Of a DNA stretch of 64,000 bases, positions 1-64,000 are shown one piece after another (positions within the stretch are counted from its first letter, which is position 1; each line of letters starts with the position of its first letter). A program made the position numbers and the translations under genes. The notes beneath the pieces were generated by a model. The model did not search any database, was not told where the DNA came from, and saw nothing but the letters and a program-made list of their open reading frames with translations. The stretch spans positions 1,240,001 through 1,304,000 of the forward strand of contig NZ_CP109190.1 in assembly GCF_041438805.1 (NCBI RefSeq), written 5' to 3'. Origin of the DNA: Streptomyces sp. NBC_01707. GTDB taxonomy: Bacteria; Actinomycetota; Actinomycetes; Streptomycetales; Streptomycetaceae.

Positions 1-221
1 ATGACGCCGCCCGGGAACTGGCGGCCCTGTGCACCGTCGCCGTGGCGGGTCTGTGGCCCTTCGCCAACCCCTCCCCCACGGTCCTGGCGGCGACCGAGGA
101 CCCGCGCCTGGCCGGATCCCGCATCGACTTCGCCACCATGCTGAGCCGACACCTCGACCTACTGGTCACGGGACTGCTCCACCGCCCCGCCACCTCGCCA
201 ACTCCTGCTTCCCGGCAATGA
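1..221 (+). CDS. TetR-family regulator, C-terminal part (truncated by window start)
   Basis: An open frame enters from the left edge (first full codon at position 3) and ends at TGA 219-221, giving 73 residues. The translation includes WPFANPSP, a stretch common in the C-terminal ligand-binding domain of TetR repressors, then a helix ending LSRHLDLLVTGLL. The DNA-binding half lies outside the window. The assignment rests on the resemblance of this tail to TetR C-terminal domains, so it is a family-level call only. The effector and target are not visible. Confidence 0.55.
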   Translation, partial: DAARELAALCTVAVAGLWPFANPSPTVLAATEDPRLAGSRIDFATMLSRHLDLLVTGLLHRPATSPTPASRQ

Positions 222-641
222 ATTCGGGGTGCGAGGCCATCCGGCGGGCGATCTGCAGCGCATGATCGATGCGGGCCGGTCACCGCACCGGCCGTCATGG
301 ACGCCGTGTACGTGGCCTGCCCGCCGGCCTGGGCGGGACGGACATACGAGGGCCGCTTCGACCACTCCGCGGTCACCACCAGCGCCATCACGCCGTCTCG
401 GCGGCAATCCCCCGGATGTCGCTCCACTTCTCAGCTGCGGCGGCGGGCCGATGCCCTCGAGCAGGCCCGGGTCATGGTCAGCGATCTCGTGGAAGACCCG
501 ATGGAGCAGTACGCGGCCGCCGGGCCGCCGGACAGGTCATCGAGGCGGTCACGGCGCCGAAGCGCCGCGGCACCAGATGCAGAACAGCGTCTCTCATGAG
601 CTGCTGTTGGCGCAGCGCGTCGCCATGCCGTCGGGCCGCCC
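222..641. other. Intergenic region between two convergent regulator genes
   Basis: About 420 bases between the end of the left-edge TetR gene and the stop of the minus-strand TetR gene. Several overlapping open frames exist but they are compositionally biased (Arg/Pro/Ala-rich), lack ribosome binding sites and show no family features. I see no gene or clear terminator. Confidence 0.5.
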
Positions 642-1250
642 TCAGTGGGTCGGCGGCTCCCAGGACAGTCCGTTGCGGACCAAGGCGACCGCCCGGTTGA
701 GCACGGTGACGGCGTCGTCGCCGGAGTCGGGCTGCCAGCAGGCGACGGCTGCCTGCTGGGCGGCGAAGGCCACCGCCGCGGTGGTGCAGACGTACAGGTC
801 GCTCTCCGGCAGGCCGGTGCGAGCCGCCACTGCCGCGATGACCGCGTCCTGGACGGCGCGATGCGTCTGGGCGATACGCGGAAGCAGTTCAGGGCGCTCG
901 CGCAGCAGAGCTGCACGCCCCACAAGTATTCCGCCGGTGGTGAGCTCGCCCAGGCGCTCGGCAAGCACCGCGCGGACCGCTTCAAGCGGGGCCTCGTGCC
1001 CGGGACGGTCGATGATCCGCTGCTGGATCAGGGAGGGAACGCCCTCCTCCATCAGGAAGACCGCTTCTTCCTTGGTCGAGAAGTAGTTGAAGAAGGTACG
1101 GGGAGACACGCCGGCGTCCGCGCAGATGTCCTCCACGGTCACGGCATCCGGGCCGTGCCGGCGGAAGAGGGCCACCGCCGAACTCTGCAGAGCACTCCTG
1201 GTCGCCCGCTTCTTGCGCTCACGCAACCCGTCCGAGGGACTGCTCGTCAC
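642..1250 (-). CDS. TetR-family transcriptional repressor
   Basis: A TetR regulator of about 202 residues. The N-terminal helix-turn-helix reads AVTVEDICADAGVSPRTFFNYFSTKEEAVF, which is the classic TetR recognition helix with FFNYF. The C-terminal helices form the ligand and dimer domain. I choose the GTG at 1250 (protein begins VTSSPSDGLRERKK); an in-frame ATG at 1289 is possible but would put the start codon almost inside the palindrome at 1293-1322 and leave no room for a promoter. It is divergent from the membrane protein gene at 1412, and the palindrome sits between them, so it probably represses itself and that gene. The ligand is unknown. Confidence 0.88.
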   Translation of the reverse strand: MTSSPSDGLRERKKRATRSALQSSAVALFRRHGPDAVTVEDICADAGVSPRTFFNYFSTKEEAVFLMEEGVPSLIQQRIIDRPGHEAPLEAVRAVLAERLGELTTGGILVGRAALLRERPELLPRIAQTHRAVQDAVIAAVAARTGLPESDLYVCTTAAVAFAAQQAAVACWQPDSGDDAVTVLNRAVALVRNGLSWEPPTH

Positions 1251-1292
1251 GGTGCCGTCACACTCCCGAAGTCGGCTGCCGACTGCCATTGG

Positions 1293-1322
1293 TTACAGTA
1301 CTGCAAAAATGCAGCACTGTAA
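1293..1322. promoter_or_regulatory. Palindromic operator between divergent TetR and membrane protein genes
   Basis: The arms TTACAGTACTGCA and TGCAGCACTGTAA match at 12 of 13 positions around a 4-base AAAA centre. The palindrome lies 43 bases upstream of the TetR start and 90 bases upstream of the membrane protein start. This size, symmetry and position are typical of a TetR dimer-pair operator. Binding by the adjacent repressor is inferred. Confidence 0.75.
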
Positions 1323-1411
1323 TTTTTAACTAGGATGGGCCTTCGCGCTGCCCACCGCGCCGGATCGCCCCGACCGGCAGCCCCAATTCGCGCAGCCCAA
1401 GGAGTGCCCCC

Positions 1412-2782
1412 ATGGCAGAACAGACCGAGCACCCCCCGAGTCCGTCCTCGGCGAGAACCCTGGCCGAGGCCCTGTGGTTTCCGGTGGCTCTCTTCCTCTG
1501 CTTCCTGTTCGCCTTCGCCCCCGCCCTGCACGCACCGCAGCCGCACCATGCGAAGGTGGTCGTCGCGCATCCCGCCGTCGAGCGGAGGATCGACAGCCAA
1601 CTGCGGCGGCACCACCCCGGCGGTTTCGACGTCACGGCGGTGACAGACGGCCGGGCAGCCCGGCAGGCCGTGCTGAACCGGGATGCGGTGGCGGGCTTCG
1701 TCGCCGACAGACGACATCCGGTGCTTTACGTGGCCAAGGCCAACGGGATGTCGCTCGAGCTGGCGCTGCGCGATGTGTTCACCGAAGTCGCCACCCGGAG
1801 CCACAAGCAGCTCAAGGTCGTTGACGTGGCACCCACCGCGAGCAAGGACCTTACGGGCTCGACCCTGGTCTACTTCGGTATTGCCTGGAGCGTCCCCGGC
1901 TACATGCTTGCGACCACCCTGCTGCGTGCGGTGACCTTCAGCCGGCGCAGGAAACTGCTGACGATCGCGGGTGTCGCCGCCCTGTTCAGCGTCGTCGGCA
2001 ACCTGCTCGGCGCGGGGCTGGGCTACATACCCGCCGCCCCCTCCGCCATGGCGATCTCCTTCCTTCTCACCATGGCCGTGGCCACCTCCTCCTCAGGCCT
2101 GGCCCCCTTCGCCAGGCAGTTCTTCCCCGCGGTGGGCATGGGTCTGTTCATCGTGCTGAGCATCCCCACCAGCGGCGGCGTGGCGCCCGCTCCGATGCTG
2201 CCGACGTTCTTCCAGCACGTGCACGCGGTGATGCCCCTGGCCAACGCGGTCGACGCCCTGCGTGGAGTCCTGTACTTCGACGGGGCCGGCGCGCTCAAGC
2301 CGGTGCTGGTGCTGTGCGCGTGGATCGCCGGGGGCGCCGCCCTCCTGGGTCTCGACGCCTGGCTGCGGAGCCGCAGGACCACGGGACGATATGCCGACGA
2401 CGAGGACGAGGTGGAGGAACCCCCGGTGGACGACCCGGCGTCGGAGATGCCGACACCCACCGCACTCCCCGTCCACCGTCACCACTTCGGTGAGCCGATA
2501 CCGACGCTGGTCGGCACCGTCCACGACTCCGAGCACCAGCCTGTCCGCGGCGCCGCAGTGACCGTCATGGACACCAAAGGTCGGCAACTGGTGCGTACCA
2601 CGACCAATGAACACGGGGAGTACGCAGCGGCCGGGCTCCCCGAGGGGTACCTCCGCATCGTGGTCTCGTCCGTCGGCCGGAACCCCCTGGTCCATCAGAA
2701 GCTGTTGCAATCCGGTGCGATCGTCCGCGCGGACTTCGCGCTGCGCAGCCGAGCGGTAGAGGTGTCGCAGCAGGCCCATTAG
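1412..2782 (+). CDS. Multi-pass membrane protein with C-terminal carboxypeptidase-regulatory-like domain
   Basis: 456 residues. One membrane segment near residues 20-40 is followed by an extracytoplasmic segment of about 110 residues. Several membrane helices then run from about residue 150 to 310, the arrangement seen in ABC-2/YhgE-Pip-like (DUF3533-type) membrane proteins. An acidic linker with DDEDEVEEPPVDD leads to a C-terminal beta-sandwich (about 370-445) reading VGTVHDSEHQPVRGAAVTVMD and NEHGEYAAAGLPEG, the signature of carboxypeptidase-regulatory or Cna-B-like domains. If the last helix count is right, this domain is either cytoplasmic or surface exposed; I cannot decide. It is divergent from and probably controlled by the TetR repressor. 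The likely role is export or tolerance of a small molecule or lipid, by analogy only. Confidence 0.65.
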   Translation: MAEQTEHPPSPSSARTLAEALWFPVALFLCFLFAFAPALHAPQPHHAKVVVAHPAVERRIDSQLRRHHPGGFDVTAVTDGRAARQAVLNRDAVAGFVADRRHPVLYVAKANGMSLELALRDVFTEVATRSHKQLKVVDVAPTASKDLTGSTLVYFGIAWSVPGYMLATTLLRAVTFSRRRKLLTIAGVAALFSVVGNLLGAGLGYIPAAPSAMAISFLLTMAVATSSSGLAPFARQFFPAVGMGLFIVLSIPTSGGVAPAPMLPTFFQHVHAVMPLANAVDALRGVLYFDGAGALKPVLVLCAWIAGGAALLGLDAWLRSRRTTGRYADDEDEVEEPPVDDPASEMPTPTALPVHRHHFGEPIPTLVGTVHDSEHQPVRGAAVTVMDTKGRQLVRTTTNEHGEYAAAGLPEGYLRIVVSSVGRNPLVHQKLLQSGAIVRADFALRSRAVEVSQQAH

Positions 2783-2903
2783 GCACGGTGCGGTGAGGCC
2801 AGTTTCCAAGCCTGGATCGCCTTGCGCCGGTCGGAGCTCGACACTGCTGGTCAGGCCGGGTCGGCGCAAGGCGGACGGGCGTACATGGTTGCCTGAAGCA
2901 ATA

Positions 2904-2943
2904 GTTACCATAGCGTAACTTACTCACGAGTTACTTGCGGTAA
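2904..2943. promoter_or_regulatory. Cluster of GTTAC/GTAAC inverted repeats upstream of lipase gene
   Basis: Three short inverted repeats overlap: GTTAC-6-GTAAC (2904-2919), GTAAC-10-GTTAC (2915-2934) and TTAC-5-GTAA (2931-2943). The segment is AT-rich compared with its surroundings and ends about 55 bases before the lipase start. It is a plausible promoter and operator region. No regulator can be assigned. Confidence 0.45.
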
Positions 2944-2997
2944 GTGCGCGCTGCTAGCTTGCGCTCATCTGCATCGGAGCAGAGCGAGGAGTGAGCT

Positions 2998-4404
2998 GTG
3001 AGCCGCAAGAGCACCCGTTCGCGTTCCACTTTCAGCACCACGCACTCGGTGGACTCCCCCAGCCCCCGGCGAAGGCGAGGCAACATGCGAGTGCCGGCCG
3101 TCATGGTGGCCGCGGCCGCTTGTACGGTCACCTACGCCGTACCCGCCTCCGCCACCCAGGCGTCGACGCCCGTGGTGTCCCGGGGAGTGACCATTCCCGC
3201 CTTCTACAACCCGCCCGCCGAACTGCCGTCCGCAGACGGCGGGCTGATCCGTACCGAACCCCTGCCCCTCGGTCTGAGCCTTCCGGGCCTGGACGGCCGC
3301 CCGATGCCGGGCACGGCGACCCGCCTCATGTACAAGTCCACCGACTCCGACGGGCGACCCGTCGCGGTGACCGGCTCGTACATCGAACCCTCGGCGGCGT
3401 GGAAGGGGGGCGGGCCAAGGCCGTTGGTGGCGGTGGCTTCGGGCACCATGGGCCAGGGTGACCAGTGCGCACCCTCTCTGGCGCTGCAGTACCCGCTCAC
3501 CCTGAACGGCGCGACGGTATCGGTCGGCTACGAGGACCTGGCGATCTACCGCCTCCTCTCCACCGGTGCCGCGGTGGTCGTCACCGACTACGTCGGCCTC
3601 GGCGTCACCGATCGGCTCCACACCTACGTCAACCGCCTCGACCAGGGGCACGCCCTGCTGGACGCGGCCCGCGCGGCACGCGCCGTGCCAGGAGCGTCGA
3701 TCACCCCTTATTCACGCGTCGGTCTGTACGGATACAGCCAGGGCGGAGGGGCCAGCGCCGCGGCCGCCGAGCTGCAGCCCTCCTACGCGCCCGAGGTCGA
3801 TCTGGCCGGTACCTATGCCGGCGCACCACCCGCCGACCTGACCTCGGTCATGAAGGGCATCGACGGGAGTGCCCTGGCCGGTGCGCTGGCCTGGTCGATC
3901 AACGGCTTCGCCCAGGCCGACCCCGACCTGCGGAACATCGTCGAGGCCAACATCAACACCACGGGCAGGGCCGCGCTGAAAGACGCGTCGACCATGTGTG
4001 TGGGCGATGCGATCTTCGGCTACGGATTCACCAAGAGCACCAAATGGACCACCAGTGGCAAGTCCATCGGAGACATCATCGCGGCCGACACCCGAGCGCA
4101 GGCCGCTCTCGACAAGCAGCGCATCGGCACACTCAAGCCCGCCGGCCCGGTGCGCCTGGCAACCGGCATTCAGGACGACATCGTTCCCCACAAGCAAGCA
4201 CGTCAACTGGCCGTGGACTGGTGCCTCAAGGGCGGTAACGTCACCTACGAAGCCATCGCCCTGCCTGACCTCGGCGACAAGCTCCTCACCAACCACCTCG
4301 TGCCCCTCATCACCGACCAGGGCGATGCGGTGTCCTGGCTGACCGACCGCCTCTCGGGCAAGGCGGCCACCTCCAACTGCTGGTCGATGCCGCTACAGCG
4401 CTGA
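2998..4404 (+). CDS. Secreted lipase, LIP (secretory triacylglycerol lipase) family
   Basis: 468 residues from the GTG at 2998, which has AGGA seven bases upstream. The first about 30 residues are charged and the hydrophobic signal core is MRVPAVMVAAAACTVTYAVPASA, so export is expected; translation from the ATG at 3085 would give a cleaner signal peptide. The catalytic domain carries the alpha/beta-hydrolase elbow GYSQGG with nucleophile Ser at about residue 247 and a late DDIVP acid segment. It belongs with the LIP/secretory lipase family that cleaves acylglycerol or other fatty esters outside the cell. An unusual long N-terminal extension or a start-site ambiguity remains. A hairpin at 4471-4503 probably ends the transcript. 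Confidence 0.82.
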   Translation: MSRKSTRSRSTFSTTHSVDSPSPRRRRGNMRVPAVMVAAAACTVTYAVPASATQASTPVVSRGVTIPAFYNPPAELPSADGGLIRTEPLPLGLSLPGLDGRPMPGTATRLMYKSTDSDGRPVAVTGSYIEPSAAWKGGGPRPLVAVASGTMGQGDQCAPSLALQYPLTLNGATVSVGYEDLAIYRLLSTGAAVVVTDYVGLGVTDRLHTYVNRLDQGHALLDAARAARAVPGASITPYSRVGLYGYSQGGGASAAAAELQPSYAPEVDLAGTYAGAPPADLTSVMKGIDGSALAGALAWSINGFAQADPDLRNIVEANINTTGRAALKDASTMCVGDAIFGYGFTKSTKWTTSGKSIGDIIAADTRAQAALDKQRIGTLKPAGPVRLATGIQDDIVPHKQARQLAVDWCLKGGNVTYEAIALPDLGDKLLTNHLVPLITDQGDAVSWLTDRLSGKAATSNCWSMPLQR

Positions 4405-4470
4405 CCCGGCTACCTGAAGCCCACCGGCTCGGTCCCTCGCCCGGAGTTCCCCGACCCGGTGCGGTGGATA

Positions 4471-4503
4471 CCCTCACGCCCGCGTCGGCCGCGGACGTGA
4501 GGG
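4471..4503 (+). terminator. Hairpin downstream of lipase gene
   Basis: CCCTCACG and CGTGAGGG pair across an inner CGCG stem. It lies 67 bases past the lipase stop, with no U-run, as is usual for GC-rich actinobacterial terminators. Confidence 0.55.
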
Positions 4504-5094
4504 CGCGCCGCCCGGAGAGGGTGGCAAATGGCTTCAGTTCCCCACCCCGCGTCGTACAGGTTCTCCGGCCAGTGGGGACGAGATGACCAGTGGTCCGGCC
4601 GCCACATCTCCGCTGCTGTCGCCGAAGAATCGTGTCCCTGCCCGGGACGCGACGTGATTCCGGGGCCCCGGGGCCGGGAGCTCCACTGGCGTACACGCAC
4701 CGCAGCATTCGCGTCATCCATGGAACGGCTCAACGGAACAACCTGCCTCGGCGACCTAGCATCCGTTGTCGTGACACACTCTCCGGCACAGTGTGTCGGG
4801 AAACAGCGCGCCGCGGACGAGCCGTACGCCGGACCGTGCAGAACAGGGCGCGTACCTCAACGGGCAAGAAGTATTGAGCGTCTGAGTACACCGCGGGATC
4901 GGTCCGGCGGAGGGACCGGTTGGCACGCGGAGGGACGAACGGGGTCTGCCGGTCGACGAACGAACAGCGCTCGCCGGCGCCTTCCGGCGCATCGCCGATA
5001 CCCCTTCGTCCCCACACCCGCCCCACTGACCCACCACGCGAAACCCCTCCTTGCACTGAGCACGGCGGGAACCAGACGAGAGAGAAGACCGCCC
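4504..5094. other. Long leader/intergenic region before dienelactone hydrolase
   Basis: About 590 bases. It contains a perfect 8-bp inverted repeat GACACACT (4773-4780) and AGTGTGTC (4790-4797) around a 9-base loop. The frame of the downstream hydrolase stays open through this region, but the upstream codons show no family similarity, so I do not extend the gene. No other gene is supported. Confidence 0.5.
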
Positions 5095-5850
5095 ATGACC
5101 GCCGTGCGCGGAACATCAGTGGACATCCCGACCCAGGACGGCACCGCCGACGCCTACCTGACCCACCCCGACGACGGCGCGCCCCATCCCGCGGTCCTGC
5201 TCTACATGGACGCCTACGGAATCCGCCCTCACCTGAAGAAGATGGCCGACCGCGTCGCCCGAGCCGGATACACCGTCCTGGTTCCCAACGTCTTCTACCG
5301 CCATGGGCGAGCTCCGGTGGTCGAACTGCCCGACGTCATCGACTCGGCCCGCCGCCCGGAGATCTTCGAGCGTCTCGGCCCCATCATTACGTCACTGACA
5401 CCCGATCTGGCGATGCGCGACGCGGACGCCTACCTGCGCCGGCTGACCGCCTGCCCCCTGACCACCGACGGGCCTGTCGGCATCGCGGGCTACTGCATGG
5501 GCGCCGGCCTCGCCCTGCGCACCGCCGGCACCTACCCGGAGCGAGTCGCGGCCGTGGCCGGATTCCATGGCGGCCGCCTGGCCACCGACTCACCCGACAG
5601 CCCGCACCTGCTCGCCGACCGGATCACCGCGGAGGTGTACTTCGGCCACGCCGACCAGGACCCCTCGCTACCTCCCGAGCAGATCAACCGTCTCGACGAG
5701 GCCCTCACCGCAGGGGGCGTACGCCACCGTTGCGAGGTCTACACCGGGGCCCATCACGGCTTCACCCAGGCCGACACCGCTGCCTACGACAGCACAGCGG
5801 ACAAGCGCCACTGGACCGCACTGTTGGCGCTCCTGGACCGCACCCTCTGA
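5095..5850 (+). CDS. Dienelactone hydrolase family protein
   Basis: 251 residues, starting at the ATG at 5095 behind a purine-rich GAGAGAAG. The alpha/beta-hydrolase fold has the family nucleophile elbow GYCMGAG with Cys134 in place of serine, an aspartate in the segment GHADQD, and the catalytic His in GAHHGF. These three residues form the Cys-Asp-His triad typical of dienelactone hydrolases, which open cyclic lactones in aromatic degradation. Many Streptomyces copies have unknown substrates. There is no signal peptide, so it is cytoplasmic. The gene stands alone, with no aromatic pathway genes next to it, so the substrate cannot be inferred. Confidence 0.88.
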   Translation: MTAVRGTSVDIPTQDGTADAYLTHPDDGAPHPAVLLYMDAYGIRPHLKKMADRVARAGYTVLVPNVFYRHGRAPVVELPDVIDSARRPEIFERLGPIITSLTPDLAMRDADAYLRRLTACPLTTDGPVGIAGYCMGAGLALRTAGTYPERVAAVAGFHGGRLATDSPDSPHLLADRITAEVYFGHADQDPSLPPEQINRLDEALTAGGVRHRCEVYTGAHHGFTQADTAAYDSTADKRHWTALLALLDRTL

Positions 5851-6043
5851 CCAGCACCACCGTCCGCCGCTGCTCAGGCACCACACCCTGCAGCGGGACC
5901 TCTACCCCAGGGCGAACAGCGCGCCCTCTATCAGAGGCTGCCCCTGGAAGGGCGTCTCGCTCGGCCGGCAAGCCACCGTCCTCTTGTCGGCAGTCTGATC
6001 GCCATCGCCGTCCTCCTGGGCCGCCAAGGACGCCACCGGCGCC

Positions 6044-6589
6044 TCAGAGGTCGCCGGGCGGGCAGGTCTGCGCGGTTACGGGGACCGACAGTTCGAACCA
6101 CAGGGTCTTGCCGGTGGCGGTGCGGGAACTGCCCCAGGCTTCCGCGAGCAGGTCGAGTATTTCCATGCCACGCCCGCCCTCCGCGTCGGCGCAGACGGAC
6201 CGGCGCACCGGGCCGTCGGAGTTGGTGTCCTCGACCTCGCACCGCAGTCGTGCGCCGCGAACCTGCAGATTCATCCGCACGGGGCCTCGTGTGTGGCACA
6301 GGGCGTTGGTGACCAGCTCGCTGACCAGCAGCTCAACGGTGTCGGCAAGCTCGTCCAGTCTCCACTCTCCGACTTGCTCGATCGCCAGTCGGCGGGCTCG
6401 GCCGACCGAGGTCAGCTCCGGCGTCAGAGGCCAGGAGGCGTCCTGGGCGGTGGCCCGGGCGCGGGGAGCGCTCAGCGGCCGCAGGGGCTCCGTGGCCTGC
6501 GACCACAGGGCCAGCTGTCGGGCGAACCACGAAGGCCGGGCGCCCTCGGGGACACTCACCGTGTCGAGCGCGACGTCCTGGGCAGCCAT
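6044..6589 (-). CDS. ATP-binding regulatory protein (HATPase_c_2, anti-sigma/SpoIIAB-like)
   Basis: 181 residues from the ATG at 6589 with GAAGGGA upstream. An N-terminal extension of about 45 residues precedes the GHKL ATPase domain, which shows the N-box in LVSELVTNALCHT, the G1 box in VEDTNSDGP, and the G2 region GGRGMEILDLLAEAWG. Streptomyces carry dozens of such single-domain kinases, which phosphorylate anti-anti-sigma factors or act in signalling. No STAS or sigma partner is adjacent. It is divergent from the TetR gene at 6710, with two tandem operators between the two starts, so it may be a target of that repressor. Confidence 0.85.
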   Translation of the reverse strand: MAAQDVALDTVSVPEGARPSWFARQLALWSQATEPLRPLSAPRARATAQDASWPLTPELTSVGRARRLAIEQVGEWRLDELADTVELLVSELVTNALCHTRGPVRMNLQVRGARLRCEVEDTNSDGPVRRSVCADAEGGRGMEILDLLAEAWGSSRTATGKTLWFELSVPVTAQTCPPGDL

Positions 6590-6625
6590 GCCGATCAGTC
6601 CCTTCCCTGCAAGTCCGCCGGTTCA

Positions 6626-6669
6626 TGTAGCGGCCGTTACATTTAAATATACACGTAGCGGGTGTTACG
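6626..6669. promoter_or_regulatory. Tandem palindromic operators between ATPase and TetR genes
   Basis: A near-perfect palindrome TGTAGCGGCCGTTACA at 6626-6641 (14 of 16 positions symmetric) is followed after an AT-rich spacer by a related, weaker copy CGTAGCGGGTGTTACG at 6654-6669. They lie in the 120-base divergent gap and are likely sites for the TetR protein encoded at 6710. The AT-rich stretch between them would suit a promoter core. Confidence 0.65.
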
Positions 6670-6709
6670 GTAAAGCCCGGGAGGAATCGGACAGGGGCGA
6701 GGAGGCTCC

Positions 6710-7312
6710 ATGCCACGGCCGGCCGACCCAGCCAAGCGAGCGGACCTGTTGAGCCGCGTCCGCTCGTACCTGCTCCGCAACGGACTCGCGGGCCTGTCCC
6801 TGCGCCCACTGGCCCTGGAGCTGGGCACCAGCGACCGCATGCTCCTCTATTACTTCGGCACCAAGGAGCACATGGTCGCGGAAGCGCTGTCCATGGATGA
6901 CCGGCGCCCGCTCCTGCGCATTCGCGGTGTACGCGACTCCTCCGACGCCCCCGAGGATGCGGCGGGCCTGCGGCGCCTCCTGGAAGAGCTGTGGGAGGAG
7001 TTCCACAGTCCGGACCGCCGCGCCTTGATGCCACTCCAGTTCGAATTGATGACGGCCAGCGTGCTCCACCCGGACCGGTACGGGCCCCTCATGCGCGATC
7101 TGATCGCCGAGTGGACGGACGTGTTCGCCCCGTTCTTCGTCCGCCTCGGCATGTCCGACGAACGCGCCCGGAACGAGGCCACCCTGGTGTTCGATGCCAT
7201 CCTCGGACTGCTCTACGGGTCGCTCGCCGACGGCGACTGGGACCGGGCGGCGGTTGCCTTCGACACCCTGCTCGACCGCCTTGAATCCGGCTGGACTCCC
7301 GACGGCGCCTAG
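6710..7312 (+). CDS. TetR-family transcriptional regulator
   Basis: 200 residues with a strong ribosome binding site, GAGGAGG, before the ATG. The helix-turn-helix reads LSLRPLALELGTSDRMLLYYFGTKEHMVAEAL; LLYYFGTK replaces the commoner YYHFxSK, as seen in many actinobacterial TetR proteins. The C-terminal part is helical and would hold the effector pocket. The tandem palindromes 40-85 bases upstream suggest autoregulation and control of the divergent ATPase gene. The ligand is unknown. Confidence 0.87.
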   Translation: MPRPADPAKRADLLSRVRSYLLRNGLAGLSLRPLALELGTSDRMLLYYFGTKEHMVAEALSMDDRRPLLRIRGVRDSSDAPEDAAGLRRLLEELWEEFHSPDRRALMPLQFELMTASVLHPDRYGPLMRDLIAEWTDVFAPFFVRLGMSDERARNEATLVFDAILGLLYGSLADGDWDRAAVAFDTLLDRLESGWTPDGA

Positions 7313-7866
7313 ACCGACACCGCCCCCAGGACTCGTCGCTCAGCCAGACCTCAAGACGCCGGCGCCTCGGCACGGCCCGATGAGAAGCGATCGGCCGCCC
7401 GAGGAGTGACCGGGCCGGCGTGACCGACCGAGGTCGGTCCGATCACGGGAGTGACCGCGCGACCTATGAGGCACTCGTGACCGAGCACCCGCGCGGCAAG
7501 CTCGTCCTCCATGCGAACGGCAAGGAAGCCCCTGGTTGGCCTGCGCGTCGTCGAGGCAGGCCACACATCCTCACAGGGCGACGCGCACAGCGATGCGTAT
7601 GCGCCGTAAATGGTGCCGACTGCTGCAATCGGTGAGATATCCGCCGCTGCAGCAGCGGACCCCGCGGGCGCTCGGCGCTTACGAACTCGCCTCCCGCGGG
7701 GCCGTACCCGCAGAACCCTCTTCGTCGATTGTGAAGCCGGCCAGGAAGTTGACGCCCTGCCAGGGCCACACGTCGGCGTTCTGTGCCGCTCGGCGGCGCG
7801 ACCACCCCGGCGCCGAGAGCATCCAATGGGTCCTGAAGGCGGTTCACAAGCCCATGTTGGGCACTG
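7313..7866. other. Intergenic region with hairpins
   Basis: No convincing gene. A stable hairpin GACCGAC-CGAG-GTCGGTC lies at about 7422-7439, and flanking GTGA/TCAC extends it; it may end the TetR transcript. A second short palindrome, CCGCTGCAGCAGCGG, lies near 7642. Small open frames here lack ribosome binding sites and family features. Confidence 0.5.
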
Positions 7867-7941
7867 TCAGGCGTTGGGACGCTTGCCGTGATTGGCCTTC
7901 TTCTTCTTGCGGGCGCGTCGCTTGTTCCCTCGCTTGGCCAT
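7867..7941 (-). CDS. 50S ribosomal protein bL37 (24 aa)
   Basis: A 24-residue, very basic peptide starting MAKRGNKRRARKKKK and ending ANHGKRPNA, with ribosome binding site GGAAGG nine bases upstream of the ATG at 7941. The MAKRG start and ANHGKRPN tail match, from memory, the small actinobacterial ribosomal protein bL37 described in mycobacterial 50S structures. It would bind 23S rRNA. It is too short for usual gene callers and is encoded alone, between unrelated genes. The alternative is an uncharacterised basic peptide, but the conserved-looking tail makes the ribosomal assignment more likely. Confidence 0.75.
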   Translation of the reverse strand: MAKRGNKRRARKKKKANHGKRPNA

Positions 7942-8197
7942 GGTCCACACCTTCCACATTCAGGACTTTTCGGGCGCTCGTCATTCTAGGTTCGGCCGGA
8001 CGCGCCCGCATCGGGCGGCGCGCCGGTGGGGCCGTGGAGCCCTCACCATCTCTACGGCCACACGAGGAGCGCATCACCGTTCGTCCCGGACCGGCCCCCT
8101 CCCTTCGTCGTCGCGCTCGAGCCCGGTGGCACGCCCTGGACCGCGGGCCGCCGGAAGCGAAGTAGCGGTGTGCCGGATGCGTCAGAAATTCGCCCGC

Positions 8198-8431
8198 TCA
8201 GGGGACCCACTTGTACTTGGCTCCGCCGACCCATCTCACGACCGAGGGATCGTCGAGGTCGACATCGGTCACCCCTGCCTGGTGCGCCAGCCTGATCACA
8301 TCCACCATGTCGTGGGCAGCCCCGACCACTTCCCCGTTGATCTCCACCATGCGGTACGGCGGATCATCCGGCACTACGCCGAGGACGACGACGGGGGTGG
8401 GATGGAACTCCTCTTGAGCATCGTTGGTCAT
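8198..8431 (-). CDS. Conserved hypothetical protein, 77 aa
   Basis: 77 residues from the ATG at 8431. The protein is acidic in the middle (DVDLDDPSVVRWVGG) and ends AKYKWVP. The codon usage and the sensible mixed alpha/beta composition, with PPYRMVEINGEVVG reading like a beta hairpin, mark it as a real gene, unlike the overlapping Arg/Pro-rich frames. I recall similar short proteins in other Streptomyces but know no function. No membrane segment or signal is present. It stands alone. Confidence 0.6.
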   Translation of the reverse strand: MTNDAQEEFHPTPVVVLGVVPDDPPYRMVEINGEVVGAAHDMVDVIRLAHQAGVTDVDLDDPSVVRWVGGAKYKWVP

Positions 8432-8937
8432 GCTTACAGCCTGTGGCAGGGACGCGACGCGCACACGTCGAGCGCACCAGCGGGCCGGGACGGCACCACC
8501 CACCGATTGCGCTCCACTCCGAGTCCGTGGTGGTGCGGCCGGCAGGGCGCCCGGGGGCGTCAGGCCAGACCGTGCCCAGCCGAACGTCAGGAGTACGAAC
8601 CGCGTGCATATCTGCCGTCGAGTCCGTGACCCTGATCGTTCGCGGTTCGATGCCGACCCTCGGCCGGACTCGCGACCAGAGGGGAAGGGGCTCCTCGAAC
8701 AGCGCCGGTCGTTGACGTGGTGACCCGGCGAGATGCCAGACAAGCCGGACACAGGGCAGATGCCCAGCCCGGGAGGCTACCGATCAAGCCGATGATTGAC
8801 ATCGCAGGTGCGTCAATCGAACCGATCCAGGCGTTGGTGGTGAGACCGACCCCGCTGCCAAGCTGAGCGCTGTGGCCGATCTCCCACCCGAGCGGCCGTC
8901 ACTGGATCGGTCGGCATCATGCCGTTGAAGGAGCCCT
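8432..8937. other. Intergenic region upstream of carboxylesterase
   Basis: About 500 bases without a supported gene. The inverted repeat ATTGAC-11-GTCAAT at 8795-8817 lies about 120 bases before the esterase start and could be an operator or overlap a promoter. Confidence 0.45.
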
Positions 8938-10440
8938 GTGGATAAGCGCAAGACGAACGGCGGTTGGGTACAAGGCCATCGGCCTGTTCCTGATGTCATC
9001 TCCTTTCTCGGTATTCCTTACGCTGCTGCGCCGTTCGGGGGCAATCGGTTCAGGGAACCGCGTCCGGTCCAGGCATGGGAGGGTGTTCGGAAGTGCAAGG
9101 ATTTCGGCCCCATCGCCCCGCAGTCGGCAAGGCTGCCCGGAGCACCCGCCTGGTCGCCCGGCGACGAGGACATTCTCACGGTCAACATCTGGGCTCCGTC
9201 ATCCGACGGTGGCCCCATGCCGGTCCTCGTGTGGATCCACGGTGGCGCATACACCTTCGGGTCCTCCGCGCAGCCTGATTTCGACGGCACCGCACTGGCC
9301 CGAGCCGGTGTGATCGTGGTGACCTTCAACTACCGACTCGGCTTCGAAGGCTTCGGTCACCTTCCGCCCGGCACCGGGTCGCCGTATCCGGAGAATCGTG
9401 GCCTGCTCGACCAGATCGCCGCGCTGCGGTGGGTGCGTGACAACATCACCGCTTTCGGCGGCGATCCGGCAAACGTCACGCTGGCCGGGCAGTCTTCCGG
9501 GGCAGCCTCAGCCGCCTGTCTGATGGTGACGGAGCAGGCCCGCGGTCTGTTCCGGCGCGTGATAGCCCACAGCGTCGCGAGCCCTTGCCATTCGATCGAA
9601 CTCGCTGCCGAGACCACTCGGAAGGTCACCGAGGCAGCCGGCATCCCCTGCACGGCCGATGCCTTGGTGTCCGCCGCTCCGCACACGCTGGTCGCCGCCT
9701 CCGACCGGGTCGTCGACGACTACCGGCAGGACCCTTTCTCCGGGCACCGCCACTACGACCCCGTGATATACGGTCCCGTCGTCGGAGATGGCTTCCTGAC
9801 CAGCGACCCGTTGTCCGCGACGGCCGCCGGATGCGCCCGCGAGGTGGATCTGCTGGTCTGCCACACGACGCAGGAGTACCAGCTGCTCGATGCCGTCGGC
9901 AGCAGCGCGAAGGTCACCACCGACGACCAACTGGCACTTTTCGCAAAGGACTTCGACCTCCCCGACACCCTGGTGCCGGGCTACCGTGCACTGATGCCCC
10001 TTGCCCCCGTCCTCGACATCTACCTCGCGATCTTTGGTGACTTGCAATTCAGCGAGTACAGCACTCGGCTCGCCGAGCGGCACGCTCAATCCGGCGGACG
10101 GACCTTCCTGTCCCGCTTCGCCCGTCAGCGCAACGGTCCAGCAGGAGCGGTGTACGCCTGGCACTGCGCGGACGTCCCCTTCGCGTTCGGCAACCTCACT
10201 GCCAAGAGCGTCGAGTTCCTCATCAGCGGACCGCCGAGCGCCGAGGACCACCGACTGTCCCGCCGCATGCTGAACGCATGGGTCAGCTTCGCCACTACCG
10301 GCACCCCTGGCTGGCAGCCGATCAACGACTTGACCAGCAGCGTCCAGACCTGGGGCACGCCGGACGGCCCCTCCCAGTCGCGGGCCGCTGCGATCCGCGA
10401 GCTGTGGCAACGAGCCGACTTCCCACTCCTGCGGCCATGA
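8938..10440 (+). CDS. Type B carboxylesterase / para-nitrobenzyl esterase family
   Basis: 500 residues from the GTG at 8938, with AAGGAG upstream. Family marks appear in order: FLGIPYAAAPFGGNRF at the N terminus, the EDILTVNIW block, the oxyanion segment WIHGGAYTFGS, and the nucleophile elbow GQSSGAA with Ser186 (most relatives have GESAGA). Later comes a helical lid, and then the WHCADVPFAFGN segment around the catalytic His. The enzyme hydrolyses carboxylic esters. There is no signal peptide, so it is probably cytoplasmic. It is monocistronic; a bidirectional hairpin at 10754-10790 separates it from the convergent glycine-rich gene. Confidence 0.9.
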   Translation: MDKRKTNGGWVQGHRPVPDVISFLGIPYAAAPFGGNRFREPRPVQAWEGVRKCKDFGPIAPQSARLPGAPAWSPGDEDILTVNIWAPSSDGGPMPVLVWIHGGAYTFGSSAQPDFDGTALARAGVIVVTFNYRLGFEGFGHLPPGTGSPYPENRGLLDQIAALRWVRDNITAFGGDPANVTLAGQSSGAASAACLMVTEQARGLFRRVIAHSVASPCHSIELAAETTRKVTEAAGIPCTADALVSAAPHTLVAASDRVVDDYRQDPFSGHRHYDPVIYGPVVGDGFLTSDPLSATAAGCAREVDLLVCHTTQEYQLLDAVGSSAKVTTDDQLALFAKDFDLPDTLVPGYRALMPLAPVLDIYLAIFGDLQFSEYSTRLAERHAQSGGRTFLSRFARQRNGPAGAVYAWHCADVPFAFGNLTAKSVEFLISGPPSAEDHRLSRRMLNAWVSFATTGTPGWQPINDLTSSVQTWGTPDGPSQSRAAAIRELWQRADFPLLRP

Positions 10441-10753
10441 GACGGAAACTCCCCGACTCCGAGGTGGCGCCCCGGCCAGTGCCCGCCGCAGCCCGGCCCG
10501 TCGGACAACGCGTCCGAACGAGCGATGCCGGCCGATCGGGCAGCCCACAGGAACGGTCCCCGGGAATCGAGGTCGCAGGGCTGCGGCCGACCGGGTCCGC
10601 CTTGCCGCGACACGCGGGGAACTCGATGAACGCTTACGATGACGTGGAGGGTGTATGGGAGCTCCGGGCATGCGTCATGCACGTGTGCGACCGAATGGCT
10701 TCCCCGACATCCGTGCAAACGTGCATCCACCGTGGGGTGGTACCCCCCGCGCC
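10441..10753. other. Intergenic region after carboxylesterase
   Basis: About 310 bases with no supported gene, ending at the strong bidirectional hairpin at 10754-10790. Confidence 0.5.
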
Positions 10754-10790
10754 GGAAACCCCGGCCCGATTCCGACGGGCCGGGGTTTCC
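10754..10790. terminator. Strong bidirectional terminator hairpin (copy 1)
   Basis: A perfect 14-bp stem (GGAAACCCCGGCCC with GGGCCGGGGTTTCC) around a 9-base loop. It sits between the convergent esterase and the glycine-rich gene. On the minus strand it follows the stop at 10813 by 22 bases. An almost identical hairpin with the same loop recurs at 18493-18527 after the paralogous gene. Confidence 0.8.
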
Positions 10791-10812
10791 ATGTGATGAG
10801 CGGGTGGAGCTG

Positions 10813-11382
10813 TTACCACTTGTTGCCGTAGCCGTAGTGGTCCCTGACCACGCGGAAGCTGCCCACGACGCCGTTGCGGACCTTCACGCCACCGCGGACC
10901 TGGCGGGTGAAGACACCGTTGCTCGTGCTCCAGGGGCCGACAGTCGCGACCGGGGAACCGTTGTCGCAGGTCGCCCCACGGAAGAGCTCCAGAGTCCGGT
11001 GGCTGTCGTTACGGACGTTGAAGCTCCGCGAGCCCAGCCCGCTGACCACAGTGATGCAGCCCTCCTCCGAACGGGCGGAGTAAGAGCGCTCGTTGATGAA
11101 GATCCGGCCTTCGTACTTGTAGCCGTGGCCACCACCGTAGCCACCGCCACCCCCGTAGCCGCCTCCTTCATTGCCCTTCCCGCCCACGTTCCCGCCTTCG
11201 TTCCCGCCCTCGCCACCGAGCGGAGCCGCCGCAGGAGCACCCTGCTGGACGGCAGGCGCGGCCTGCTGGACGGACGGGGCAGCCTGGGGGGAACCGGCAG
11301 CCGAGGCATAGGTGATACCAGTAGTGGCGAGGACCGCGGCGCCCACAGCGGCGGCGGTCACGGCGACGGTACGCGTCGTCAT
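10813..11382 (-). CDS. Secreted glycine-rich protein with conserved C-terminal domain (paralogue A)
   Basis: 189 residues from the ATG at 11382, with AAGGGAGA upstream; the longer frame to 11604 is rejected because the signal peptide begins here. The signal reads MTTRTVAVTAAAVGAAVLATTG and cleavage is likely after TYASA. A Pro/Ala/Gln linker and a Gly/Tyr-rich low-complexity stretch follow. The last about 95 residues form a domain with EGRIFINERSYSA, EGCITVVSGLGS and CDNGSPVATVGP, containing two cysteines that could pair. Paralogue B at 18547-19254 shares signal, architecture and domain. The function is unknown; an extracellular structural or surface-modifying role is conceivable. Confidence 0.78.
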   Translation of the reverse strand: MTTRTVAVTAAAVGAAVLATTGITYASAAGSPQAAPSVQQAAPAVQQGAPAAAPLGGEGGNEGGNVGGKGNEGGGYGGGGGYGGGHGYKYEGRIFINERSYSARSEEGCITVVSGLGSRSFNVRNDSHRTLELFRGATCDNGSPVATVGPWSTSNGVFTRQVRGGVKVRNGVVGSFRVVRDHYGYGNKW

Positions 11383-12204
11383 GTCATTCTCCCTTGTCTC
11401 TGAGGGTCGGCCGGGCAACCGGCCTGTAATGAACGTACTTATGGGGTCTTTACCTGTCATGTCGGATGTGACGCCAGAGGGCCAACCGAGCGAACGCGCG
11501 GCCCGACTCGCACATTTGGGCAGACCTGACACCTCGTCAAAACATATGAAAATAGGCCTATATGACGTGCGACTAGGCCTTCTGGGTGACTTCATGACAC
11601 CCACTCACCCTCTCGGCAGCATGCCGCCGGATCCCAGCGGCCAAAGCCACGCGTCACCTCCTTGAACGAGCGTCACCGAGATTCACTCCTGCCGTCCTGG
11701 CCGCCGCGGAGGCCGGACCGCACCCTGCTCGCAAACCGATACGGAACCGTCGGCACCACCACGGCCCACCCCGCCGACGAATCACTCACCAGCCCGACCT
11801 GACAATGCGGCCCCGGCACGGCCGCCGGCAGGCGCCCGGCAGATCCGTAGCGCATGGGGGGGGTGACACCACACCGATGTCGTCGGGACCGTCACCGTCC
11901 GGCGACGGCCACTGACATGGCGGCATCGCGGCATGGCGGCATGCTCCAGCAGAACGGCGAAACGCCGACCTCCGTCGACCGGCCTGGCGAAAGGCTGCAC
12001 GTACCCCAGCGGTCCGGAACGCGGAAGGGGAGCTGCGTACGCATCACCTGTTGGCGGATCAGCCCATGGAGGAGCCTGAAATCGAGGCCGCCGTCCCGGA
12101 CACGGACCCGTTCGTGATCCGCAACGTCACTTCGGTCAGGGAGTCACCGCGGCGGTGACCCCTGGCTCCGGCTAAGGACCGTACGAGGTGGAATCCCTGA
12201 TCAG
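11383..12204. other. Long intergenic region between glycine-rich gene A and tRNA-Trp
   Basis: The first about 240 bases resemble the DNA upstream of paralogue B: shared words include GAACGTACT, CAGAGGGCC, CTGACA and CTCGGCAGCATG/TGTCGGCAGCATG. This part probably holds the promoter and a conserved leader. The rest has no convincing gene. A hairpin GTCACCG-CGG-CGGTGAC at 12143-12159 lies just past the tRNA 3' end on the minus strand and may terminate it. Confidence 0.5.
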
Positions 12205-12281
12205 TGGCAGGGGTGGCAGGAATCGAACCTGCGGCATCCGGTTTTGGAGACCGGCGCTCTGGCCATCTGAGCTACACCCCT
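12205..12281 (-). tRNA. tRNA-Trp (anticodon CCA), 3' CCA encoded
   Basis: On the minus strand the acceptor strands AGGGGTG and CACCCCT pair fully. The anticodon stem CCGGT/ACCGG encloses the loop CTCCAAA with anticodon CCA. The T-arm GCAGG-TTCGATT-CCTGC is canonical. Discriminator G and an encoded CCA end follow (12205-12208). All cloverleaf elements are intact, so it should be functional. It is not next to secE-nusG, the usual neighbour of tRNA-Trp in streptomycetes as I recall it, so it may be an additional copy. Confidence 0.95.
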
Positions 12282-12605
12282 TCGACACATGCAGCTTGCC
12301 ACGCGCGGCGAACCCTGATCCACAGATTTTCGCGGCCGGTCGCGACGGCGACCGCTGCTCGACAACCAGTAGCCCGGCGCGCCCGATCCGTGCCGCTGCT
12401 CGCTGCCGACGCTCCGAAGCCCGGGCTTACGCCCGGTTCCGGCCGACTCCCACCTCCACGTGTGGTCAAGGGAGCTGACTGCGACTCACCCTCTTCACTC
12501 CGCTGCCCCGCCCTCCTCACCCGGTTGGACGGCGCGGCCGGGCTCAACAGCACGGATACGTGAACGCTGAGGTGCTCCAGGCACCTCAAGGGAAGCGAGA
12601 ACGGC
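12282..12605. other. Intergenic region upstream of alpha/beta hydrolase
   Basis: About 320 bases holding the promoters of tRNA-Trp (minus) and the hydrolase (plus). No gene is supported. Confidence 0.5.
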
Positions 12606-13565
12606 ATGACCCCATTGGCGATCTTCGGCCCACGGCATCGAATACTGCGTGCACACGTCACCGTGGCCGGATGTGCCCTTGCCCTGTGCATGGCCTCGGC
12701 GGCCCCCGCGGATGGCGACACTTCGGGTGCGAAACCCACCGTGGTCCTGGTGCACGGGGCGTTCGTGGACGGCTCCAGCTGGGACGGGGTCATCGCGCGG
12801 CTCGAGCGCAGCGGATACACCGTCATCGCGCCCGCCAACCCACTGCGCGGCCTGTACCACGACTCCACCCATATCGCCTCGGTACTGGACAGCATCAAGG
12901 GCCCGGTCGTGCTGGTGGGTCATTCCTACGGGGGCGCCGTGATCAGCTCCGCCGCGGCCGACAAACCCCAGGTGACGTCGTTGGTGTATGTGTCGGCCCT
13001 GATGCCCGATGTGGGCGAGAGCGGCATGTCCCTGGCCGCGCGGTTCCCCAGCGGACTGGGCACCGCCACCAGGTCCGTCCCGTACCGGGAGAACGGCCGG
13101 AGCGGGACCGACCTGTACCTCAAGCACGACAAGATCCACCAGGTCTTCGCAGCCGACCTGCCGGGGAGCGAGGTCAATCTGCTGGGGGTCACCCAGCGAC
13201 CTGTCGCCACGACTGCCTTCTCCGAGAAGGCCAAGGTCGCGGCGTGGAAGGCCATCCCGTCCTGGGCACTCGTCGGCCGGCAGGACAAGACCATCAACCC
13301 GGATCAGGAACGCTTCCAGGCGAAACGCGCCGGTGCGCACACGGTGGAGATCAACTCCTCGCATGTGTCCTTGATCGCCCACCCCGAGGCGGTCACCAAC
13401 CTGATCCTGAAGGCGGCTGCGGGTTCCTCCTCCGCCCAACCGTCCTTGGCGACCACCGGGTCCGTGCACGACGCCCGCGTCGAGGCCGGCATCGCCGGGG
13501 CGTCCCTGGTCGTCGGCACAGGAGCCGTCCTCCTCGGCCGCCGGCTGCGACGCCGTCTCCCCTGA
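12606..13565 (+). CDS. Secreted alpha/beta hydrolase with LAxTG sortase signal
   Basis: 319 residues from the ATG at 12606 behind AAGGGAAG. A signal peptide (about residues 15-38) precedes the hydrolase core TVVLVHGAFVDGSSWDGVI. The nucleophile elbow is GHSYGG with Ser107, and the late segment NSSHVSLI supplies the catalytic His. The core resembles the AB hydrolase_6 or salicylate-esterase-like proteins. The C terminus has LATTG at residues 281-285, then a hydrophobic span and RRLRRRLP: a class E sortase (LAxTG) sorting signal. The enzyme is therefore probably linked to the cell wall. The substrate is unknown. No sortase gene is in the window. Confidence 0.85.
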   Translation: MTPLAIFGPRHRILRAHVTVAGCALALCMASAAPADGDTSGAKPTVVLVHGAFVDGSSWDGVIARLERSGYTVIAPANPLRGLYHDSTHIASVLDSIKGPVVLVGHSYGGAVISSAAADKPQVTSLVYVSALMPDVGESGMSLAARFPSGLGTATRSVPYRENGRSGTDLYLKHDKIHQVFAADLPGSEVNLLGVTQRPVATTAFSEKAKVAAWKAIPSWALVGRQDKTINPDQERFQAKRAGAHTVEINSSHVSLIAHPEAVTNLILKAAAGSSSAQPSLATTGSVHDARVEAGIAGASLVVGTGAVLLGRRLRRRLP

Positions 13566-13803
13566 CGGCGGGCCGTGTCCGTGCACCACCTGACGGGCGG
13601 CTTACGGCGGCCCGAAGTCACGGAGGCGATCTCCCAGGGGCCACGGTGCCTCAGGACGTCCGGCGCGGGTGCTGGATGCCCTGCAAGCAGAAGTGCCCGG
13701 TATCGCGTGCCTGGCCGGCTCGCGCACGCCGCCTTGCAGGCATCGGCGTCACGGGACGCAGATCGCCCGCGAGGCGACGCATCCGCGGTGGCAGCAGCGA
13801 GAG

Positions 13804-15588
13804 TCAGAGATCGAGGATGAGATCCGTGGGTGGCTGTGAACAGCAGATGAGCGCGTTGCCCTCGGCCGGAAGGTCGATGGGGTCGGGAGAGTAGTCGACA
13901 CGGCCGGAGACGACTGCGGTCTCACAGGTGTGACAGACACCGGTGCGGCACGACCACTGCACGGGGACGTCGCATGCCTCGGCGAGTTCCAGAAGTGTGC
14001 CGTAGCCGGCGTCCCATGAAACGGTCAGACCGCTGCGGGCGAATGAGACGGAGGGGCCGGTGCTCGGCCCGGGTGGATGTGCGGGCAGATGCGGGGCCGG
14101 CGCATCGGTCGGAACCACTCCGGGCGTAATCGCGGTGACCGATCCGAAGGTCTCCGTGTGGATCCGTGCAGGGTCCAGGCCGCAGTCGACGAGTGCTTTC
14201 GTCATGTCGTCCATGAACGCCACCGGACCACAGACGTAGGCGTTCGCGTCCGGGGGGAACGCAAGGTCCTCGAGCAGCTGAGCGGTGAGCCGGCCGGTGG
14301 AGGTGTAGTCGTCGCCGGGACGGTCGTCGTCGCGCGGGCGGCTGTACGAGACATGCCGTCGACCGGACGGAAGGCTGGACAGCAGGGTGCGTGCTTCGTG
14401 GGCGAAAGGATGCTCCGTGCCGTCCCGTGCTCCGTGGACCCACCACACCGGGCGGGGATCGAGGCTGTCGGCCAGTGCATGGAGCATGGCGAGCACCGGC
14501 GTGGCCCCGACGCCGGCGGAGACCAGCACAATGGGTGCCTCGTCCTCGGCGAGGGTGAATGTGCCTCGTGGGGCAGCCACATCCAGGACGTCGTCGACCG
14601 CCACGTGTCGATGCAAGTAACTGCTGGCCAGGCCATGGGGTTCCTGTTTGACGCTGATCCGGTACTGCGCGTCTCCGGGGCGACCGGACAGGGAATAGCT
14701 GCGAATGACCGGCCCGCTCTGCGGATCGGGGCGCATCCGGACTGTGACGAACTGGCCGGGCAGCGGCACGGGAAGCGGACTGCCGTCGGTCGCCGCGAGG
14801 GAGAGCGAGAAGATGCTCGTGCTCTCCCGAGCGATGTCCGTGACCACCAGGGGACGGAAGCCCGGCCAGGCCGGCGGCGGGCTGGTCGCGGCGGACGTCA
14901 GGCCCGTATTGCCTCCCGTACCGCCTGTCGACCAGCCTTTCGAGTCGTAGTCGTCCAGAAGCGACTGCATGGACGTCTTCCAGCCGGGGCTGAGCGCGGG
15001 AATGCGGAGCGCCCGTTCCACCTGGGAACGCGAGCGCCCAGGTTTGTAGAGGACGGCGTCGATCTCCGCGACGGTCATGGCTTCCGGCCCCGTGGAGACT
15101 TTGACGATCTCGTCTCCGGCCTGGACGGTTCCCTCGGCCAGCACCTTGAAGTAGAAACCTGGGCGTCCATGGGCGACCAGCAGGGCGGGCATCTGCGGTT
15201 CGTCCATGCGAAGGCCCACGCGGTAGCACGTCACCCGGGGCTGCGTCACTTCGAACAGCGCATCGCCGATGCGGTACCGGTCGCCGATGCAGACTTCGTC
15301 GTCAGGCAGGCCGTCCACGGTGAAGTTCTCACCGAACTGGCCATGAGTGAAATCGTCGCGGTGCAGGTGCTTCCGCCAGTGCCGATAGGAGTCCACCTGG
15401 TACACCAGCACTGCCCGGTTCGGACCGCCGTGACCGGCGAGGTCACCCTGGCCGTCTCCGTCGATGTTCAGTTTCCTGACCATCCGCGGCCCCGTGACCG
15501 GCTGCTTCCACACACCCGTATGCGTCACTCGGCCCTTCCACGGAACATCCCGGGGCATCCCGACATTCACGGCGATGAGCGTGGCCAT
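13804..15588 (-). CDS. MOSC domain fused to FAD/NAD(P)H ferredoxin-type reductase with 2Fe-2S domain
   Basis: 594 residues from the ATG at 15588. Residues 1-220 form a MOSC domain with GDGQGDLAGHGGPNRAVLVY and FGENFTVDGL, followed by an YiiM-like tail. Residues about 245-480 form a ferredoxin-NADP reductase-like module: RSYSLSG for FAD, VSAGVGATPVLAMLH for the nucleotide, and NAYVCGPVAFMDD. The C-terminal about 85 residues are a plant-type ferredoxin with CRTGVCHTC (CX4CX2C) and a fourth Cys in LICCSQP. MOSC proteins move sulfur or reduce N-hydroxylated compounds together with molybdenum cofactor; the fusion brings its own electron chain. The exact substrate is unknown. It is monocistronic. 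Confidence 0.92.
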   Translation of the reverse strand: MATLIAVNVGMPRDVPWKGRVTHTGVWKQPVTGPRMVRKLNIDGDGQGDLAGHGGPNRAVLVYQVDSYRHWRKHLHRDDFTHGQFGENFTVDGLPDDEVCIGDRYRIGDALFEVTQPRVTCYRVGLRMDEPQMPALLVAHGRPGFYFKVLAEGTVQAGDEIVKVSTGPEAMTVAEIDAVLYKPGRSRSQVERALRIPALSPGWKTSMQSLLDDYDSKGWSTGGTGGNTGLTSAATSPPPAWPGFRPLVVTDIARESTSIFSLSLAATDGSPLPVPLPGQFVTVRMRPDPQSGPVIRSYSLSGRPGDAQYRISVKQEPHGLASSYLHRHVAVDDVLDVAAPRGTFTLAEDEAPIVLVSAGVGATPVLAMLHALADSLDPRPVWWVHGARDGTEHPFAHEARTLLSSLPSGRRHVSYSRPRDDDRPGDDYTSTGRLTAQLLEDLAFPPDANAYVCGPVAFMDDMTKALVDCGLDPARIHTETFGSVTAITPGVVPTDAPAPHLPAHPPGPSTGPSVSFARSGLTVSWDAGYGTLLELAEACDVPVQWSCRTGVCHTCETAVVSGRVDYSPDPIDLPAEGNALICCSQPPTDLILDL

Positions 15589-16039
15589 CGGTGCATCTCC
15601 CTGGTCGAGCGGACCATCCCCACCGAGCCCACGCTAATACGCGGACTTTCGATGGTGAGTCAGGACACGTGAGGCAACGCCATGCGCTCAGGTCCTTTTG
15701 GCCGCCAGGCATCCGTGGTGGCGGTGAAGCCCGGTTTCGCTCTCAGGAGCCGGTGGCCGCAGGGGGTCTCACTCGGCTGGAAGTCAGGGTGGAACTCTCC
15801 GCCCCACGTATCCGCGGCGGAGACCTGACCCTTACTCGTCGTCTCCTGCGAGGGGACAGATGCGCCCACGTGTCGTAGTCACCCGGGGAAGTCCGCCGGT
15901 GCGGAACAAACATGATGCGCAGTCGGCAGGCACGGGCGGCTGCCAGGACTTGGCGCATGTGATCGAGGAGACGTCGAGCCGATCGGGACACGCCATCGCC
16001 ATGGTGGAAGGGCCCCTCCGGCTGGCACGATGACGACCC
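15589..16039. other. Intergenic region with a decayed isochorismatase-like fragment
   Basis: About 450 bases between divergent genes. The only recognisable coding trace is the minus-strand fragment at 15850-15990. The remaining sequence shows no gene. Confidence 0.45.
15850..15990 (-). pseudogene. Remnant of isochorismatase-like cysteine hydrolase
   Basis: The minus-strand frame reads LLDHMRQVLAAARACRLRI, then MFVPHRRTSPGDYDTWAHLSP. It resembles the segment after the first helix of isochorismatase-family hydrolases (typically VLxAARAxGxxVxxxPHHRxxPGDYxxW). The upstream start with the catalytic Asp and the downstream Cys region are missing, and the frame runs into Arg-rich nonsense on both sides. 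I read it as the relic of a deleted gene; similarity is judged by eye. Confidence 0.4.
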
Positions 16040-16765
16040 ATGAATGATCAAGCCACCCCGGTCGCCCGAGCTCTCCGCCTGATCACGAACCGATACCCGC
16101 ACGCGCTGGGGGCCGTACTCGGCGGCTCAGCCGCCCGAGGCCGCGCAACTCCGACCAGCGATCTGGATGTGGCGGTCCTCCTTCCGGACTCGGACATCAG
16201 CCGCCGTGAAGTGATACGCCACGACGGCCGCTTGGCCGAGCTGTTCCTGCACACCCTCGCGGACGTGCCTGCGGCCTTCGAGCGGGACAGGACCAACCGC
16301 CGGGGGACAGTCTTCTTCATCTATGACCAGGGCGTGTCCCTGATGGATCCTCACGGCCATGTGTCCCGTACACAGGGACAGGCCCGAGCGGTTCTCGCGG
16401 CCGGCCCTCCGGCGCTCACCCCCACCGAGTGGGAGCGAGGCCGCTATGTCCTCACCTGCTTCATGGACGATCTGATCGACATCCGGCCGGCCGACCGGTA
16501 CGAGCAGCTGTCCCTTGCCGATTTCACTCTCCGTGAGGCGGCGCACCTTCTCACCGCGTACCACCATGCCTGGACCGGCATCGGCAAGTGGCTGCCCCGC
16601 AGACTGCTCGGCGCAGATCCGGCCCTGGGCAGAGCTCTGCTGGATGGCCATCGGACCGTGGCCGAACACAGCAACCCAGCGCCGTTGGCAGCGGCGGCCG
16701 CGCAGGTGCTCAACCTGCTCGGCGGTCCGCTGCGGGACGGGTACACCCAGCACGGGTGGGCTTGA
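16040..16765 (+). CDS. Nucleotidyltransferase-domain protein (MNT-like)
   Basis: 241 residues. The N-terminal nucleotidyltransferase fold has GGSAARGRATPTSDLDVAV, with Gly29-Ser30 and the metal-binding pair Asp41/Asp43. The C-terminal half is helical (DFTLREAAHLLTAYHHAWTG) and resembles the HEPN or substrate-binding helices that follow such domains. MNT proteins add nucleotides or AMP to proteins, RNA or antibiotics, and often pair with a HEPN toxin. Here both halves are in one chain and no separate HEPN gene is adjacent. It could be an antibiotic nucleotidyltransferase relative or a fused MNT-HEPN; the sequence alone does not settle this. Confidence 0.75.
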   Translation: MNDQATPVARALRLITNRYPHALGAVLGGSAARGRATPTSDLDVAVLLPDSDISRREVIRHDGRLAELFLHTLADVPAAFERDRTNRRGTVFFIYDQGVSLMDPHGHVSRTQGQARAVLAAGPPALTPTEWERGRYVLTCFMDDLIDIRPADRYEQLSLADFTLREAAHLLTAYHHAWTGIGKWLPRRLLGADPALGRALLDGHRTVAEHSNPAPLAAAAAQVLNLLGGPLRDGYTQHGWA

Positions 16766-17470
16766 ACGCTGTCCCAGTTGCGGTGGCGTGTACGTAGTCG
16801 TGTGCCGCGATCACGGGTCTCCTGCCGGGAGCCGGCCCGTCGAGCTGTCGATGGCTCGGGCGTCCGGAGCGAGGCGGGGAAATCCGTGATCGATACCGAG
16901 AGGGACTTCGGACTGCTCAGCCCAAGTCCAGTGCCTGCGACGCCGCGGCGGCCGGGCTCGACCTCAGCACGTGGAACCGGCGCAAGTTCAGAGGACTGCG
17001 ACGAGGGCGCATGAACGTCTCATGACGCCGCTGCTGGAGCGAACCGATCGGGCGGGCATCGATGCGCAGGGTCGAGCGCCCGTCAGCCGTCCGCGGCTTA
17101 CCCGTTCAGCTCAAGTACCGGCCCTGTCAGCGCCGCTCCTACGGGCCGCCAGGGCAGCGTGGAGATGGAGCCCGTCCGGGAGCGCTTCGCACGTCGACCG
17201 GACGGGCCGCCACATCCGGGCTGCAGGGGTCAGATCCCGCGCAGCACGTCCGGCATCTGCCGGAGAAGCCGTAGTCAGCACCGGAGATGCGCTCGTACCT
17301 CACAGTGGAGAAGACCCTCGCGTGACCTCGTCCATCACGCTTCGGCACGTCGCCCTCCGTGCGAGCAGTTCGCCCTCGCCGACCGGCCGGCGCGGCCGCG
17401 GACAGGGCGCCGCCTGCCGCGACCGACGGCCGGCTACTTCACCGATCGGCTCGGTCGCGTGGTCGGACGG
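16766..17470. other. Long intergenic region between convergent genes
   Basis: About 700 bases. Several open frames exist, all Arg/Ser/Pro-rich and without ribosome binding sites. A short frame ending near 17024 (LSTWNRRKFRGLRRGRMNVS) could be a gene relic, but I cannot name a family. Confidence 0.45.
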
Positions 17471-17926
17471 TCAGGCGGCCAGTGCCGCAAGCTCCGCGTT
17501 GGCACGCGCGGCGACCAGGGCGAGGACCCGGCCCGCGGCGGTCAGGTCCTCGTCGGGTATCCCGCCCCAGATGCGGGCGGTGATGGGTGCGGCCTCCGCG
17601 CCGACGGCTGCGATCAGCTCGCGCCCCGCATCCGTTGGGCGAAGGTGCGCACCGTCCGCGACGAGCAGCTGCTTGGCCAGTAGCTCGTCGAGAGTGGCGC
17701 GGATGTCGCTCGGATCAGCCTTGAGGGAGCCCCGGACCTCGGTGACGAGATCGTTCGGCGTCCGCGGCGCATCGGCGGTGACGGCGGCGCGCAGGGCGAT
17801 CTGCTGCTGGAACGTGGCGCCGTGCCGGGCAAGGACGTGCTCCAGGACGCCGCGGGCGGCGTAGTGGGCCAGGCCGAGGGCGCGGGCGTCGGCTATGGGT
17901 GCGGTGGTGGATGCGGTAGTGGTCAT
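17471..17926 (-). CDS. MarR-like winged-helix protein, second gene of MarR operon
   Basis: 151 residues from the ATG at 17926, which overlaps the stop of the upstream MarR gene (ATGA), so the two are translationally coupled. The middle reads VRGSLKADPSDIRATLDELLAKQLLVADGAHLRPTDAGRELI, a winged-helix layout with the wing and following helix of MarR-type proteins. The end, GIPDEDLTAAGRVLALVAARANAELAAL, resembles a MarR dimerisation helix. The recognition helix is weak. It may bind DNA, or form a heterodimer with its partner. Its target is unknown. Confidence 0.65.
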   Translation of the reverse strand: MTTTASTTAPIADARALGLAHYAARGVLEHVLARHGATFQQQIALRAAVTADAPRTPNDLVTEVRGSLKADPSDIRATLDELLAKQLLVADGAHLRPTDAGRELIAAVGAEAAPITARIWGGIPDEDLTAAGRVLALVAARANAELAALAA

Positions 17927-18417
17927 GGTGTTGTCCCCTGAGTGCTCTCGTCGTTCGGTACGGATGGAGCGAGAGGTGCGCCGAGCAGGGTTGTCAACTC
18001 GTCGGTGAACGCGCGCGTCCGCGGGGCGTCGAGGCCGCCGAGCGGCTCCAACAACTGCTGAAGCAGTTCCTGGACCACCGCGATGGCCTGCCGTGTGACC
18101 GCCTGGCCCTGCTCGGTGAGGGCGAGCTGTACGGCGCGCGGGTCGCGGGGATCGCGGGTGCGCTCGATCAGGCCGGCCGACTCCAGGGCGCGCGCCAGCT
18201 TCGAGACGTACAGCGCCTCCAGGCCGGTGTGGTCGGCGAGTCGGCGCTGACTGGGGCGCTCGCCCGCGCGCTGCATGCCGTACAGCGACGCGACCAGTGA
18301 GTACTGCGCGTGGGTGAGGCCCAGCGGAGCCACCGCGCGATCGACCGCGACGCGCCATTTGTTGGCGAGCCGCCACACCAAGAAGCCGGGCGTGGGGCCC
18401 GGTGAACCCTTGCTCAT
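17923..18417 (-). CDS. MarR-family transcriptional regulator
   Basis: 164 residues from the ATG at 18417. It has the full MarR pattern: an N-terminal dimer helix (FLVWRLANKWRVAVDRAVAPLGLT), recognition helix RLADHTGLEALYVSKLARALESAGLI, then the wing RTRDPRDPRAVQLALTEQGQAVTR. The basic wing with DPRDPRA is typical. It is the first gene of an overlapping pair. Two direct repeats at 18431-18457 lie in its leader and may be its own operator. The signal it senses is unknown. Confidence 0.9.
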   Translation of the reverse strand: MSKGSPGPTPGFLVWRLANKWRVAVDRAVAPLGLTHAQYSLVASLYGMQRAGERPSQRRLADHTGLEALYVSKLARALESAGLIERTRDPRDPRAVQLALTEQGQAVTRQAIAVVQELLQQLLEPLGGLDAPRTRAFTDELTTLLGAPLAPSVPNDESTQGTTP

Positions 18418-18430
18418 GTCAAATAAAGTA

Positions 18431-18457
18431 CATGGCTACTATGTCCATGGCTACTAT
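18431..18457. promoter_or_regulatory. Direct repeats upstream of the MarR operon
   Basis: Two perfect 12-base copies of CATGGCTACTAT (18431-18442 and 18446-18457), 15 bases start to start, in an AT-rich leader just upstream of the MarR start codon. Such repeats near the start suggest regulator binding, probably autoregulation. Confidence 0.5.
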
Positions 18458-18492
18458 TTTCTCCGATTCCAACGGAGGGCGTCCGCACGCCG

Positions 18493-18527
18493 GAAACCCC
18501 GGCCCGATTCCGACGGGCCGGGGTTTC
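18493..18527 (-). terminator. Strong terminator hairpin (copy 2)
   Basis: A 13-bp perfect stem with the same loop GATTCCGAC as the hairpin at 10754-10790, located 20 bases after the stop of glycine-rich paralogue B. The flanking bases CGCCGGAAACC and ATGTGA are also shared, so the terminator was copied with the gene. Confidence 0.8.
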
Positions 18528-18546
18528 ATGTGAAGCGGTGGCGCGG

Positions 18547-19254
18547 TCACCAACCGCCGTGGTCGCCGATCACCCGGAAGCTGCCCACGACGCCGTCGTT
18601 GAGGAACAGACCCCCCTGAACAGTGGGCGTCACGACGCCATGAGTGCTGCCGTAGGGGCCGACGGTTGCGACAGGAGAACCGTTGTCGCAGGTGGACCCA
18701 CGATAGACCTCGACGACCTTCCGACTGTCGTTGCTGATGCTGAAGCTCGAGGAGCCCAGTCCGCTGGCCGCGGTGATGCACCCTTCCGCAGCTGCGGAGT
18801 ACGTCCGGTCGTTGAACTGGATCCTTCCCTCATCCCTTCCGCCGTAGCCGCCGTCACCGCCACCGCCATAACCACCACCGTCACCGCCACCCCCGTAACC
18901 GCCGTCACCGCCACCCCCGTAGCCGCCATCACCGCCACCCCCGTAACCGTCACCGTCACCGCCACCGCCATAACCACCGCCACCGCCATAACCACCGCCG
19001 TCACCGCCACGACCCTCACCCCCGTTGCTCTTGCTGCTGTTTTCACCCGGGGGAGCCGCAGCCGGGGGCGCCGGCTTGACGGAGGGCGCAGCTTTCTTCG
19101 CGGGTGGCGCCGCCTTCTGCGCAGGCGGACTGGCCTCATGGGCGGACGAGGCGGTGTGGGGGGATTCGTCGTTCGAGGCGTAGGTGATGCCGGTGATGGC
19201 AAGCACCGCGGCGCCCACTGCAGCGGCGGTCACGGCGACGGTACGCGTGGTCAT
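18547..19254 (-). CDS. Secreted glycine-rich protein with conserved C-terminal domain (paralogue B)
   Basis: 235 residues from the ATG at 19254. The signal MTTRTVAVTAAAVGAAVLAITG differs from paralogue A at one position. A Pro/Ala/Lys-rich linker (about 30-75) leads to a long low-complexity run (about 80-140) built from GYGGGGDG units. The last about 95 residues match the A domain: EGRIQFNDRTYSA, EGCITAASGLGSSSFSI, then CDNGSPVATVGPYG. The repeat run is much longer than in A, presumably by unit expansion. Function unknown; it is expected outside the cell. It lies upstream of the MarR operon on the same strand but is separated from it by a terminator. Confidence 0.8.
   Translation of the reverse strand: MTTRTVAVTAAAVGAAVLAITGITYASNDESPHTASSAHEASPPAQKAAPPAKKAAPSVKPAPPAAAPPGENSSKSNGGEGRGGDGGGYGGGGGYGGGGDGDGYGGGGDGGYGGGGDGGYGGGGDGGGYGGGGDGGYGGRDEGRIQFNDRTYSAAAEGCITAASGLGSSSFSISNDSRKVVEVYRGSTCDNGSPVATVGPYGSTHGVVTPTVQGGLFLNDGVVGSFRVIGDHGGW
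18850..19020. repeat. Low-complexity GGYGGGGDG-coding repeat inside paralogue B
   Basis: Imperfect tandem units of about 24 bases (CCGCCACCCCCGTAACCGCC and variants on the plus strand) encode glycine-tyrosine-aspartate repeats. They lie in frame within the gene and differ in number from the shorter run in paralogue A. Confidence 0.75.
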
Positions 19255-19889
19255 GTCACTTCTCCCTGTCTCAGAGATGCCGACCGGACAGCCGACCTGC
19301 GACGAACGTACTGACGGCTCCTATAACTGTCATATCGGGCATACCTATGGTGTGACATCAGAGGGCCGACCGGGTGTACAGGCGGCACTCATCGCCCGTG
19401 GAGCCCATACCTGACATAGCCTCAAAAAATGTCATAGTAAGTATCTCTAGCGCATCGTTAGGCTCTCCGGGCGACTCATGCCGCCCGCTCACCCTGTCGG
19501 CAGCATGTGGTTGGACCCCCGAAGGGCGCGAACGCACCCGCTCCCCTGAATGACCGTCATCGACGACCGCTCGCTCACCTCGGATGGAGCGGCTGCCGAG
19601 CTCACCTCTGCGCCTCCGACTGTTCACACCACACGTTCGCAACGAGGCGGCCTCGGCCCGGATGCAGGCTGTGGGCCTGCCCCGGCCCGGCGGGCCCCGG
19701 AGGTCATCCCGCTTCTGTCGCCGGCCTCGGCCCGCGTATCGGGAGGAGCGCCGCCGAAATCCAGCGGCCGTCGAGCTGCTGATCGACACCGGCCGACGTC
19801 CCGATCGACTCTGCCGTCGGTGCAGAGCAGGTGTCCACCGTGCAGTTCGCCGCACGGCAATCGTGACCGTCCAGGGAGGGACTGCCGGC
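19255..19889. other. Intergenic region upstream of paralogue B
   Basis: The first about 240 bases share many words with the region upstream of paralogue A, including GAACGTACT, CAGAGGGCC and GTCGGCAGCATG, and an AT-rich TGACATAG...TGTCATAG inverted pair near 19412-19440. The rest has no supported gene. Confidence 0.5.
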
Positions 19890-20423
19890 TCAGCGGCAGA
19901 GCTCCATGATGATGTCGTCGAAGTCGGGGAACTCCTCGGCCGCCAGCTCGATCACTGCGGCCGCTGACCGGCACCGACCAGGCGCGAACCGCTCCGCGAT
20001 GGCCGCCAGCTCCTGGCTGGGGCGTGGCACCCGGTCGCGCGCGTACGGGGTGGCTGCTTCCCAAGGGCCGAGGCCGTCGGCCAGCAACCAGAGGAAGTCG
20101 CCAAGGTCGCGCGCGACGACGCCGGTCTCCCCCTCGGATCCGAGGAAGACGACGGGCTGGTCGACCAGGGCCCGGTTCGGGCGGACGAGCCAGAACGCCG
20201 CGAACCCGCCGGAGCCGTCCCGCCCGAACACCCGGAAGTCGTCCCCGTTCAGCTCTCCATCACCGGTCCAGGCCCGGAACCAGTCCGTTGTCTCCTCGGT
20301 CGGCAGGAAAGCCGCGAAGGGCTCGAAGTCGACTCCGTCGCCGCCCGCGTAGTCGAACGGAACCGCCATCGCCAGGGCGAGCGCGGCAGGAAACTGTCGA
20401 TCAGCAGTGGGAGTCATGGGCAC
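19890..20423 (-). CDS. Hypothetical SMI1/KNR4 (SUKH)-like protein
   Basis: 177 residues from GTG 20423 or ATG 20417 (the second looks more natural). The chain is acidic and Trp/Phe-rich, with GFAAFWLVRPNRALVDQPVVFLGSEGETGVVARDLGDFLWLLADGLGPWE. The alternation of short beta strands and the FLGSEGE...DFLWLLA pattern is like SUKH-fold proteins, which in Streptomyces are often immunity or regulatory adaptors. No toxin is beside it. The family assignment is tentative. Confidence 0.55.
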   Translation of the reverse strand: MPMTPTADRQFPAALALAMAVPFDYAGGDGVDFEPFAAFLPTEETTDWFRAWTGDGELNGDDFRVFGRDGSGGFAAFWLVRPNRALVDQPVVFLGSEGETGVVARDLGDFLWLLADGLGPWEAATPYARDRVPRPSQELAAIAERFAPGRCRSAAAVIELAAEEFPDFDDIIMELCR

Positions 20424-20486
20424 ACGCTAGCGACCGGTGCGCGCCCAGCAGCTGGTCGGCGGCCTACGGTAGGGAAGGCCCCCGGG

Positions 20487-21146
20487 TCACGGTTCGATCA
20501 GTCCAACTCGGATTGCGTACCGGGTGAGCTCCAGCCGGTCCTTCATACCTAGTTTCTCCAGCAGGTTGGCGCGGTGACGTTCGACGGTCTTGACGCTGAT
20601 GACGAGGATGTCGGCGATCTCCTGGGAGGTGTGACCCTCGGCGACGAGCTTGAGGATTTCTTCTTCCCGGTCGGTGATGGCCTTGGCGGGGATGGCACCG
20701 CCTTCACGGGCACGGTCGAGGTAGTTGCGGATGAGGGCGTTGACGGCGCCGGGGTAGAGGAACGGTTCGCCGCGCATGGTGGCGCGGCAGGCTTCGACGA
20801 GGTCGCGGTCGGCCACGGATTTCAGGACGTAGCCGGAGGCACCGGCGGCCAGGGCTTCGAAGAAGTACTGCTCGTTGTCGTACATGGTCAGTATGAGGAG
20901 GCGCAGGCCGGGCTGGGTGCGGGCGAGTTCGCGTGCGGCTTGCAGGCCCGTCAGGCGGGGCATGGCGATATCGAGGATGGCCAGGTCGGGCTGGTGGATG
21001 CGGGCCGCTTCGACGGCTTCGGCGCCGTCGCCGGCTTCGGCCACGACGGTGAGGTCGGGTTCATTGTCGAGGATGAGGCGGACTCCACGGCGGACCAGCG
21101 CGTGATCGTCGGCGAGAAGGATGCGGGTTTCGGTCGCCTCGGGCAT
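20487..21146 (-). CDS. NarL/LuxR-family response regulator
   Basis: 219 residues from the ATG at 21146. The receiver domain has the acidic pair ADDH, phospho-acceptor Asp59 in LAILDIAMP, and the conserved Thr and Lys (LTMYD, YVLKS). The C-terminal LuxR helix-turn-helix reads ITDREEEILKLVAEGHTSQEIADILVISVKTVERHRANLLEKLGM. The frame extends further upstream but that part is antisense-like and outside the family length. It begins two bases after the stop of the sensor kinase gene, so the two are one operon and a cognate pair. Confidence 0.95.
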   Translation of the reverse strand: MPEATETRILLADDHALVRRGVRLILDNEPDLTVVAEAGDGAEAVEAARIHQPDLAILDIAMPRLTGLQAARELARTQPGLRLLILTMYDNEQYFFEALAAGASGYVLKSVADRDLVEACRATMRGEPFLYPGAVNALIRNYLDRAREGGAIPAKAITDREEEILKLVAEGHTSQEIADILVISVKTVERHRANLLEKLGMKDRLELTRYAIRVGLIEP

Positions 21147-21148
21147 GG

Positions 21149-22096
21149 TCAGTGGCTCCGTCGGGAGGTGGGCACGGTCAGGCGTACTTCGGTGCCCCCG
21201 TCGCGGGCGGCATCGAGGGAGAGGTCGGCGCCGATGAGCAGGGCGCGTTCGCGCATGCCGCTGATGCCGGCCCCTTCGGGGGCGCCGTTGATGCCACGGC
21301 CGTCGTCGCGGACGCGCAGCTCCACACCCGCGGGGGTGCGCCTGACGGTGAGCTCGACACGGCGGGCGCCGGCATGGCGGGCGGCGTTGGTCAGGCTCTC
21401 CTGGGCGACTCGGTAGAGCACGAGCTCGGTGTCCCGGCTCAGCGGTGGCAGGTCGGCGTCGATCTGGTGGCGTACGGTCAGAACGGATCCGGTGAACTCG
21501 TTGGCCAGGGCTTTCAGGGCGCTGGTCAGACCGAGCTCTTCCAGGACGCCGGGGCGCAGGCGGCGGGCGATACGGCGGATTTCGTCGAGGCTGGCGCGGG
21601 TGGTCTCTTGTACCTGATGGAGTTCTTCCCGTACCGCGGGTGGGACGTGATCGGCGACGCGTTTGAGCTCGAGCAGAACAGCGGTGAGCGTCTGACCGAT
21701 CTCGTCGTGAAGTTCCTGGGCGATGCGGTGACGTTCGGCTTCCTGTGCGGACAGGGCACGGCCCGCGCTGGCGGCACGCTCGGTCTCCAGGCGGTCGAGC
21801 ATGGTGTTGAACGTCGTGATCAGTTCTGCGACCTCGCCGTGACCTCCGACGGCCGGACGCGTTCCCGGTCGAAGCAGATCGGTGGTGGTCATGGCGCGGG
21901 TGAGGCGTTGCAGCGGGGCGAGGCCGATGCGCAGCAGCAGACCATTGGCGAGGAGCATCGCGGCCAGTCCCCCGGTGAGGACGGCGGCTTCGGTGAGCAG
22001 GACGGGGGTCGAGACGGTGACCGGCCCCAGCAGCAGAGCGGTGGCACCGATCAGTACCACGGCATTGAGCAGGAAGATCCGCCAGAACAAGGGCAC
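21149..22096 (-). CDS. NarL-type sensor histidine kinase
   Basis: 315 residues from the GTG at 22096, which has GGAGG at good spacing; the open frame continues far upstream with nonsense. Two membrane helices occupy residues 6-55, then a HAMP linker (RIGLAPLQRLTRAMT). The HisKA_3 box AQEAERHRIAQELHDEIGQTL carries the phospho-His at about residue 130, and the HATPase domain has the N-box AQESLTNAARHAGA and DDGRGING. The periplasmic loop is very short, so it probably senses the membrane or an intramembrane signal. It pairs with the response regulator downstream. Confidence 0.93.
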   Translation of the reverse strand: MPLFWRIFLLNAVVLIGATALLLGPVTVSTPVLLTEAAVLTGGLAAMLLANGLLLRIGLAPLQRLTRAMTTTDLLRPGTRPAVGGHGEVAELITTFNTMLDRLETERAASAGRALSAQEAERHRIAQELHDEIGQTLTAVLLELKRVADHVPPAVREELHQVQETTRASLDEIRRIARRLRPGVLEELGLTSALKALANEFTGSVLTVRHQIDADLPPLSRDTELVLYRVAQESLTNAARHAGARRVELTVRRTPAGVELRVRDDGRGINGAPEGAGISGMRERALLIGADLSLDAARDGGTEVRLTVPTSRRSH

Positions 22097-22367
22097 CGAG
22101 ACCGCCTCCGTCCAGTCGCCTTCCGCACCACCGATACCGGTCCGACCTCCCCACCGGCGCAGTGCCCCGGCCGGGGATCTACGCCCATCATGGTCAGCCT
22201 GGGTGCGATCTGCGCCTATGTCCATCGGTGGCAACACCCATGTGCCGGCCGGCGCAGTGGGGGTCGGCCACCTGGAGAAATGGGTGCCGGCCCCGATGGT
22301 GACGGCGGAGGGATACGTGTGACCGTGGCAGAGACCCCCTGACCTGCCGGATCCAGGAGGAGGAGCC

Positions 22368-22652
22368 ATGGCACGTCCTGGCGACAATCTGCAGCGCCGT
22401 CCTGAGAAGCAGATGGACGGTGGGGACCTGCATGTCGTGCGCGGTACGGATACGGGGCGCGCGCGGCGGGCGCGGACAGTCCGGCGCAGACCGGCCTGGG
22501 CGTTGCTGGCCCTGTCTCTGGCGATGTTGATCACCGGCATGGTGCTGCCGCACGGCCTGCTCCTTGCGGCCGGCCTGGTCACGGCGGGAATGGCGGCGAA
22601 TCTGTTCACGCCTGCGCGAGATCGCACCGAGCCCCGCCTCCGCCTGCCCTGA
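22368..22652 (+). CDS. Small membrane protein, 94 aa
   Basis: A strong ribosome binding site GGAGGAGGA precedes the ATG at 22368. A charged, Arg-rich N-terminal half of about 45 residues is followed by two hydrophobic segments (WALLALSLAMLITGMVL and GLLLAAGLVTAGMAANLF). No family recognised. It lies between the divergent kinase operon and the antiporter gene and may be co-transcribed with the latter (138-base gap). Role unknown. Confidence 0.6.
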   Translation: MARPGDNLQRRPEKQMDGGDLHVVRGTDTGRARRARTVRRRPAWALLALSLAMLITGMVLPHGLLLAAGLVTAGMAANLFTPARDRTEPRLRLP

Positions 22653-22790
22653 CGCCCACCGCCACACCCGTCGGTGACAGGCGACCGCCAGACGATCACC
22701 GGTCCTCAAGAACCGTGAGCAAGGGAGGAGGTATCCGGTCCTGTCACCCTCGACACGCCAGCCCCTCCGTGCTCCCGAAGGTGGTGACCC

Positions 22791-24098
22791 GTGGGACATG
22801 CTGACACCCTGCTCGCCATGGGCGGCGCCTTCCTGGCCGCCGCCGTCCTGGCCCGGCTCGGCAGCCGGATCGGCCTGCCGACCATCCCGCTGTTCATGCT
22901 CGCCGGCATTCTCCTCGGCCCCCACACCCCGGGCCTGGTCCTGGTCGAGGACGCACGCGACTTCGACATGCTCTCCGCGCTCGGCCTGGTACTGCTGCTG
23001 TTCTACCTGGGCCTGGAATTCCACCTCGACGAGATCAGAAGCGGCGGCAGACGCCTGCTGACCGCCGGAGGAATCTATCTGCTGCTGAACGTCGGCGCCG
23101 GTCTGGGCTTCGGGTTCGCACTGGGCTGGGGGGCGCGGGAGGCCCTCGTACTCGCCGGCGTCCTGGGAATCTCGTCCTCCGCGATCGTCACCAAGATCCT
23201 CATCGACCTCGGTCGTATCACACGCCCGGAAACCCGTCTGATCCTGGGCGTCATCGTCGTGGAGGACATCTTTCTGGCCCTGTATCTCGCCGCTCTCCAG
23301 CCCATCATCAGCGGGGCCGAGGGCATCACGGAAGCGGTTCTGCAGGCGGCGAAGGCCTTCGGCTTCCTCCTCGTGCTGGCCGCCGCAGCCCGCTACGGTA
23401 CCCGTCTGATCGGGCGCCTGATCACCGTCCGCGACAACGAACTGCTGGTCATCAGCTTCCTCGGAGCCGCAGTCCTCATCGCAGGCGTCTCCGAAGTCGT
23501 CGGGGTGGCCGACGCCATCGGCGCCTTCATGGTCGGCCTGATTCTCGCGGGAACCCCCTCCGGACCACGGATCCGCGAACTGGTGCACCCGCTGCGCGAC
23601 GCCTTCGCAGCCATCTTCTTCTTCGCCTTCGGACTGGCCATCGACCCAGGAGACATCGCTTCCGTCGCCACGCCGGTCGCCGCCGCAGCAGCCCTGACCA
23701 TCGTCGTCAACGTGGCCGCGGGACTGCTCGTCGCGCGCCTCTACCACCACGGCCCTCAGCCCGCCGCGCGAATCGCCACCACCCTCCTGGCACGCGGCGA
23801 GTTCGCGCTGATCCTGGCCGCCATGGCCACCAGTGCCGGCCTCGACGGCCGCCTCGCGCCATTCATCGCCGGCTATGTCCTCGTCCTTGCCGTCCTCGGC
23901 CCCGTCGTCGCCGGGCGCGCGCACCTGCTCGCCCGTGTCCTACGAGCGGCAGCCGCCTCGCCGCCCGGCCATCGAGCCCGCACCCCCTTTGCCGCAGCCC
24001 CGTCGGCGGAGCCGGTAAAGGGCGTGTCCGGCACCCGCTCCGACAGCGGCACCGGCCCGCCCGCCCCGTCCGGTGTGCCCACCGAGGCGCAGCGGTAG
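22791..24098 (+). CDS. Cation:proton antiporter, Kef/CPA2 family
   Basis: 435 residues from the GTG at 22791. About twelve membrane helices are visible. The typical Kef start LARLGSRIGLPTIPLFMLAGILLGPHTPGL, the helix LGISSSAIVTKILIDLGR, the ion-binding region VIVVEDIFLALYLA and LLARGEFALILAAMA are all present. The family exchanges K+ or Na+ for protons. It lacks the TrkA-N/RCK domain found at the C terminus of KefB/C; the tail (about 385-435) is Pro/Ser/Ala-rich. A separate TrkA-C partner is not adjacent. It acts in the cytoplasmic membrane in pH and ion balance. Confidence 0.9.
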   Translation: MGHADTLLAMGGAFLAAAVLARLGSRIGLPTIPLFMLAGILLGPHTPGLVLVEDARDFDMLSALGLVLLLFYLGLEFHLDEIRSGGRRLLTAGGIYLLLNVGAGLGFGFALGWGAREALVLAGVLGISSSAIVTKILIDLGRITRPETRLILGVIVVEDIFLALYLAALQPIISGAEGITEAVLQAAKAFGFLLVLAAAARYGTRLIGRLITVRDNELLVISFLGAAVLIAGVSEVVGVADAIGAFMVGLILAGTPSGPRIRELVHPLRDAFAAIFFFAFGLAIDPGDIASVATPVAAAAALTIVVNVAAGLLVARLYHHGPQPAARIATTLLARGEFALILAAMATSAGLDGRLAPFIAGYVLVLAVLGPVVAGRAHLLARVLRAAAASPPGHRARTPFAAAPSAEPVKGVSGTRSDSGTGPPAPSGVPTEAQR

Positions 24099-24461
24099 GG
24101 CCGGAGAACCGCCGAGCCGTTCGCCGTCACCGACGGGGCTCAGCGGGGGTGACGCCCTGGTTGGGCCGAAGAGCGATGTCGGCCGCACCGGCCATCACCC
24201 GACGCGGCGATCCCGCCTTCCATGCGCGCCGAGCGCAGCTGAAGATCACTTTCGGATCTTCTCAACTTTCCTGATATCAAAAAGAGTTGACGCACCATCA
24301 GTAATGGCGCACCGCAACGAGGGTGACTCGACCGACGTCACAGGCCATCAGCCGCCGCTTGCCACACCGAGCTCGCACTGCTAAAAAAGCCGCGACATAT
24401 TTATTTAAGCCCTAAGGTAAATGAGTGGCGTCATGCGCGCCGAGGTGAAGGGACGGTGCCG
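24099..24461. other. AT-rich intergenic region with tandem hairpins before MFS gene
   Basis: The hairpin GAAGATC-7-GATCTTC at 24241-24261 is followed at once by the imperfect inverted repeat TCAACTTT...AAAGAGTTGA at 24262-24290. These are AT-rich in a GC-rich setting and may be operator sites or a terminator for the antiporter. A further AT-rich patch at 24390-24420 probably holds the MFS promoter. Confidence 0.5.
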
Positions 24462-25886
24462 ATGCGACGCGCGGCATTCGGGCGGCTGGGACGTCTTGAC
24501 GAAGGGCCTTCGGTCCTGAGATCCAAGGCGGGGCGCTGGTATGGGGTCCTCACCTTCACCATCGTCGTGGCCATCTCCTATGTCGACCGGGTCAACATCT
24601 CGGTGCTCATCACCGACAACGCCTTCCTGGACAGGTTCGGACTGGCGGGCGACCGGGTGGCGCAGGGGGCTCTGATGACGATCTTCCTGCTCGGCTACGG
24701 CCTTGCCGCCTTCGTGCTCACGCCGGTGTACGAGACGCTGCTCGGGGTGCGGCGGGGGCTCGTGGTGAGCGTGGCCACCTGGGCGGTGCTCACGTTCGTC
24801 TCGCCATGGATCGGCAGCCTGTTTCTGCTGCTGACTGTGCGGTGCCTGCTCGGGGCCGCGGAAGGCCCGCTCTTCTCCCTCAAGACGATGTACGTCAAGG
24901 ACCGGTTCGCCGACGGCGAATTGGGCCGCCCGAACGCGGTCAGCTCGATGGGCGTCTCCCTCGGCACCGCCGTGGGGATGCCGCTGATCACCCTGCTGAT
25001 CGTGCACTCCGACTGGACCACGTCCTTCCATGCCCTCGGTGCGCTCAACGCGCTCCTCGGTATCCCCCTGGTGCTGTTGTTCATCCGCCCCACGACCGCA
25101 GACGATCGCGGATCGGGTCGCGAGCGTGCGCAGGACCGGGACACGGACCGGCAGCCGGAAGACGGACCGGTTCCCTCCGATCGCCGCCCGCGTGGTTCGG
25201 GCATCATGCTGTCCACCCTGGTCCGTGCCCTCCGAACGCCGCGACTCGGTTGGATCCTGCTGATCGAGATCGCCACTCTGGCCTTCCTGTGGGGCACCGC
25301 TTCCTGGCTCCCCTCGTATCTGCTGCAGGAACGCCATTTCTCCGCGACGCAGACCGGCTGGCTCGCCGCGTTGCCGTTCACCGTCAGCCTCGGCTCGGGG
25401 CTGCTCGGTGGCCTGTTCATCGACCGGGTCCCGCAGCGGCGCCTTCCGCTGGTGCTGGTGGTCGGGAGCGTCGGGGCGGGTGCGTGCGCGACGCTCGCCG
25501 TGGCCGCAGCCTCGCCCACCGTCTCGGCGACGGCGCTGATCCTGGCCGGTGGATTCTGGGGACTGCAGGGTCCCGCCATCCCGACCCTCGTGCAGCGCCA
25601 CGCCCCGGCGGGCAGCGTCGGCAGTGCCTACGGTGTGGTCAACGGCGTCGGCAACCTGGTGTCGGCATTCATGCCGACGCTCATGGGAACGGCAATCGCC
25701 ACGGACAGCGGACACGGCTTCGCCGCAGGCCTGTCCCTCCTGGTGGTCACGCAGCTGATCACTCTGGTCAGTGCCGTGGTCCTGCTCCTCCGGCACCGAG
25801 GTCCGCACGCCGGCCCGGGTCGAGCCCTGCCAAGCGCCGGGCCCGCGGTTCGGTCCGCAGGACAGGCGACCAGCACTGCCGGCTGA
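24462..25886 (+). CDS. MFS transporter, anion:cation symporter-like
   Basis: 474 residues from the ATG at 24462 with AAGGGA upstream (GTG at 24456 is also in frame). Twelve predicted helices with a charged central loop (about 205-245). The first helix segment TIVVAISYVDRVNISVLI matches the ACS family signature (NYxDRxxLS), whose members import carboxylates such as glucarate, galactonate or phthalate. RCLLGAAEGPLF in helix 4 fits the same family. No catabolic genes accompany it, so the substrate is open. Confidence 0.85.
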   Translation: MRRAAFGRLGRLDEGPSVLRSKAGRWYGVLTFTIVVAISYVDRVNISVLITDNAFLDRFGLAGDRVAQGALMTIFLLGYGLAAFVLTPVYETLLGVRRGLVVSVATWAVLTFVSPWIGSLFLLLTVRCLLGAAEGPLFSLKTMYVKDRFADGELGRPNAVSSMGVSLGTAVGMPLITLLIVHSDWTTSFHALGALNALLGIPLVLLFIRPTTADDRGSGRERAQDRDTDRQPEDGPVPSDRRPRGSGIMLSTLVRALRTPRLGWILLIEIATLAFLWGTASWLPSYLLQERHFSATQTGWLAALPFTVSLGSGLLGGLFIDRVPQRRLPLVLVVGSVGAGACATLAVAAASPTVSATALILAGGFWGLQGPAIPTLVQRHAPAGSVGSAYGVVNGVGNLVSAFMPTLMGTAIATDSGHGFAAGLSLLVVTQLITLVSAVVLLLRHRGPHAGPGRALPSAGPAVRSAGQATSTAG

Positions 25887-26266
25887 CGTCGAAGGAGGTC
25901 CGTGCGTCCGATCGTTCACGACGCACCTTCTTCGATCGCCAGGTCGACCTCGGTGGCGCCGGAACCGCTGACAGGCAAGTGCCTGCTCGCCTGTCGAGCC
26001 AGGTGCTCCGACGTTGCCCGATCGAAGTGACACGCCCTCCCGCCCCGTACGACAGGCCCGGTACGGTGCGGTGCCCGGACACCTTCTGCCGGCCCACGGC
26101 TCTGACGTGGCCGAACCCGGGCGGGCTCGACAGACATGCGGTCGACACACCACCAGCCGGCCGTCACAGCATGCCTGGTGGTGAACGGCCGTGGGAGAGA
26201 ATCCCACAGCGCCCCTCCCCGGCGCGTCACGAAGAAGCCGAGCCACCCTCCGGGGAAACTCTCGTC
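25887..26266. other. Intergenic region before DUF5988 gene
   Basis: About 380 bases without a supported gene; the frame of the small downstream gene stays open here but shows no family similarity. Confidence 0.45.
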
Positions 26267-26473
26267 ATGACCAACGCAGCCAAGGCAGTCCTCGAGGGCG
26301 GACCCGACGATCTCCCCGAGCGGATCGTCTCCCTCAGCGCACCCGGGACCGACGTCAAGATTCCGTTCCGCGGCGGATACGAACACTTCAAGGCCACAGC
26401 ACGCCACCAGGAGACCACCGAGGGCGAACTGCCTGTCTACGAGTGGTGGGAACGCACAGAGATCCCGGGCTGA
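26267..26473 (+). CDS. DUF5988-like small protein, 68 aa
   Basis: 68 residues from the ATG at 26267. The sequence LEGGPDDLPERIVSLSAPG, then IPFRGGYEHFKAT and PVYEWWERTEI, matches my memory of DUF5988 proteins, short Streptomyces polypeptides often beside biosynthetic or regulatory genes. No function is established. It has no membrane segment. It stands alone here, convergent with the phosphatase gene. Confidence 0.65.
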   Translation: MTNAAKAVLEGGPDDLPERIVSLSAPGTDVKIPFRGGYEHFKATARHQETTEGELPVYEWWERTEIPG

Positions 26474-26527
26474 TCACTCGTCACAGCACAGGTCCGGCAG
26501 CGAGGGCGGCGGTCCGCATCCGTGCCC

Positions 26528-26968
26528 CTACGTCGCCTGTGCATCCCGGAAGCGCCGTACGAATCGTCGCTGCCAGGGAGTTTCCACCGCGCGGCGACGG
26601 TAGTGCCGGCGGACGAACGCCACCGCCTCGTCGGCCGGGACTCCGTCGAGGACAGCCATACATGCCAGTGCTGTCCCCGTCCGCCCGTATCCACCGCCAC
26701 AGGCAATCTCGACGCGCTCGTTCGCCGCGCGCGTCAGAGCCTCCTCGAGGAGGCTCCGCGCCTCCTGACGGTCCGGGAGCCAGAAGTCGGGCCAGCGCAA
26801 CCACCGGGCGTCCCAGGCGGTGGCCGGTGGCTGCTTGCCGAGCAGATACACGGCGAATGACGGAGTCGGCCCCGGTGGCAGTGGATGACGTAGGCCCCGA
26901 CCGCGCACCAGTGTGCCGGAGGGAAACCGAATGGTCCCGCTGTCTGTCGAGCTCCAGTTCTCCGCCAC
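26528..26968 (-). CDS. Protein-tyrosine phosphatase family protein
   Basis: 146 residues. The catalytic P-loop is CGGGYGRTG: Cys90 and Arg96 give the CX5R motif, with usual HC replaced by AC. A WPDFWLPD segment just before it resembles the WPD loop (general acid Asp) in unusual form. This is the family of cytosolic PTPs common in Streptomyces, which dephosphorylate Tyr or Ser/Thr residues or inositides. The substrate is unknown. The gene is alone. Confidence 0.82.
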   Translation of the reverse strand: MAENWSSTDSGTIRFPSGTLVRGRGLRHPLPPGPTPSFAVYLLGKQPPATAWDARWLRWPDFWLPDRQEARSLLEEALTRAANERVEIACGGGYGRTGTALACMAVLDGVPADEAVAFVRRHYRRRAVETPWQRRFVRRFRDAQAT

Positions 26969-27300
26969 GGGAGCAATCTACCGGCGGTTGACGGGCAACC
27001 GCGGTCACGGTCCGACGTTCCCTTCCGGACCGGCCGAGATGACAGGGGCTCCTGTCAGAACTCGGGGCTTCGATACGGTGACGGCGGTTCGGGGCGCGGC
27101 GTGATCGCGCCCGCCCGCGCACGCGGGAGGCAACTCCCCCACCGGTACGGATACGCCGCACCAGCTGATCGGCACACCGCCCTCGGAAGGGCCGAACCTC
27201 TCCCGCAAAAAGACTTCCGCCGTCGATGTAGAGATCTGCTTTGCCACTCCGTCCATGGGGTGAGTGCGCCAGACTGGGCGCAGCGAAGACGGGAGTCGAC
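26969..27300. other. Intergenic region between divergent phosphatase and DGPF genes
   Basis: About 330 bases that must hold promoters for both genes. No gene or clear operator is seen. Confidence 0.45.
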
Positions 27301-27702
27301 ATGCCGAAGTTCATACTCATGGTCAACCACGACGGGGGCGTCTTCGAGGAGCCCATGGACCAGTGGGAGCCCGGCGACATCGCGGCGCACTTCAACTACT
27401 ACGAGGTGCTGACCAAGGAGCTGACCGAGAGTGGGGAAATGGTCCAGTTCATGGCGCTCGCGGACCCCCGGCTGACCAAGATCGTGCGGTCGGACGGCAG
27501 TGCGGCTGCGGTGGTGACCGACGGGCCGTTCCCGGAGTCGAAGGAAGTGCTGGCCGGCTTCAACGTCTTCGACGTGGAGTCCGAGGCCCGTGTCCTTGAG
27601 ATCGCGGCGCGAATCTCCGCCGTACCGGGCCCGGGCGGGGTGCCGACACAACAGCCGGTCGAGGTGCGGCAGGTGATGAGCGACAGCCAGGGCGAGCTGT
27701 GA
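27301..27702 (+). CDS. YCII/DGPF-domain protein (ECF42 partner)
   Basis: 133 residues from the ATG at 27301. It has the YCII-related alpha/beta fold with the signature VTDGPFPESKEVLAGF (DGPF at residues 74-77) that names the family. The stop codon overlaps the GTG of the sigma factor gene (GTGA), so the pair is translationally coupled. DGPF proteins are the standard neighbours and regulon members of ECF42 sigma factors. Their biochemical role is not established. Confidence 0.92.
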   Translation: MPKFILMVNHDGGVFEEPMDQWEPGDIAAHFNYYEVLTKELTESGEMVQFMALADPRLTKIVRSDGSAAAVVTDGPFPESKEVLAGFNVFDVESEARVLEIAARISAVPGPGGVPTQQPVEVRQVMSDSQGEL

Positions 27703-28934
27703 ACGATCCTCACTCCGTCGAGGACCTGTTGCGCTCGCTGACGCCGCAGGTCCTCGGTGTGCTCGTGCGGCGGATGGGCGACTTCGACGCATGCGAGGAC
27801 GCCGTGCAGGAAGCCCTCATCGCCGCAGCCCGGCACTGGCCGGAGGACGGCGTACCCGGCAATCCGCGCGGCTGGCTGCTGCAGACCGCGACGCGGCGAT
27901 ACGTCGACCAACTACGCAGCGAGCAGGCACGGCAACGGCGTGAGGAGCGCATGGCCCAGGAACCTGCCGCAGGCAGCGTCCCCGCCGGCGACGACACGCT
28001 CATGCTCTTGTTCATGTGCTGTCATCCCGCACTCACACCCGCCTCGGCGATCGCACTGACGCTGCGGGCGGTCGGTGGCCTGGCCACCTCCGAGATCGCG
28101 GGTGCCTACCTGGTGCCGGAGGCGACCATGGCGCAGCGCATCAGCCGGGCCAAGCAGCGTGTCAAGGCATCGGGCCATGGGTTCGAGGTGCCCGAGCCGG
28201 GGGCGAAAGGCTGGGCGGCCCGGCTGCGTTCCGTCCTGCACGTGCTGTACCTGATGTTCAACGAGGGTTACGCCACCACATGTGGCCCCGCACTGCATCG
28301 CGCCGACCTGTCCGGCGAGGCCATCAGGTTGGCCAGACAGGTGCACCGGATCCTTCCGGGCGAGGCCGAGGCAACCGGGCTGTTGGCCCTGATGCTGCTG
28401 ACCGAGGCCCGCCGCCCTGCCCGTACCGGCACGGACGGCGACCTGGTCCCTCTGACCGAGCAGGACCGCACCCGCTGGGACCGCCGCCTCATCGGCGAAG
28501 GCGCCGCACTGCTCGCCACCACGATCGGCGGCGGACCACCCGGCGAATACAGGCTGCAGGCCGCCATCGCAGCCGTCCACGACGACGCGGCACACGCCAA
28601 GGACACCGACTGGCCACAGATCCTCGGCCTGTACGGACTGCTCGAACACGTGGCGGGCAGCCCGGTGGTCACCCTCAACAGGGCAGTCGCGGTCGCGATG
28701 GTCGACGGCCCGGGTGCCGCACTCACACTTCTCGACGAACTCGACACCGACAACGGACCTCTCCACGGCCACCACCGTGTGCACGCCGTGCGGGCACACC
28801 TGCTCGAGATGGCAGGCGACATCCCGTCCGCAATCGTCCACTACCGTGCCGCGGCGGCCCGTACCACCAGCACTCCTGAACAGCGTTTCCTGACCGCGAA
28901 GGCCGCCCGGCTGCATCAGCACACGCGCAACTGA
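27699..28934 (+). CDS. ECF42-group RNA polymerase sigma factor with C-terminal extension
   Basis: 411 residues from the GTG at 27699. Sigma region 2 (LVRRMGDFDACEDAVQEALIAA) and region 4 (LRAVGGLATSEIAGAYLVPEATMAQRISRAKQRV) fill the first half. The second half is a SnoaL-free helical, TPR-like extension (LRSVLHVLYLMFNEGYATT, LIGEGAALLATTIGGGPPGEYRLQAAIAAVHDDA) diagnostic of ECF42 (DUF6596). ECF42 factors have no anti-sigma factor; the extension is needed for activity. It probably transcribes the DGPF gene and other DGPF loci. Confidence 0.94.
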   Translation: MNDPHSVEDLLRSLTPQVLGVLVRRMGDFDACEDAVQEALIAAARHWPEDGVPGNPRGWLLQTATRRYVDQLRSEQARQRREERMAQEPAAGSVPAGDDTLMLLFMCCHPALTPASAIALTLRAVGGLATSEIAGAYLVPEATMAQRISRAKQRVKASGHGFEVPEPGAKGWAARLRSVLHVLYLMFNEGYATTCGPALHRADLSGEAIRLARQVHRILPGEAEATGLLALMLLTEARRPARTGTDGDLVPLTEQDRTRWDRRLIGEGAALLATTIGGGPPGEYRLQAAIAAVHDDAAHAKDTDWPQILGLYGLLEHVAGSPVVTLNRAVAVAMVDGPGAALTLLDELDTDNGPLHGHHRVHAVRAHLLEMAGDIPSAIVHYRAAAARTTSTPEQRFLTAKAARLHQHTRN

Positions 28935-29234
28935 ACGCCGATGCCCCCACCTGCCGTCATCCAGCCCTGGACCAGAAAGACCCGTGCCTGCCTCGCTCAA
29001 AACCGGGCGTCCGGCCGGCCGCACCCGTGAACGCTGGAGTCGTCGGTGCTGGACACGTTGTTCCACCTGGTGTCGGCGACAGCCGATGTGTCGAAGCCCC
29101 GGCGACCCCGGCCGGCAGACATTCAGCGGCACCACCGACTCCTACCAGGCCACTGCCCGGCACGCCGGCCGGCCCAGAACTCTCCGTCGGATTTCCGCCA
29201 GCACCCCATGCCCGACCACGCCACGATGAACGGC
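28935..29234. other. Intergenic region before DUF1203 gene
   Basis: 300 bases with no supported gene. Two earlier in-frame ATGs (29208, 29226) for the DUF1203 gene lie at its end. Confidence 0.45.
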
Positions 29235-29738
29235 ATGACCAGCACCTATCAACCGCGGCCCATCACCCCCATCGCCCTCAAGAAGCTCCGCGACCGCGAC
29301 GACGCCGGGCGTCCGATGTACCCGTACGTGGACGAGGAAGGCGGCGCTCCGCTCCGTTGCTGCCTGCGGCTCAGCGTCGTAGGTGACCGGATCGCCCTCG
29401 TCTCGTACGCCCCGCTGCGGCGCTGGGCGGCCCGGACGGGTGCCGAACCCGGGGCGTACGACGAGCAGGGTCCGGTCTTCATACACGCCCAGGACTGCGG
29501 CGGGCCGGCCGCGGACGGCACCGGCTACCCCTGGGCCCGCCCTGGCGCTCTCCGTGCGTTCCGCCGATACGACAACCGAGGGCACATCATCGGCGGTCGC
29601 ATGGTGGAGCTGTCCGAGCATGCCGACGCATCGTTCGACCGCGCCTTCACCGAAGCCTTCGCGGACCCGGATGCCGCCCAGGTCCACGTGCGAGCCGTCG
29701 AATACGGCTGCTACCACTTCTGCGTGGACCGCCCCTGA
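29235..29738 (+). CDS. DUF1203 domain protein
   Basis: 167 residues from the ATG at 29235 (MTSTYQPRPITPIALKKLRDRDDAGRP). It contains LVSYAPLRR, YDEQGPVFIHAQDC and YDNRGHIIGGRMVE, then VHVRAVEYGCYHFCVDR, the ordered motifs of DUF1203. Conserved Cys and His residues near the start and end suggest metal binding or structure. Family function is unknown. No partner gene is adjacent. Confidence 0.85.
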   Translation: MTSTYQPRPITPIALKKLRDRDDAGRPMYPYVDEEGGAPLRCCLRLSVVGDRIALVSYAPLRRWAARTGAEPGAYDEQGPVFIHAQDCGGPAADGTGYPWARPGALRAFRRYDNRGHIIGGRMVELSEHADASFDRAFTEAFADPDAAQVHVRAVEYGCYHFCVDRP

Positions 29739-30023
29739 CCGGCTCATGGGCGACCGTCGGCCACGTCGGGGCCCGCCCCTCGCACCTCCGCATGACCCGG
29801 TGCCCACGACGACACCTCGAGTTGATCTCTGTCCGACGACAGTGCCTGTGGATGTCGTTGCCCCGTGCATAGGATCGCCGGCATGGCACTGCGACCTGTT
29901 CAGGTGAACACCGGGCGGCGAGAGCGCGCGCGTGGGGGGCGAGTTCAGCTCGCACTCCGACCACAACGCTCAACTCGTCGACCGAAGTGCTCCTTCACAT
30001 CGACGCTGAGCACCGGAGCGACC
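29739..30023. other. Intergenic region between DUF1203 and tpg genes
   Basis: About 285 bases between convergent genes, without a supported gene, followed by a terminator hairpin. Confidence 0.45.
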
Positions 30024-30060
30024 GACTGAGACACTCGGTGGCCGAGTGAGCCGCTCAGTC
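30024..30060 (-). terminator. Nested hairpin after the tap-tpg operon
   Basis: An outer pair GACTGAG/CTCAGTC encloses a perfect inner stem CACTCGG-3-CCGAGTG. It lies 37 bases past the tpg stop on the minus strand, and could also serve the convergent DUF1203 gene. Confidence 0.6.
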
Positions 30061-30096
30061 ACAGCCATGAGATCGATGAGGGATGCGGGCGCGGCG

Positions 30097-30654
30097 TCAG
30101 TAGTCGAGCTCGACGTAGTCGATGTCGGTGAACTCGACGAGCAGCTCGCCGGCCCGGCGTCCCCCGTCCTTGAAGTAGATCTCCTGGAGACCCTCGGCAA
30201 CGATGGTGCGCAGCTGCTGTTCGGATGCTCCGGTCTGCCGGGCGTCGAACAGCCGTGCCGCGTACGCAGCGGGGAGATGCTGGGTGATGCGGCGGATACG
30301 GCCGTCGTCCGTGCTGCCCGGGGCAGCAGTGAAGCCGAACCGGGCGCGGGTCTCGACGACGATGCCGCCCGTGGCGGCCGCCTGCTTCTGGGCCCGTTCA
30401 CGCACACGGGGCTGCCAGGCTCGACGGACTTCGGCGGTGAGCCGGGCGGCGAGGTCTCTGCGCGGGTGCTTGAACTGACCTGTCAGATAACGCTCGACCG
30501 TGCGCTGGGAGACGCCCAGGCGGTCGGCTGCCGCCCGGGTCGAGCCTCTCTCACTCTTGACCAGGAAGCGCATCTGGGCCGGGGCCGTCTTCGGGAGCGG
30601 GCGGGTGAACAAGGCCGACTCGGCCCTCTCCAGACTGTCGCCGATCTTCCCCAT
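30097..30654 (-). CDS. tpg: Telomere terminal protein Tpg
   Basis: 185 residues, the standard length of Streptomyces Tpg, starting MGKIGDSLERAESAL. A helix-turn-helix (TRAAADRLGVSQRTVERYLTG) lies at about 38-60. The conserved core ATGGIVVETRARFGF, RIRRITQHLP and the tail LLVEFTDIDYVELDY match Tpg as I remember it. Tpg is covalently attached to the 5' ends of linear Streptomyces chromosomes and plasmids and primes end patching. It begins nine bases after the tap stop, the usual tap-tpg operon order. Its presence says that the replicon is linear and that this region is likely, though not surely, near a chromosome end or acquired from a linear plasmid. Confidence 0.95.
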   Translation of the reverse strand: MGKIGDSLERAESALFTRPLPKTAPAQMRFLVKSERGSTRAAADRLGVSQRTVERYLTGQFKHPRRDLAARLTAEVRRAWQPRVRERAQKQAAATGGIVVETRARFGFTAAPGSTDDGRIRRITQHLPAAYAARLFDARQTGASEQQLRTIVAEGLQEIYFKDGGRRAGELLVEFTDIDYVELDY

Positions 30655-30663
30655 CCGGGTTTC

Positions 30664-32868
30664 CTACTCTCCGTCTGCCGCGGCGTCGGTGCCCTTGATG
30701 TGGCGGGCAGGATTGTGGCCCTGGTCGAGCATCTTGACAGCCCACATCAGGTCCTGGGTGCCTTCGTGTTTGACCATGCCGGGGCTCACCCCGAGGCGGA
30801 ATCCACCGGGCAGCGGCCTGCCGTCGGGGGTGTGCGGCAGGAAGTCCAACGGCGAGGGGCCGTCGGACAGATAGACCGCGCAGTCCGACAGGACCGCGAT
30901 CGGGAACAGGTCGGCCGCCGTGGCCAGCTTGACCATCTTGCGGTGCATGTTCACGCGGGCCGTCGAGATGACCGCGGCGCGGATGTCGGGCCGCCAGGTC
31001 GGGCGTGCCAGGGCGGACCACGGCTCGCCCGAGCGGTACTTCGCCCCCTGCGGCCGCTCCCTCAGCTTCCCGATCCCTCCCTTGACCGTCGCCTTGATCG
31101 CCGACAGCACCGCCACCGGTCCCGGCGCGGACTGCTTGTGGCCCTCCATCGCGGTCAGGAAGTCGTCCTCCGCCATCCCGGAACCGACACCGAGGTCGGC
31201 CATGGTCTCCTTGTACGCCTCGGCCAGGACCTTGTACCAGGGATCCAGATACGGACCGGCCTCGGGGCGGATGTAGGCCTCGGTCGGCTGGATCCGCGCG
31301 TCGAGGCCCTGTGTACCGATGAGTTCGGCGGCGTACGCGACAGTGGGTGTCGCGTACCAGGCGGGGCCCGTGGGTGGGGAACCGTGCGGGGTGAACGGGG
31401 ACGGCAGGCGCGGATCCAGGGCGATCCCGGAGAGATCGACCAGCCAGCAGCCCGGCACCTTCTTGTCGAAGACCGGTGTGGTGACGTGGACCGGTTCCCC
31501 GAGACCGACGATCAGGCGGTTCGCGGCGGCAAGGAAGGCGGTGTTCACATCGATGCCGACCGCGAAACTCTTGACGCACTCCCCGTCCGTGAGCAGTTGC
31601 GGATCCCGGAACCAGTCGAACGCCTCCTCGTCCAGGACCTCGTCGTGCGTACGCACATGGCCACGGGGGTACAACGCGGCAACCACGGGATGCTCATCAG
31701 GTGCCTCGGGCGGCGCTGGATCGACCGGGTGGGTGAGCGAACCGGGCACCGGCCCCGACGTCCACCCGCCGGACGCCTCGTCCGGCACCGCACGAGTCGG
31801 TGGGCGCAGCGCGGTCATCAGCTCAAGCCCCGCCACCGCCGCCGAACCGCACGGAGTGATCACGCGGGCCGCGTACGTGCCCAGCACCTGGGCCAGCGCG
31901 GCCGGCTGGAGCTGATCGGCACTGCCCCAGGCTCTGGAATCCAGCGCGCCCCACGGCAGGATCGCCAGCTGCACACACTGACGTCGGCCACCCTGAACCG
32001 GACGGTAGATCCGCACCCATGGTCCGAACCCACGCCGCGTCAACCGCCACCCCGCCTTCAAGATCTGCTTGACCACCTTGTGGTCCTCGGGCAGACGCAG
32101 CGTGCGGCGGTCAGTCAGCTCGGCAGGCAGGCCGAAACGGGCGGCCGCGGACTCGGTGAGCACGACCAAGGAGTCGGCGTCCCTGCCGTTGCGATGCAGA
32201 CGAGCAGCGCCGAGGTTCGCCTCGGCGAGCGTCCAGTCGACGAGGGAGGGGATGTCCCTGGCCGGGCAGTCCAGGACGAGGCCGCCAAAAGCGTAGGCGG
32301 ATCCGTCACCGTCCAGCACGGCCAGCGGTCCGTTCACGAACCGGGCATCGGGGGAGGTCCCCGAGGCGGATGAGGCGGAGGCAGGTTGCCTTCCGGGGGA
32401 CATGGGCTGCCTGGGAGCAGCGGGCCTGCTGGGGCCGGTGGCCCTTTCGGCCGCGGGCCGATACGGCGCGGACGCGTCCGCCCCGTCCCCCATGGCCCTG
32501 TCCGTGGTGCTCCTGCTTCCGGGAGCCCGCTCCCCAGCCGGCATGCCCGGCACGGCACCGACCTCCGCTGCCTCCGGCGCGCCGGTCGGCACGTGAGGAG
32601 CGGCCGGTGCTTCGGCCAAGGCGGCCAGTTGGGCCGCGATGCCGTCCAGCAGCTTCGCGTACGCGGCCCGGGTTGCGCCCTGAGGCTCACTGCGGCCGGC
32701 TTCCCACCCGGCCACCGTCGTCCGGGTGACGTCTAGCGCTTCGGCGATCTCCGCCTGAGTGAGCCCGTAGCCGGTGCGAAGGCGCGCCCGCTCGGCGGGC
32801 TCGGGCAGTTGGGTGCGGCGTGGCCCGGACTTGAGCAGGGCGTCGACGGGGTCGGGCTTGCTGGCCAT
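30664..32868 (-). CDS. tap: Telomere-associated protein Tap
   Basis: 734 residues from the ATG at 32868, the usual length of Tap. An XRE-type helix-turn-helix at about residues 30-60 (YGLTQAEIAEALDVTRTTVAGWEAGRSEPQG) is followed by an Ala/Pro/Gly-rich linker (about 85-180). A long conserved domain then contains FVNGPLAVLDGDGSAYAFGG, DCPARDIPSLVDWTL and ILPWGALDSRAWGSADQL. Tap binds the telomere 3' overhang and recruits Tpg. It lies between a small upstream gene (21-base gap) and tpg (9-base gap), so the three genes form one operon. Confidence 0.95.
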   Translation of the reverse strand: MASKPDPVDALLKSGPRRTQLPEPAERARLRTGYGLTQAEIAEALDVTRTTVAGWEAGRSEPQGATRAAYAKLLDGIAAQLAALAEAPAAPHVPTGAPEAAEVGAVPGMPAGERAPGSRSTTDRAMGDGADASAPYRPAAERATGPSRPAAPRQPMSPGRQPASASSASGTSPDARFVNGPLAVLDGDGSAYAFGGLVLDCPARDIPSLVDWTLAEANLGAARLHRNGRDADSLVVLTESAAARFGLPAELTDRRTLRLPEDHKVVKQILKAGWRLTRRGFGPWVRIYRPVQGGRRQCVQLAILPWGALDSRAWGSADQLQPAALAQVLGTYAARVITPCGSAAVAGLELMTALRPPTRAVPDEASGGWTSGPVPGSLTHPVDPAPPEAPDEHPVVAALYPRGHVRTHDEVLDEEAFDWFRDPQLLTDGECVKSFAVGIDVNTAFLAAANRLIVGLGEPVHVTTPVFDKKVPGCWLVDLSGIALDPRLPSPFTPHGSPPTGPAWYATPTVAYAAELIGTQGLDARIQPTEAYIRPEAGPYLDPWYKVLAEAYKETMADLGVGSGMAEDDFLTAMEGHKQSAPGPVAVLSAIKATVKGGIGKLRERPQGAKYRSGEPWSALARPTWRPDIRAAVISTARVNMHRKMVKLATAADLFPIAVLSDCAVYLSDGPSPLDFLPHTPDGRPLPGGFRLGVSPGMVKHEGTQDLMWAVKMLDQGHNPARHIKGTDAAADGE

Positions 32869-32889
32869 ACGGCGCTTGCTCCTTCGGTG

Positions 32890-33273
32890 TCAGTCCCGGT
32901 CGCTGCCGGAAGGGCGGTAGGGGGCCGCGTCCAGGAACTCGCGCAGGTGCTGGCCTGTGAGGATACGGGCGGGATTGCGCCCCGGGGGCAACGGGAGCCG
33001 CTGCCCCAGAGCCCACTGGAAGCGGGCGGCCGGAGTCAGGTCGAAGGCGTACTTGCCGCCCTCGCCGGCATCGGGCGCGGAATCGACGATCCGGTACGCA
33101 CCGACGCAGACACCGCCGTCCACGAAGGCCAGCAGGAAGTCGCCGTGCCGGGCCACGGTCTGGGCCGAGAAACGCCACCAACGGGCGGCACCGTCCTCGA
33201 CGGTCCGGCCGGCACGGAGCGAGGCCCTCACATCCACAGCCAGCATCAAGTCCCTCCCCACACACCTGCGCAT
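32890..33273 (-). CDS. Small conserved gene upstream of tap
   Basis: 127 residues from ATG 33273, or 118 from ATG 33246 (MLAVDVRASLRAGR), which may be the true start. It reads RWWRFSAQTVARHGDFLLAFVDGGVCVGAYRIVD and FDLTPAARFQWALGQRLPLPPGRNPARIL, and looks like a compact beta-rich domain. It precedes tap by 21 bases on the same strand and so is probably co-transcribed. I recall similar small genes ahead of some tap genes but know no function. A role in telomere replication is inferred from position only. Confidence 0.6.
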   Translation of the reverse strand: MRRCVGRDLMLAVDVRASLRAGRTVEDGAARWWRFSAQTVARHGDFLLAFVDGGVCVGAYRIVDSAPDAGEGGKYAFDLTPAARFQWALGQRLPLPPGRNPARILTGQHLREFLDAAPYRPSGSDRD

Positions 33274-33326
33274 CTGCCGACTCAGTCGGTCGATCAGCAG
33301 ATGAACCCAACCCTAGTACAGATCAA

Positions 33327-33351
33327 CACTCTTTATAGCCTCATAAAAGTG
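33327..33351. promoter_or_regulatory. AT-rich inverted repeat upstream of the tap operon
   Basis: CACT-CTTTAT and ATAAA-AGTG face each other across AGCCTC, with one mismatch or bulge. The patch is AT-rich in a GC-rich leader about 55-80 bases before the first gene and probably overlaps the operon promoter. Confidence 0.45.
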
Positions 33352-33481
33352 ATCCCTGCCGTCGACACGGCGGCGACATCGGATCCGACCGGTCAGGCGG
33401 GTCGGGCAGGTCCGTTCGACCCAAGGCTGTGCAGGAGGCCTTCGTGAGGTCCGCGCCGGGTCGACCGGCTACTCGCACCGA

Positions 33482-33528
33482 AGGCCTGCCGCGACAGGAC
33501 CCGGTGGTGAGTCCGTCGCGGCAGGCCT
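33482..33528 (-). terminator. Terminator hairpin after serine protease gene
   Basis: A perfect 14-bp stem (AGGCCTGCCGCGAC with GTCGCGGCAGGCCT) and a 19-base loop, 78 bases past the protease stop on the minus strand. Confidence 0.75.
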
Positions 33529-33605
33529 CGGAGACGGGGCACGGAGCCGGCGGGGAACATGGCGTACGACTCCGCCGACGTGTCGACGTCGTACCGCCGC
33601 AGGTG

Positions 33606-34793
33606 TCAGGCCGTGTGCAGCGTCAGCCCGTACCGGTTGAGGATCTCGTTGATCGGCTGGTGCCAGGTCTCACCGCCGCTGCTGCAGTTACCCCAGCCGC
33701 CCGAAGTGACGCCTTGCGCCTGGTCGCCGCTGATGAACGAGCCGCCCGAGTCGCCCGGCTCGGCGCACACGCTCGTCTTGGTCATCTGATACACGGCGCC
33801 CTGGCTGTAGTTGACGGTCTCGTTCGTCGCCAGCACATTCCCGCAGTGCCAGTGGGACGTGGAGCCGGAGCGGCAGATGGAGGCACCGATGGGAGCCTCC
33901 GCGGAACCGCGGACCAACTGGTCGGAGACGGTGCCCCAGCCGAGGACCACCGGCACGGTCCACCAGCCGTTGCCCACGCTGACCCAGGCATAGTCGTCGC
34001 CCGGGAAGGAGGACCCTTGGAAGTTGCCGATGTACGAGCCGTCCCATCCGCTGACGCCGGCGCCCGCCTGGCCGCAGTGGCCGGCCGTGACGAAACCGCC
34101 GTACACCGAGAAGCCGATGGAACACCGCACGTTGCCCGTGTAGTACGGGTCGCCGCCGACCGTCCCGGCGGAGAAGGTCTTCGGTGCTTCGGAGGTCCGC
34201 CGCACGAGCACCGGTCCGGCCTTGCGGGCCTGCTCGACGAACGCGCGGACATCGTTGTCATCCTCCGACGAAGCAACGACGTTCACCACGACCCGGCTGG
34301 CCTTCGGGTCGACGTGCCAGCCGGCGACACCGTCGGGCGCGGAAAGCGCGTCGAGCTGCGCCTTGGCGGCATCGAGCTGACGAGCGCTGTGGGCCACCAG
34401 CTTGACTGCCGCACCCGTCGCGCGTACGGCACCGGCCTTCTGGTCACTGGTGACTGCGACCGTGAGCCTGCCCGTTGCCGGATCGAACCAGGAACCGCCG
34501 TACGCCGGTCCTGCCGCCCGTCGGGCCTTTCCCTGTACGGCCGTTGCCGTCCTCTCGGCGGCCAGGCGCGCCTTTGCCTGACTCGCCGTCAGGCCGAGGT
34601 CCTTCTGCATCGCGGACAGCAGGCCGGCCGAGGCCGGCGCCTTGGCGGTGGAAGCGGGGGTGAAGCCGGAGGCGGTCGCGGATGCCGCGGAAGGGGCATC
34701 CGCAGCGGAGGCGGGGGCGATGCCGGCCGTCGCCCAGGCTCCGAGCAGAAGTATGGCGGACAGACCGGTGCGTAACACTGTCGTACGTCTCAA
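33606..34793 (-). CDS. Secreted streptogrisin-type (S1E) serine protease with prodomain
   Basis: 395 residues from a TTG at 34793 (AGAAGG upstream; no ATG or GTG fits the signal peptide as well). The signal ends near PASAADA (about residue 31). A prodomain of about 170 residues contains WFDPATGRLTVAVTSDQ and VNVVASSEDDNDVRAFVEQA, as in alpha-lytic protease-type propeptides. The mature protease shows the catalytic His in GGFVTAGHC, Asp in GDDYAWV and Ser in EPGDSGGSF, with six cysteines for disulfides. It has no carbohydrate-binding tail, so it resembles streptogrisin B-like enzymes more than SGPC. It is secreted and self-processed. A 16-base palindrome lies 68 bases upstream. Confidence 0.93.
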   Translation of the reverse strand: MRRTTVLRTGLSAILLLGAWATAGIAPASAADAPSAASATASGFTPASTAKAPASAGLLSAMQKDLGLTASQAKARLAAERTATAVQGKARRAAGPAYGGSWFDPATGRLTVAVTSDQKAGAVRATGAAVKLVAHSARQLDAAKAQLDALSAPDGVAGWHVDPKASRVVVNVVASSEDDNDVRAFVEQARKAGPVLVRRTSEAPKTFSAGTVGGDPYYTGNVRCSIGFSVYGGFVTAGHCGQAGAGVSGWDGSYIGNFQGSSFPGDDYAWVSVGNGWWTVPVVLGWGTVSDQLVRGSAEAPIGASICRSGSTSHWHCGNVLATNETVNYSQGAVYQMTKTSVCAEPGDSGGSFISGDQAQGVTSGGWGNCSSGGETWHQPINEILNRYGLTLHTA

Positions 34794-34860
34794 GGGAATG
34801 GACCCTTCTGTTGTTCCGACATTGGTGGGGGAGGAACAGCAGACGTCCGAGACCTCTCAC

Positions 34861-34876
34861 CTGAGAGCGCTCTCAG
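34861..34876. promoter_or_regulatory. Perfect palindrome upstream of protease gene, LacI-operator-like
   Basis: CTGAGAGCGCTCTCAG is a perfect 16-base palindrome centred on the GAGCGCTC core that many LacI-family regulators in actinobacteria recognise (compare the CebR box with GGAGCGCTCC). It sits 68 bases upstream of the protease start codon. No LacI gene is in the window. Confidence 0.6.
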
Positions 34877-34954
34877 AGTGTGCCGCGACAGACTGTAATG
34901 CAGCACCATCGTCAGGTCCATGCCAATGACGGTGAAGGTGTGCGCCCAACTGTT

Positions 34955-34996
34955 CAGGCCCTCGTCGCCGGGCTGTTGCGTGGCGACGAGGGCCTG
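34955..34996 (-). terminator. Terminator of the sugar ABC transporter operon
   Basis: A perfect 15-bp stem (CAGGCCCTCGTCGCC with GGCGACGAGGGCCTG) around a 12-base loop, 55 bases after the permease stop on the minus strand. Confidence 0.8.
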
Positions 34997-35050
34997 CGGG
35001 TTGCTGGTCGTGCGTGGAGGTGGACCTTTCGAGCGACAGGCCCGGTCAGG

Positions 35051-36286
35051 TCAGGAGCCGGCCTTGCGCTTGTTGTAGACGTCGAACCCGACCGCGGCAA
35101 GGAGGACGAAACCCTTGATGACCTGCTGGTAGTCGGTGCCGACGCCTACCAGCGACATCCCGTTGTTGAGTACACCGAGCACCAGCCCGCCGATGATGGC
35201 GCCGAAGACCGTGCCGACGCCGCCGCTCATCGAGGCGCCGCCGATGAACGCGGCGGCGATGGCCTCCAGTTCGAAGTTGGTTCCGGCCTGAGGGACGCCT
35301 GCATTGAGGCGGGCCGCGTAGACGACACCGGCGAGGGCGGCGAGCACCCCCATGTTCACGAAGACCAGGAAGGTGACGCGCTGGTCCTTCACCCCGGACA
35401 GCTTCGCTGCTGCCCGGTTGCCACCGAGCGCGTACACGTGGCGTCCGACGATCGCGTTGCGCATGACGTAGCCGAAGCCAATGAGCAGTACGGCGAGGAG
35501 GAGCAGGACGACCGGGACGCCTCGGTAGCTGGCCAGGGTCATCGTGAAGGCGAGGACCGCCGCGCCCATGGCCACGCACTTGGCGAGGAAGAGGTTCCTG
35601 GGCAGGACGTCGAGTCCGTACCGCTGTTGCCGTCGCCGGTCGCGGACCTCCTGGATCAGGGCGAAGGCCAGGAGCGCGAGCCCCATGAGGAGGGTGAGAT
35701 TGTGATAGTTGGTGTGCGGACCGACCTCCGGGAGGTAGCCGGTGGATATCTTCTGGAAGCCTTCGGGGAACGGGCCGAGCGAACGGCTGCCGAGGAGGAT
35801 CTGGGTACCGCCGCGGAAGAGCAGCATCCCGGCCAGCGTGACGATGAACGACGGGATTCCGACGTACGCGATCCAGAAGCCCTGCCACGCTCCGGCGACC
35901 GCTCCGACGACGAGGGCCAGGACCAGGGCGAGGACCCATGGCACATCCTGTTCGACCATCATCACGGCGCAGGCGGCCGAGACGAAGGCGGCCAGCGAGC
36001 CGACCGACAGATCGATGTGGCCTGCGATGATGACGATCATCATGCCGATGGCCAGGACGAGGATGTAGCTGTTCTGGAGCACCAGATTGGTGACGTTGTT
36101 GGGCTTGAGAAGGACGCCGTCGGTCCAGATCTCGAAGAGCACGACGATCAGTCCGAGGGCGATGAGCATCCCGTACTGGCGCATGTTGCGGCGGGCCGCG
36201 TCCAGCAGGAGGGTGCCGGTGGTCGCGGGCACTGCCGCTGTGGCCGGCGTCGGGCGCTGCGGTGTCTCGGTGGGGGCCTGGGCCAT
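35051..36286 (-). CDS. mmsB: Multiple-monosaccharide ABC transporter permease
   Basis: 411 residues. The N terminus is soluble and Pro/Thr-rich; eight or more membrane helices follow. The family segments IVIIAGHIDLSVGSLAAFVSA, GIPSFIVTLAGMLLFRGG, YALGGNRAAAKLSGV and IAAAFIGGASMSGGVGTVFGAIIGGLV identify the RbsC/XylH/GguB permease group. It forms the membrane channel for the MmsA ATPase and the ChvE-like binding protein encoded upstream. It starts six bases after the mmsA stop. Likely cargo is pentoses or hexoses such as xylose, arabinose or galactose. Confidence 0.93.
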   Translation of the reverse strand: MAQAPTETPQRPTPATAAVPATTGTLLLDAARRNMRQYGMLIALGLIVVLFEIWTDGVLLKPNNVTNLVLQNSYILVLAIGMMIVIIAGHIDLSVGSLAAFVSAACAVMMVEQDVPWVLALVLALVVGAVAGAWQGFWIAYVGIPSFIVTLAGMLLFRGGTQILLGSRSLGPFPEGFQKISTGYLPEVGPHTNYHNLTLLMGLALLAFALIQEVRDRRRQQRYGLDVLPRNLFLAKCVAMGAAVLAFTMTLASYRGVPVVLLLLAVLLIGFGYVMRNAIVGRHVYALGGNRAAAKLSGVKDQRVTFLVFVNMGVLAALAGVVYAARLNAGVPQAGTNFELEAIAAAFIGGASMSGGVGTVFGAIIGGLVLGVLNNGMSLVGVGTDYQQVIKGFVLLAAVGFDVYNKRKAGS

Positions 36287-36292
36287 TTCCTG

Positions 36293-37834
36293 CTACCTCT
36301 TGTCGCTGGTCATATGGCGCATCAGGACCTCCTGGGTGGCCTCCGCGCGCGGGAGTTCGCCGGTGATCCGGCCGGCCGACATGGTGTAGATGCGGTCGCA
36401 CATGCCGAGGAGTTCGGGCAGTTCGGAGGAGATCAGCACGACTGCTCTGCCTTCCGCGGCGAGCCGGTCGATGACGGTGTAGATCTCGTACTTGGCGCCT
36501 ACATCGATGCCGCGGGTCGGTTCGTCGAGGATCAGCACGTCGGGTCCGGCGAAGATCCACTTGCTGAGGACGACCTTCTGCTGGTTGCCGCCGGAAAGCC
36601 TGCCCACCTGCTCGAAGACGGTCGGAGCCTTGATGTTCATGGACTTCCGGTACGACTCCGCGACCCGGGTCTCCTCGTGCTCGTCGACGACGCCCCGCCG
36701 CGCCACCTTGCCGAGGGCACTGAGGGTGATGTTGCGGCCGATGGTGTCGATGATGTTGAGGCCGTACTGCTTGCGGTCCTCGGTGACGTAGGCGATGCCG
36801 TGCCGGACGGCCTCCGGGACGGTGCGGGTACGGATCTCCTTGCCGTCCTTGAAGACCTTGCCGCTGATGTTGTGGCCGTAGGTGCGCCCGAAGACGCTCA
36901 TCGCCAGTTCGGTGCGTCCCGCGCCCATCAGGCCGGCAATGCCCACGATCTCGCCCCGCCGGGCCTCGACCCGGGCGTGGTCGACGACCTTGCGGTGCTG
37001 GTCGATGGGGTGGTGCACGGTCCAGTCGCGGATCTCCAGGGCGGGGTGGGCGCCCGGATCACCCTCGTACCTGGTCCGTTCGGGGAAGCGGTGGTCGAGG
37101 TCGCGTCCGACCATGCCGCGGATGATGCGGTCCTCGGTGGTCGCCTCGGCGTGCACGTCGAGAGTCTCGACGGTACGGCCGTCGCGGATGACGGTGACCG
37201 AGTCGGCGACCGCCGCGATCTCGCCCAGCTTGTGCGAGATGATGATCGAGGAGATTCCCTGACCCTTCAGCTCCTTGATGAGGCTGATGAGCTGGGCGCT
37301 GTCCTCGTCGTTGAGTGCAGCGGTCGGTTCGTCGAGGATCAGCAGTTCGACCTTCTTGGCGAGGGCCTTGGCGATCTCGACGAGCTGTTGCTTGCCGACT
37401 CCGATGTCCGCGACCCTGGTCTGCGGGTGTTCACGCAGCCCGACCCGTTCCAGGAGGGCGGCGGCGTGCCGCAGCGTCTCGTTCCAGCTGATGAAGCCGC
37501 GGCTGGCGTGTTCGTTGCCGAGGAAGATGTTCTCCGCGATGGAGAGGTACGGCACCAGGGCGAGTTCCTGGTGGATGATCACGATGCCGCGTGCCTCGCT
37601 GGCGCGGATGTCCTTGAACGCACAGCGCTCGCCACGGAATCGGATCTCGCCCTCGTAGCTTCCGTGCGGGTGCACTCCGCTGAGGACCTTCATCAGGGTC
37701 GACTTACCGGCGCCGTTCTCCCCGCAGAGGGCGTGTACCTCGCCCTCCGCGACGGTCAGGGAGACATCCGAGAGCGCCTTGACACCCGGGAAGGTCTTGA
37801 CGATGGACCGCATTTCGAGGACCGGAGCGGTCAT
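36293..37834 (-). CDS. mmsA: Multiple-monosaccharide ABC transporter ATP-binding protein
   Basis: 513 residues from the ATG at 37834, which overlaps the stop of the binding-protein gene (ATGA). Two ABC cassettes are in tandem. The first has Walker [10 protein letters not shown] and Walker [11 protein letters not shown] with the divergent signature VGKQQLVEI. The second has a degenerate Walker A ([10 protein letters not shown]) but a good signature LSGGNQQKV and [13 protein letters not shown], as is normal for RbsA/XylG/GguA proteins. It drives sugar uptake through MmsB. Confidence 0.95.
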
Positions 37835-38946
37835 CGGAGGTCGCTCTCCTTGATGTAGCCCGAATCGACCAGCTCCGCCTGGTAGTTGGTCTTGTCGACG
37901 CTGACCGGGTCCAGGAGGAAGGACGGCACGACGAGCTTCTCGTTGTTGTACGTCGTGGTGTCGTTGACCTCGGGCTTCTTGTCGTGGAGCACGGCATCGG
38001 CCATCTGGACCGCCTGCTTGGCGAGGGCCCGGGTGTCCTTGTACACGGTCTGGGTCTGCTGTCCCGCGATGATCGACTTCACGGAGGCGACCTCGGCGTC
38101 CTGGCCGGTGACGACCGGGTAGGGCTTCGACTTCGTGCCGTAGCCGTCCGATTTGAGCGCCGAGATGATACCGATGGAGATGCCGTCGTACGGGGAGAGC
38201 ACGGCGTCCACTTCGGCCGACGAGTAGGCGCTGGTCAGCAGGTCGTCCATGCGCTTCTGTGCGGTGCCACCGTCCCAGCGCAGGGTGGTGATCTGGTCCA
38301 GCTTCGTCTGCTTGCTGCGGATGACGAGCTGCTTCTTGTCGATGTACGGCTTGAGGGTCTTCCAGGCGCCCTGGAAGAAGTAGCGCGTGTTGTTGTCGTC
38401 CGGCGATCCCGCGAAGAGCTCGATGTTGAACGGCCCCTTCCCGGAGCCGGACTCCAGACCGAGCTTGTCGACGATGTAACCGGCCTGGAGTTCGCCGACC
38501 TTCTCGTTGTCGAACGAGGCGTAGTAGTCGACGTCCGGGCTGCCGAGGATGAGGCGGTCGTAGGAGATGACCTTGATGTTCTGCTCCCCCGCCTGCCGCA
38601 GGACGTCGCTCAGCGCGCGGCCGTCGATCGCCGCAATGACCAGGACGTCCACACCCTTGGTGATCATGTTCTCGATCTGGGAGACCTGCTGGTCGACGTC
38701 GTCCTCGCCGTACTGCAGATCGGTCTTGTAGCCGAGCTTCTTGAACTCGGCGACCATGTTGCGGCCGTCGGCAATCCAGCGCTCCGACGACTTCGTCGGC
38801 ATGGCGATACCGATGGTGGAGCCCTTGCCACCCGCCTTCTCCTCCTTGCTGCCGCCGGCGCTGCTCTGCCCGCAGGCAGCAAGTGAGAGGGACAGCGCAA
38901 CGGCTGTCAGGGCGGCTGCTGCAGTACGTGTACGGGTCGTGCGCAT
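37831..38946 (-). CDS. chvE: ChvE-like sugar-binding lipoprotein
   Basis: 371 residues from the ATG at 38946. The lipobox LSLAAC gives lipidated Cys25. The mature domain begins [22 protein letters not shown] and continues with [23 protein letters not shown] and [18 protein letters not shown], very close to ChvE-type multiple-monosaccharide binding proteins. It is the first gene of the chvE-mmsA-mmsB operon. Repeated GTTCG-type sites upstream may bind a LacI or ROK regulator that is not in the window. Confidence 0.93.
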
Positions 38947-39432
38947 GATCGATCCTCCGGAGTACGAGGGAAGCGGCGGGAGTTGGCCCGACAGGGGGTG
39001 GATCCCATCGAGCGTTCGGTATATCGGACAAGGTTCGAATCACTGAGCGCGCCCATTCGTCACTGCCGGACGATCAGCCGATTCCCTTGAGCGGCAAGGT
39101 TGTTGCTCCTGGGGCTCGCGTAACTCCTCTAGCTCCTAGGGCGTTCGATATTTCGTCACCCGTTCGAAATTCTGGCGTGACCGTAGTGAGGGGTCGGGGA
39201 GAGTGTCAATGGTTCGCGCACACGCAACTGGGACAAGCAGGTAGCCGGAGTGGGTTTCGGCCGTTCCGAGGCCGTCGCGCATCGCTCCGGCACGAATGCC
39301 GGACCCGGGTCCGGGAACTTCCCGTACGGCCTGGGAACCTATGCTGTCGTCAGGCGCTCACAGCCGCCTGAACTCCAACTGCCGCCTCGGACAGGGCGGA
39401 CCAAGCCGCACCTCTGCTCGGGAGCCTTCATC
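38947..39432. other. Regulatory region upstream of the sugar transporter operon
   Basis: Contains GTTCGGTATATCGGAC (39014-39029, imperfect palindrome, 12 of 16 positions) and, 115 bases away, the related GTTCGATATTTCGTCAC plus GTTCGAAAT (39143-39170). The two sites share GTTCGnTATnTCG and are likely operators. The divergent nucleotidyltransferase gene begins at the right end. No gene is supported inside. Confidence 0.55.
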
Positions 39433-40719
39433 ATGACGCCCTCCGCCGGCGATGCCTCCTCCTGGACGAGGCTGTGGGCCGGCTCCCCACACATCCCGCA
39501 CGCGCCCCTCGACGACGCGACACGGCGGCACGCGGATCTCCCCGCAACGCTGCTGCCGGCCCCCGCCGGTATGCATCACCCCGCGGTCTTCGAACCTGCG
39601 TTGAAACAGTTCGCCAACGCCTACCGGGCCGGGGAGCCGCACTTCGAGGATGCCGCGACGAGCCAGGCCTGGCACCGGGCGCGGCGGACCGTACTCGACA
39701 CGGTGCTCGCGGCCGTCGCGGAGGGTCCCTGGGCCCGTCATCTGGTGCTGCGCGGCAGCGTGTTGATGGCCACCTGGTTCGGGGATGCGGCCCGTGATCC
39801 GGGCGACCTGGACTTCCTCGTCGTACCTCAGGACTGGGCCATGGACGGCCGCCGCACCGTGGGCCTGTTCGACACGATCGCCCGGGACGCCGAGACAGCC
39901 GCGCGCGGCGCCGTCCGCATCGACGCGGCCGCCATGGTGACCGAGAACATCTGGACGTACGACCGGGTTCCGGGCCGCCGCATGCTGCTGCCGTGGACCG
40001 CGTCGGGCGTTCCCGGTGGCACGGTACAGCTGGACGTGGTGTTCCACGAGCCCCTGCCGGCCCCGGCCGAACTGACCGGGCTCCGGCCGCTGGGTGACGG
40101 TCCCGGCTGCCGGATACCGGCCGTCTCCCCCGCTCTGTCGCTGGCCTGGAAGCTGCTGTGGCTGGTCACCGACGCGTATCCGCAGGGCAAGGACCTGTAC
40201 GACGCGGTCCTGCTGGCGGAACACACCCCGCCCTCCTACGAACTGGTACGGGACGCCTTCGTGCTCAGCGGTGCGGAGGGGGTGAGGCCGGCCGGTACCT
40301 GGTGGCTCGACGAGCTGGACGTGGAGACCGGTTGGCCTCACTTCACCGCCGAACACCCCTGGGTCACGGAGGATGCGGCAAGCTTTCGCGGGCGTCTAGC
40401 CCGCGCGCTCGGGCCTCTGCTGGAGTCGGCGGAGCGACCGGGAGAGGGAGGCTACACCCGGTGGGCCAGGTGGTTGCAGCCGCTGGTGGAGTCCACCCGT
40501 GCAACGGCCCCCGACCGCCCTGAGGCCGCCCTCGGGCATCTCTGCGAGGGCGGCAGGGACGGTCTGACGGCTGCAACCGTGATCGTCCGCGAGGTCGTGG
40601 GACGTGAGCGGCTGCGCCCGGAGGACGCACTCGCCGCTGTCCTGACGGACGGGAGCAGCTGGCGCTACTGGCGGGAGAACCCGGACGCCTGCCGCCGCGC
40701 CCTGGACGAGTTGCGATGA
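39433..40719 (+). CDS. AbiEii/AbiGii-like nucleotidyltransferase
   Basis: 428 residues from the ATG at 39433 behind GGGAG. The nucleotidyltransferase core reads LVLRGSVLMATWFGDAARDPGDLDFLV, with Gly-Ser at 108-109 and metal ligands Asp125 and Asp127. A later block, LAWKLLWLVTDAYPQGKDLYDAVLLAEH, is the KDLYD helix typical of AbiEii proteins. AbiEii is the toxin of type IV abortive-infection systems and inhibits tRNA charging by adding nucleotides. The usual partner AbiEi antitoxin is absent on both sides, and the protein is longer than classical AbiEii (about 300), so it may have another cellular role. Confidence 0.8.
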   Translation: MTPSAGDASSWTRLWAGSPHIPHAPLDDATRRHADLPATLLPAPAGMHHPAVFEPALKQFANAYRAGEPHFEDAATSQAWHRARRTVLDTVLAAVAEGPWARHLVLRGSVLMATWFGDAARDPGDLDFLVVPQDWAMDGRRTVGLFDTIARDAETAARGAVRIDAAAMVTENIWTYDRVPGRRMLLPWTASGVPGGTVQLDVVFHEPLPAPAELTGLRPLGDGPGCRIPAVSPALSLAWKLLWLVTDAYPQGKDLYDAVLLAEHTPPSYELVRDAFVLSGAEGVRPAGTWWLDELDVETGWPHFTAEHPWVTEDAASFRGRLARALGPLLESAERPGEGGYTRWARWLQPLVESTRATAPDRPEAALGHLCEGGRDGLTAATVIVREVVGRERLRPEDALAAVLTDGSSWRYWRENPDACRRALDELR

Positions 40720-41581
40720 CGGCGGTCCCATGCACTGCGCGCCCGCGACCCCGTTTCGAGTCACCCGACCGTGGAGCCGACGGCTGAAGCACCGGCCGTC
40801 GAGGAGCCGGCGGTCAGGGGCCCGGGGAGCCGCCGTCCACACGGTCTTGCCGACCCTCCCGGCGCCGGGCCCCGAAGTCGGAGGCGGCCGCGCGAACCAG
40901 GAACAGCCCACGGCCGCTCCGCCTGGCTCGGGAGGACCGTCGGAGGCGGGTTGCGACGGCTCGGGGGCTCTTGCGTCGGTGACCGAGGGGGTGTGCGGGT
41001 CGTGCAGCGGGCGGGCCATCGCTGTGCCGTTCTCCAGCAGCAGCGTCCCCCGCGCCGCCGGTCCGGTAGCCCTGGCCGCAGCCACCGGCCCTGATGCCGG
41101 TGCCGGCCGTGGGCTTCTGGGTCTGCCGGTCGGGGACAGTCGCCTCGTTCGTCGCCGCACGTCGGCGTCGCGCACGCTTTGAAGGGTTGGCCCGGTCCGG
41201 TTTCGATGTGCTCGTGGTGCTGCGGTGCATTTCCTTTCCGCTCTCCAGCACGTCATCCACGACACGCTCCAAGACCTCTGCCCTGCGGTCCTGTGGCAGT
41301 GACCCGGCGTTGCGACCGGAGTCGGACCTTCCGCAGGTCGCGGATGTAGACGTATCCACGTGCGGCATCGGAGAGGACAGCCATCGTCCCCACAGTGAAC
41401 AACCCTGGCAGGGCGTCGCTTTCCGCTTCCGTCCGTTGGCGAGACAGGACCAGTCCATGAGCGCCCGAGCGTGACTGCTTCCGACCCGAATGCCTGCCGT
41501 CCCCGGATTCCGCCGGTGCGGCAACGGTAGGGTCGGGGCGCTCGGAATGTGGGGGCGTCGGTGCGGGGAGACGGGACGGCG
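40720..41581. other. Long low-information region with a decayed ATPase gene
   Basis: About 860 bases between two plus-strand genes. The only coding trace I can support is the frameshifted minus-strand ATPase fragment at 40815-41065. The remaining sequence shows no gene. Confidence 0.45.
40815..41065 (-). pseudogene. Frameshifted remnant of HATPase_c_2 anti-sigma-type kinase
   Basis: On the minus strand one frame gives LLLENGTAMARPLHDPHTP. A second frame continues with SGRGLFLVRAAASDFGAR (the G2 box region of these ATPases), and the first frame resumes with VGKTVWTAAP (the usual end GKTVW). Together they trace the C-terminal half of a protein like that at 6044-6589, broken by two frame changes, with no N-terminal half. 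Either a decayed gene or sequencing errors would explain it. Confidence 0.45.
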
Positions 41582-42778
41582 ATGGAGAGCGGCGGGACGG
41601 CGGCGCGCGGGCGGGTGCGGGAGACGGACCTGCCGGCGGGGTTGACGCATGGAGTGAGCCGGGAGTTCCTGGTCTCGGAGGGGCTGCCGGAGGCGGCGGC
41701 GTTCTTGGACTTCGCGAGGCCGGGAGCGGGCCTGCTGGAGGCGCCGGCCTGGCCCGACAGCCGTCAGCAGGGCGATACGGGGCCGCTGTTCGTCCTCGGC
41801 GAGACGCAATACTGCGGCAGCCGGGTGCTGCTGGACGGCGTCACGGGGGAGGTCCATCTCGCCGCACGGGCGGACGGGAAGGTGCGGCGCGACCTGCTGG
41901 CCTCGGACCTTCCTGCGCTCTCCGGGCTGATCCGCGAGACCGAGGCTGTGACCCGGGACGCCGGACAGCGGGGGGCGGGTGACGGGCATCGGGGTGCGGC
42001 AGCGGCCGCCGCCATGGCGGGGAGCGTCGAGCGCCGGATGCGGGAGATCGACCCGGGTCTGTTCGGTCGGACGGCCCAGAACCCGCCGGCGCACTGGGGT
42101 ACCGCGCTGCTGGTCGCCTCGCTGGCCTGGGGCGCGCTGCCCGGCACGGAGGCAGGCGGTCTCTCCTACGAGTTCGGCGCCGACCTGGTCGAGGAGATCG
42201 CCGCGCTGACCGGCGAGGGGCGAGTGCGGCGCTACCGGCCGGAGGAGCTGCCGGCCGTGCTCTCCCACGGGCCGACCAGGCGGCTCCTCACGGAGGTGGG
42301 CCTGCCGCTCGGCAGTGAGATGTTCGGGGTCAAAGAGGATGACCCGCTGGTCACCATGGCGCAGGCGCACCCGGACTCCTTCGGAAACGGCGCCGAGGCG
42401 GAGGAGGGGCGGGGGTACCAGCGCGACTACGTCGCGATCGGCTGGTGGCCGCACGACCTCCCGGTCGCCCTCGACGGCGCCACCGGCCGGCTGGAGCTGC
42501 CCGACTGGTACGACGAAGGCGGGCCCGCCGCCTATCTCCACCAGGACCTGTCGGCACTGCTGTACGCGCTCTGGACGTACGAGCGGCTGCGCGCCGCGTG
42601 GCACGACGTGGACGACGCGCGCAGGGCCGACGCCTGGGAGGTGTTCGATCCGCACGTGCTGCTGATCAGCGTGGTCGACGAGCTGGTGGAGGCGGTCGAC
42701 CCGGAGGCGTTCGCAACGGCCGGGCATTCCTGGCGGATGCTCGCCGAGGACCGACACACCGGCGGTCTGCTGGCCTGA
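41582..42778 (+). CDS. Tandem SUKH-4 family immunity-like protein
   Basis: 398 residues from the ATG at 41582 (a GTG at 41549 is in frame). Two similar SUKH-4 units occur: residues about 15-125 with GVSREFLVSEGLPEAAAFLDFARP and GSRVLLDGVTGEVHLA; and about 220-355 with GPTRRLLTEVGLPLGSEMFGV, YVAIGWWPHDLPVALDGATGRLEL and DLSALLYALWTYERLR. A linker with WGTALLVASLAWGALPG joins them. SUKH proteins commonly neutralise polymorphic nuclease or deaminase toxins. No toxin gene is adjacent. A cytoplasmic role is expected. Confidence 0.82.
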   Translation: MESGGTAARGRVRETDLPAGLTHGVSREFLVSEGLPEAAAFLDFARPGAGLLEAPAWPDSRQQGDTGPLFVLGETQYCGSRVLLDGVTGEVHLAARADGKVRRDLLASDLPALSGLIRETEAVTRDAGQRGAGDGHRGAAAAAAMAGSVERRMREIDPGLFGRTAQNPPAHWGTALLVASLAWGALPGTEAGGLSYEFGADLVEEIAALTGEGRVRRYRPEELPAVLSHGPTRRLLTEVGLPLGSEMFGVKEDDPLVTMAQAHPDSFGNGAEAEEGRGYQRDYVAIGWWPHDLPVALDGATGRLELPDWYDEGGPAAYLHQDLSALLYALWTYERLRAAWHDVDDARRADAWEVFDPHVLLISVVDELVEAVDPEAFATAGHSWRMLAEDRHTGGLLA

Positions 42779-43180
42779 TCGTTCTCGCTCCCGTCGGCTG
42801 AGCCACGGTGCCGGTCACTCTCCTGCTGTCCGGCGGGCAGCACGTCGTACCCGTTCCGCGACGACGTCCGCCGCGGGCAGCAAGCGAGTTGGCGTCTGCG
42901 GCGGATGCCTCACGCGCAGGTACGAATCCGGACGGTGATCCCGGCCGCACGCCAAGACGTTCCGCCCGGACCGGGCCGCCGACGCTCCCGCACAGGACCG
43001 AAGCACCCCGCAGCACGACCACCTACGCCGACCAATCCAGATCCCCCTGCCGTGTCAGCGAACAGCGTGATCGCACGCATGTGGATAGGTGTCACGCGTG
43101 GTCCGTACCCGGGGACGGCCGCCGGCCGGTGTGGTGGGATGCTGAGCCGCTCGCCGGGCGTCGGCGATCAGGGACATGTG
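42779..43180. other. Intergenic region before lipoprotein gene
   Basis: About 400 bases without a supported gene. The lipoprotein frame is open through most of it, but its codons there look non-coding and a clear start with ribosome binding site is at 43181. Confidence 0.45.
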
Positions 43181-43978
43181 GTGAGGGCATTGAAATCGGT
43201 GACGCGGAGAACGTGGGCGGTGATGGTGTGCACCGTGGTCGCGGCGGGCGGACTGGCTGGGTGCGGGGGCTCCGGCGGAGGGAACGCGGAGGGCAAGCCG
43301 TCACCGGCGCGGTCTGTGAGCGATGCGCAACGAATGACCGAAGCGCTGACGCTGTTCAAGGGATACCGGTCCTTTGGCCTCGAGGGGGAGGTCAGGGACG
43401 AGGTGAACACCCTTGTCGACCTGCACGTCGACCGGCAGGGCAATTGCGTCGGCAGCTACCGGAACCTTGGTGCCACCACCGAGTTCGTCGTCATCGGTGA
43501 CCGTGCCTGGTCGGCGTTCGACGAGAAAGGGCTGAGCAGCTCCATCGAGACCGCGCGGTACATGGGGCCCGACGCGGTGGACGCGGCCAAGGATGCGGCC
43601 GCGACGGCGCGCGGGAAGTACGTGGAGTCATCGGCCGCCGAGCTGACCGAGGCAAACATCGCCCTGTCCCTGTGCCGGATGGACCGGGCGTACGCGGACG
43701 TGCCTGCCTCGGTGACCAGCGCCGAACACAGCAGACCCCGCACGGAGAAAGGGGAGCGGCGCGTGTCGCTCACGCACACGCATGAGGACGGCGAGGTGGT
43801 CGTCGAGGTGCCGAAGGCAGGAACACCGAAACCTCGCCGCATCGAGTTCGAGGTCCGGGACGTGCCCGTACTGGTCGACATCGACGACTACGACGTACCG
43901 GTCAAGGTACAACGACCCGACACTTCCGACGTGGTGCAGGCCGAAGACGTACGCGGGCTCAATCCGTTCGCCGACTGA
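43181..43978 (+). CDS. Predicted lipoprotein, LppX/LprAFG-like fold possible
   Basis: 265 residues from the GTG at 43181 (GTG 43178 is equally possible) with AGGGA six bases upstream. After a basic start, the hydrophobic stretch ends at lipobox LAGC with Cys28, followed by a GGSGGG spacer, so it is anchored outside the membrane. The mature part (RSFGLEGEVRDEVNTLVDLHVDRQGNCVGSYRN, then EFVVIGDRAWSAF) reads like alternating beta strands of a half-barrel lipid- or ligand-binding lipoprotein. That fold call is tentative. Gene alone. Confidence 0.7.
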   Translation: MRALKSVTRRTWAVMVCTVVAAGGLAGCGGSGGGNAEGKPSPARSVSDAQRMTEALTLFKGYRSFGLEGEVRDEVNTLVDLHVDRQGNCVGSYRNLGATTEFVVIGDRAWSAFDEKGLSSSIETARYMGPDAVDAAKDAAATARGKYVESSAAELTEANIALSLCRMDRAYADVPASVTSAEHSRPRTEKGERRVSLTHTHEDGEVVVEVPKAGTPKPRRIEFEVRDVPVLVDIDDYDVPVKVQRPDTSDVVQAEDVRGLNPFAD

Positions 43979-44483
43979 CCACGTACCGCCGCAGCCCGCA
44001 GAGCACCCTCGCTGTTCGCGGCCACATCACACGCCGACGGAGAGCGAGCCACGGCTGTCAGCCCGCATCGGCCCTTGCTGTCCGTACGGATCGGCACCGC
44101 GCTCGCCGACACCGGTCTCCCGAACCGGCCTCGGCGGGGGCGAGGCCTGCTACTTCGTCGGCGGCTTCTCCGCGTCGGCGCCCGCCTCTTCGCGCTGCCC
44201 GCGCGCCCCGGACGGCTGGTCTGCCGACCGGGGAGGGGGCGGTTTCCAACTCCTCGGTGAACGAGTCCTCCTGGTGTGACTGTCCTGTGCGGTGAGTTTC
44301 GATTGACGCCATCGGAGTTTGAGCGGCGTGGGTCACCGACTGCGGCTGCGTCATCGTGCTGGACCGGTTTCGCCGCCCCCGCCTGCCCGGCGGGATGCGA
44401 CCTCGGCGCGACATGAGCGCAACGGTTGGGGCGTGCCGGGCATCGAACAGTCCGGTCCCGGATACGGCGGCGTCCGGAGAACG
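43979..44483. other. Intergenic region between lipoprotein and methionine aminopeptidase genes
   Basis: About 500 bases between convergent genes. Overlapping minus-strand frames (one with MASIETHRTGQSHQEDSFTE) look locally protein-like but end in low-complexity Arg/Ala sequence, and I cannot support a gene. Confidence 0.4.
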
Positions 44484-45251
44484 TCAGGGCAGAGTCAGGA
44501 TGCGGGGGCCCTGGTCGGTGATGGCGACGGTGTGCTCGATGTGGGCGGCCCTGCTGCCGTCGGTGGTGCGCAGGGTCCAGCCATCGATGTCGGTGCGGTA
44601 CGTGTTCTGCCCACCGGCCATGAGCATGGGTTCGATGGCGAGGACCAGGCCATGGCGGAGGGGGAAGCCACGGCCGGGGCGGCCGCGGTTGGGGAGATGA
44701 GGGTCTTCGTGCATGCGGCGGCCGATGCCGTGGCCGCCGAAGTCGGCGGGCATGCCGCAACCGGCCTTGCGCGCGACGGTGTCGACGGCGTGGGAGATGT
44801 CGCCGATGCGACTTCCCGCCTGGGCGGCGGCAATGCCGGCGTCGAGGGCTTGCTGGGTGGCGTCGATCAGATCGAGGTCGCCGGGGCGGGGCGTTCCGAC
44901 GGTGAAGGTGATGGCCGCGTCGCCCGTCCAGCCGTCGAGTTGAGCGCCGCAGTCGATACTCACCAGGTCGCCGTCGCGCAGCCGGTAGCCGCTGGGGATG
45001 CCGTGCGACACGGCGTCGTTGACGGACGTGCAGATCACGGCCGGGAATGCGACCGGGGCGAAGGACGGCCGGTATCCGAGGAACGGGGAGCCGGCTCCGG
45101 CCTCGGCCAGAACTGACCGGGCCGCTTCGTCCAGTTCTTGCAGGGACACCCCCACGCCGGCTGCTTCTCGGACGGCGGCCAAGGCGCGGGCCACCACACG
45201 CCCGGCTTCCCGCATCGCGTCCAATGCGGCATCGGTCTTGATCTCCACCAT
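44484..45251 (-). CDS. map: Type I methionine aminopeptidase
   Basis: 255 residues from the ATG at 45251. It removes the initiator methionine from new proteins. The fold-specific blocks are present: SVNDAVSHGIP with the substrate-site His, metal ligands Asp in LVSIDCGAQLDGW and TGDAAITF, His in GHGIGRRMHEDP, Glu in LAIEPMLMAGG and Glu in AAHIEHTVAIT. Streptomycetes usually have a core map next to secY-adk; this one is in accessory context and so is probably an additional copy. A 22-base palindrome lies 30-52 bases upstream, so it is likely under dedicated control. Confidence 0.93.
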   Translation of the reverse strand: MVEIKTDAALDAMREAGRVVARALAAVREAAGVGVSLQELDEAARSVLAEAGAGSPFLGYRPSFAPVAFPAVICTSVNDAVSHGIPSGYRLRDGDLVSIDCGAQLDGWTGDAAITFTVGTPRPGDLDLIDATQQALDAGIAAAQAGSRIGDISHAVDTVARKAGCGMPADFGGHGIGRRMHEDPHLPNRGRPGRGFPLRHGLVLAIEPMLMAGGQNTYRTDIDGWTLRTTDGSRAAHIEHTVAITDQGPRILTLP

Positions 45252-45281
45252 GTGTTCGTCTCCCCGCAGCGCGTCGACCCA

Positions 45282-45303
45282 ATACTTATACCGGTATTAG
45301 TAT
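45282..45303. promoter_or_regulatory. 22-base palindrome upstream of methionine aminopeptidase gene
   Basis: ATACTTATACCGGTATTAGTAT is symmetric at 20 of 22 positions around CCGG. It lies 30 bases before the start codon in an AT-rich patch, where it would overlap the promoter. It looks like a TetR- or PadR-type operator; no such regulator is adjacent. Confidence 0.7.
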
Positions 45304-45473
45304 CACGGTCATGATGGGGACTCCTCCGACACCGGGGGTGACGGGAACTCGCAGTTTGACGAAGGCGGCGCACTCGCGCCCACCCCGCGACTGCGCCCTG
45401 AACCGCTGCGCGCGTCGGCGAGACGAGGCCCGGCGCGACGCCTACCGCGCCTGCATCAGTGCCTCGAAGCGGC

Positions 45474-48263
45474 TCAGTGTCGCCGGTTCGGTGGGGACAA
45501 CACCGAGCGCAGTTGCCTGCGGGAGCTGACTCCGAGCTTGGTGAACACGTTGCCGAGGTGCCATTCCACAGTGCGTGAGCTGATGAAGAGCTGGGCGGCG
45601 ATCTCGCCGTTGGTTTTCCCCTCTCTGGCCAGCCCGGCGATCTGGGCTTCCTGGCTGGTGAGTTGGGCGAGCGTGTCAACCGTCCGCTTGCGTACGGTTT
45701 CACCGGTCGCCAGAAGCTCTCTGCGAGCGCGTTCGGCGAACCCTTCGGCACCGATCCGACTGAACGTCTCGTAGGCGGTGCGCAGTTGCGTTCGACTGTC
45801 CTGGCGACGGTTCCGGCGGCGCAGCCACTCGCCGTACAGCAGGTGGGCGCGGGCCAGAGAAACGGTGATCCGGCCGCGTCCGAGACGCTCGATCGCCTCC
45901 TGGTAGAGAGCGTCGGCGGCCTGGTCGTCGCTCAGCAGTGCGCGCGAGCAGGCCTCGGCGCCCAGGGCCCAGTCGGTGCCGCTCGCACCGGTGCGCTCGG
46001 TGAGCTTGCCCAGCGCCGCCGCGGCGACCTCTGGCTGCCCGCTGCGGACAGCCGCCTCGATCAATTCGATCAGTGCCCATCCGAAGATACCTAGATCTTC
46101 GTACTGGCATGCACGCGTCGCGGCCGCCAGCGCGACATCGTAGTGACCGAGGCCGTTGTGCAGGAGTGCGGTCGCGTACTCGGCGAGGGCGAGAGCGCGT
46201 CCCTCACCCCGGGCGCGCACTTCTTTGATGGTGGCCTCGATGAGGCCCAGTGCCTGGGACTCCTGTCCTCGCCAGGCGCCGAGTACGAGTGACGTGTACA
46301 TCATGGGTACGCCGCCTGCCGCATCCGAGATCGCCGTGGCCTCGTCGATCAGAGCCGCCGCAGTGTCGAATTCGCCGGCGTGCACGTGGGAGCACGCCTG
46401 GTAGGTCAGCGCCATCGGGAGGATCGCGAGCGCCCCCGCCTCGCGGGAGACGGCGACGGCACCCGCTGCCAGCTCGTACCACGCCTCGTCGTCCCACAGC
46501 TCCGGCGCGAGGGGCTCGGGTGTGACCCGGAACGCCAACCACAACCAACGCTTGTCCGCGTCCGACGCGCCGGATCTCTGCTCCTGCTGAACGACATGCA
46601 GTGCATGCTTCAGGGCGTCGACGCCGGCCGCGTTCCCGTCGATGATCAAGTCGGCCAAGCTGTCCAGGAGGACGTCGACCATCCGCGGCGGCGCCGACGG
46701 CGGCGGTCCGGCGCGGACGGCCTCCGCCACCTCCCGCAGCCCGGGCCCCTCACTGAGACGGCCCGCGGAGATCGCCGCGCCTGTCGCCTCCAGCAGGGTG
46801 TCACGGGCGAGGGCCGCGTCCAGCGGCGCCAGCCGGTGCGCGGCGTCGAGCAGGCGACGAGGTGCGTCACCACTGCGCACCTCGGAGAACACCAGCCGGG
46901 CTCGCAGCCGCTCCAGACGGGCGCGCTGCAGGTCATCGAGGGGACCGGCCTCCGCCGCAGCCAGGATGCAGTGGGCCTGATCGACCCCGCCGGCATCGAT
47001 CGTGGCCTGGGCGGCGGCCAGCGCCCGGGTGATGCGGCGCGCGGGATCGGGCGTCAGCTCGGCAGCCCGCCGTAGGAATGCCGCCGCCGCGACAACACCT
47101 CCCCTGCTCTGGGCGCGGCAGGCCGAGCGCTCCAAGTCGAAGGCGACGCTCTCCTCGGGCCGGGCGGCCGCATGAGCGCGGTGCCAGGCCTTGCGGTCGG
47201 GGTCGAGGTGAGGGTCGGTGGCCTCCGCCAGCGCCTGGTGCGCCGCCCGGCGCTGCGGTGCGGACATCCCCTGGTACACGGCCGAGCGCACCAAGGGATG
47301 GTGGAACCTTGCGCGTGAGCCGAACTCGATCAGGCCCGCGGCCTCGGCCGCCGTGGCGGCGTCCCCGGAAATCCCTTGCAGGCCGGCCGCGCGCCACAAC
47401 AGGGCCACGTCTCCGGTCGGCTCGGCCGCGCCGGTCATCAGAAGCCGCCGGCTCTCCTCCGGCAGCGTCTGGAACCGCTGGTGGAGGACGATCTCGATGC
47501 AGTCGGCCACGGGGCCTCCTCTGGGCAGCCCGAAGCCGCCCGCCAGCTCGGCAGGCGTGAGCGCGCGCGGCAGCTGCAGCAGAGCCATCGGGTTGCCGTG
47601 CGCCTCGGCCACGATCCGCTCCCGCACCAGCGGATCGAACGGCACGCGGACAGCCGATGCCAGCAGGGCACGCGCCTCGGGCGCCCTCAGCCCCTTGACG
47701 ATCAGTTCCGGCAGGCCTGCCAGCTCACGATCACCGGCGGAATCCCGCCGGGCGAAGATCAAAGCCACTGGTTCGGCCACCAAACGCCTGGCGACGAACG
47801 CCAGCGCCTGCAGCGACCCGTCATCAAGCCACTGCGCATCATCGACGAGGCAGGCCACGGGCTGGTCCACGGCAGCGCCGGCCAGCAGGCTCAGCACCGC
47901 CAAGCCCACCAGGAAGCGCTGCGGCGGCCCGCCCTCCCGGAGTCCGAAGGCGACGGACAGCGCATTGCGCTGGGGTGCCGGCAGCTCGCCGAGCCGGCCC
48001 AGCAAGGGCGCGCACAGCTGGTGGAGGCCCGCATACGGGAGCTCCATCTCCGACTCGATGCCCGCGACGGCGACGGTGCGGAACCCGTCGGCACGGCCGG
48101 CCGCGTAGTCCAGCAACGCGGTCTTACCGATACCCGGCGCGCCGCGAAGCACCAGCACCGCACTGCTGTCGCCCTGCGCTGTAGCCAGGACCCGATCCAA
48201 TGCAGCCATCTCCTGGCCCCGGCCGCGTAGTACCACCTGCGAATCGACGGCGTGCACACCCAT
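45474..48263 (-). CDS. Large LuxR-family ATPase regulator (LAL type)
   Basis: 929 residues from the ATG at 48263. An N-terminal AAA-like ATPase has Walker A LRGAPGIGKTALLDYA (about 40-55) and Walker B VACLVDDAQWLDDGSL. The middle is a long alpha-helical TPR/MalT-like region. The C-terminal LuxR helix-turn-helix reads LTSQEAQIAGLAREGKTNGEIAAQLFISSRTVEWHLGNVFTKLGV. Such LAL regulators usually activate nearby secondary-metabolite or catabolic genes. The nearest divergent gene is the epoxide hydrolase, with a GC-rich repeat cluster between them, so that gene is the first candidate target. Confidence 0.94.
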   Translation of the reverse strand: MGVHAVDSQVVLRGRGQEMAALDRVLATAQGDSSAVLVLRGAPGIGKTALLDYAAGRADGFRTVAVAGIESEMELPYAGLHQLCAPLLGRLGELPAPQRNALSVAFGLREGGPPQRFLVGLAVLSLLAGAAVDQPVACLVDDAQWLDDGSLQALAFVARRLVAEPVALIFARRDSAGDRELAGLPELIVKGLRAPEARALLASAVRVPFDPLVRERIVAEAHGNPMALLQLPRALTPAELAGGFGLPRGGPVADCIEIVLHQRFQTLPEESRRLLMTGAAEPTGDVALLWRAAGLQGISGDAATAAEAAGLIEFGSRARFHHPLVRSAVYQGMSAPQRRAAHQALAEATDPHLDPDRKAWHRAHAAARPEESVAFDLERSACRAQSRGGVVAAAAFLRRAAELTPDPARRITRALAAAQATIDAGGVDQAHCILAAAEAGPLDDLQRARLERLRARLVFSEVRSGDAPRRLLDAAHRLAPLDAALARDTLLEATGAAISAGRLSEGPGLREVAEAVRAGPPPSAPPRMVDVLLDSLADLIIDGNAAGVDALKHALHVVQQEQRSGASDADKRWLWLAFRVTPEPLAPELWDDEAWYELAAGAVAVSREAGALAILPMALTYQACSHVHAGEFDTAAALIDEATAISDAAGGVPMMYTSLVLGAWRGQESQALGLIEATIKEVRARGEGRALALAEYATALLHNGLGHYDVALAAATRACQYEDLGIFGWALIELIEAAVRSGQPEVAAAALGKLTERTGASGTDWALGAEACSRALLSDDQAADALYQEAIERLGRGRITVSLARAHLLYGEWLRRRNRRQDSRTQLRTAYETFSRIGAEGFAERARRELLATGETVRKRTVDTLAQLTSQEAQIAGLAREGKTNGEIAAQLFISSRTVEWHLGNVFTKLGVSSRRQLRSVLSPPNRRH

Positions 48264-48334
48264 GGACCGGTCTCCCTAATCAAGCAATTTGTCCCGTTAT
48301 GTGACTTTATTCCCCTTGGGGTGTTTTTTGGAGT

Positions 48335-48402
48335 TCTGCGGGTCCGGGCCCGCCCCCGGGGTCCGGCCCCGGGGGATATCCCCGGGATTTCCCCCGGGGC
48401 GA
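48335..48402. repeat. Cluster of CCCCGGGG inverted repeats between LAL regulator and epoxide hydrolase
   Basis: Repeated blocks CCCCGGGG / CCCGGGG separated by GATAT and ATTT form nested inverted and direct repeats (for example CCCCGGGGGATATCCCCGGG). The cluster lies about 75 bases upstream of the hydrolase start and 72 bases upstream of the regulator start. It could be an operator array or a transcribed hairpin in the hydrolase leader. Confidence 0.5.
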
Positions 48403-48475
48403 CGCGTGCCGACCCCGTCCACTGTGGATCGCCTGCGGCACGGAGCCGCTGACCACAGCAAGGAGCACTTTCCAC

Positions 48476-49675
48476 ATGTCTGACACTTCCGCATCGACGG
48501 CGATCCGGCCGTTCACGTTCGAGTTCCCCGAGGCGGAGCTTGAGGATCTGCGGGCGCGCATCGAGGCGACGCGTTTCCCCGAGAAGGAGACCGTCGAGGA
48601 CCAGTCCCAGGGAACCCAGCTCGCCACCATTCAGGAACTGGCGCGGTACTGGGCCAAGGAGTACGACTGGCGCAAGGTCGAGGCGAGGCTGAACTCCTAC
48701 CCGCAGTTCATCACCGAAATCGACGGGCTGGACATCCACTTCATCCACGTCCGCTCGAAGCACGAGAACGCTCTGCCGGTGATCGTCACGCACGGCTGGC
48801 CGGGTTCGATCATCGAACAGCTGAAGATCATCGAGCCGCTCACGAACCCGACGGCCCACGGTGGCGACGCCTCGGACGCGTTCCACGTGGTGATCCCGTC
48901 GATGCCCGGCTACGGCTTCTCCGGCAAGCCGTCCGCGAAGGGCTGGGACCCCGAGCACATAGCCGGCGCCTGGGGTGAGCTGATGAAGCGCCTCGGCTAC
49001 ACCAAGTACGTCGCGCAGGGCGGCGACTGGGGCGCGGTCGTCACCGACCTCATGGGCGTACAGGAGCCCGAAGGCCTGGTGGGGATCCACACCAACATGC
49101 CCAAGGTGATTCCGCCCGCCATCGAGCAGGCCATCATCACCGGCGACCCGCTGCCGTCCGACATCGTTCTCGCCAATGACGAGGAGAAGGCGGCCGTCGA
49201 ACAGCTGGACTTCGTCTACCGGCACGTCTACTACGCCTACATGATGGGCTCGCGCCCGCAGTCGCTGACCGGGCTCGCGGACTCCCCGGTCGGCCTGGCG
49301 GCCTTCATGCTCGACCACGACAAGGCGAGTCTGGCCCTGATCACCCGGTCCTTCAACGGAGTGAGTGAGGGGCTGTCCCGGGATGACGTCCTGGACAACA
49401 TCACGCTGTTCTGGCTGACGAACACGGCGGTCTCCGCGGCCCGTCTCTACGCCGAGAACAAGACGCCGTTCTTCGGTTCGAAGGGAGTCAAGCTCCCGGT
49501 CGCCGTCAGTGTCTTCCCCGACGAGCTCTACCAGGCTCCCAAGAGCTGGGCGGAGCAGGCCTACCCCAACCTCATCCACTACAACAAGCTCCCCAAGGGC
49601 GGCCACTTCGCGGCCTGGGAGCAGCCGGAACTCTTCGTGAACGAGGTCCGCACGGGCTTCCGCTCCCTGCGGTAG
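48476..49675 (+). CDS. Epoxide hydrolase (EHN domain plus alpha/beta hydrolase)
   Basis: 399 residues from the ATG at 48476. An N-terminal EHN domain (RPFTFEFPEAELEDLRARIEATRFPEKE, WRKVEARLNSYPQFITEIDGLDIHFIHVRS) precedes the hydrolase core. The oxyanion motif is THGWPGS. The nucleophile is Asp184 in GGDWGA, and the catalytic His is in KGGHFAAWEQP. It opens epoxides to diols through an Asp ester intermediate. There is no signal peptide. It is divergent from the large LuxR regulator. Confidence 0.94.
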   Translation: MSDTSASTAIRPFTFEFPEAELEDLRARIEATRFPEKETVEDQSQGTQLATIQELARYWAKEYDWRKVEARLNSYPQFITEIDGLDIHFIHVRSKHENALPVIVTHGWPGSIIEQLKIIEPLTNPTAHGGDASDAFHVVIPSMPGYGFSGKPSAKGWDPEHIAGAWGELMKRLGYTKYVAQGGDWGAVVTDLMGVQEPEGLVGIHTNMPKVIPPAIEQAIITGDPLPSDIVLANDEEKAAVEQLDFVYRHVYYAYMMGSRPQSLTGLADSPVGLAAFMLDHDKASLALITRSFNGVSEGLSRDDVLDNITLFWLTNTAVSAARLYAENKTPFFGSKGVKLPVAVSVFPDELYQAPKSWAEQAYPNLIHYNKLPKGGHFAAWEQPELFVNEVRTGFRSLR

Positions 49676-49780
49676 CCAGCGGCGCCTGAACCCCTGCAGG
49701 CGCCGGCCCGGCGGGGTGGTCGAGCGACCGGACTTCAGGTCCGCTCGGCCACCCCCGCCCCCTGGCCCTGCCCCTTCCTC

Positions 49781-49800
49781 TGGCTCTGGCTCTGGCTCTG
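49781..49800. repeat. Short tandem repeat TGGCTC
   Basis: Three and a third copies of the hexamer TGGCTC in the gap after the epoxide hydrolase gene. Non-coding; possibly variable in length. Confidence 0.7.
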
Positions 49801-49881
49801 CCCAGACGGTCTTTGCCGGCTCCATTGGCGGGTTCTCTGCCGGTCCGCGGGATCGCAACGACGAACAGCCCTCAAACCCTT

Positions 49882-50541
49882 ATGAAGCGACATACCCCCA
49901 CCGGCGACGACACCGGCACCCACATCCCCATCCCGCGAAGCCCCGCCACCCCGAACGGCCCTGACTCAGCAGCAACGGATCCAGCCGGACTCCTCGTACG
50001 ATTCGAATGCGAGGTCATGCCGTTCCTGGACCGGTTGTACATGGCCGCGACGCACATGACGCACGCTGGCGCGCATGCCGAGGACCTGGTTCAGAAGACG
50101 TATCTCCAAGCTTTCCGCGTGTTCGGGGCGTTGACCGCCGGAACGGACCGGAAGGTCTGGCTGTTCCAACTCCTGGCCGACAGTGCCTTCCACACAACAG
50201 GCGAGTGGCACCGTCCGCCACGCTCAAACTCCTCGACAGCGTGTCCCTGCCGCCGCCCCACGGAGAAGCACCACCCTAGGTTCCGTGAGCCCGGGATGCC
50301 GGACGCGCAGGCCTTGGAGTGGCTGCCCGACCAGGAGGTGAAGGCCGCCCTTCGACGACTCCCTCAGGAATTGGCGATCATTGTCCATCTCGCGGACGCC
50401 GAAGACTTCTCCCCCACGGAGATCGCGGACGTCCTCGGCATATCCGAAAACACCGCGACATCCCTGTTGCTCTATGGAAGACACTGCTTGCTCCATGCGT
50501 TCACCGATGCCTCACGTCGGCAGGGCCTTCTCGACCGATGA
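49882..50541 (+). CDS. Divergent sigma-70/ECF-like protein
   Basis: 219 residues from the ATG at 49882, with no good ribosome binding site; an earlier in-frame start at 49813 is possible. Region 2-like helices (FECEVMPFLDRLYMAATHMTHAGAHAEDLVQKTYLQAFRVF) resemble SigR/SigE-type ECF factors. Region 4 (LEWLPDQEVKAALRRLPQELAIIVHLADAEDFSPTEIADVLGISENTATSLLLYGRHCLL) is clear but diverged, with ENTATSLL in place of the usual GTVKSRL. The linker HRPPRSNSSTACPCRRP is odd. It may be a functional orphan factor or a decaying paralogue of SigR. No anti-sigma gene is adjacent. Confidence 0.7.
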   Translation: MKRHTPTGDDTGTHIPIPRSPATPNGPDSAATDPAGLLVRFECEVMPFLDRLYMAATHMTHAGAHAEDLVQKTYLQAFRVFGALTAGTDRKVWLFQLLADSAFHTTGEWHRPPRSNSSTACPCRRPTEKHHPRFREPGMPDAQALEWLPDQEVKAALRRLPQELAIIVHLADAEDFSPTEIADVLGISENTATSLLLYGRHCLLHAFTDASRRQGLLDR

Positions 50542-50635
50542 GCCTTCGGGGTACTTCGACTGTCCATGGCCACGCACCAAGGCCTCCTGGGAACCGCCGG
50601 TCGGGGCTGCCTCGTGATCCGGTAGCGTCCGCGCC

Positions 50636-51136
50636 ATGACAGCCAATCAGTTCTCGACATCTACCGAGCGGGAAGCTCTCTGTGGCTTTCTCGACAAGCA
50701 GCGCGCCGATCTGCTTCGGAAGGTCGAGGGTGTCTCCGACAAGGATGCCCGCATGACGCCGACGGTGAGTTCGCTGTCCCTGATGGGCCTGCTCAAACAC
50801 TCCGCGCTCTGGGAGCGGCGGTGGTTCCAGGTCATCGTCGCCGGGCGGACACTCCCCGGTGAGTGGCCCGAAGCGGAGGTCCAGGACTGGCAGGACGAGG
50901 ACTTCCGTGTCGACGAGCAGGACACGGTGAAGCGTTGGACGGCCTTCTTCGAGGAGCAGGTGGCCATCTCGCGGGAAATCGTCGCAGGCCTGGCGCTGGA
51001 GGCTCCATGCAGCCGCTCCGACCTCGTGGACCGGAATCTGCGGTGGGTCCTGCTCCACATGATCGAGGAGACCGCTCGGCACGCCGGTCACGCAGACATC
51101 ATTCGAGAGAGTATCGACGGCGGTACCGGCATCTGA
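50636..51136 (+). CDS. DinB-family (DUF664) protein
   Basis: 166 residues. It has the four-helix DinB fold pattern with metal-binding histidines in LMGLLKHSALWERRWF, and LLHMIEETARHAGHADIIRE, the standard signature of the mini-circle/DUF664 group. These are likely metal-dependent enzymes or thiol transferases; some are mycothiol-dependent. The exact role is not known. The gene follows the sigma-like gene by 94 bases on the same strand. Confidence 0.88.
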   Translation: MTANQFSTSTEREALCGFLDKQRADLLRKVEGVSDKDARMTPTVSSLSLMGLLKHSALWERRWFQVIVAGRTLPGEWPEAEVQDWQDEDFRVDEQDTVKRWTAFFEEQVAISREIVAGLALEAPCSRSDLVDRNLRWVLLHMIEETARHAGHADIIRESIDGGTGI

Positions 51137-51299
51137 GTTGTTTCCATCATCGGATCATCGGTCGTGCCGTCGACCGACACGCAGTGGGCGCGCCGCGTCC
51201 TGGGCCCGCCCTGGTGGTGCACCTGGGATCCGTGGCCGCTCGGGTTGGGCTTGCACGTCGCGTGGGTAGGTTGTCCCGGTGCAAGGACCAGGGAGGATC

Positions 51300-51863
51300 G
51301 TGAGGCGGGCGTCCGGCGGCCTGCTGTGCGCTGTGTCGTCCCTGCTGCTCGGTGGCCTCAGCCACTTCCTGGCGGGCGGGCGTCTTCCCGGGACGGACTG
51401 GCTCACCGGCGCGTTCGTCGTGCTGGCCGCGATCGGGGCGGCGCTGTCCGGTCCACGGCGTCGCTTCGATACCACTGTCCTCACCGTGGGCTTCGCCCAG
51501 TTCGTCCTGCACCTCGTCTTTCACTACGCGTCGATGCCGGCCATGAAGCCATCCATGCCGCAGGGCTCGATGTCGGCGCACATGAGCATGAGCCACGACG
51601 GCGGGCACGCGATGCACGCGAGCATGACCGTGACGCACGGTGTGGCCGCTCTGGGTGTCTCTGCCTGCCTCGTCCACGGGGAACGGCTGCTCGGGCGGCT
51701 GGCCGCCCTGATCATGCCGACTCTGCTGTTCCGGGTCGCCCCTGTGCCTGTGCGTGTGTCGCACCCCCGCCTGCGCGGCCCGCTCACCGTGCTGATTCCC
51801 CACGGTCTCCTGCTCGCGCGTGGCCGTCCGCGGCGTGGTCCACCCTGGCCGGTCCCGGCCTGA
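51300..51863 (+). CDS. Membrane protein with Met/His-rich loop
   Basis: 187 residues from the GTG at 51300 with AGGGAGG upstream. Three or four membrane segments (LLCAVSSLLLGGLSHFLAG, TGAFVVLAAIGAALSG, TTVLTVGFAQFVLHLVFHY, THGVAALGVSACLVHG). Between the third and fourth, residues about 80-112 are rich in Met and His (MPAMKPSMPQGSMSAHMSMSH), as in copper-binding regions. The C-terminal tail is Pro/Arg-rich. It lies 182 bases before the PepSY protein gene on the same strand. A copper handling role is inferred from composition and neighbour. Confidence 0.7.
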   Translation: MRRASGGLLCAVSSLLLGGLSHFLAGGRLPGTDWLTGAFVVLAAIGAALSGPRRRFDTTVLTVGFAQFVLHLVFHYASMPAMKPSMPQGSMSAHMSMSHDGGHAMHASMTVTHGVAALGVSACLVHGERLLGRLAALIMPTLLFRVAPVPVRVSHPRLRGPLTVLIPHGLLLARGRPRRGPPWPVPA

Positions 51864-52045
51864 CCTGATCCCTCGCATCGTGCGCACGGCACCGAAACCT
51901 GTCGTGCGGTGATGCGGTGTGCGCTCGTACGGAGCGAGGTCGGGCCGATGTTCACGCCACTCCGCCATCCGGCGGCGTTCACCGGACGACTTTCGCCTAC
52001 GCGCCCCCCAGCTTCCGCTGACGGGCGCATCCAGGGAGCTTTCGC

Positions 52046-53512
52046 ATGCCCGCATTGCCAGACGATCCACGTCGGTCCACGGCGACCGTGACCGCAGAAG
52101 CACCGGTACCGCTACCCTCCGGCGACGCCGGACCCTCCCGGTCTCGGCACGGTGTGTGGGCGCTGCTTCGGCGTCTGCACTTCTACGCGGGCGTATTCGT
52201 CGCCCCGTTCCTGCTACTGGCCGCGCTGACCGGGCTCGCCTACACGGTCACCCCGCAACTCGATCAGCTCGTCTACGGCGACGAGTTGCGGGTGGAACGT
52301 ACAGCCGGGCAACCGCACTCGCTGACGGACCAGATCGAGGCGGCCCGTACCGCGCACCCGGAGGGCTCGCTCGCCTACGTCGTCACTCCTCCCACGGCCG
52401 AGGACACCACCCGGGTGGTGCTTGACGTCCCGGGACTGGAAGACGACAGACAGCGAACGGTCTTTGTCGACCCGTACACGAATGAGGTCAAGGGTGAGCT
52501 GATCACCTGGTTCGACGAGACCCCCTTGATGACCTGGTTCGACGACCTGCACCGCAACCTGCACATGGGCGAGGTCGGTCGTCTGTATTCGGAGGTGGCG
52601 GCCAGCTGGCTTTGGATGCTCGTCCTCGGTGGGCTGGTGCTGTGGCTGGGCCGGGCTCGTGGGCAGCGTGCAAAGTCGGTGCGCGGGGTGCTCGTTGCGG
52701 ACCGCTCCGCAAGTGGCGTTCGGCGCACGCGCAGCCGTCATGCCGTGACCGGGGTGTGGCTGTCCATCGGTCTGCTCGGCCTGAGCGCCACCGGGCTGAC
52801 CTGGTCCCACTACGCCGGAGACCGCTTCGGCTCGCTGCTTGACGCCGTCCACGCGCACGCTCCCGCACTGGACACCTCTCTGCCGTCGTCCGGCGAGGGC
52901 TCGGCGAAGGCCGGCGGAGAACACGCCGGGCACGGCGCGCGGCACGAAGCCGCGCACAGCGACGTGGCCGGCTACGACGTGGCCCTGGCCGCGGCTCGGG
53001 ACGCAGGCCTCGGCGGAGTGGTGATCCTCACGCCACCTACCGATGAGGGCCACGCGTGGTCGGTCGTGCAGGACGACCGGGTGTGGCCGGTCCACCTCGA
53101 CCAGGTGGCCGTGGATGCGCGGACAGGCGAAGTCACCGCGCGCAACAGGTGGTTGGACCATCCGTTGCCGGCCAAGCTCTCCAAGCTCGGCGTCGCAGCG
53201 CACATGGGGATCCTGTTCGGCGTCGCCAACCAGATCGCGCTGGCTGCCATCGCCATCGGCCTTCTCTTCGCCATCACGTGGGGCTACCGCATGTGGTGGC
53301 AACGCCGCCCGACCCGCGACAATCGCCGCACCACGGTCGGCAGGGCCCCGACGCGCGGGACATGGCGCGAACTCCCGTTGCCTCTCCTTTTCTTGGGAAT
53401 CCCGGCTGCAGCCGCCCTGGGCTGGGCCCTGCCGGTTCTGGGGGTCACCCTGCTCGGCTTCCTGATTGTGGACGGCCTGGCCGGGGTCGTGCAGCGGCGT
53501 CGGCACGCATGA
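52046..53512 (+). CDS. PepSY-domain transmembrane protein
   Basis: 488 residues. The family start RLHFYAGVFVAPFLLLAALTGLAYTVTP is followed by a PepSY domain, then the block TWFDDLHRNLHMGEVGRLYSEVAASWLWMLVLGGLVLW and the second TM pair GVWLSIGLLGLSATGLTW. A histidine-rich insert (about 285-325: HAHAPALDTS..., GGEHAGHGARHEAAHSD) and a second PepSY region with VRQ-like VWPVHLDQVAVDARTGEV precede the last helices. PepSY-TM proteins serve in iron reduction or copper/heme uptake. With the Met/His-rich neighbour, a metal-handling pair is likely. Confidence 0.88.
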   Translation: MPALPDDPRRSTATVTAEAPVPLPSGDAGPSRSRHGVWALLRRLHFYAGVFVAPFLLLAALTGLAYTVTPQLDQLVYGDELRVERTAGQPHSLTDQIEAARTAHPEGSLAYVVTPPTAEDTTRVVLDVPGLEDDRQRTVFVDPYTNEVKGELITWFDETPLMTWFDDLHRNLHMGEVGRLYSEVAASWLWMLVLGGLVLWLGRARGQRAKSVRGVLVADRSASGVRRTRSRHAVTGVWLSIGLLGLSATGLTWSHYAGDRFGSLLDAVHAHAPALDTSLPSSGEGSAKAGGEHAGHGARHEAAHSDVAGYDVALAAARDAGLGGVVILTPPTDEGHAWSVVQDDRVWPVHLDQVAVDARTGEVTARNRWLDHPLPAKLSKLGVAAHMGILFGVANQIALAAIAIGLLFAITWGYRMWWQRRPTRDNRRTTVGRAPTRGTWRELPLPLLFLGIPAAAALGWALPVLGVTLLGFLIVDGLAGVVQRRRHA

Positions 53513-53519
53513 GCGAGGC

Positions 53520-53549
53520 GGGGAGGGTGCGCAGCCGTGTGCCCTCCCC
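53520..53549 (+). terminator. Hairpin after PepSY gene
   Basis: GGGGAGGG and CCCTCCCC pair perfectly across a 14-base loop, eight bases past the PepSY stop. Confidence 0.65.
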
Positions 53550-54029
53550 GGTGTCGCTCAGCGCATAACGCACATCGAGACCCGGGCGGGCCTGGCCGCG
53601 CGAACGTTCCTGGTCACAGCACGCTGTCGGGTCCCCATGGATTCCCTTGGTTTCCCGCTGCGTTCCCCTGGTTCGGGCATGCGGCGGGAACGCTTGGGGC
53701 AGCTTGGTGGGCTCGGCGCGAAACAACGGACGACGAGGTGCCCGGCGCGGACTGGGGCCTTTGCGTGGCGCGGTGACGGGAATCGTACTCGCGCTCTGAT
53801 CTTGGGAAACACCGGCGAACAAAGGCTATCCGGTGCTGATCAAATGCCACGGGCGAGGCAGGCAGCCCCGATATCCACCTGCAGCATCTGGACAGTCGCC
53901 CGCTATCCGACCTGGCCCAGCGCCACCGCCTGCAGCGGGCCACCGGCCCAGCCGCCATGCTCAGCATCCAGGCACCCTGTACTGAGCGCTCGGACGGCGA
54001 TCCGTACCGGGGGTCGACATGCCGACGGC
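53550..54029. other. Intergenic region with tRNA-Gly remnant
   Basis: About 480 bases with no protein gene. The only recognisable element is the tRNA 3' fragment at 53772-53808. Confidence 0.5.
53772..53808 (-). other. Decayed 3' half of tRNA-Gly (CCC), possible att-site scar
   Basis: The minus strand reads TTCCCAAGATCAGAGCGCGA followed by GTACGATTCCCGTCACC. From memory, actinobacterial tRNA-Gly(CCC) has TTCCCAAGCTCAGAGCGCGA then GTTCGATTCTCGTCACC, so only about three bases differ. The 5' half, D-arm and full acceptor are missing. Such 3' tRNA fragments are usually left by integration and loss of site-specific elements. It is not a functional tRNA. Confidence 0.55.
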
Positions 54030-54299
54030 TCAGCCGGCCTGGCCGATCGCGCCACGGAGCATGGCCACGGTCGTCGCTGCCGCCCTGCGCTCCGCATCGT
54101 CCTCCGTCGTACGCACCCGTTCCTCCAGGAGCACCACAGCTGCCTGGAGCACACCGATCCGTACCGGAACGCTCTGCATCCCTGCCAGCACGGCGGCCGC
54201 CTGCTCCGCCGGGGTGGCGGTCGCGGCCTGCGGAATGAGGGTCGTGATGCCGCGCCCGAGCGCGCGGTCTCGTGGTGGTTGAGCCGCATTTGTGGTCAC
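54030..54299 (-). CDS. Small helical hypothetical protein, 89 aa
   Basis: 89 residues from a GTG at 54299. The start RDRALGRGITTLIPQ resembles the N-terminal GRGLxxLI segment of ParB-type proteins. The rest forms two long helices (AEQAAAVLAGMQSVPVRIGVLQAAVVLLEERVRTTEDDAERRAAATTVAML). Composition and helix periodicity are unlike the surrounding non-coding frames, so I regard it as probable. Function unknown; partition-like ancestry is speculative. Confidence 0.45.
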   Translation of the reverse strand: MTTNAAQPPRDRALGRGITTLIPQAATATPAEQAAAVLAGMQSVPVRIGVLQAAVVLLEERVRTTEDDAERRAAATTVAMLRGAIGQAG

Positions 54300-54512
54300 C
54301 GAAGAAGTCTGCCGCACCGGACCTGCGGATCGGGTCAACGACTTGGCGCCTCACCGGTCGCGGGTGCGTGCGACCGGGCCGGGAGCCGGCGCTCCCCGCC
54401 GCCCGGGGGCGTGATCCGAAAGCCACGACGCCCAGTACTCACTGGTCCGGAGGACGCGGACGCGCCTGCGGCGGTGCGACTCGCGATCGTCGGTCCGATC
54501 GACCGGACACCG

Positions 54513-55064
54513 TCAGGGCCGGGCCCAGTTGCGCATCGCGGTGCGCGAGGCGAAGGCGGCCACGTCCTTGTCGAGCGGATCGTCCGTGTACTGGTGGATG
54601 CGCCAGGTCGCCTTGATACGTGGTTTGCCCGCGGTCACATAGTCGGCGATCCAGAGGCCGTCACCGGCGTACGACGTGGTGTCGTAATTCAGCCAGAAGT
54701 GCCGGTTGCAGTACAGCAGAACCCGGTGGTCCGGCCGGAGGCGCTTGACCTCGCGAATGAAGCGATCCTTCTCGGCGTTGGTCGCGCGCGTTCCGTCGCC
54801 GGTGGTCTCCCAGTCGACGGCCAGCAGGTCACCGGCCTTCTCCGGGGCCTTGCTCACGAAGTACTCCGCCTGCGCCGTGAGATTGCCCGGCCACAGGAAG
54901 TGGTAGAAGCCGACCACGCATGAGGCGTCCCTCGCCCGCTTCACCTGCGAGGCCAGATGTGGATTGACGTACGAACGGCCCTCGGTGGCCTTGATGAAAA
55001 CGAAGTCCAGTCCATCCGTGTCGAAGGACGACTGGTACGAGCTGACATCGACGCCGTGCAGCAT
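54513..55064 (-). CDS. GH25 muramidase (lysozyme) without signal peptide
   Basis: 183 residues from the ATG at 55064 with AAGGCGG upstream. The GH25 barrel starts at once, with HGVDVSSYQ (Asp6). Catalytic Asp84 and Glu86 lie in LLAVDWETT, and FIKATEGRSYVNPHL and WIADYVTAGKPRIKATWRIHQYTD complete the family pattern. It would cleave peptidoglycan. There is no export signal or wall-binding domain, as in phage endolysins, so it could be a prophage relic or use another export path. It lies beside the IS element and the tRNA scar. Confidence 0.9.
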   Translation of the reverse strand: MLHGVDVSSYQSSFDTDGLDFVFIKATEGRSYVNPHLASQVKRARDASCVVGFYHFLWPGNLTAQAEYFVSKAPEKAGDLLAVDWETTGDGTRATNAEKDRFIREVKRLRPDHRVLLYCNRHFWLNYDTTSYAGDGLWIADYVTAGKPRIKATWRIHQYTDDPLDKDVAAFASRTAMRNWARP

Positions 55065-55264
55065 GGGTTCCGCCTTCAAGTGGGCTCTTTGGTTCCGTTT
55101 CTCGTTCTGTACGTGCCCGCAGCCACCGGTACTCACCCGTCCCGCCCACCGCGCGCACTGACTTCCGGCCACCCGGAATAGGCACCGACGCCCAGAGGTT
55201 GGTGAAGCGGCGAGACCGCATTGCACACCGCACGCACCATCGGAAGGTCGGATCCATCCCTGAT
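55065..55264. other. Former divergent promoter region, now left flank of the IS element
   Basis: 200 bases between the GH25 start and the element. It ends CCTGAT, which I take as the insertion target. Before insertion it would have served both the GH25 gene and the reductase gene now at 57089. Confidence 0.55.
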
Positions 55265-55276
55265 CTTGCGTGGTAT

Positions 55277-55294
55277 CCCCGGCTTCAGCCGGGG
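55277..55294. repeat. IS left-end hairpin
   Basis: A perfect 7-bp stem with TTCA loop, 12 bases inside the left boundary. It is the expected TnpA recognition structure. Confidence 0.8.
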
Positions 55295-55360
55295 AGGGAA
55301 GCGCATCCATGGTCCGAAGGCGCGAAGCGCCGGAGCTCTCTGCGCTTGCAGGAGTGACGG

Positions 55361-55789
55361 TCAGGTAGGGCGCTTCTGGCCTTCGATGTACTGACGGATG
55401 ACGGTCAGCGGTGCGCCGCCGCAGGACCCGGCGAAGTAGGAGCGGGACCAGAAGACGGACCCCATGCCGATCCGGTTGATGCGGCCCGTGTACTCGGCGC
55501 GCAGGTAGCGGGAGCTGACTCCCTTGAGAGAGTTGATCAGCTTGGACAGGGCGACCTTCGGCGGGTAGTGCACCAACAGGTGGACGTGATCGGCCTCGCC
55601 GTTGAACTCTCGCAGCTCCGTCTCAAAGCTGACGCAGACCTCACGCATCACCTCTTCGCAGCGGCTGAGCATCGCGTCATCGAACACCCCGCGCCGGTAC
55701 TTCGTTACGAACACCAAGTGTGCGTGCAGGTTGTAGGCGACGTGACGCCCGGTTCGGATATCGGGATTTGGTTCCCACCGCGGTGACAT
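55361..55789 (-). CDS. tnpA: IS200/IS605-family Y1 transposase TnpA
   Basis: 142 residues from the ATG at 55789. The HUH metal motif is His68-Val-His70 in ADHVHLLVHYPP, and the single catalytic Tyr134 is in VIRQYIEGQ. The N-terminal HLVFVTKYRRGVF and the middle KLINSLKGVSSRYLR are standard. It cuts and joins single-stranded DNA at the hairpin ends. Its 5' end faces that of tnpB, 50 bases apart. Length and motifs are intact. Confidence 0.96.
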   Translation of the reverse strand: MSPRWEPNPDIRTGRHVAYNLHAHLVFVTKYRRGVFDDAMLSRCEEVMREVCVSFETELREFNGEADHVHLLVHYPPKVALSKLINSLKGVSSRYLRAEYTGRINRIGMGSVFWSRSYFAGSCGGAPLTVIRQYIEGQKRPT

Positions 55790-55839
55790 ACACCAAGCGT
55801 AGAATGTTCAGCGGAACCAGACCGAAGGGGGGTGGGCCG

Positions 55840-57054
55840 GTGATCCGCGCGTACAAGTTCCTCATGCGGCCCACCGTGGGCCAGACCGTCGCACTGACCG
55901 CGATGCTTGCCGATCACTGCTCCCTCTACAACGGGGCGTTGCAGGAACGCCGCGACGCCTACCGGCATGTGTCGAAGACGAGTGTCAAGTACGGGACGCA
56001 GTCGGCTCAGCTCAAGGAAATCAGGGCGTTCGACCCGGAGCGGCAGGGGCGGCGGTCGTTCTCCTCGCAGCAGGTCACGCTCCGCCGCCTGGACAAGGCG
56101 TTCGCCGCGTTCTTCCGCCGGGTCAAGTCCGGCGAGACGCCCGACTACCCCCGATTCCGGGGCGTCAACTGGTTCGACACGGTGGAGTTCCCGAAGGACG
56201 GCGACGGCTGCCGGTGGGACTCCACGCCGCACGACCTGGTCACCCGCGTCCGTTTCCAAGGTGTCGGGCACGTCAAGGTGCATCAGCACCGGGCCGTGAT
56301 CGGTAGGGTCAAGACAGTCAGCGTCAAGCGCGAGGGCCGCAAATGGTTCGTTGTGCTGACCGCCGAGCAGGAGCGGCCCGAGCCGCTGCCCGCGACGAGC
56401 AGCTCGGTCGGCATCGACCTGGGCATAGCGAACTTCCTCGCCGATTCCAACGGCGGGTTCGTGCCCAACCCGCGCCACGGCCGCACCAACGCGGCGAAGC
56501 TCGAAGCCGCACAACAAACTCTGTCGAAGTTCCCGCGTGTGCGCCGGGACAAGCGGTCGGCCAACCACCGACGGGCTGTCGAGAAGGTCGCCAAGCTGCA
56601 CGGGAAGGTCCGCCGACAGCGCGTTGATCACGCACATAAGACCGCTCTCGCTCTGGTGCGTGAGCACGGCTTCATCGCGCATGAAGACCTCAAGATCCGC
56701 AACATGACCAAGGCCCCCACGCCGAAGCACAACCCCGACCATCCGGGCGTCTTCCTGCCCAACGGGGCCGCCGCGAAGACCGGGCTCAACCGCTCGATCT
56801 CTGATGCCGGATGGGGGGTGTTCCTGACGATCCTGCACGCCAAGGCTGAAAGCGCCGGACGGGAAGTGATCGCCGTGGACCCCCGCAACACCTCCCGTCG
56901 GTGCCCCGAGTGCGGGCACACCGCCAAGGAGAACCGGCCCACACAGGACACGTTCCACTGCGTAGCCTGCGGCCACAGCGCGCACGCCGACACAGTCGGA
57001 GCTGTCAACGTTCTACGGGCCGGGCTGGTCCGTCGCGAAGCCCGACCGGCATAG
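55840..57054 (+). CDS. tnpB: RNA-guided nuclease TnpB
   Basis: 404 residues from the GTG at 55840 with AAGGGGGG upstream; earlier starts overlap tnpA. It has an N-terminal REC/WED-like part and the RuvC site: Asp193 in VGIDLGIANF, Glu282 in AHEDLKIRNM, Asp384 in AHADTVGAVN. The zinc ribbon has Cys355, Cys358, Cys374 and Cys377. All key residues are present, so nuclease activity is expected. TnpB uses a right-end RNA to cut sites next to the target motif and so keep the element in place. Confidence 0.96.
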   Translation: MIRAYKFLMRPTVGQTVALTAMLADHCSLYNGALQERRDAYRHVSKTSVKYGTQSAQLKEIRAFDPERQGRRSFSSQQVTLRRLDKAFAAFFRRVKSGETPDYPRFRGVNWFDTVEFPKDGDGCRWDSTPHDLVTRVRFQGVGHVKVHQHRAVIGRVKTVSVKREGRKWFVVLTAEQERPEPLPATSSSVGIDLGIANFLADSNGGFVPNPRHGRTNAAKLEAAQQTLSKFPRVRRDKRSANHRRAVEKVAKLHGKVRRQRVDHAHKTALALVREHGFIAHEDLKIRNMTKAPTPKHNPDHPGVFLPNGAAAKTGLNRSISDAGWGVFLTILHAKAESAGREVIAVDPRNTSRRCPECGHTAKENRPTQDTFHCVACGHSAHADTVGAVNVLRAGLVRREARPA

Positions 57055-57110
57055 CGAGAAGCCCCCTCGTTCACGAGGGGGAGGAGTCACGAAGATCGGA
57101 ATCATCGGAG
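56950..57110 (+). ncRNA. Predicted TnpB guide RNA (omega/reRNA), scaffold plus flank-derived guide
   Basis: Known TnpB systems make an RNA from the 3' end of tnpB through the right end; its last about 16-20 bases come from the flanking DNA. Here the scaffold would end at the right-end hairpin and AGGAGTCAC, and the guide would be the first bases of the reductase gene from 57091. The 5' limit is a guess. It is inferred from family biology, not a direct sequence signature. Confidence 0.5.
57062..57081. repeat. IS right-end hairpin
   Basis: A perfect 8-bp stem with TTCA loop, eight bases after the tnpB stop. It is followed by AGGAGTCAC, which ends the element. Confidence 0.8.
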
Positions 57111-57748
57111 CGGGCAACATCGGCGGCAACCTCACCAGGCGTCTCACCGCGCTGGGCCACGAGGTGTCGATCGCCAACTCCCGCGGCCCGCACACTCTCA
57201 CCGCGCTCGCCGAGGAGACCGGAGCGACCCCGGTCACCGCGGCGGAGGCGGCCGAGGGCGCCCGTGTCGTGGTCGTCACCATCCCGGTGAAGGCAGTCCC
57301 GAACCTGCCCGCCGGGTTCCTGAACGGTGCCGCGGAGGACGTCGCGGTCATCGACACCGGCAACTACTACCCGCAGCAGCGTGACGGCCGTGTCGCCGCC
57401 ATCGAGGACGGGCTGGCGGAGAGCAGGTGGACCGAGGAGCAGATCGGGCACCCGGTGATCAAGGCGTTCAACGGGACCTACGCGGATGATCTCCTCTCCA
57501 AGGCCCTTCCGAAGGGCAGCCCCGGCCGCCAGGCCCTGCCGGTCGCCGGTGACGATGCAGCCGCCAAGCAGATCGTGCGCGATCTCATCGACGAGCTGGG
57601 CTTCGACACAGTGGATGCGGGAGGTCTGGACGAGTCCTGGCGCCAGCAGCCGGGCACTCCCGTCTACGGCAACCAGGGCGACGCCGAGGCCATCGCGAAG
57701 GCGCTCGCCGCCGCCTCGCCCGAACGCACGGCGGAGTGGCGCGCCTGA
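57089..57748 (+). CDS. NADPH-dependent F420 reductase-like / NAD(P)-binding protein with start codon disrupted by IS
   Basis: The frame from 57089 encodes about 219 residues and begins directly with the Rossmann motif KIGIIGAGNIGGNLTRRL, then SIANSRGPHTL, VVVVTIPVKAVPNLP and VIDTGNYYP, typical of F420-dependent NADP reductase-like proteins. No ATG, GTG or TTG occurs upstream in frame; the first is GTG 57164, which would delete the nucleotide-binding loop. An ACG at 57089 replaces the original ATG, with GGAGG four bases upstream supplied by the IS end. Either ACG initiation gives weak expression or the gene is a pseudogene. The remainder is intact, so the insertion is probably recent. Confidence 0.85.
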   Translation, partial: TKIGIIGAGNIGGNLTRRLTALGHEVSIANSRGPHTLTALAEETGATPVTAAEAAEGARVVVVTIPVKAVPNLPAGFLNGAAEDVAVIDTGNYYPQQRDGRVAAIEDGLAESRWTEEQIGHPVIKAFNGTYADDLLSKALPKGSPGRQALPVAGDDAAAKQIVRDLIDELGFDTVDAGGLDESWRQQPGTPVYGNQGDAEAIAKALAAASPERTAEWRA

Positions 57749-58013
57749 CCGCACCGGCCCGGTCCGCACTCATGCTTGCGTTCGGCAGGGCGGGGGCGGG
57801 GACCGGCGGCGTGTTCGCCGGTGCTCCCGCTTCCACCTCCGATTCCGCTGGTGGGGCCGAATCGCGCGTGAGCCGACGGCACGGACAACGCCCTGGTGCG
57901 GGGGTTCGCCGAAGTCGTACGCGAACGCTCCTCCTGCGCACGGGCGTTGTCCGACGGCCGACCGACCGGCGCCCGTCCTCCGGGCATTGCCCGGCCTCGG
58001 GGCCCTCTCGCGT

Positions 58014-59387
58014 CTACCGGGCGTCGTCCGGGGCGGCCGGCAGGCTGTCCATGAACGAACTGACGGAGAACACGGCGCGCCCGGGTCCGGGCGGACCGTA
58101 GCCGGGCGGCGAGCTGAGCCCGTACTCCTCCATCGTCGAGCGATAGGCGTCCAGCAATCTGATGTGGTACTCCAGCGGTGCCCCGTCCGGGTTGGTCTTC
58201 CCGAGTGGCGTGGTGGGTTCCGGGCACCAGGTGGTGAACCGCGGGGTGATGCCGTGCGACATGAAGAACCGCAGCCCCTCGGTGGTCGAGTCGATTGCCT
58301 CGTCGACCGTCGTGAAGCCGAACGGTTCGGCCATCTCCACGCCCGCCACGAAGTTGGGAATGACGTTCCGGGCACCGAAGACCTCGGCGGAGTCGAGGAT
58401 GCGGCGGTGCCATTCGTCGCGGCCGACGTAGCGCTCCTTGCCGGGGCAGTACAGCTCGAACAGCCGGCGGTCCCACACCTCGTAGTTGGGGTGGTAGATC
58501 TGGACGCCGTAGTCGTGGAAGCGCTGGACGTCGGCCTTCGGCAGCGCCTGCGCGACGACCTTGCCGATCCAGCGGCCGGGGAAGGCCTCCTCGATGGCCT
58601 TGGCGTACTGCCCGTAGAAGTCCGCTTCGTCGCGGCCGCCGATGTGGGAGGTGATGGCACCACCGGTGAGGGTGTAGGCGGTGGAGGTCTTCGCGGTGTC
58701 GTACCGGTCGATGATGGCGAGCGCTTCCAGCACCTCCTCGACAGGCTTCACACCGGTGTACGGGCGTCCCGCGGCCTTGTGCTGGCGCCAGTTGTGGTTG
58801 ATGTCGCAGTACTGGCACTCCTCCTTCGCGCCGAAGTACTGGCATACGCGGAAGACCGTCAGATAGACGAGGTAGCCCCATTGGATGGTGGGCGCGACCT
58901 CCATCACCGACTTGCCGTTGGCGAGCGTGTGCCGGTAGTAGTCCGGCATCGGCGGCAGCCCCACGTCCGAGATCCGCCTGCCGTCCAGGTACAGCCCCAG
59001 GACGCCGTCCGCGTCGGCCGCGACACGGTACGGCGACGCGGGGTTCACCCGCACCGACACGACCGTGCGGCGCAGCTCGTACGGGCCTCCGGTGAGCACG
59101 ATCTCCTCGGGCGGGCGGCGCAGGGCGGCCGCGCCCAGCTCCGGCAGGGTGCCGTGGTCGAAGGAGAAGATGAAGTACGACTTCGGCTTGACGTCGCCGT
59201 CCTCGTTGTCGCTGAGCGCGGACTCGTCGAACGCCACGCCGCCGCGCAGCAGGTCCTCCTTGACGACGGCTTCCCGCGGCACGTGCGGGAACCGTTCCAT
59301 GAGCTGCTCGATCAGGCGGGTACGGCTCGCGTCGGTACGGCTGGGGTCGCCGGGGTCTCTGCGGCCGGTGTCGGTTCGGCTGGGCAT
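58014..59387 (-). CDS. Radical SAM protein with CX8CX2C cluster motif
   Basis: 457 residues from the ATG at 59387 with GAGGAG upstream. The cluster motif is CQYFGAKEECQYCD: Cys182, Cys191 and Cys194, a CX8CX2C spacing instead of CX3CX2C. It is followed by a barrel with TAYTLTGGAITSHIGG and NVIPNFVAGVEMAEPFG. The N-terminal 160 residues are a separate beta-rich domain (FIFSFDHGTLPEL, VRVNPASPYRV). It should use S-adenosylmethionine and a 4Fe-4S cluster; the reaction is unknown. It is downstream of the Cys-cluster pentapeptide gene, with a 111-base gap, and may share a transcript. Confidence 0.87.
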   Translation of the reverse strand: MPSRTDTGRRDPGDPSRTDASRTRLIEQLMERFPHVPREAVVKEDLLRGGVAFDESALSDNEDGDVKPKSYFIFSFDHGTLPELGAAALRRPPEEIVLTGGPYELRRTVVSVRVNPASPYRVAADADGVLGLYLDGRRISDVGLPPMPDYYRHTLANGKSVMEVAPTIQWGYLVYLTVFRVCQYFGAKEECQYCDINHNWRQHKAAGRPYTGVKPVEEVLEALAIIDRYDTAKTSTAYTLTGGAITSHIGGRDEADFYGQYAKAIEEAFPGRWIGKVVAQALPKADVQRFHDYGVQIYHPNYEVWDRRLFELYCPGKERYVGRDEWHRRILDSAEVFGARNVIPNFVAGVEMAEPFGFTTVDEAIDSTTEGLRFFMSHGITPRFTTWCPEPTTPLGKTNPDGAPLEYHIRLLDAYRSTMEEYGLSSPPGYGPPGPGRAVFSVSSFMDSLPAAPDDAR

Positions 59388-59498
59388 GTGCGGGGCTCCT
59401 CGGTCCGGGCTTCGAAGGTTCTTCCGGTACGCCACACTGTGCAACGAACCACGGACGTCAACCGTTCGCGACGCCGACCGAAGGGCGGGTGACGTCGG

Positions 59499-60365
59499 TC
59501 ATCTGTCCCAGTGCGTGGGGGCACTGAGCGACGGCGGGAGTTTCGTGGCAGCGTCGCCCCGCGCCGCGTTGAGCTGCGCCTGCGTGAGGAACAGACTGCC
59601 GGTCAGGTCGGCTCCGGACAGCTCGGCGTCCCGGAAATCCGCGCCGATGAGGTCGGCCAGACGCAGGTCGGCGCCGGTGAGGTCGGCTGCGATGAGATAG
59701 GCGCCACGCAGGTCGGCCCCTTGCAGGTCGGCGCCCTTGAGCCGGGCGCCTATGAGGTCGGCGCCCCGGTGGTTGCGCTTCTTCTTGCGGGGGACGGTGG
59801 CCCGTACGAGTTCGCTGGTCCGCAGCAGCAGCGCGGCGACGTCGTCCCGGTGTCCTGCAACATCGAGGTCGGCGAACGCGTCGGGGGCGACGTGTGTGAG
59901 GCGTTCGGTCGTGTCGAGGACGCGTCGTATCTCGCCGTGGAGGGGGCGGGCCGCCGGCAGCGTCAGGGCCTCGGTGAGGTACCAGAGCAATTCGTGGAGT
60001 TGCCGCATGACCGGGAACACCTGGAACATCTGCTGAGCGGTCTGCGGGGCCTGCCGCCAGTCCTTTCCGTCGAACGTCTCCTGGGAGACCTTCTGGCCCG
60101 CGCCGAAGCAGTCGTACACCGTGCAGCCCGGGAAGCCCTGGGTCCGCAGCTCGGTGTGAATACCGCAGCGGAAGTCGTCCTGCAGATTGTGGCAGGGCTC
60201 CCCGGCGTCCTTGTCGACCGCGAAGTCCGCCGACCGGGTCAGGGTCAGCGCGACGCAGCACAGCCCGAAGCAGTTCGCGCAGTCGGCGCGCAGGGCGGCA
60301 CGTTCGGCGCCGTCGCCGCGCAGCTCGGTGCGGTCGGTGCCGGAGCCTGGGGTGTTGTCGGACAC
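59499..60365 (-). CDS. Pentapeptide-repeat protein with N-terminal Cys-cluster domain
   Basis: 288 residues from a GTG at 60365. The N-terminal domain has ADCANCFGLCCVAL (CX2CX3CC) with further cysteines in CHNLQDDFRC and CTVYDC, eight in all, like metal-chelating YkgJ-type modules. A helical middle follows. Residues about 198-260 are pentapeptide repeats (GADLIGARLKGADLQGADLRG, then GADLTGADLRLADLIGADF), about a dozen units folding as a right-handed beta helix. Some pentapeptide proteins mimic DNA and protect gyrase; here the cysteine domain suggests a metal or redox link. It is upstream of the radical SAM gene. Confidence 0.86.
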   Translation of the reverse strand: MSDNTPGSGTDRTELRGDGAERAALRADCANCFGLCCVALTLTRSADFAVDKDAGEPCHNLQDDFRCGIHTELRTQGFPGCTVYDCFGAGQKVSQETFDGKDWRQAPQTAQQMFQVFPVMRQLHELLWYLTEALTLPAARPLHGEIRRVLDTTERLTHVAPDAFADLDVAGHRDDVAALLLRTSELVRATVPRKKKRNHRGADLIGARLKGADLQGADLRGAYLIAADLTGADLRLADLIGADFRDAELSGADLTGSLFLTQAQLNAARGDAATKLPPSLSAPTHWDR

Positions 60366-60547
60366 GGTGCGGTGGATCCTCTGGTGTACGAAGTGCCTGG
60401 GCGGTCGAGCCTACCGAGGCGCCGCGGACCGAGCGCACGCGGACGGGCATCCTCGCTTCCCGGGTGCCCTGGCCCCCTCCCGGCCCAGGTAGCAAACGGT
60501 GCGCGCCAAGATGGAGGCTTGCATCGTTGGAGGAGGTGGCCACCGAC

Positions 60548-61933
60548 GTGGCGAACACACCAGTCGACAGCATCCCGGCCCGGCGGGTGCTCACCGATCC
60601 GGTCGGACTCGCCCGGTATCAGCACGACGAGGCCGAGTGGGCCCCGTACGGAACACCCGTCGCGGTCGTGCGCCCGCAGAGCACCGAGGAGGTGCGGGAT
60701 GTGGTGCGGCACTGTCTTACGCACCGCATCCCGGTGGTGCCGCGCGGTGCGGGAACCGGTCTGTCCGGAGGCGCGAACGCTGTCGACGGGGCGATCGTGC
60801 TGTCCTTCGAGGACATGAACCGGATCGTGCACATCGACGCCGCGGAGCGGCTGGCCGTCGTCCAGCCCGGGGTGGTCAATGACGACCTGCGGGCGGCCTG
60901 CGCGGAGCACGGGCTCTGGTATCCGCCGGATCCCGCGAGCTCACCCTGGTCGACGATCGGCGGGAACGTCGCGACGAACGCCGGGGGGATGTGCTGCGTC
61001 AAGTACGGCGTGACGCGTGATTATGTGCTCGGCCTCGAAGTGGTCAACGGACTCGGCGAGGTGGTGTCGCTCGGCCGCCGTACCGCGAAGGGCGTCACCG
61101 GGTACGACCTGGCCGGGCTGATGGTCGGCTCCGAGGGCACGCTCGGCGTGATCACGGAGATCACGGTGCGGCTGCGGCCGGCGCGGCCGCAGGAGCGGAC
61201 CGTGGCCGGATACTTCGCCTCGGTGGTCGCCGCAGGTGAGGCGGTGACCGCTGTGACCGCTTCTGGCGTGATCCCGTCGGCGCTCGAACTGGTCGACCGG
61301 CACTGCCTCGCCGCCGTCGACGCCTGGAAGAAGATGGGGCTGTCCGCCGACGCGGATGTGGTGCTGCTCGGCCGGGTCGACACCCCGGGTGCCGAGGGTG
61401 ACGCCGAGGCCGAGGCCGTCCGGGACTGCTTCGAGCGGGCGGGCGCCACATGGGCCGTGGTCTCCACGGACCAGCAGGAGGCGGACGCGCTGTTCCAGGC
61501 GCGACGGCTGGCCTATCCGGCGCTGGAGCGGCTCGGTCCGGTGCTCACCGAGGATGTCTGCGTGCCACGGACCGCGGTACCGGAAATGTTGGCCCGGATC
61601 GAGAGGACCGCGGCCCGGCACGACATTCTGGTGGCCAACATCGCGCATGCCGGTGACGGCAATCTGCACCCGTTGATCATCACGCCGCCCGGTGACGAAG
61701 CTGCGCGTGCGCGCGCCCAGTTGGCCTTCGAGGACATCCTCGACGACGCGATCGCCCTCGGTGGGACGGTCACGGGCGAGCACGGGGTGGGGCTGCTGAA
61801 GATGCGCGGCATGGCCAAGGAGCTGGGGCCTGCGGTGCTGGGGATGCATCACGCGGTGAAAGCGGCTCTGGACCCGCACGGCATCCTGAATCCCGGGAAG
61901 GTGCTCGGCTCGGGGCCCGCCGCAGCGGTGTAG
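60548..61933 (+). CDS. FAD-linked oxidase, GlcD / D-lactate dehydrogenase family
   Basis: 461 residues from the GTG at 60548 (GTG 60536 also in frame; GGAGGAGG lies before it). The PP-loop FAD domain reads IPVVPRGAGTGLSGGANAVDG, then STIGGNVATNAGGMCCVKYGVTRDYVLGLEVV. The C-terminal oxidase domain has the metal- and substrate-site histidines in NIAHAGDGNLHP and TVTGEHGVGLLK. The family oxidises 2-hydroxy acids such as glycolate or D-lactate. The GlcE and GlcF partners are not adjacent, as in many Streptomyces single-gene forms. Confidence 0.94.
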   Translation: MANTPVDSIPARRVLTDPVGLARYQHDEAEWAPYGTPVAVVRPQSTEEVRDVVRHCLTHRIPVVPRGAGTGLSGGANAVDGAIVLSFEDMNRIVHIDAAERLAVVQPGVVNDDLRAACAEHGLWYPPDPASSPWSTIGGNVATNAGGMCCVKYGVTRDYVLGLEVVNGLGEVVSLGRRTAKGVTGYDLAGLMVGSEGTLGVITEITVRLRPARPQERTVAGYFASVVAAGEAVTAVTASGVIPSALELVDRHCLAAVDAWKKMGLSADADVVLLGRVDTPGAEGDAEAEAVRDCFERAGATWAVVSTDQQEADALFQARRLAYPALERLGPVLTEDVCVPRTAVPEMLARIERTAARHDILVANIAHAGDGNLHPLIITPPGDEAARARAQLAFEDILDDAIALGGTVTGEHGVGLLKMRGMAKELGPAVLGMHHAVKAALDPHGILNPGKVLGSGPAAAV

Positions 61934-62020
61934 CGGTGCCGGTCGGCCGGTCGGGCGCGGCCCGCTGTCAGTGGGGCGACGCACACTGGCAGGAGGGCGG
62001 GTTCGGTGAAGGGGACGCGG

Positions 62021-62488
62021 ATGAGCAGCGGGAACGACCACGACGCCGGATTCGAACCGGCCACAGGGGACGGCCCGTTGCCCTCGGGCCCTGCGGAGCG
62101 GCGTGCCGCGTCGGTACGGGCGGCGTTCGAGGGGCTGCTGCAGATCCGGCGGCTCACCAATACCGGCCGGCAGGACCCGGAGGGCGTGCCGGCCGAGTGG
62201 GAGCTCCGTCGGGCGGTACGGGCGGTGGCCCTGGCGCTGGAGGCGGACGGCCGCTCTCCCTCGGCCGTCGACGCGTCCGGGCAGCGGGTCGCGTCCGGGT
62301 ATCGCGTGCAGGCGGGCGAGACGCCCGGCATCGTACGGGTGGAGTGGCTCGGCCCGCCGGGCAGCGGGGCCGCGCACGAGGAAGAGGCCGAGCTGACCCG
62401 GTGTGCGGCCGCGCTGGAACGGCTGGGGTGGACGGCGCTGCTGTACCGGGGGCCGCGGCGCCGCAGGTTCCTGGAGGTCGAGTCATGA
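62021..62488 (+). CDS. Hypothetical protein, 155 aa
   Basis: 155 residues from the ATG at 62021 with GAAGGGGA upstream. A disordered start (about 25 residues) leads to a helical region (RAAFEGLLQIRRLTNTGRQ, EWELRRAVRAVALALEADG) and then a beta segment with GYRVQAGETPGIVRVEWLG. It looks like a genuine soluble protein; I recall similar proteins near glcD-like genes but no function. It lies 87 bases after the oxidase on the same strand and may be co-transcribed. Confidence 0.65.
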   Translation: MSSGNDHDAGFEPATGDGPLPSGPAERRAASVRAAFEGLLQIRRLTNTGRQDPEGVPAEWELRRAVRAVALALEADGRSPSAVDASGQRVASGYRVQAGETPGIVRVEWLGPPGSGAAHEEEAELTRCAAALERLGWTALLYRGPRRRRFLEVES

Positions 62489-62574
62489 CAGCGGCGTTCA
62501 AGTCCTGAACACGTCGGTGGTGCGGTCCGTCAACAGAAGGTCCGTACCAGCTCCTTGACGCCCTCTCGTGCCAA

Positions 62575-62600
62575 CACTTAAATCAAGAAATGAATTAAGC
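62575..62600. promoter_or_regulatory. AT-rich inverted repeat upstream of GH16 gene
   Basis: ACTTAA and TTAAGC-flanked sequence form CTTAA-13-TTAAG in an AT-rich patch 80-100 bases before the GH16 start. It probably marks the promoter and an operator. Confidence 0.45.
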
Positions 62601-62677
62601 GTCGGGACCGAACGTCACCCGGGCGCCGGTTCACCGTGCAATCTGTCATGAGCATGCCCCCACCGTGAAGTGATGTG

Positions 62678-63955
62678 ATGACTGTGCGAACCCCCAGACG
62701 GCGTCGGACGGCGCTGTACCTCGTTGCCCTGCTGTGCTGTTCCGGCGCGGTGACCGCCGCCGCCCCCGCGGGCGCCGCCCCTCTACCCGAACCGCGCGTC
62801 GCCGCCGCGGCCGCCGCGACAACGTTCTCCGACGACTTCAACGGTCCGGCCGGATCGGCGGTCGACGGCAGCAAGTGGCAGACGGAGACCGGCGACAACG
62901 TCAACAACCACGAGCGGCAGTACTACACGGCGGGCAACAGCAACGCCGCCCTCGACGGCCAGGGCAATCTCGTCATCACCGCCCGCAAGGACAACCCCGG
63001 CAACTACCAGTGCTGGTACGGCCGGTGCGAGTACACCTCCGCCCGGCTGAACACGGCCGGCAAGTTCACCTCGACGTATGGGCACGTCGAGACGAGGATG
63101 AAGATCCCGCGCGGTCAGGGCATGTGGCCCGCGTTCTGGATGCTCGGCGACGACCTCGGCAGCGTCGGCTGGCCCAACAGCGGCGAGATCGACATCATGG
63201 AGAACGTCGGCTTCGAGCCGGGCACTGTGCACGGCACCATCCACGGCCCCGGGTACTCCGGCTCCGGCGGCATCGGGGCCGGCTACTCCCTCCCCGGCGG
63301 CCAGGCGTTCGCCGACGCGTTCCACACCTTCGCGGTGGACTGGGCCCCCGACTCCATCACCTGGTCCGTGGACGGCAATGTCTACCAGCGGCGTACGCCG
63401 GCCGACCTCGGTGGCAAGAGCTGGGTGTTCAACAAGCCGTTCTTCATCATCATGAACCTCGCGGTCGGCGGCTACTGGCCCGGCGACCCCGACGGCAGCA
63501 CCGCCTTCCCGCAACAGCTCGTCGTCGACTACGTGCACGTCACCACCAGTGACAGCGGATCCGGCGGTACGGGCGGCACCATCACGGGGCTGGGCGGCAA
63601 GTGCGTCGACGTGGCAGGTGCCTCCGCCGCCAACGGAACAGCGGTCCAGCTCTACGACTGCAACGGAACCGCCGCCCAGAAGTGGACCGTCGGCACCGAC
63701 GGTACGATCCGCGCGCTCGGCAAGTGCCTCGACGTCAAGGACAACAGCACGGCCGACGGCGCCCAGCTTCAGCTCTGGGACTGCAACGGCGGAGCCAATC
63801 AGCGATGGGGGGTGTCCGGCGCCCGGGACATCGTGAATGTCCAGGCCGACAAGTGCATGGACGCCACCGGCAACTCCTCCGCCAACGGTACCCGGCTCCA
63901 GATCTGGACCTGCGCCGGAACCGCCAACCAGAAGTGGACGGTGAACGCCGCATGA
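62678..63955 (+). CDS. Secreted GH16 endo-beta-1,3-glucanase with ricin-type lectin domain
   Basis: 425 residues from the ATG at 62678 (GTG 62675 possible). A signal peptide (about 1-45, AVTAAAPAGAAP) precedes the GH16 domain: TTFSDDFNGPAGSAVDGSKW, W-rich core, and the catalytic motif EIDIME with Glu170, Asp172 and Glu175. A GSGGTGG linker leads to a ricin-B/CBM13 lectin with QKW-type repeats (TAVQLYDCNGTAAQKWTVG, three units). It hydrolyses beta-1,3-glucans of fungi or plants outside the cell. The stop overlaps the ATG of the next gene. Confidence 0.95.
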   Translation: MTVRTPRRRRTALYLVALLCCSGAVTAAAPAGAAPLPEPRVAAAAAATTFSDDFNGPAGSAVDGSKWQTETGDNVNNHERQYYTAGNSNAALDGQGNLVITARKDNPGNYQCWYGRCEYTSARLNTAGKFTSTYGHVETRMKIPRGQGMWPAFWMLGDDLGSVGWPNSGEIDIMENVGFEPGTVHGTIHGPGYSGSGGIGAGYSLPGGQAFADAFHTFAVDWAPDSITWSVDGNVYQRRTPADLGGKSWVFNKPFFIIMNLAVGGYWPGDPDGSTAFPQQLVVDYVHVTTSDSGSGGTGGTITGLGGKCVDVAGASAANGTAVQLYDCNGTAAQKWTVGTDGTIRALGKCLDVKDNSTADGAQLQLWDCNGGANQRWGVSGARDIVNVQADKCMDATGNSSANGTRLQIWTCAGTANQKWTVNAA

Positions 63956-64000
63956 GCCCCACCCCCGGCTCGCGCCGCCGCCTCGGCCCGCTCGCCCTCC
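63952..64000 (+). CDS. Start of next gene, probably secreted (truncated by window end)
   Basis: An ATG at 63952 overlaps the GH16 stop (ATGA), so translation is coupled. The first 16 residues MSPTPGSRRRLGPLAL look like the basic beginning of a signal peptide. It is likely another secreted polysaccharide-degrading or binding protein, inferred from position. Confidence 0.55.
   Translation, partial: MSPTPGSRRRLGPLAL

Follow-up and report, generated by a model that had tools for sequence, protein, structure and literature searches.

Splitting of a reductase start codon by an IS200/IS605 element in Streptomyces sp. NBC_01707, as read from comparison with relatives that have an empty site

An insertion element of the IS200/IS605 family has split the start codon of a reductase gene between its second and third letters in Streptomyces sp. 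NBC_01707, judging from the sequences of relatives in which the same site is empty. We assign a probability of roughly 0.8 to the reading that the element inserted into the CC-ATG at the start of the reductase gene, that the split gene is now most likely unexpressed or translated at a very low level, and that a paralogue may cover for it. The window (the whole stretch of DNA that was analyzed, 64,000 nucleotides in length) is G000:C1:1240001-1304000, on contig 1 of the 9.9 Mb genome. The features that bear on the split are collected in Table 1, and coordinates given without a contig name are positions in the window.

Table 1. Features in and around the split start codon of the reductase gene
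Feature	Position	Strand	Evidence or remarks
GH25 gene, divergent, synteny marker	54513..55064	-	PF01183, E 2.3e-41; ATG at 55064
GGAAGG, taken as the native Shine-Dalgarno sequence of the reductase	55242..55247	+	Now left of the element
Target and left cleavage motif CCAT	55254..55257	+	Stays in the left flank; its AT once made up letters one and two of the start ATG
IS200/IS605 element, inserted 3' of CCAT	55258..57090	+	Empty-site relatives, whole-length copies, second copy
Left-end hairpin, predicted, TCCCCGGC-TTCA-GCCGGGGA	55276..55295	+	Fold of 55258-55320
tnpA, Y1 transposase	55361..55789	-	PF01797, E 4e-41; NF033573, E 1.3e-41
tnpB, RNA-guided endonuclease family	55840..57054	+	NF040570, E 5.1e-77; OrfB_IS605, Cas12f1-like_TNB
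Right-end hairpin, predicted, CCCCCTCG-TTCA-CGAGGGGG	57062..57081	+	-16.9 kcal/mol; absorbs the G-run of the Shine-Dalgarno-like stretch
Right end GGGGGAGGAGTCAC, Shine-Dalgarno-like	57077..57090	+	
ACG replacing the ATG of orthologues	57089..57091	+	AC is contributed by the element, G by the gene
Reductase, F420_oxidored family, frame intact	57091..57748	+	PF03807, E 6e-21; L015 orthologue 89% identical
In-frame ATC, two codons on from ACG	57095..57097	+	8 nt behind AGGAG

The element is 1,833 bp long and carries genes for a Y1 TnpA and a TnpB, which lie side by side in divergent orientation, a layout that matches the IS605 group. Its bases 1 to 1833 align end to end with 14 copies in other genomes (79 to 83% identity). 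A second copy in the same genome (G000:C1:723637-725469) has only 9 mismatches in 1,833 bp, which suggests that the insertion is fairly recent. A sequence-only reading of this DNA had placed the left boundary at 55265, with TGAT as the target, which is 7 bp short. The bases CCCTGAT (55258-55264) are also found at the left ends of further copies that have different flanks, and this recurrence, together with the 14 whole-length copies, shows that the element starts at 55258, that CCCTGAT belongs to the element, and that the empty site is CCAT^GAAG rather than TGAT^GAAG. With a TnpA, an adjacent TnpB, hairpins, and a fixed target that is not duplicated, this is an ordinary member of the IS605 group within the IS200/IS605 family. 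As is usual for the family, it would be expected to move by single-strand peel-and-paste transposition, and its TnpB, by family match, is probably an RNA-guided nuclease. The predicted right-end hairpin has a stem of 8 bp; the hairpin z-score (RNA parameters) is -3.16 for the right end (57060-57090) and -1.49 for the left end, which is hence the weaker evidence. No Rfam match with an E value up to 1 was found in 54800-57800, and the group I intron that would mark an IStron was not found there.

In the nearest syntenic relatives that lack the element, the reductase gene begins ATCGGAAGGTCGGATCC-ATG-AAG-ATC-GG. The window instead reads GGATCCAT, then the element, then GAAGATCGG, and the left stretch beyond GGATCCAT continues CCCTGATCTTGCG. 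An ATG stands at the split position in 27 of 27 readable orthologues (29 loci were fetched; L030 and L032 were dropped from the reading of orthologue starts, their conserved first-codon motif being unmatched). When the two flanks are joined, the 28 bases across the junction match the L015 and L016 empty sites at every base, so that the insertion is exact and without duplication, and they differ at one base each from L018, L022, and L023. The GH25 gene adjoins the reductase in four of the five relatives tested (L016, L018, L022, and L023; it was not found in L015). Based on the empty sites, the matching flanks, and the GH25 synteny, we conclude that the element lies between the AT and the G of the reductase start codon. 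That an IS605-type element had split this codon was the central claim of the sequence-only reading, and the orthologues bear it out. Its further statement that deletion of the element restores an ATG also holds, although the junction letters that it gave (TGAT^GAAG) do not; the restored ATG survived the wrong boundary because both left motifs, CCAT and TGAT, end in AT. It had named an empty-site homologue with a differing junction as the result that would overturn it, and such homologues do differ from it in their junction letters, but they have the same ATG at the split. It is exceedingly improbable that the split is an artefact of assembly or annotation and that the gene never started here, since, although draft assemblies are numerous among the relatives, all of the readable orthologues start at the split position, both flanks match syntenic relatives, and the contig that carries the window is 9.6 Mb long.

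The element inserted 3' of a CCAT that belonged to the CC-ATG of the reductase start, leaving the AT on the left and the G as the first base of the right flank, so that the gene now begins A-C-G. The putative native Shine-Dalgarno sequence (GGAAGG likewise precedes the ATG in L015, L016, L018, and others) has been stranded about 1.8 kb upstream of the reductase, and GGAGGAGTCAC, the end of the element that now adjoins the gene, would represent a hairpin, a cleavage site, and the presumed scaffold of a TnpB guide RNA. We infer that reductase expression is lost or nearly so. A protein search finds the gene family in 122 of 150 relatives, and the paralogue that may cover for the split gene (G000:C1:9375770-9376426) is 73% identical and has an ATG start.

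As the sequence-only reading stated, the ACG stands directly behind GGGGGAGGAG at the right end of the element, and there is no ATG, GTG, or TTG in frame ahead of the GTG at 57164. The reading frame is open upstream as far as a TAG at 56963-56965. That reading took the GGAGGAG stretch for a new ribosome binding site supplied by the element. The stretch is there, but it is not fitted to this site. In the copies whose ends were placed by alignment rather than by motif (57 of 60 loci, excluding L180, which meets a contig end, and L207 and L213, whose alignment stopped short of base 1833), the final eight bases read GGAGTCAC in 56 of 57 and GGGGTCAC in 1 of 57. Larger sets of copies were obtained by motif-seeded searches, so the uniformity of their right ends is partly by construction. 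The GGAGGAG end is the same at start and non-start insertion sites. Because the right end is uniform across copies, the GGAGGAG before the reductase is the end of the element and not a response to the site; GGAGGAGTCAC is the normal right end of the element family rather than a recruited ribosome site. The weight that had been given to the ribosome site thus exceeds what the family-wide comparison of right ends allows.

It is nevertheless conceivable that the insertion replaced the start region of the gene and that the reductase is usefully translated from the ACG by way of the GGAGGAG that the element carries. The predicted pairing with the anti-Shine-Dalgarno sequence ahead of the ACG is -10.6 kcal/mol, compared with a median of -7.1 kcal/mol in the 27 orthologues (calculated with what we take to be the 3' end of 16S rRNA), and the reductase frame is intact. 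The same GGAGGAG-TC-ACG stands at three other split starts described below (G268, G380, and G398), and the frame of the G268 gene is intact as well. Against this, the spacing between the Shine-Dalgarno-like stretch and the ACG is 2 to 4 nt (2 nt overall, or 4 nt when the best match at a spacing of at least 4 nt is taken), while the median in orthologues is 7 nt. The G-run lies inside the predicted right-end hairpin, with an unpaired probability of at most 0.05 for 57074-57081 in the longer predicted fold. In addition, the right end is unchanged at non-start sites, and the G380 gene is frameshifted. An E. coli reporter study (PMC6925171) placed ACG, together with TTT, GTT, and TAA, in a group of codons with 0.1 to 1.5% relative efficiency. 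The same study gives 26 to 33% for some other non-standard codons, so these figures need caution, and it reports that some product was still formed by strains whose pathway genes began with ACG (PMC6925171). We regard useful translation from the ACG as quite unlikely.

Low-level initiation at another near-cognate codon is also unlikely. In bacteria, AUC and CUG initiate weakly. The upstream in-frame near-cognate codons, which the sequence-only reading does not mention, nor the ATC at 57095, are CTG 57002, ACG 56984, and ACG 57008; the CTG would give a protein 29 residues longer, and both it and the ATC at 57095 are inside the open frame. By its distance from AGGAG, that ATC is a possible near-cognate start, and it would retain the GIIGAG nucleotide-binding loop, whereas by eye there is no evident Shine-Dalgarno sequence in the codons before the CTG. 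The ATC at this distance behind AGGAG belongs to the junction of the window copy.

The sequence-only reading had offered two alternatives, a start-codon knockout or natural initiation at ACG, and the sequence evidence favors a knockout or strong knock-down, because GGAGGAG is a family-wide end, because it lies partly in a predicted hairpin and stands close to the ACG, and because ACG was weak in the E. coli reporter study. The intact frames of the reductase and of the G268 hydrolase run counter to a knockout and would fit continued use, and a lesion is seen in just one of the three assessable proven cases; for the reductase, an intact frame could also mean that the event is too young for decay, given the 9 differences from the sister copy. 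The energetically strong Shine-Dalgarno pairing is a second observation that opposes a knockout.

Because the short target site can overlap a start codon, relatives of the element have split the starts of other genes as well. The automatic start-codon test was passed by 9 of 161 unique copies, and for three genes besides the reductase, in genomes G268, G398, and G380, orthologues have an ATG at the split. The G268 gene encodes an alpha/beta hydrolase (orthologue 89% identical), its frame is intact, and it has no left flank because the contig starts there. The G398 gene encodes a protein kinase (orthologue 81% identical), and its left flanks are also alike. The G380 gene encodes a solute-binding protein (orthologue 88% identical over the first 100 residues); here the split was judged mainly from the right side, the gene is frameshifted, and the assembly is a draft. 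The four proven split starts therefore comprise two intact frames (window and G268), one frameshifted gene (G380), and one that runs off its contig (G398), which is a lesion in one of three assessable cases, window included. A lesion that had been suspected in the G398 kinase was rejected, since the gene runs off the contig (L299 and L130 end there). Four of the nine were set aside: L061, in which the Pfam match begins at profile position 174 of 345, is gene-internal; L131 and L254 are gene-internal by eye; and L200 has another ATG four codons on. For L139 (a short chain dehydrogenase in G383), no close orthologue was found in 50 other genomes, the best being about 45 to 52% identical, and this case is unproven. 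L048 (LysE family) and L133 were candidates only by an initial listing of starts with looser criteria.

A search of 392 genomes gave no sign of selection restoring an ATG behind the right end: the strict right-end pattern followed by ATG occurs in 0 of 392, and the pattern followed by ACG has 63 matches in 38 of the 392. This search covered one form of reversal and right ends of exactly the strict make.

The recurrence of split starts raises the possibility that the family seeks start codons, combining CCAT^G targeting with a built-in ribosome site that would make insertion before genes harmless. We consider this very unlikely. CCAT stands before the left end in 35 of the 40 copies in which that end was identified (27 with CCAT directly and 8 with CCAT and one extra C in the end; of the rest, 1 carries a different NCAT and 4 carry other sequences), and the base at +1 is G in 77, C in 25, A in 22, and T in 9 of 133 unique copies, a set that includes at least one doubtful end (L050, plus strand, 156). 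G at +1 is favored over CCAT sites in the fetched DNA (77 of 133 versus 2,141 of 5,002, P = 0.0007); the preference was taken from this set because the set of 161 copies includes sites chosen for G at +1. Such a +1 preference is already known as a property of TnpA (PMC5934647). When the right flank alone is used, without an upstream criterion, start-like insertions are 10 of 161, compared with 481 of 5,002 CCAT sites (odds ratio 0.62, P = 0.17), even though the choice of sites with G at +1 would inflate the count. When the left flank is known, they are 4 of 36, compared with 199 of 5,002 (P = 0.055), which, with the four proven split starts and the favored G at +1, speaks for targeting. The null set, 5,002 CCAT sites from the fetched loci and the window, ignores selection and uses a simple codon model. 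In the 161 copies, right flanks classed as noncoding are overrepresented (73 versus ~43 expected), those classed as sense coding in frame AT-N are underrepresented (21 versus ~45 expected); 120 of the 161 right flanks are classed as noncoding or antisense. An excess of split starts over chance CCAT sites is therefore not clear. The first hint of systematic targeting came from L002, L003, and L004, three further copies in the same genome, each with G at +1 followed by an open frame. The wider sample did not uphold it: there was no clear excess, and the flank on the right was classed as noncoding for L002 and L003 and as antisense for L004.

The closest parallel is ISDra2 of Deinococcus radiodurans, an IS605-group element with TnpA and TnpB, as in the window. 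It inserts 3' of TTGAT, which, like CCAT, ends in AT, and it prefers G at +1; TTGAT/G is reported for ~90% of its sites (PMC5934647), compared with a CCAT target and G at +1 in 58% (77 of 133) in the window family. IS608 of Helicobacter pylori shares insertion 3' of a tetranucleotide that is kept on the left, subterminal hairpins, and a distinct right cleavage motif, which is TCAA in IS608; by analogy, the right cleavage site of the window element is taken as its last four bases, TCAC. IS608 differs in its target, TTAC, and in preferring C at +1, with ~70% TTAC/C (PMC5934647). The G preference found here fits these published +1 preferences (PMC5934647). IStrons, which combine a group I intron with an insertion sequence, face the same problem of insertion within a gene (PMC4227781) but splice out of the RNA, whereas the window element has no Rfam match. 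Among the titles listed by searches of an open-licence library, none concerned the splitting of start codons by IS605 elements or the CCAT family.

The guide RNA of ISDra2 TnpB consists of the right end and ~16 nt of flank (PMC8612924). If that layout applies, the guide of the window element would be formed by the first codons of the reductase. A more far-reaching proposal, which we consider improbable, is that the actinobacterial IS605 end GGAGGAGTCAC turns split CC-ATG starts into a Shine-Dalgarno sequence and an ACG, that graded low expression is thereby kept, and that the guide RNA (with the first codons of the gene) and the mRNA are the same transcript.

Splitting of start codons recurs as a by-product of the way in which IS605-type elements choose their targets, since a motif that ends in AT and a preferred G overlap with start codons; CCAT^G in the window family and TTGAT^G in ISDra2 can both split start codons cleanly. 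Each split gene receives the same GGAGGAGTCACG leader, which makes these genes a natural series for measuring nonstandard initiation. A gene caller that accepts only ATG, GTG, and TTG would trim the reductase to the GTG at 57164, dropping the cofactor loop.

The presumed TnpB guide of the window copy, taken as the 20 nt directly past the right end of the element, differs by 1 mismatch from the start of L010, the source genome's own reductase paralogue, where the motif is TCAT instead of CCAT. The paralogue and this presumed guide together offer a test case for TnpB self-targeting.

Shorter relatives of the element (e.g., L159, L169, L170, and L174), 1.4 to 1.5 kb from end to end, have the right end and CCAT in common with it. 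Since the match to the window's element is limited to the tnpB half, these relatives look, from sequence, like tnpB-only elements.

Two copies in the source genome, L003 and L005, look nested, one within the other, because the left flank of one is a stretch of the second, lying within about 210 bp of the left end of the second copy, at a CCAT site. At L177 and L200, copies are inserted at CCAT^G a short distance upstream of another gene's own GGAGGA..ATG, and the downstream start is apparently unbroken. In L239/L275, a solute-binding protein gene has, in addition to its split start, a frameshift relative to its orthologues, which is either decay or an assembly fault.

Coordinates of the loci discussed
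Feature	Location	Strand	Position
Presumed guide	window		57091-57110
Paralogue L010	G000:C1		9375770-9376426
L003, L005	G000:C1		631991-634040
L177		+	4255
L200		-	4252
L239/L275	G380:C44
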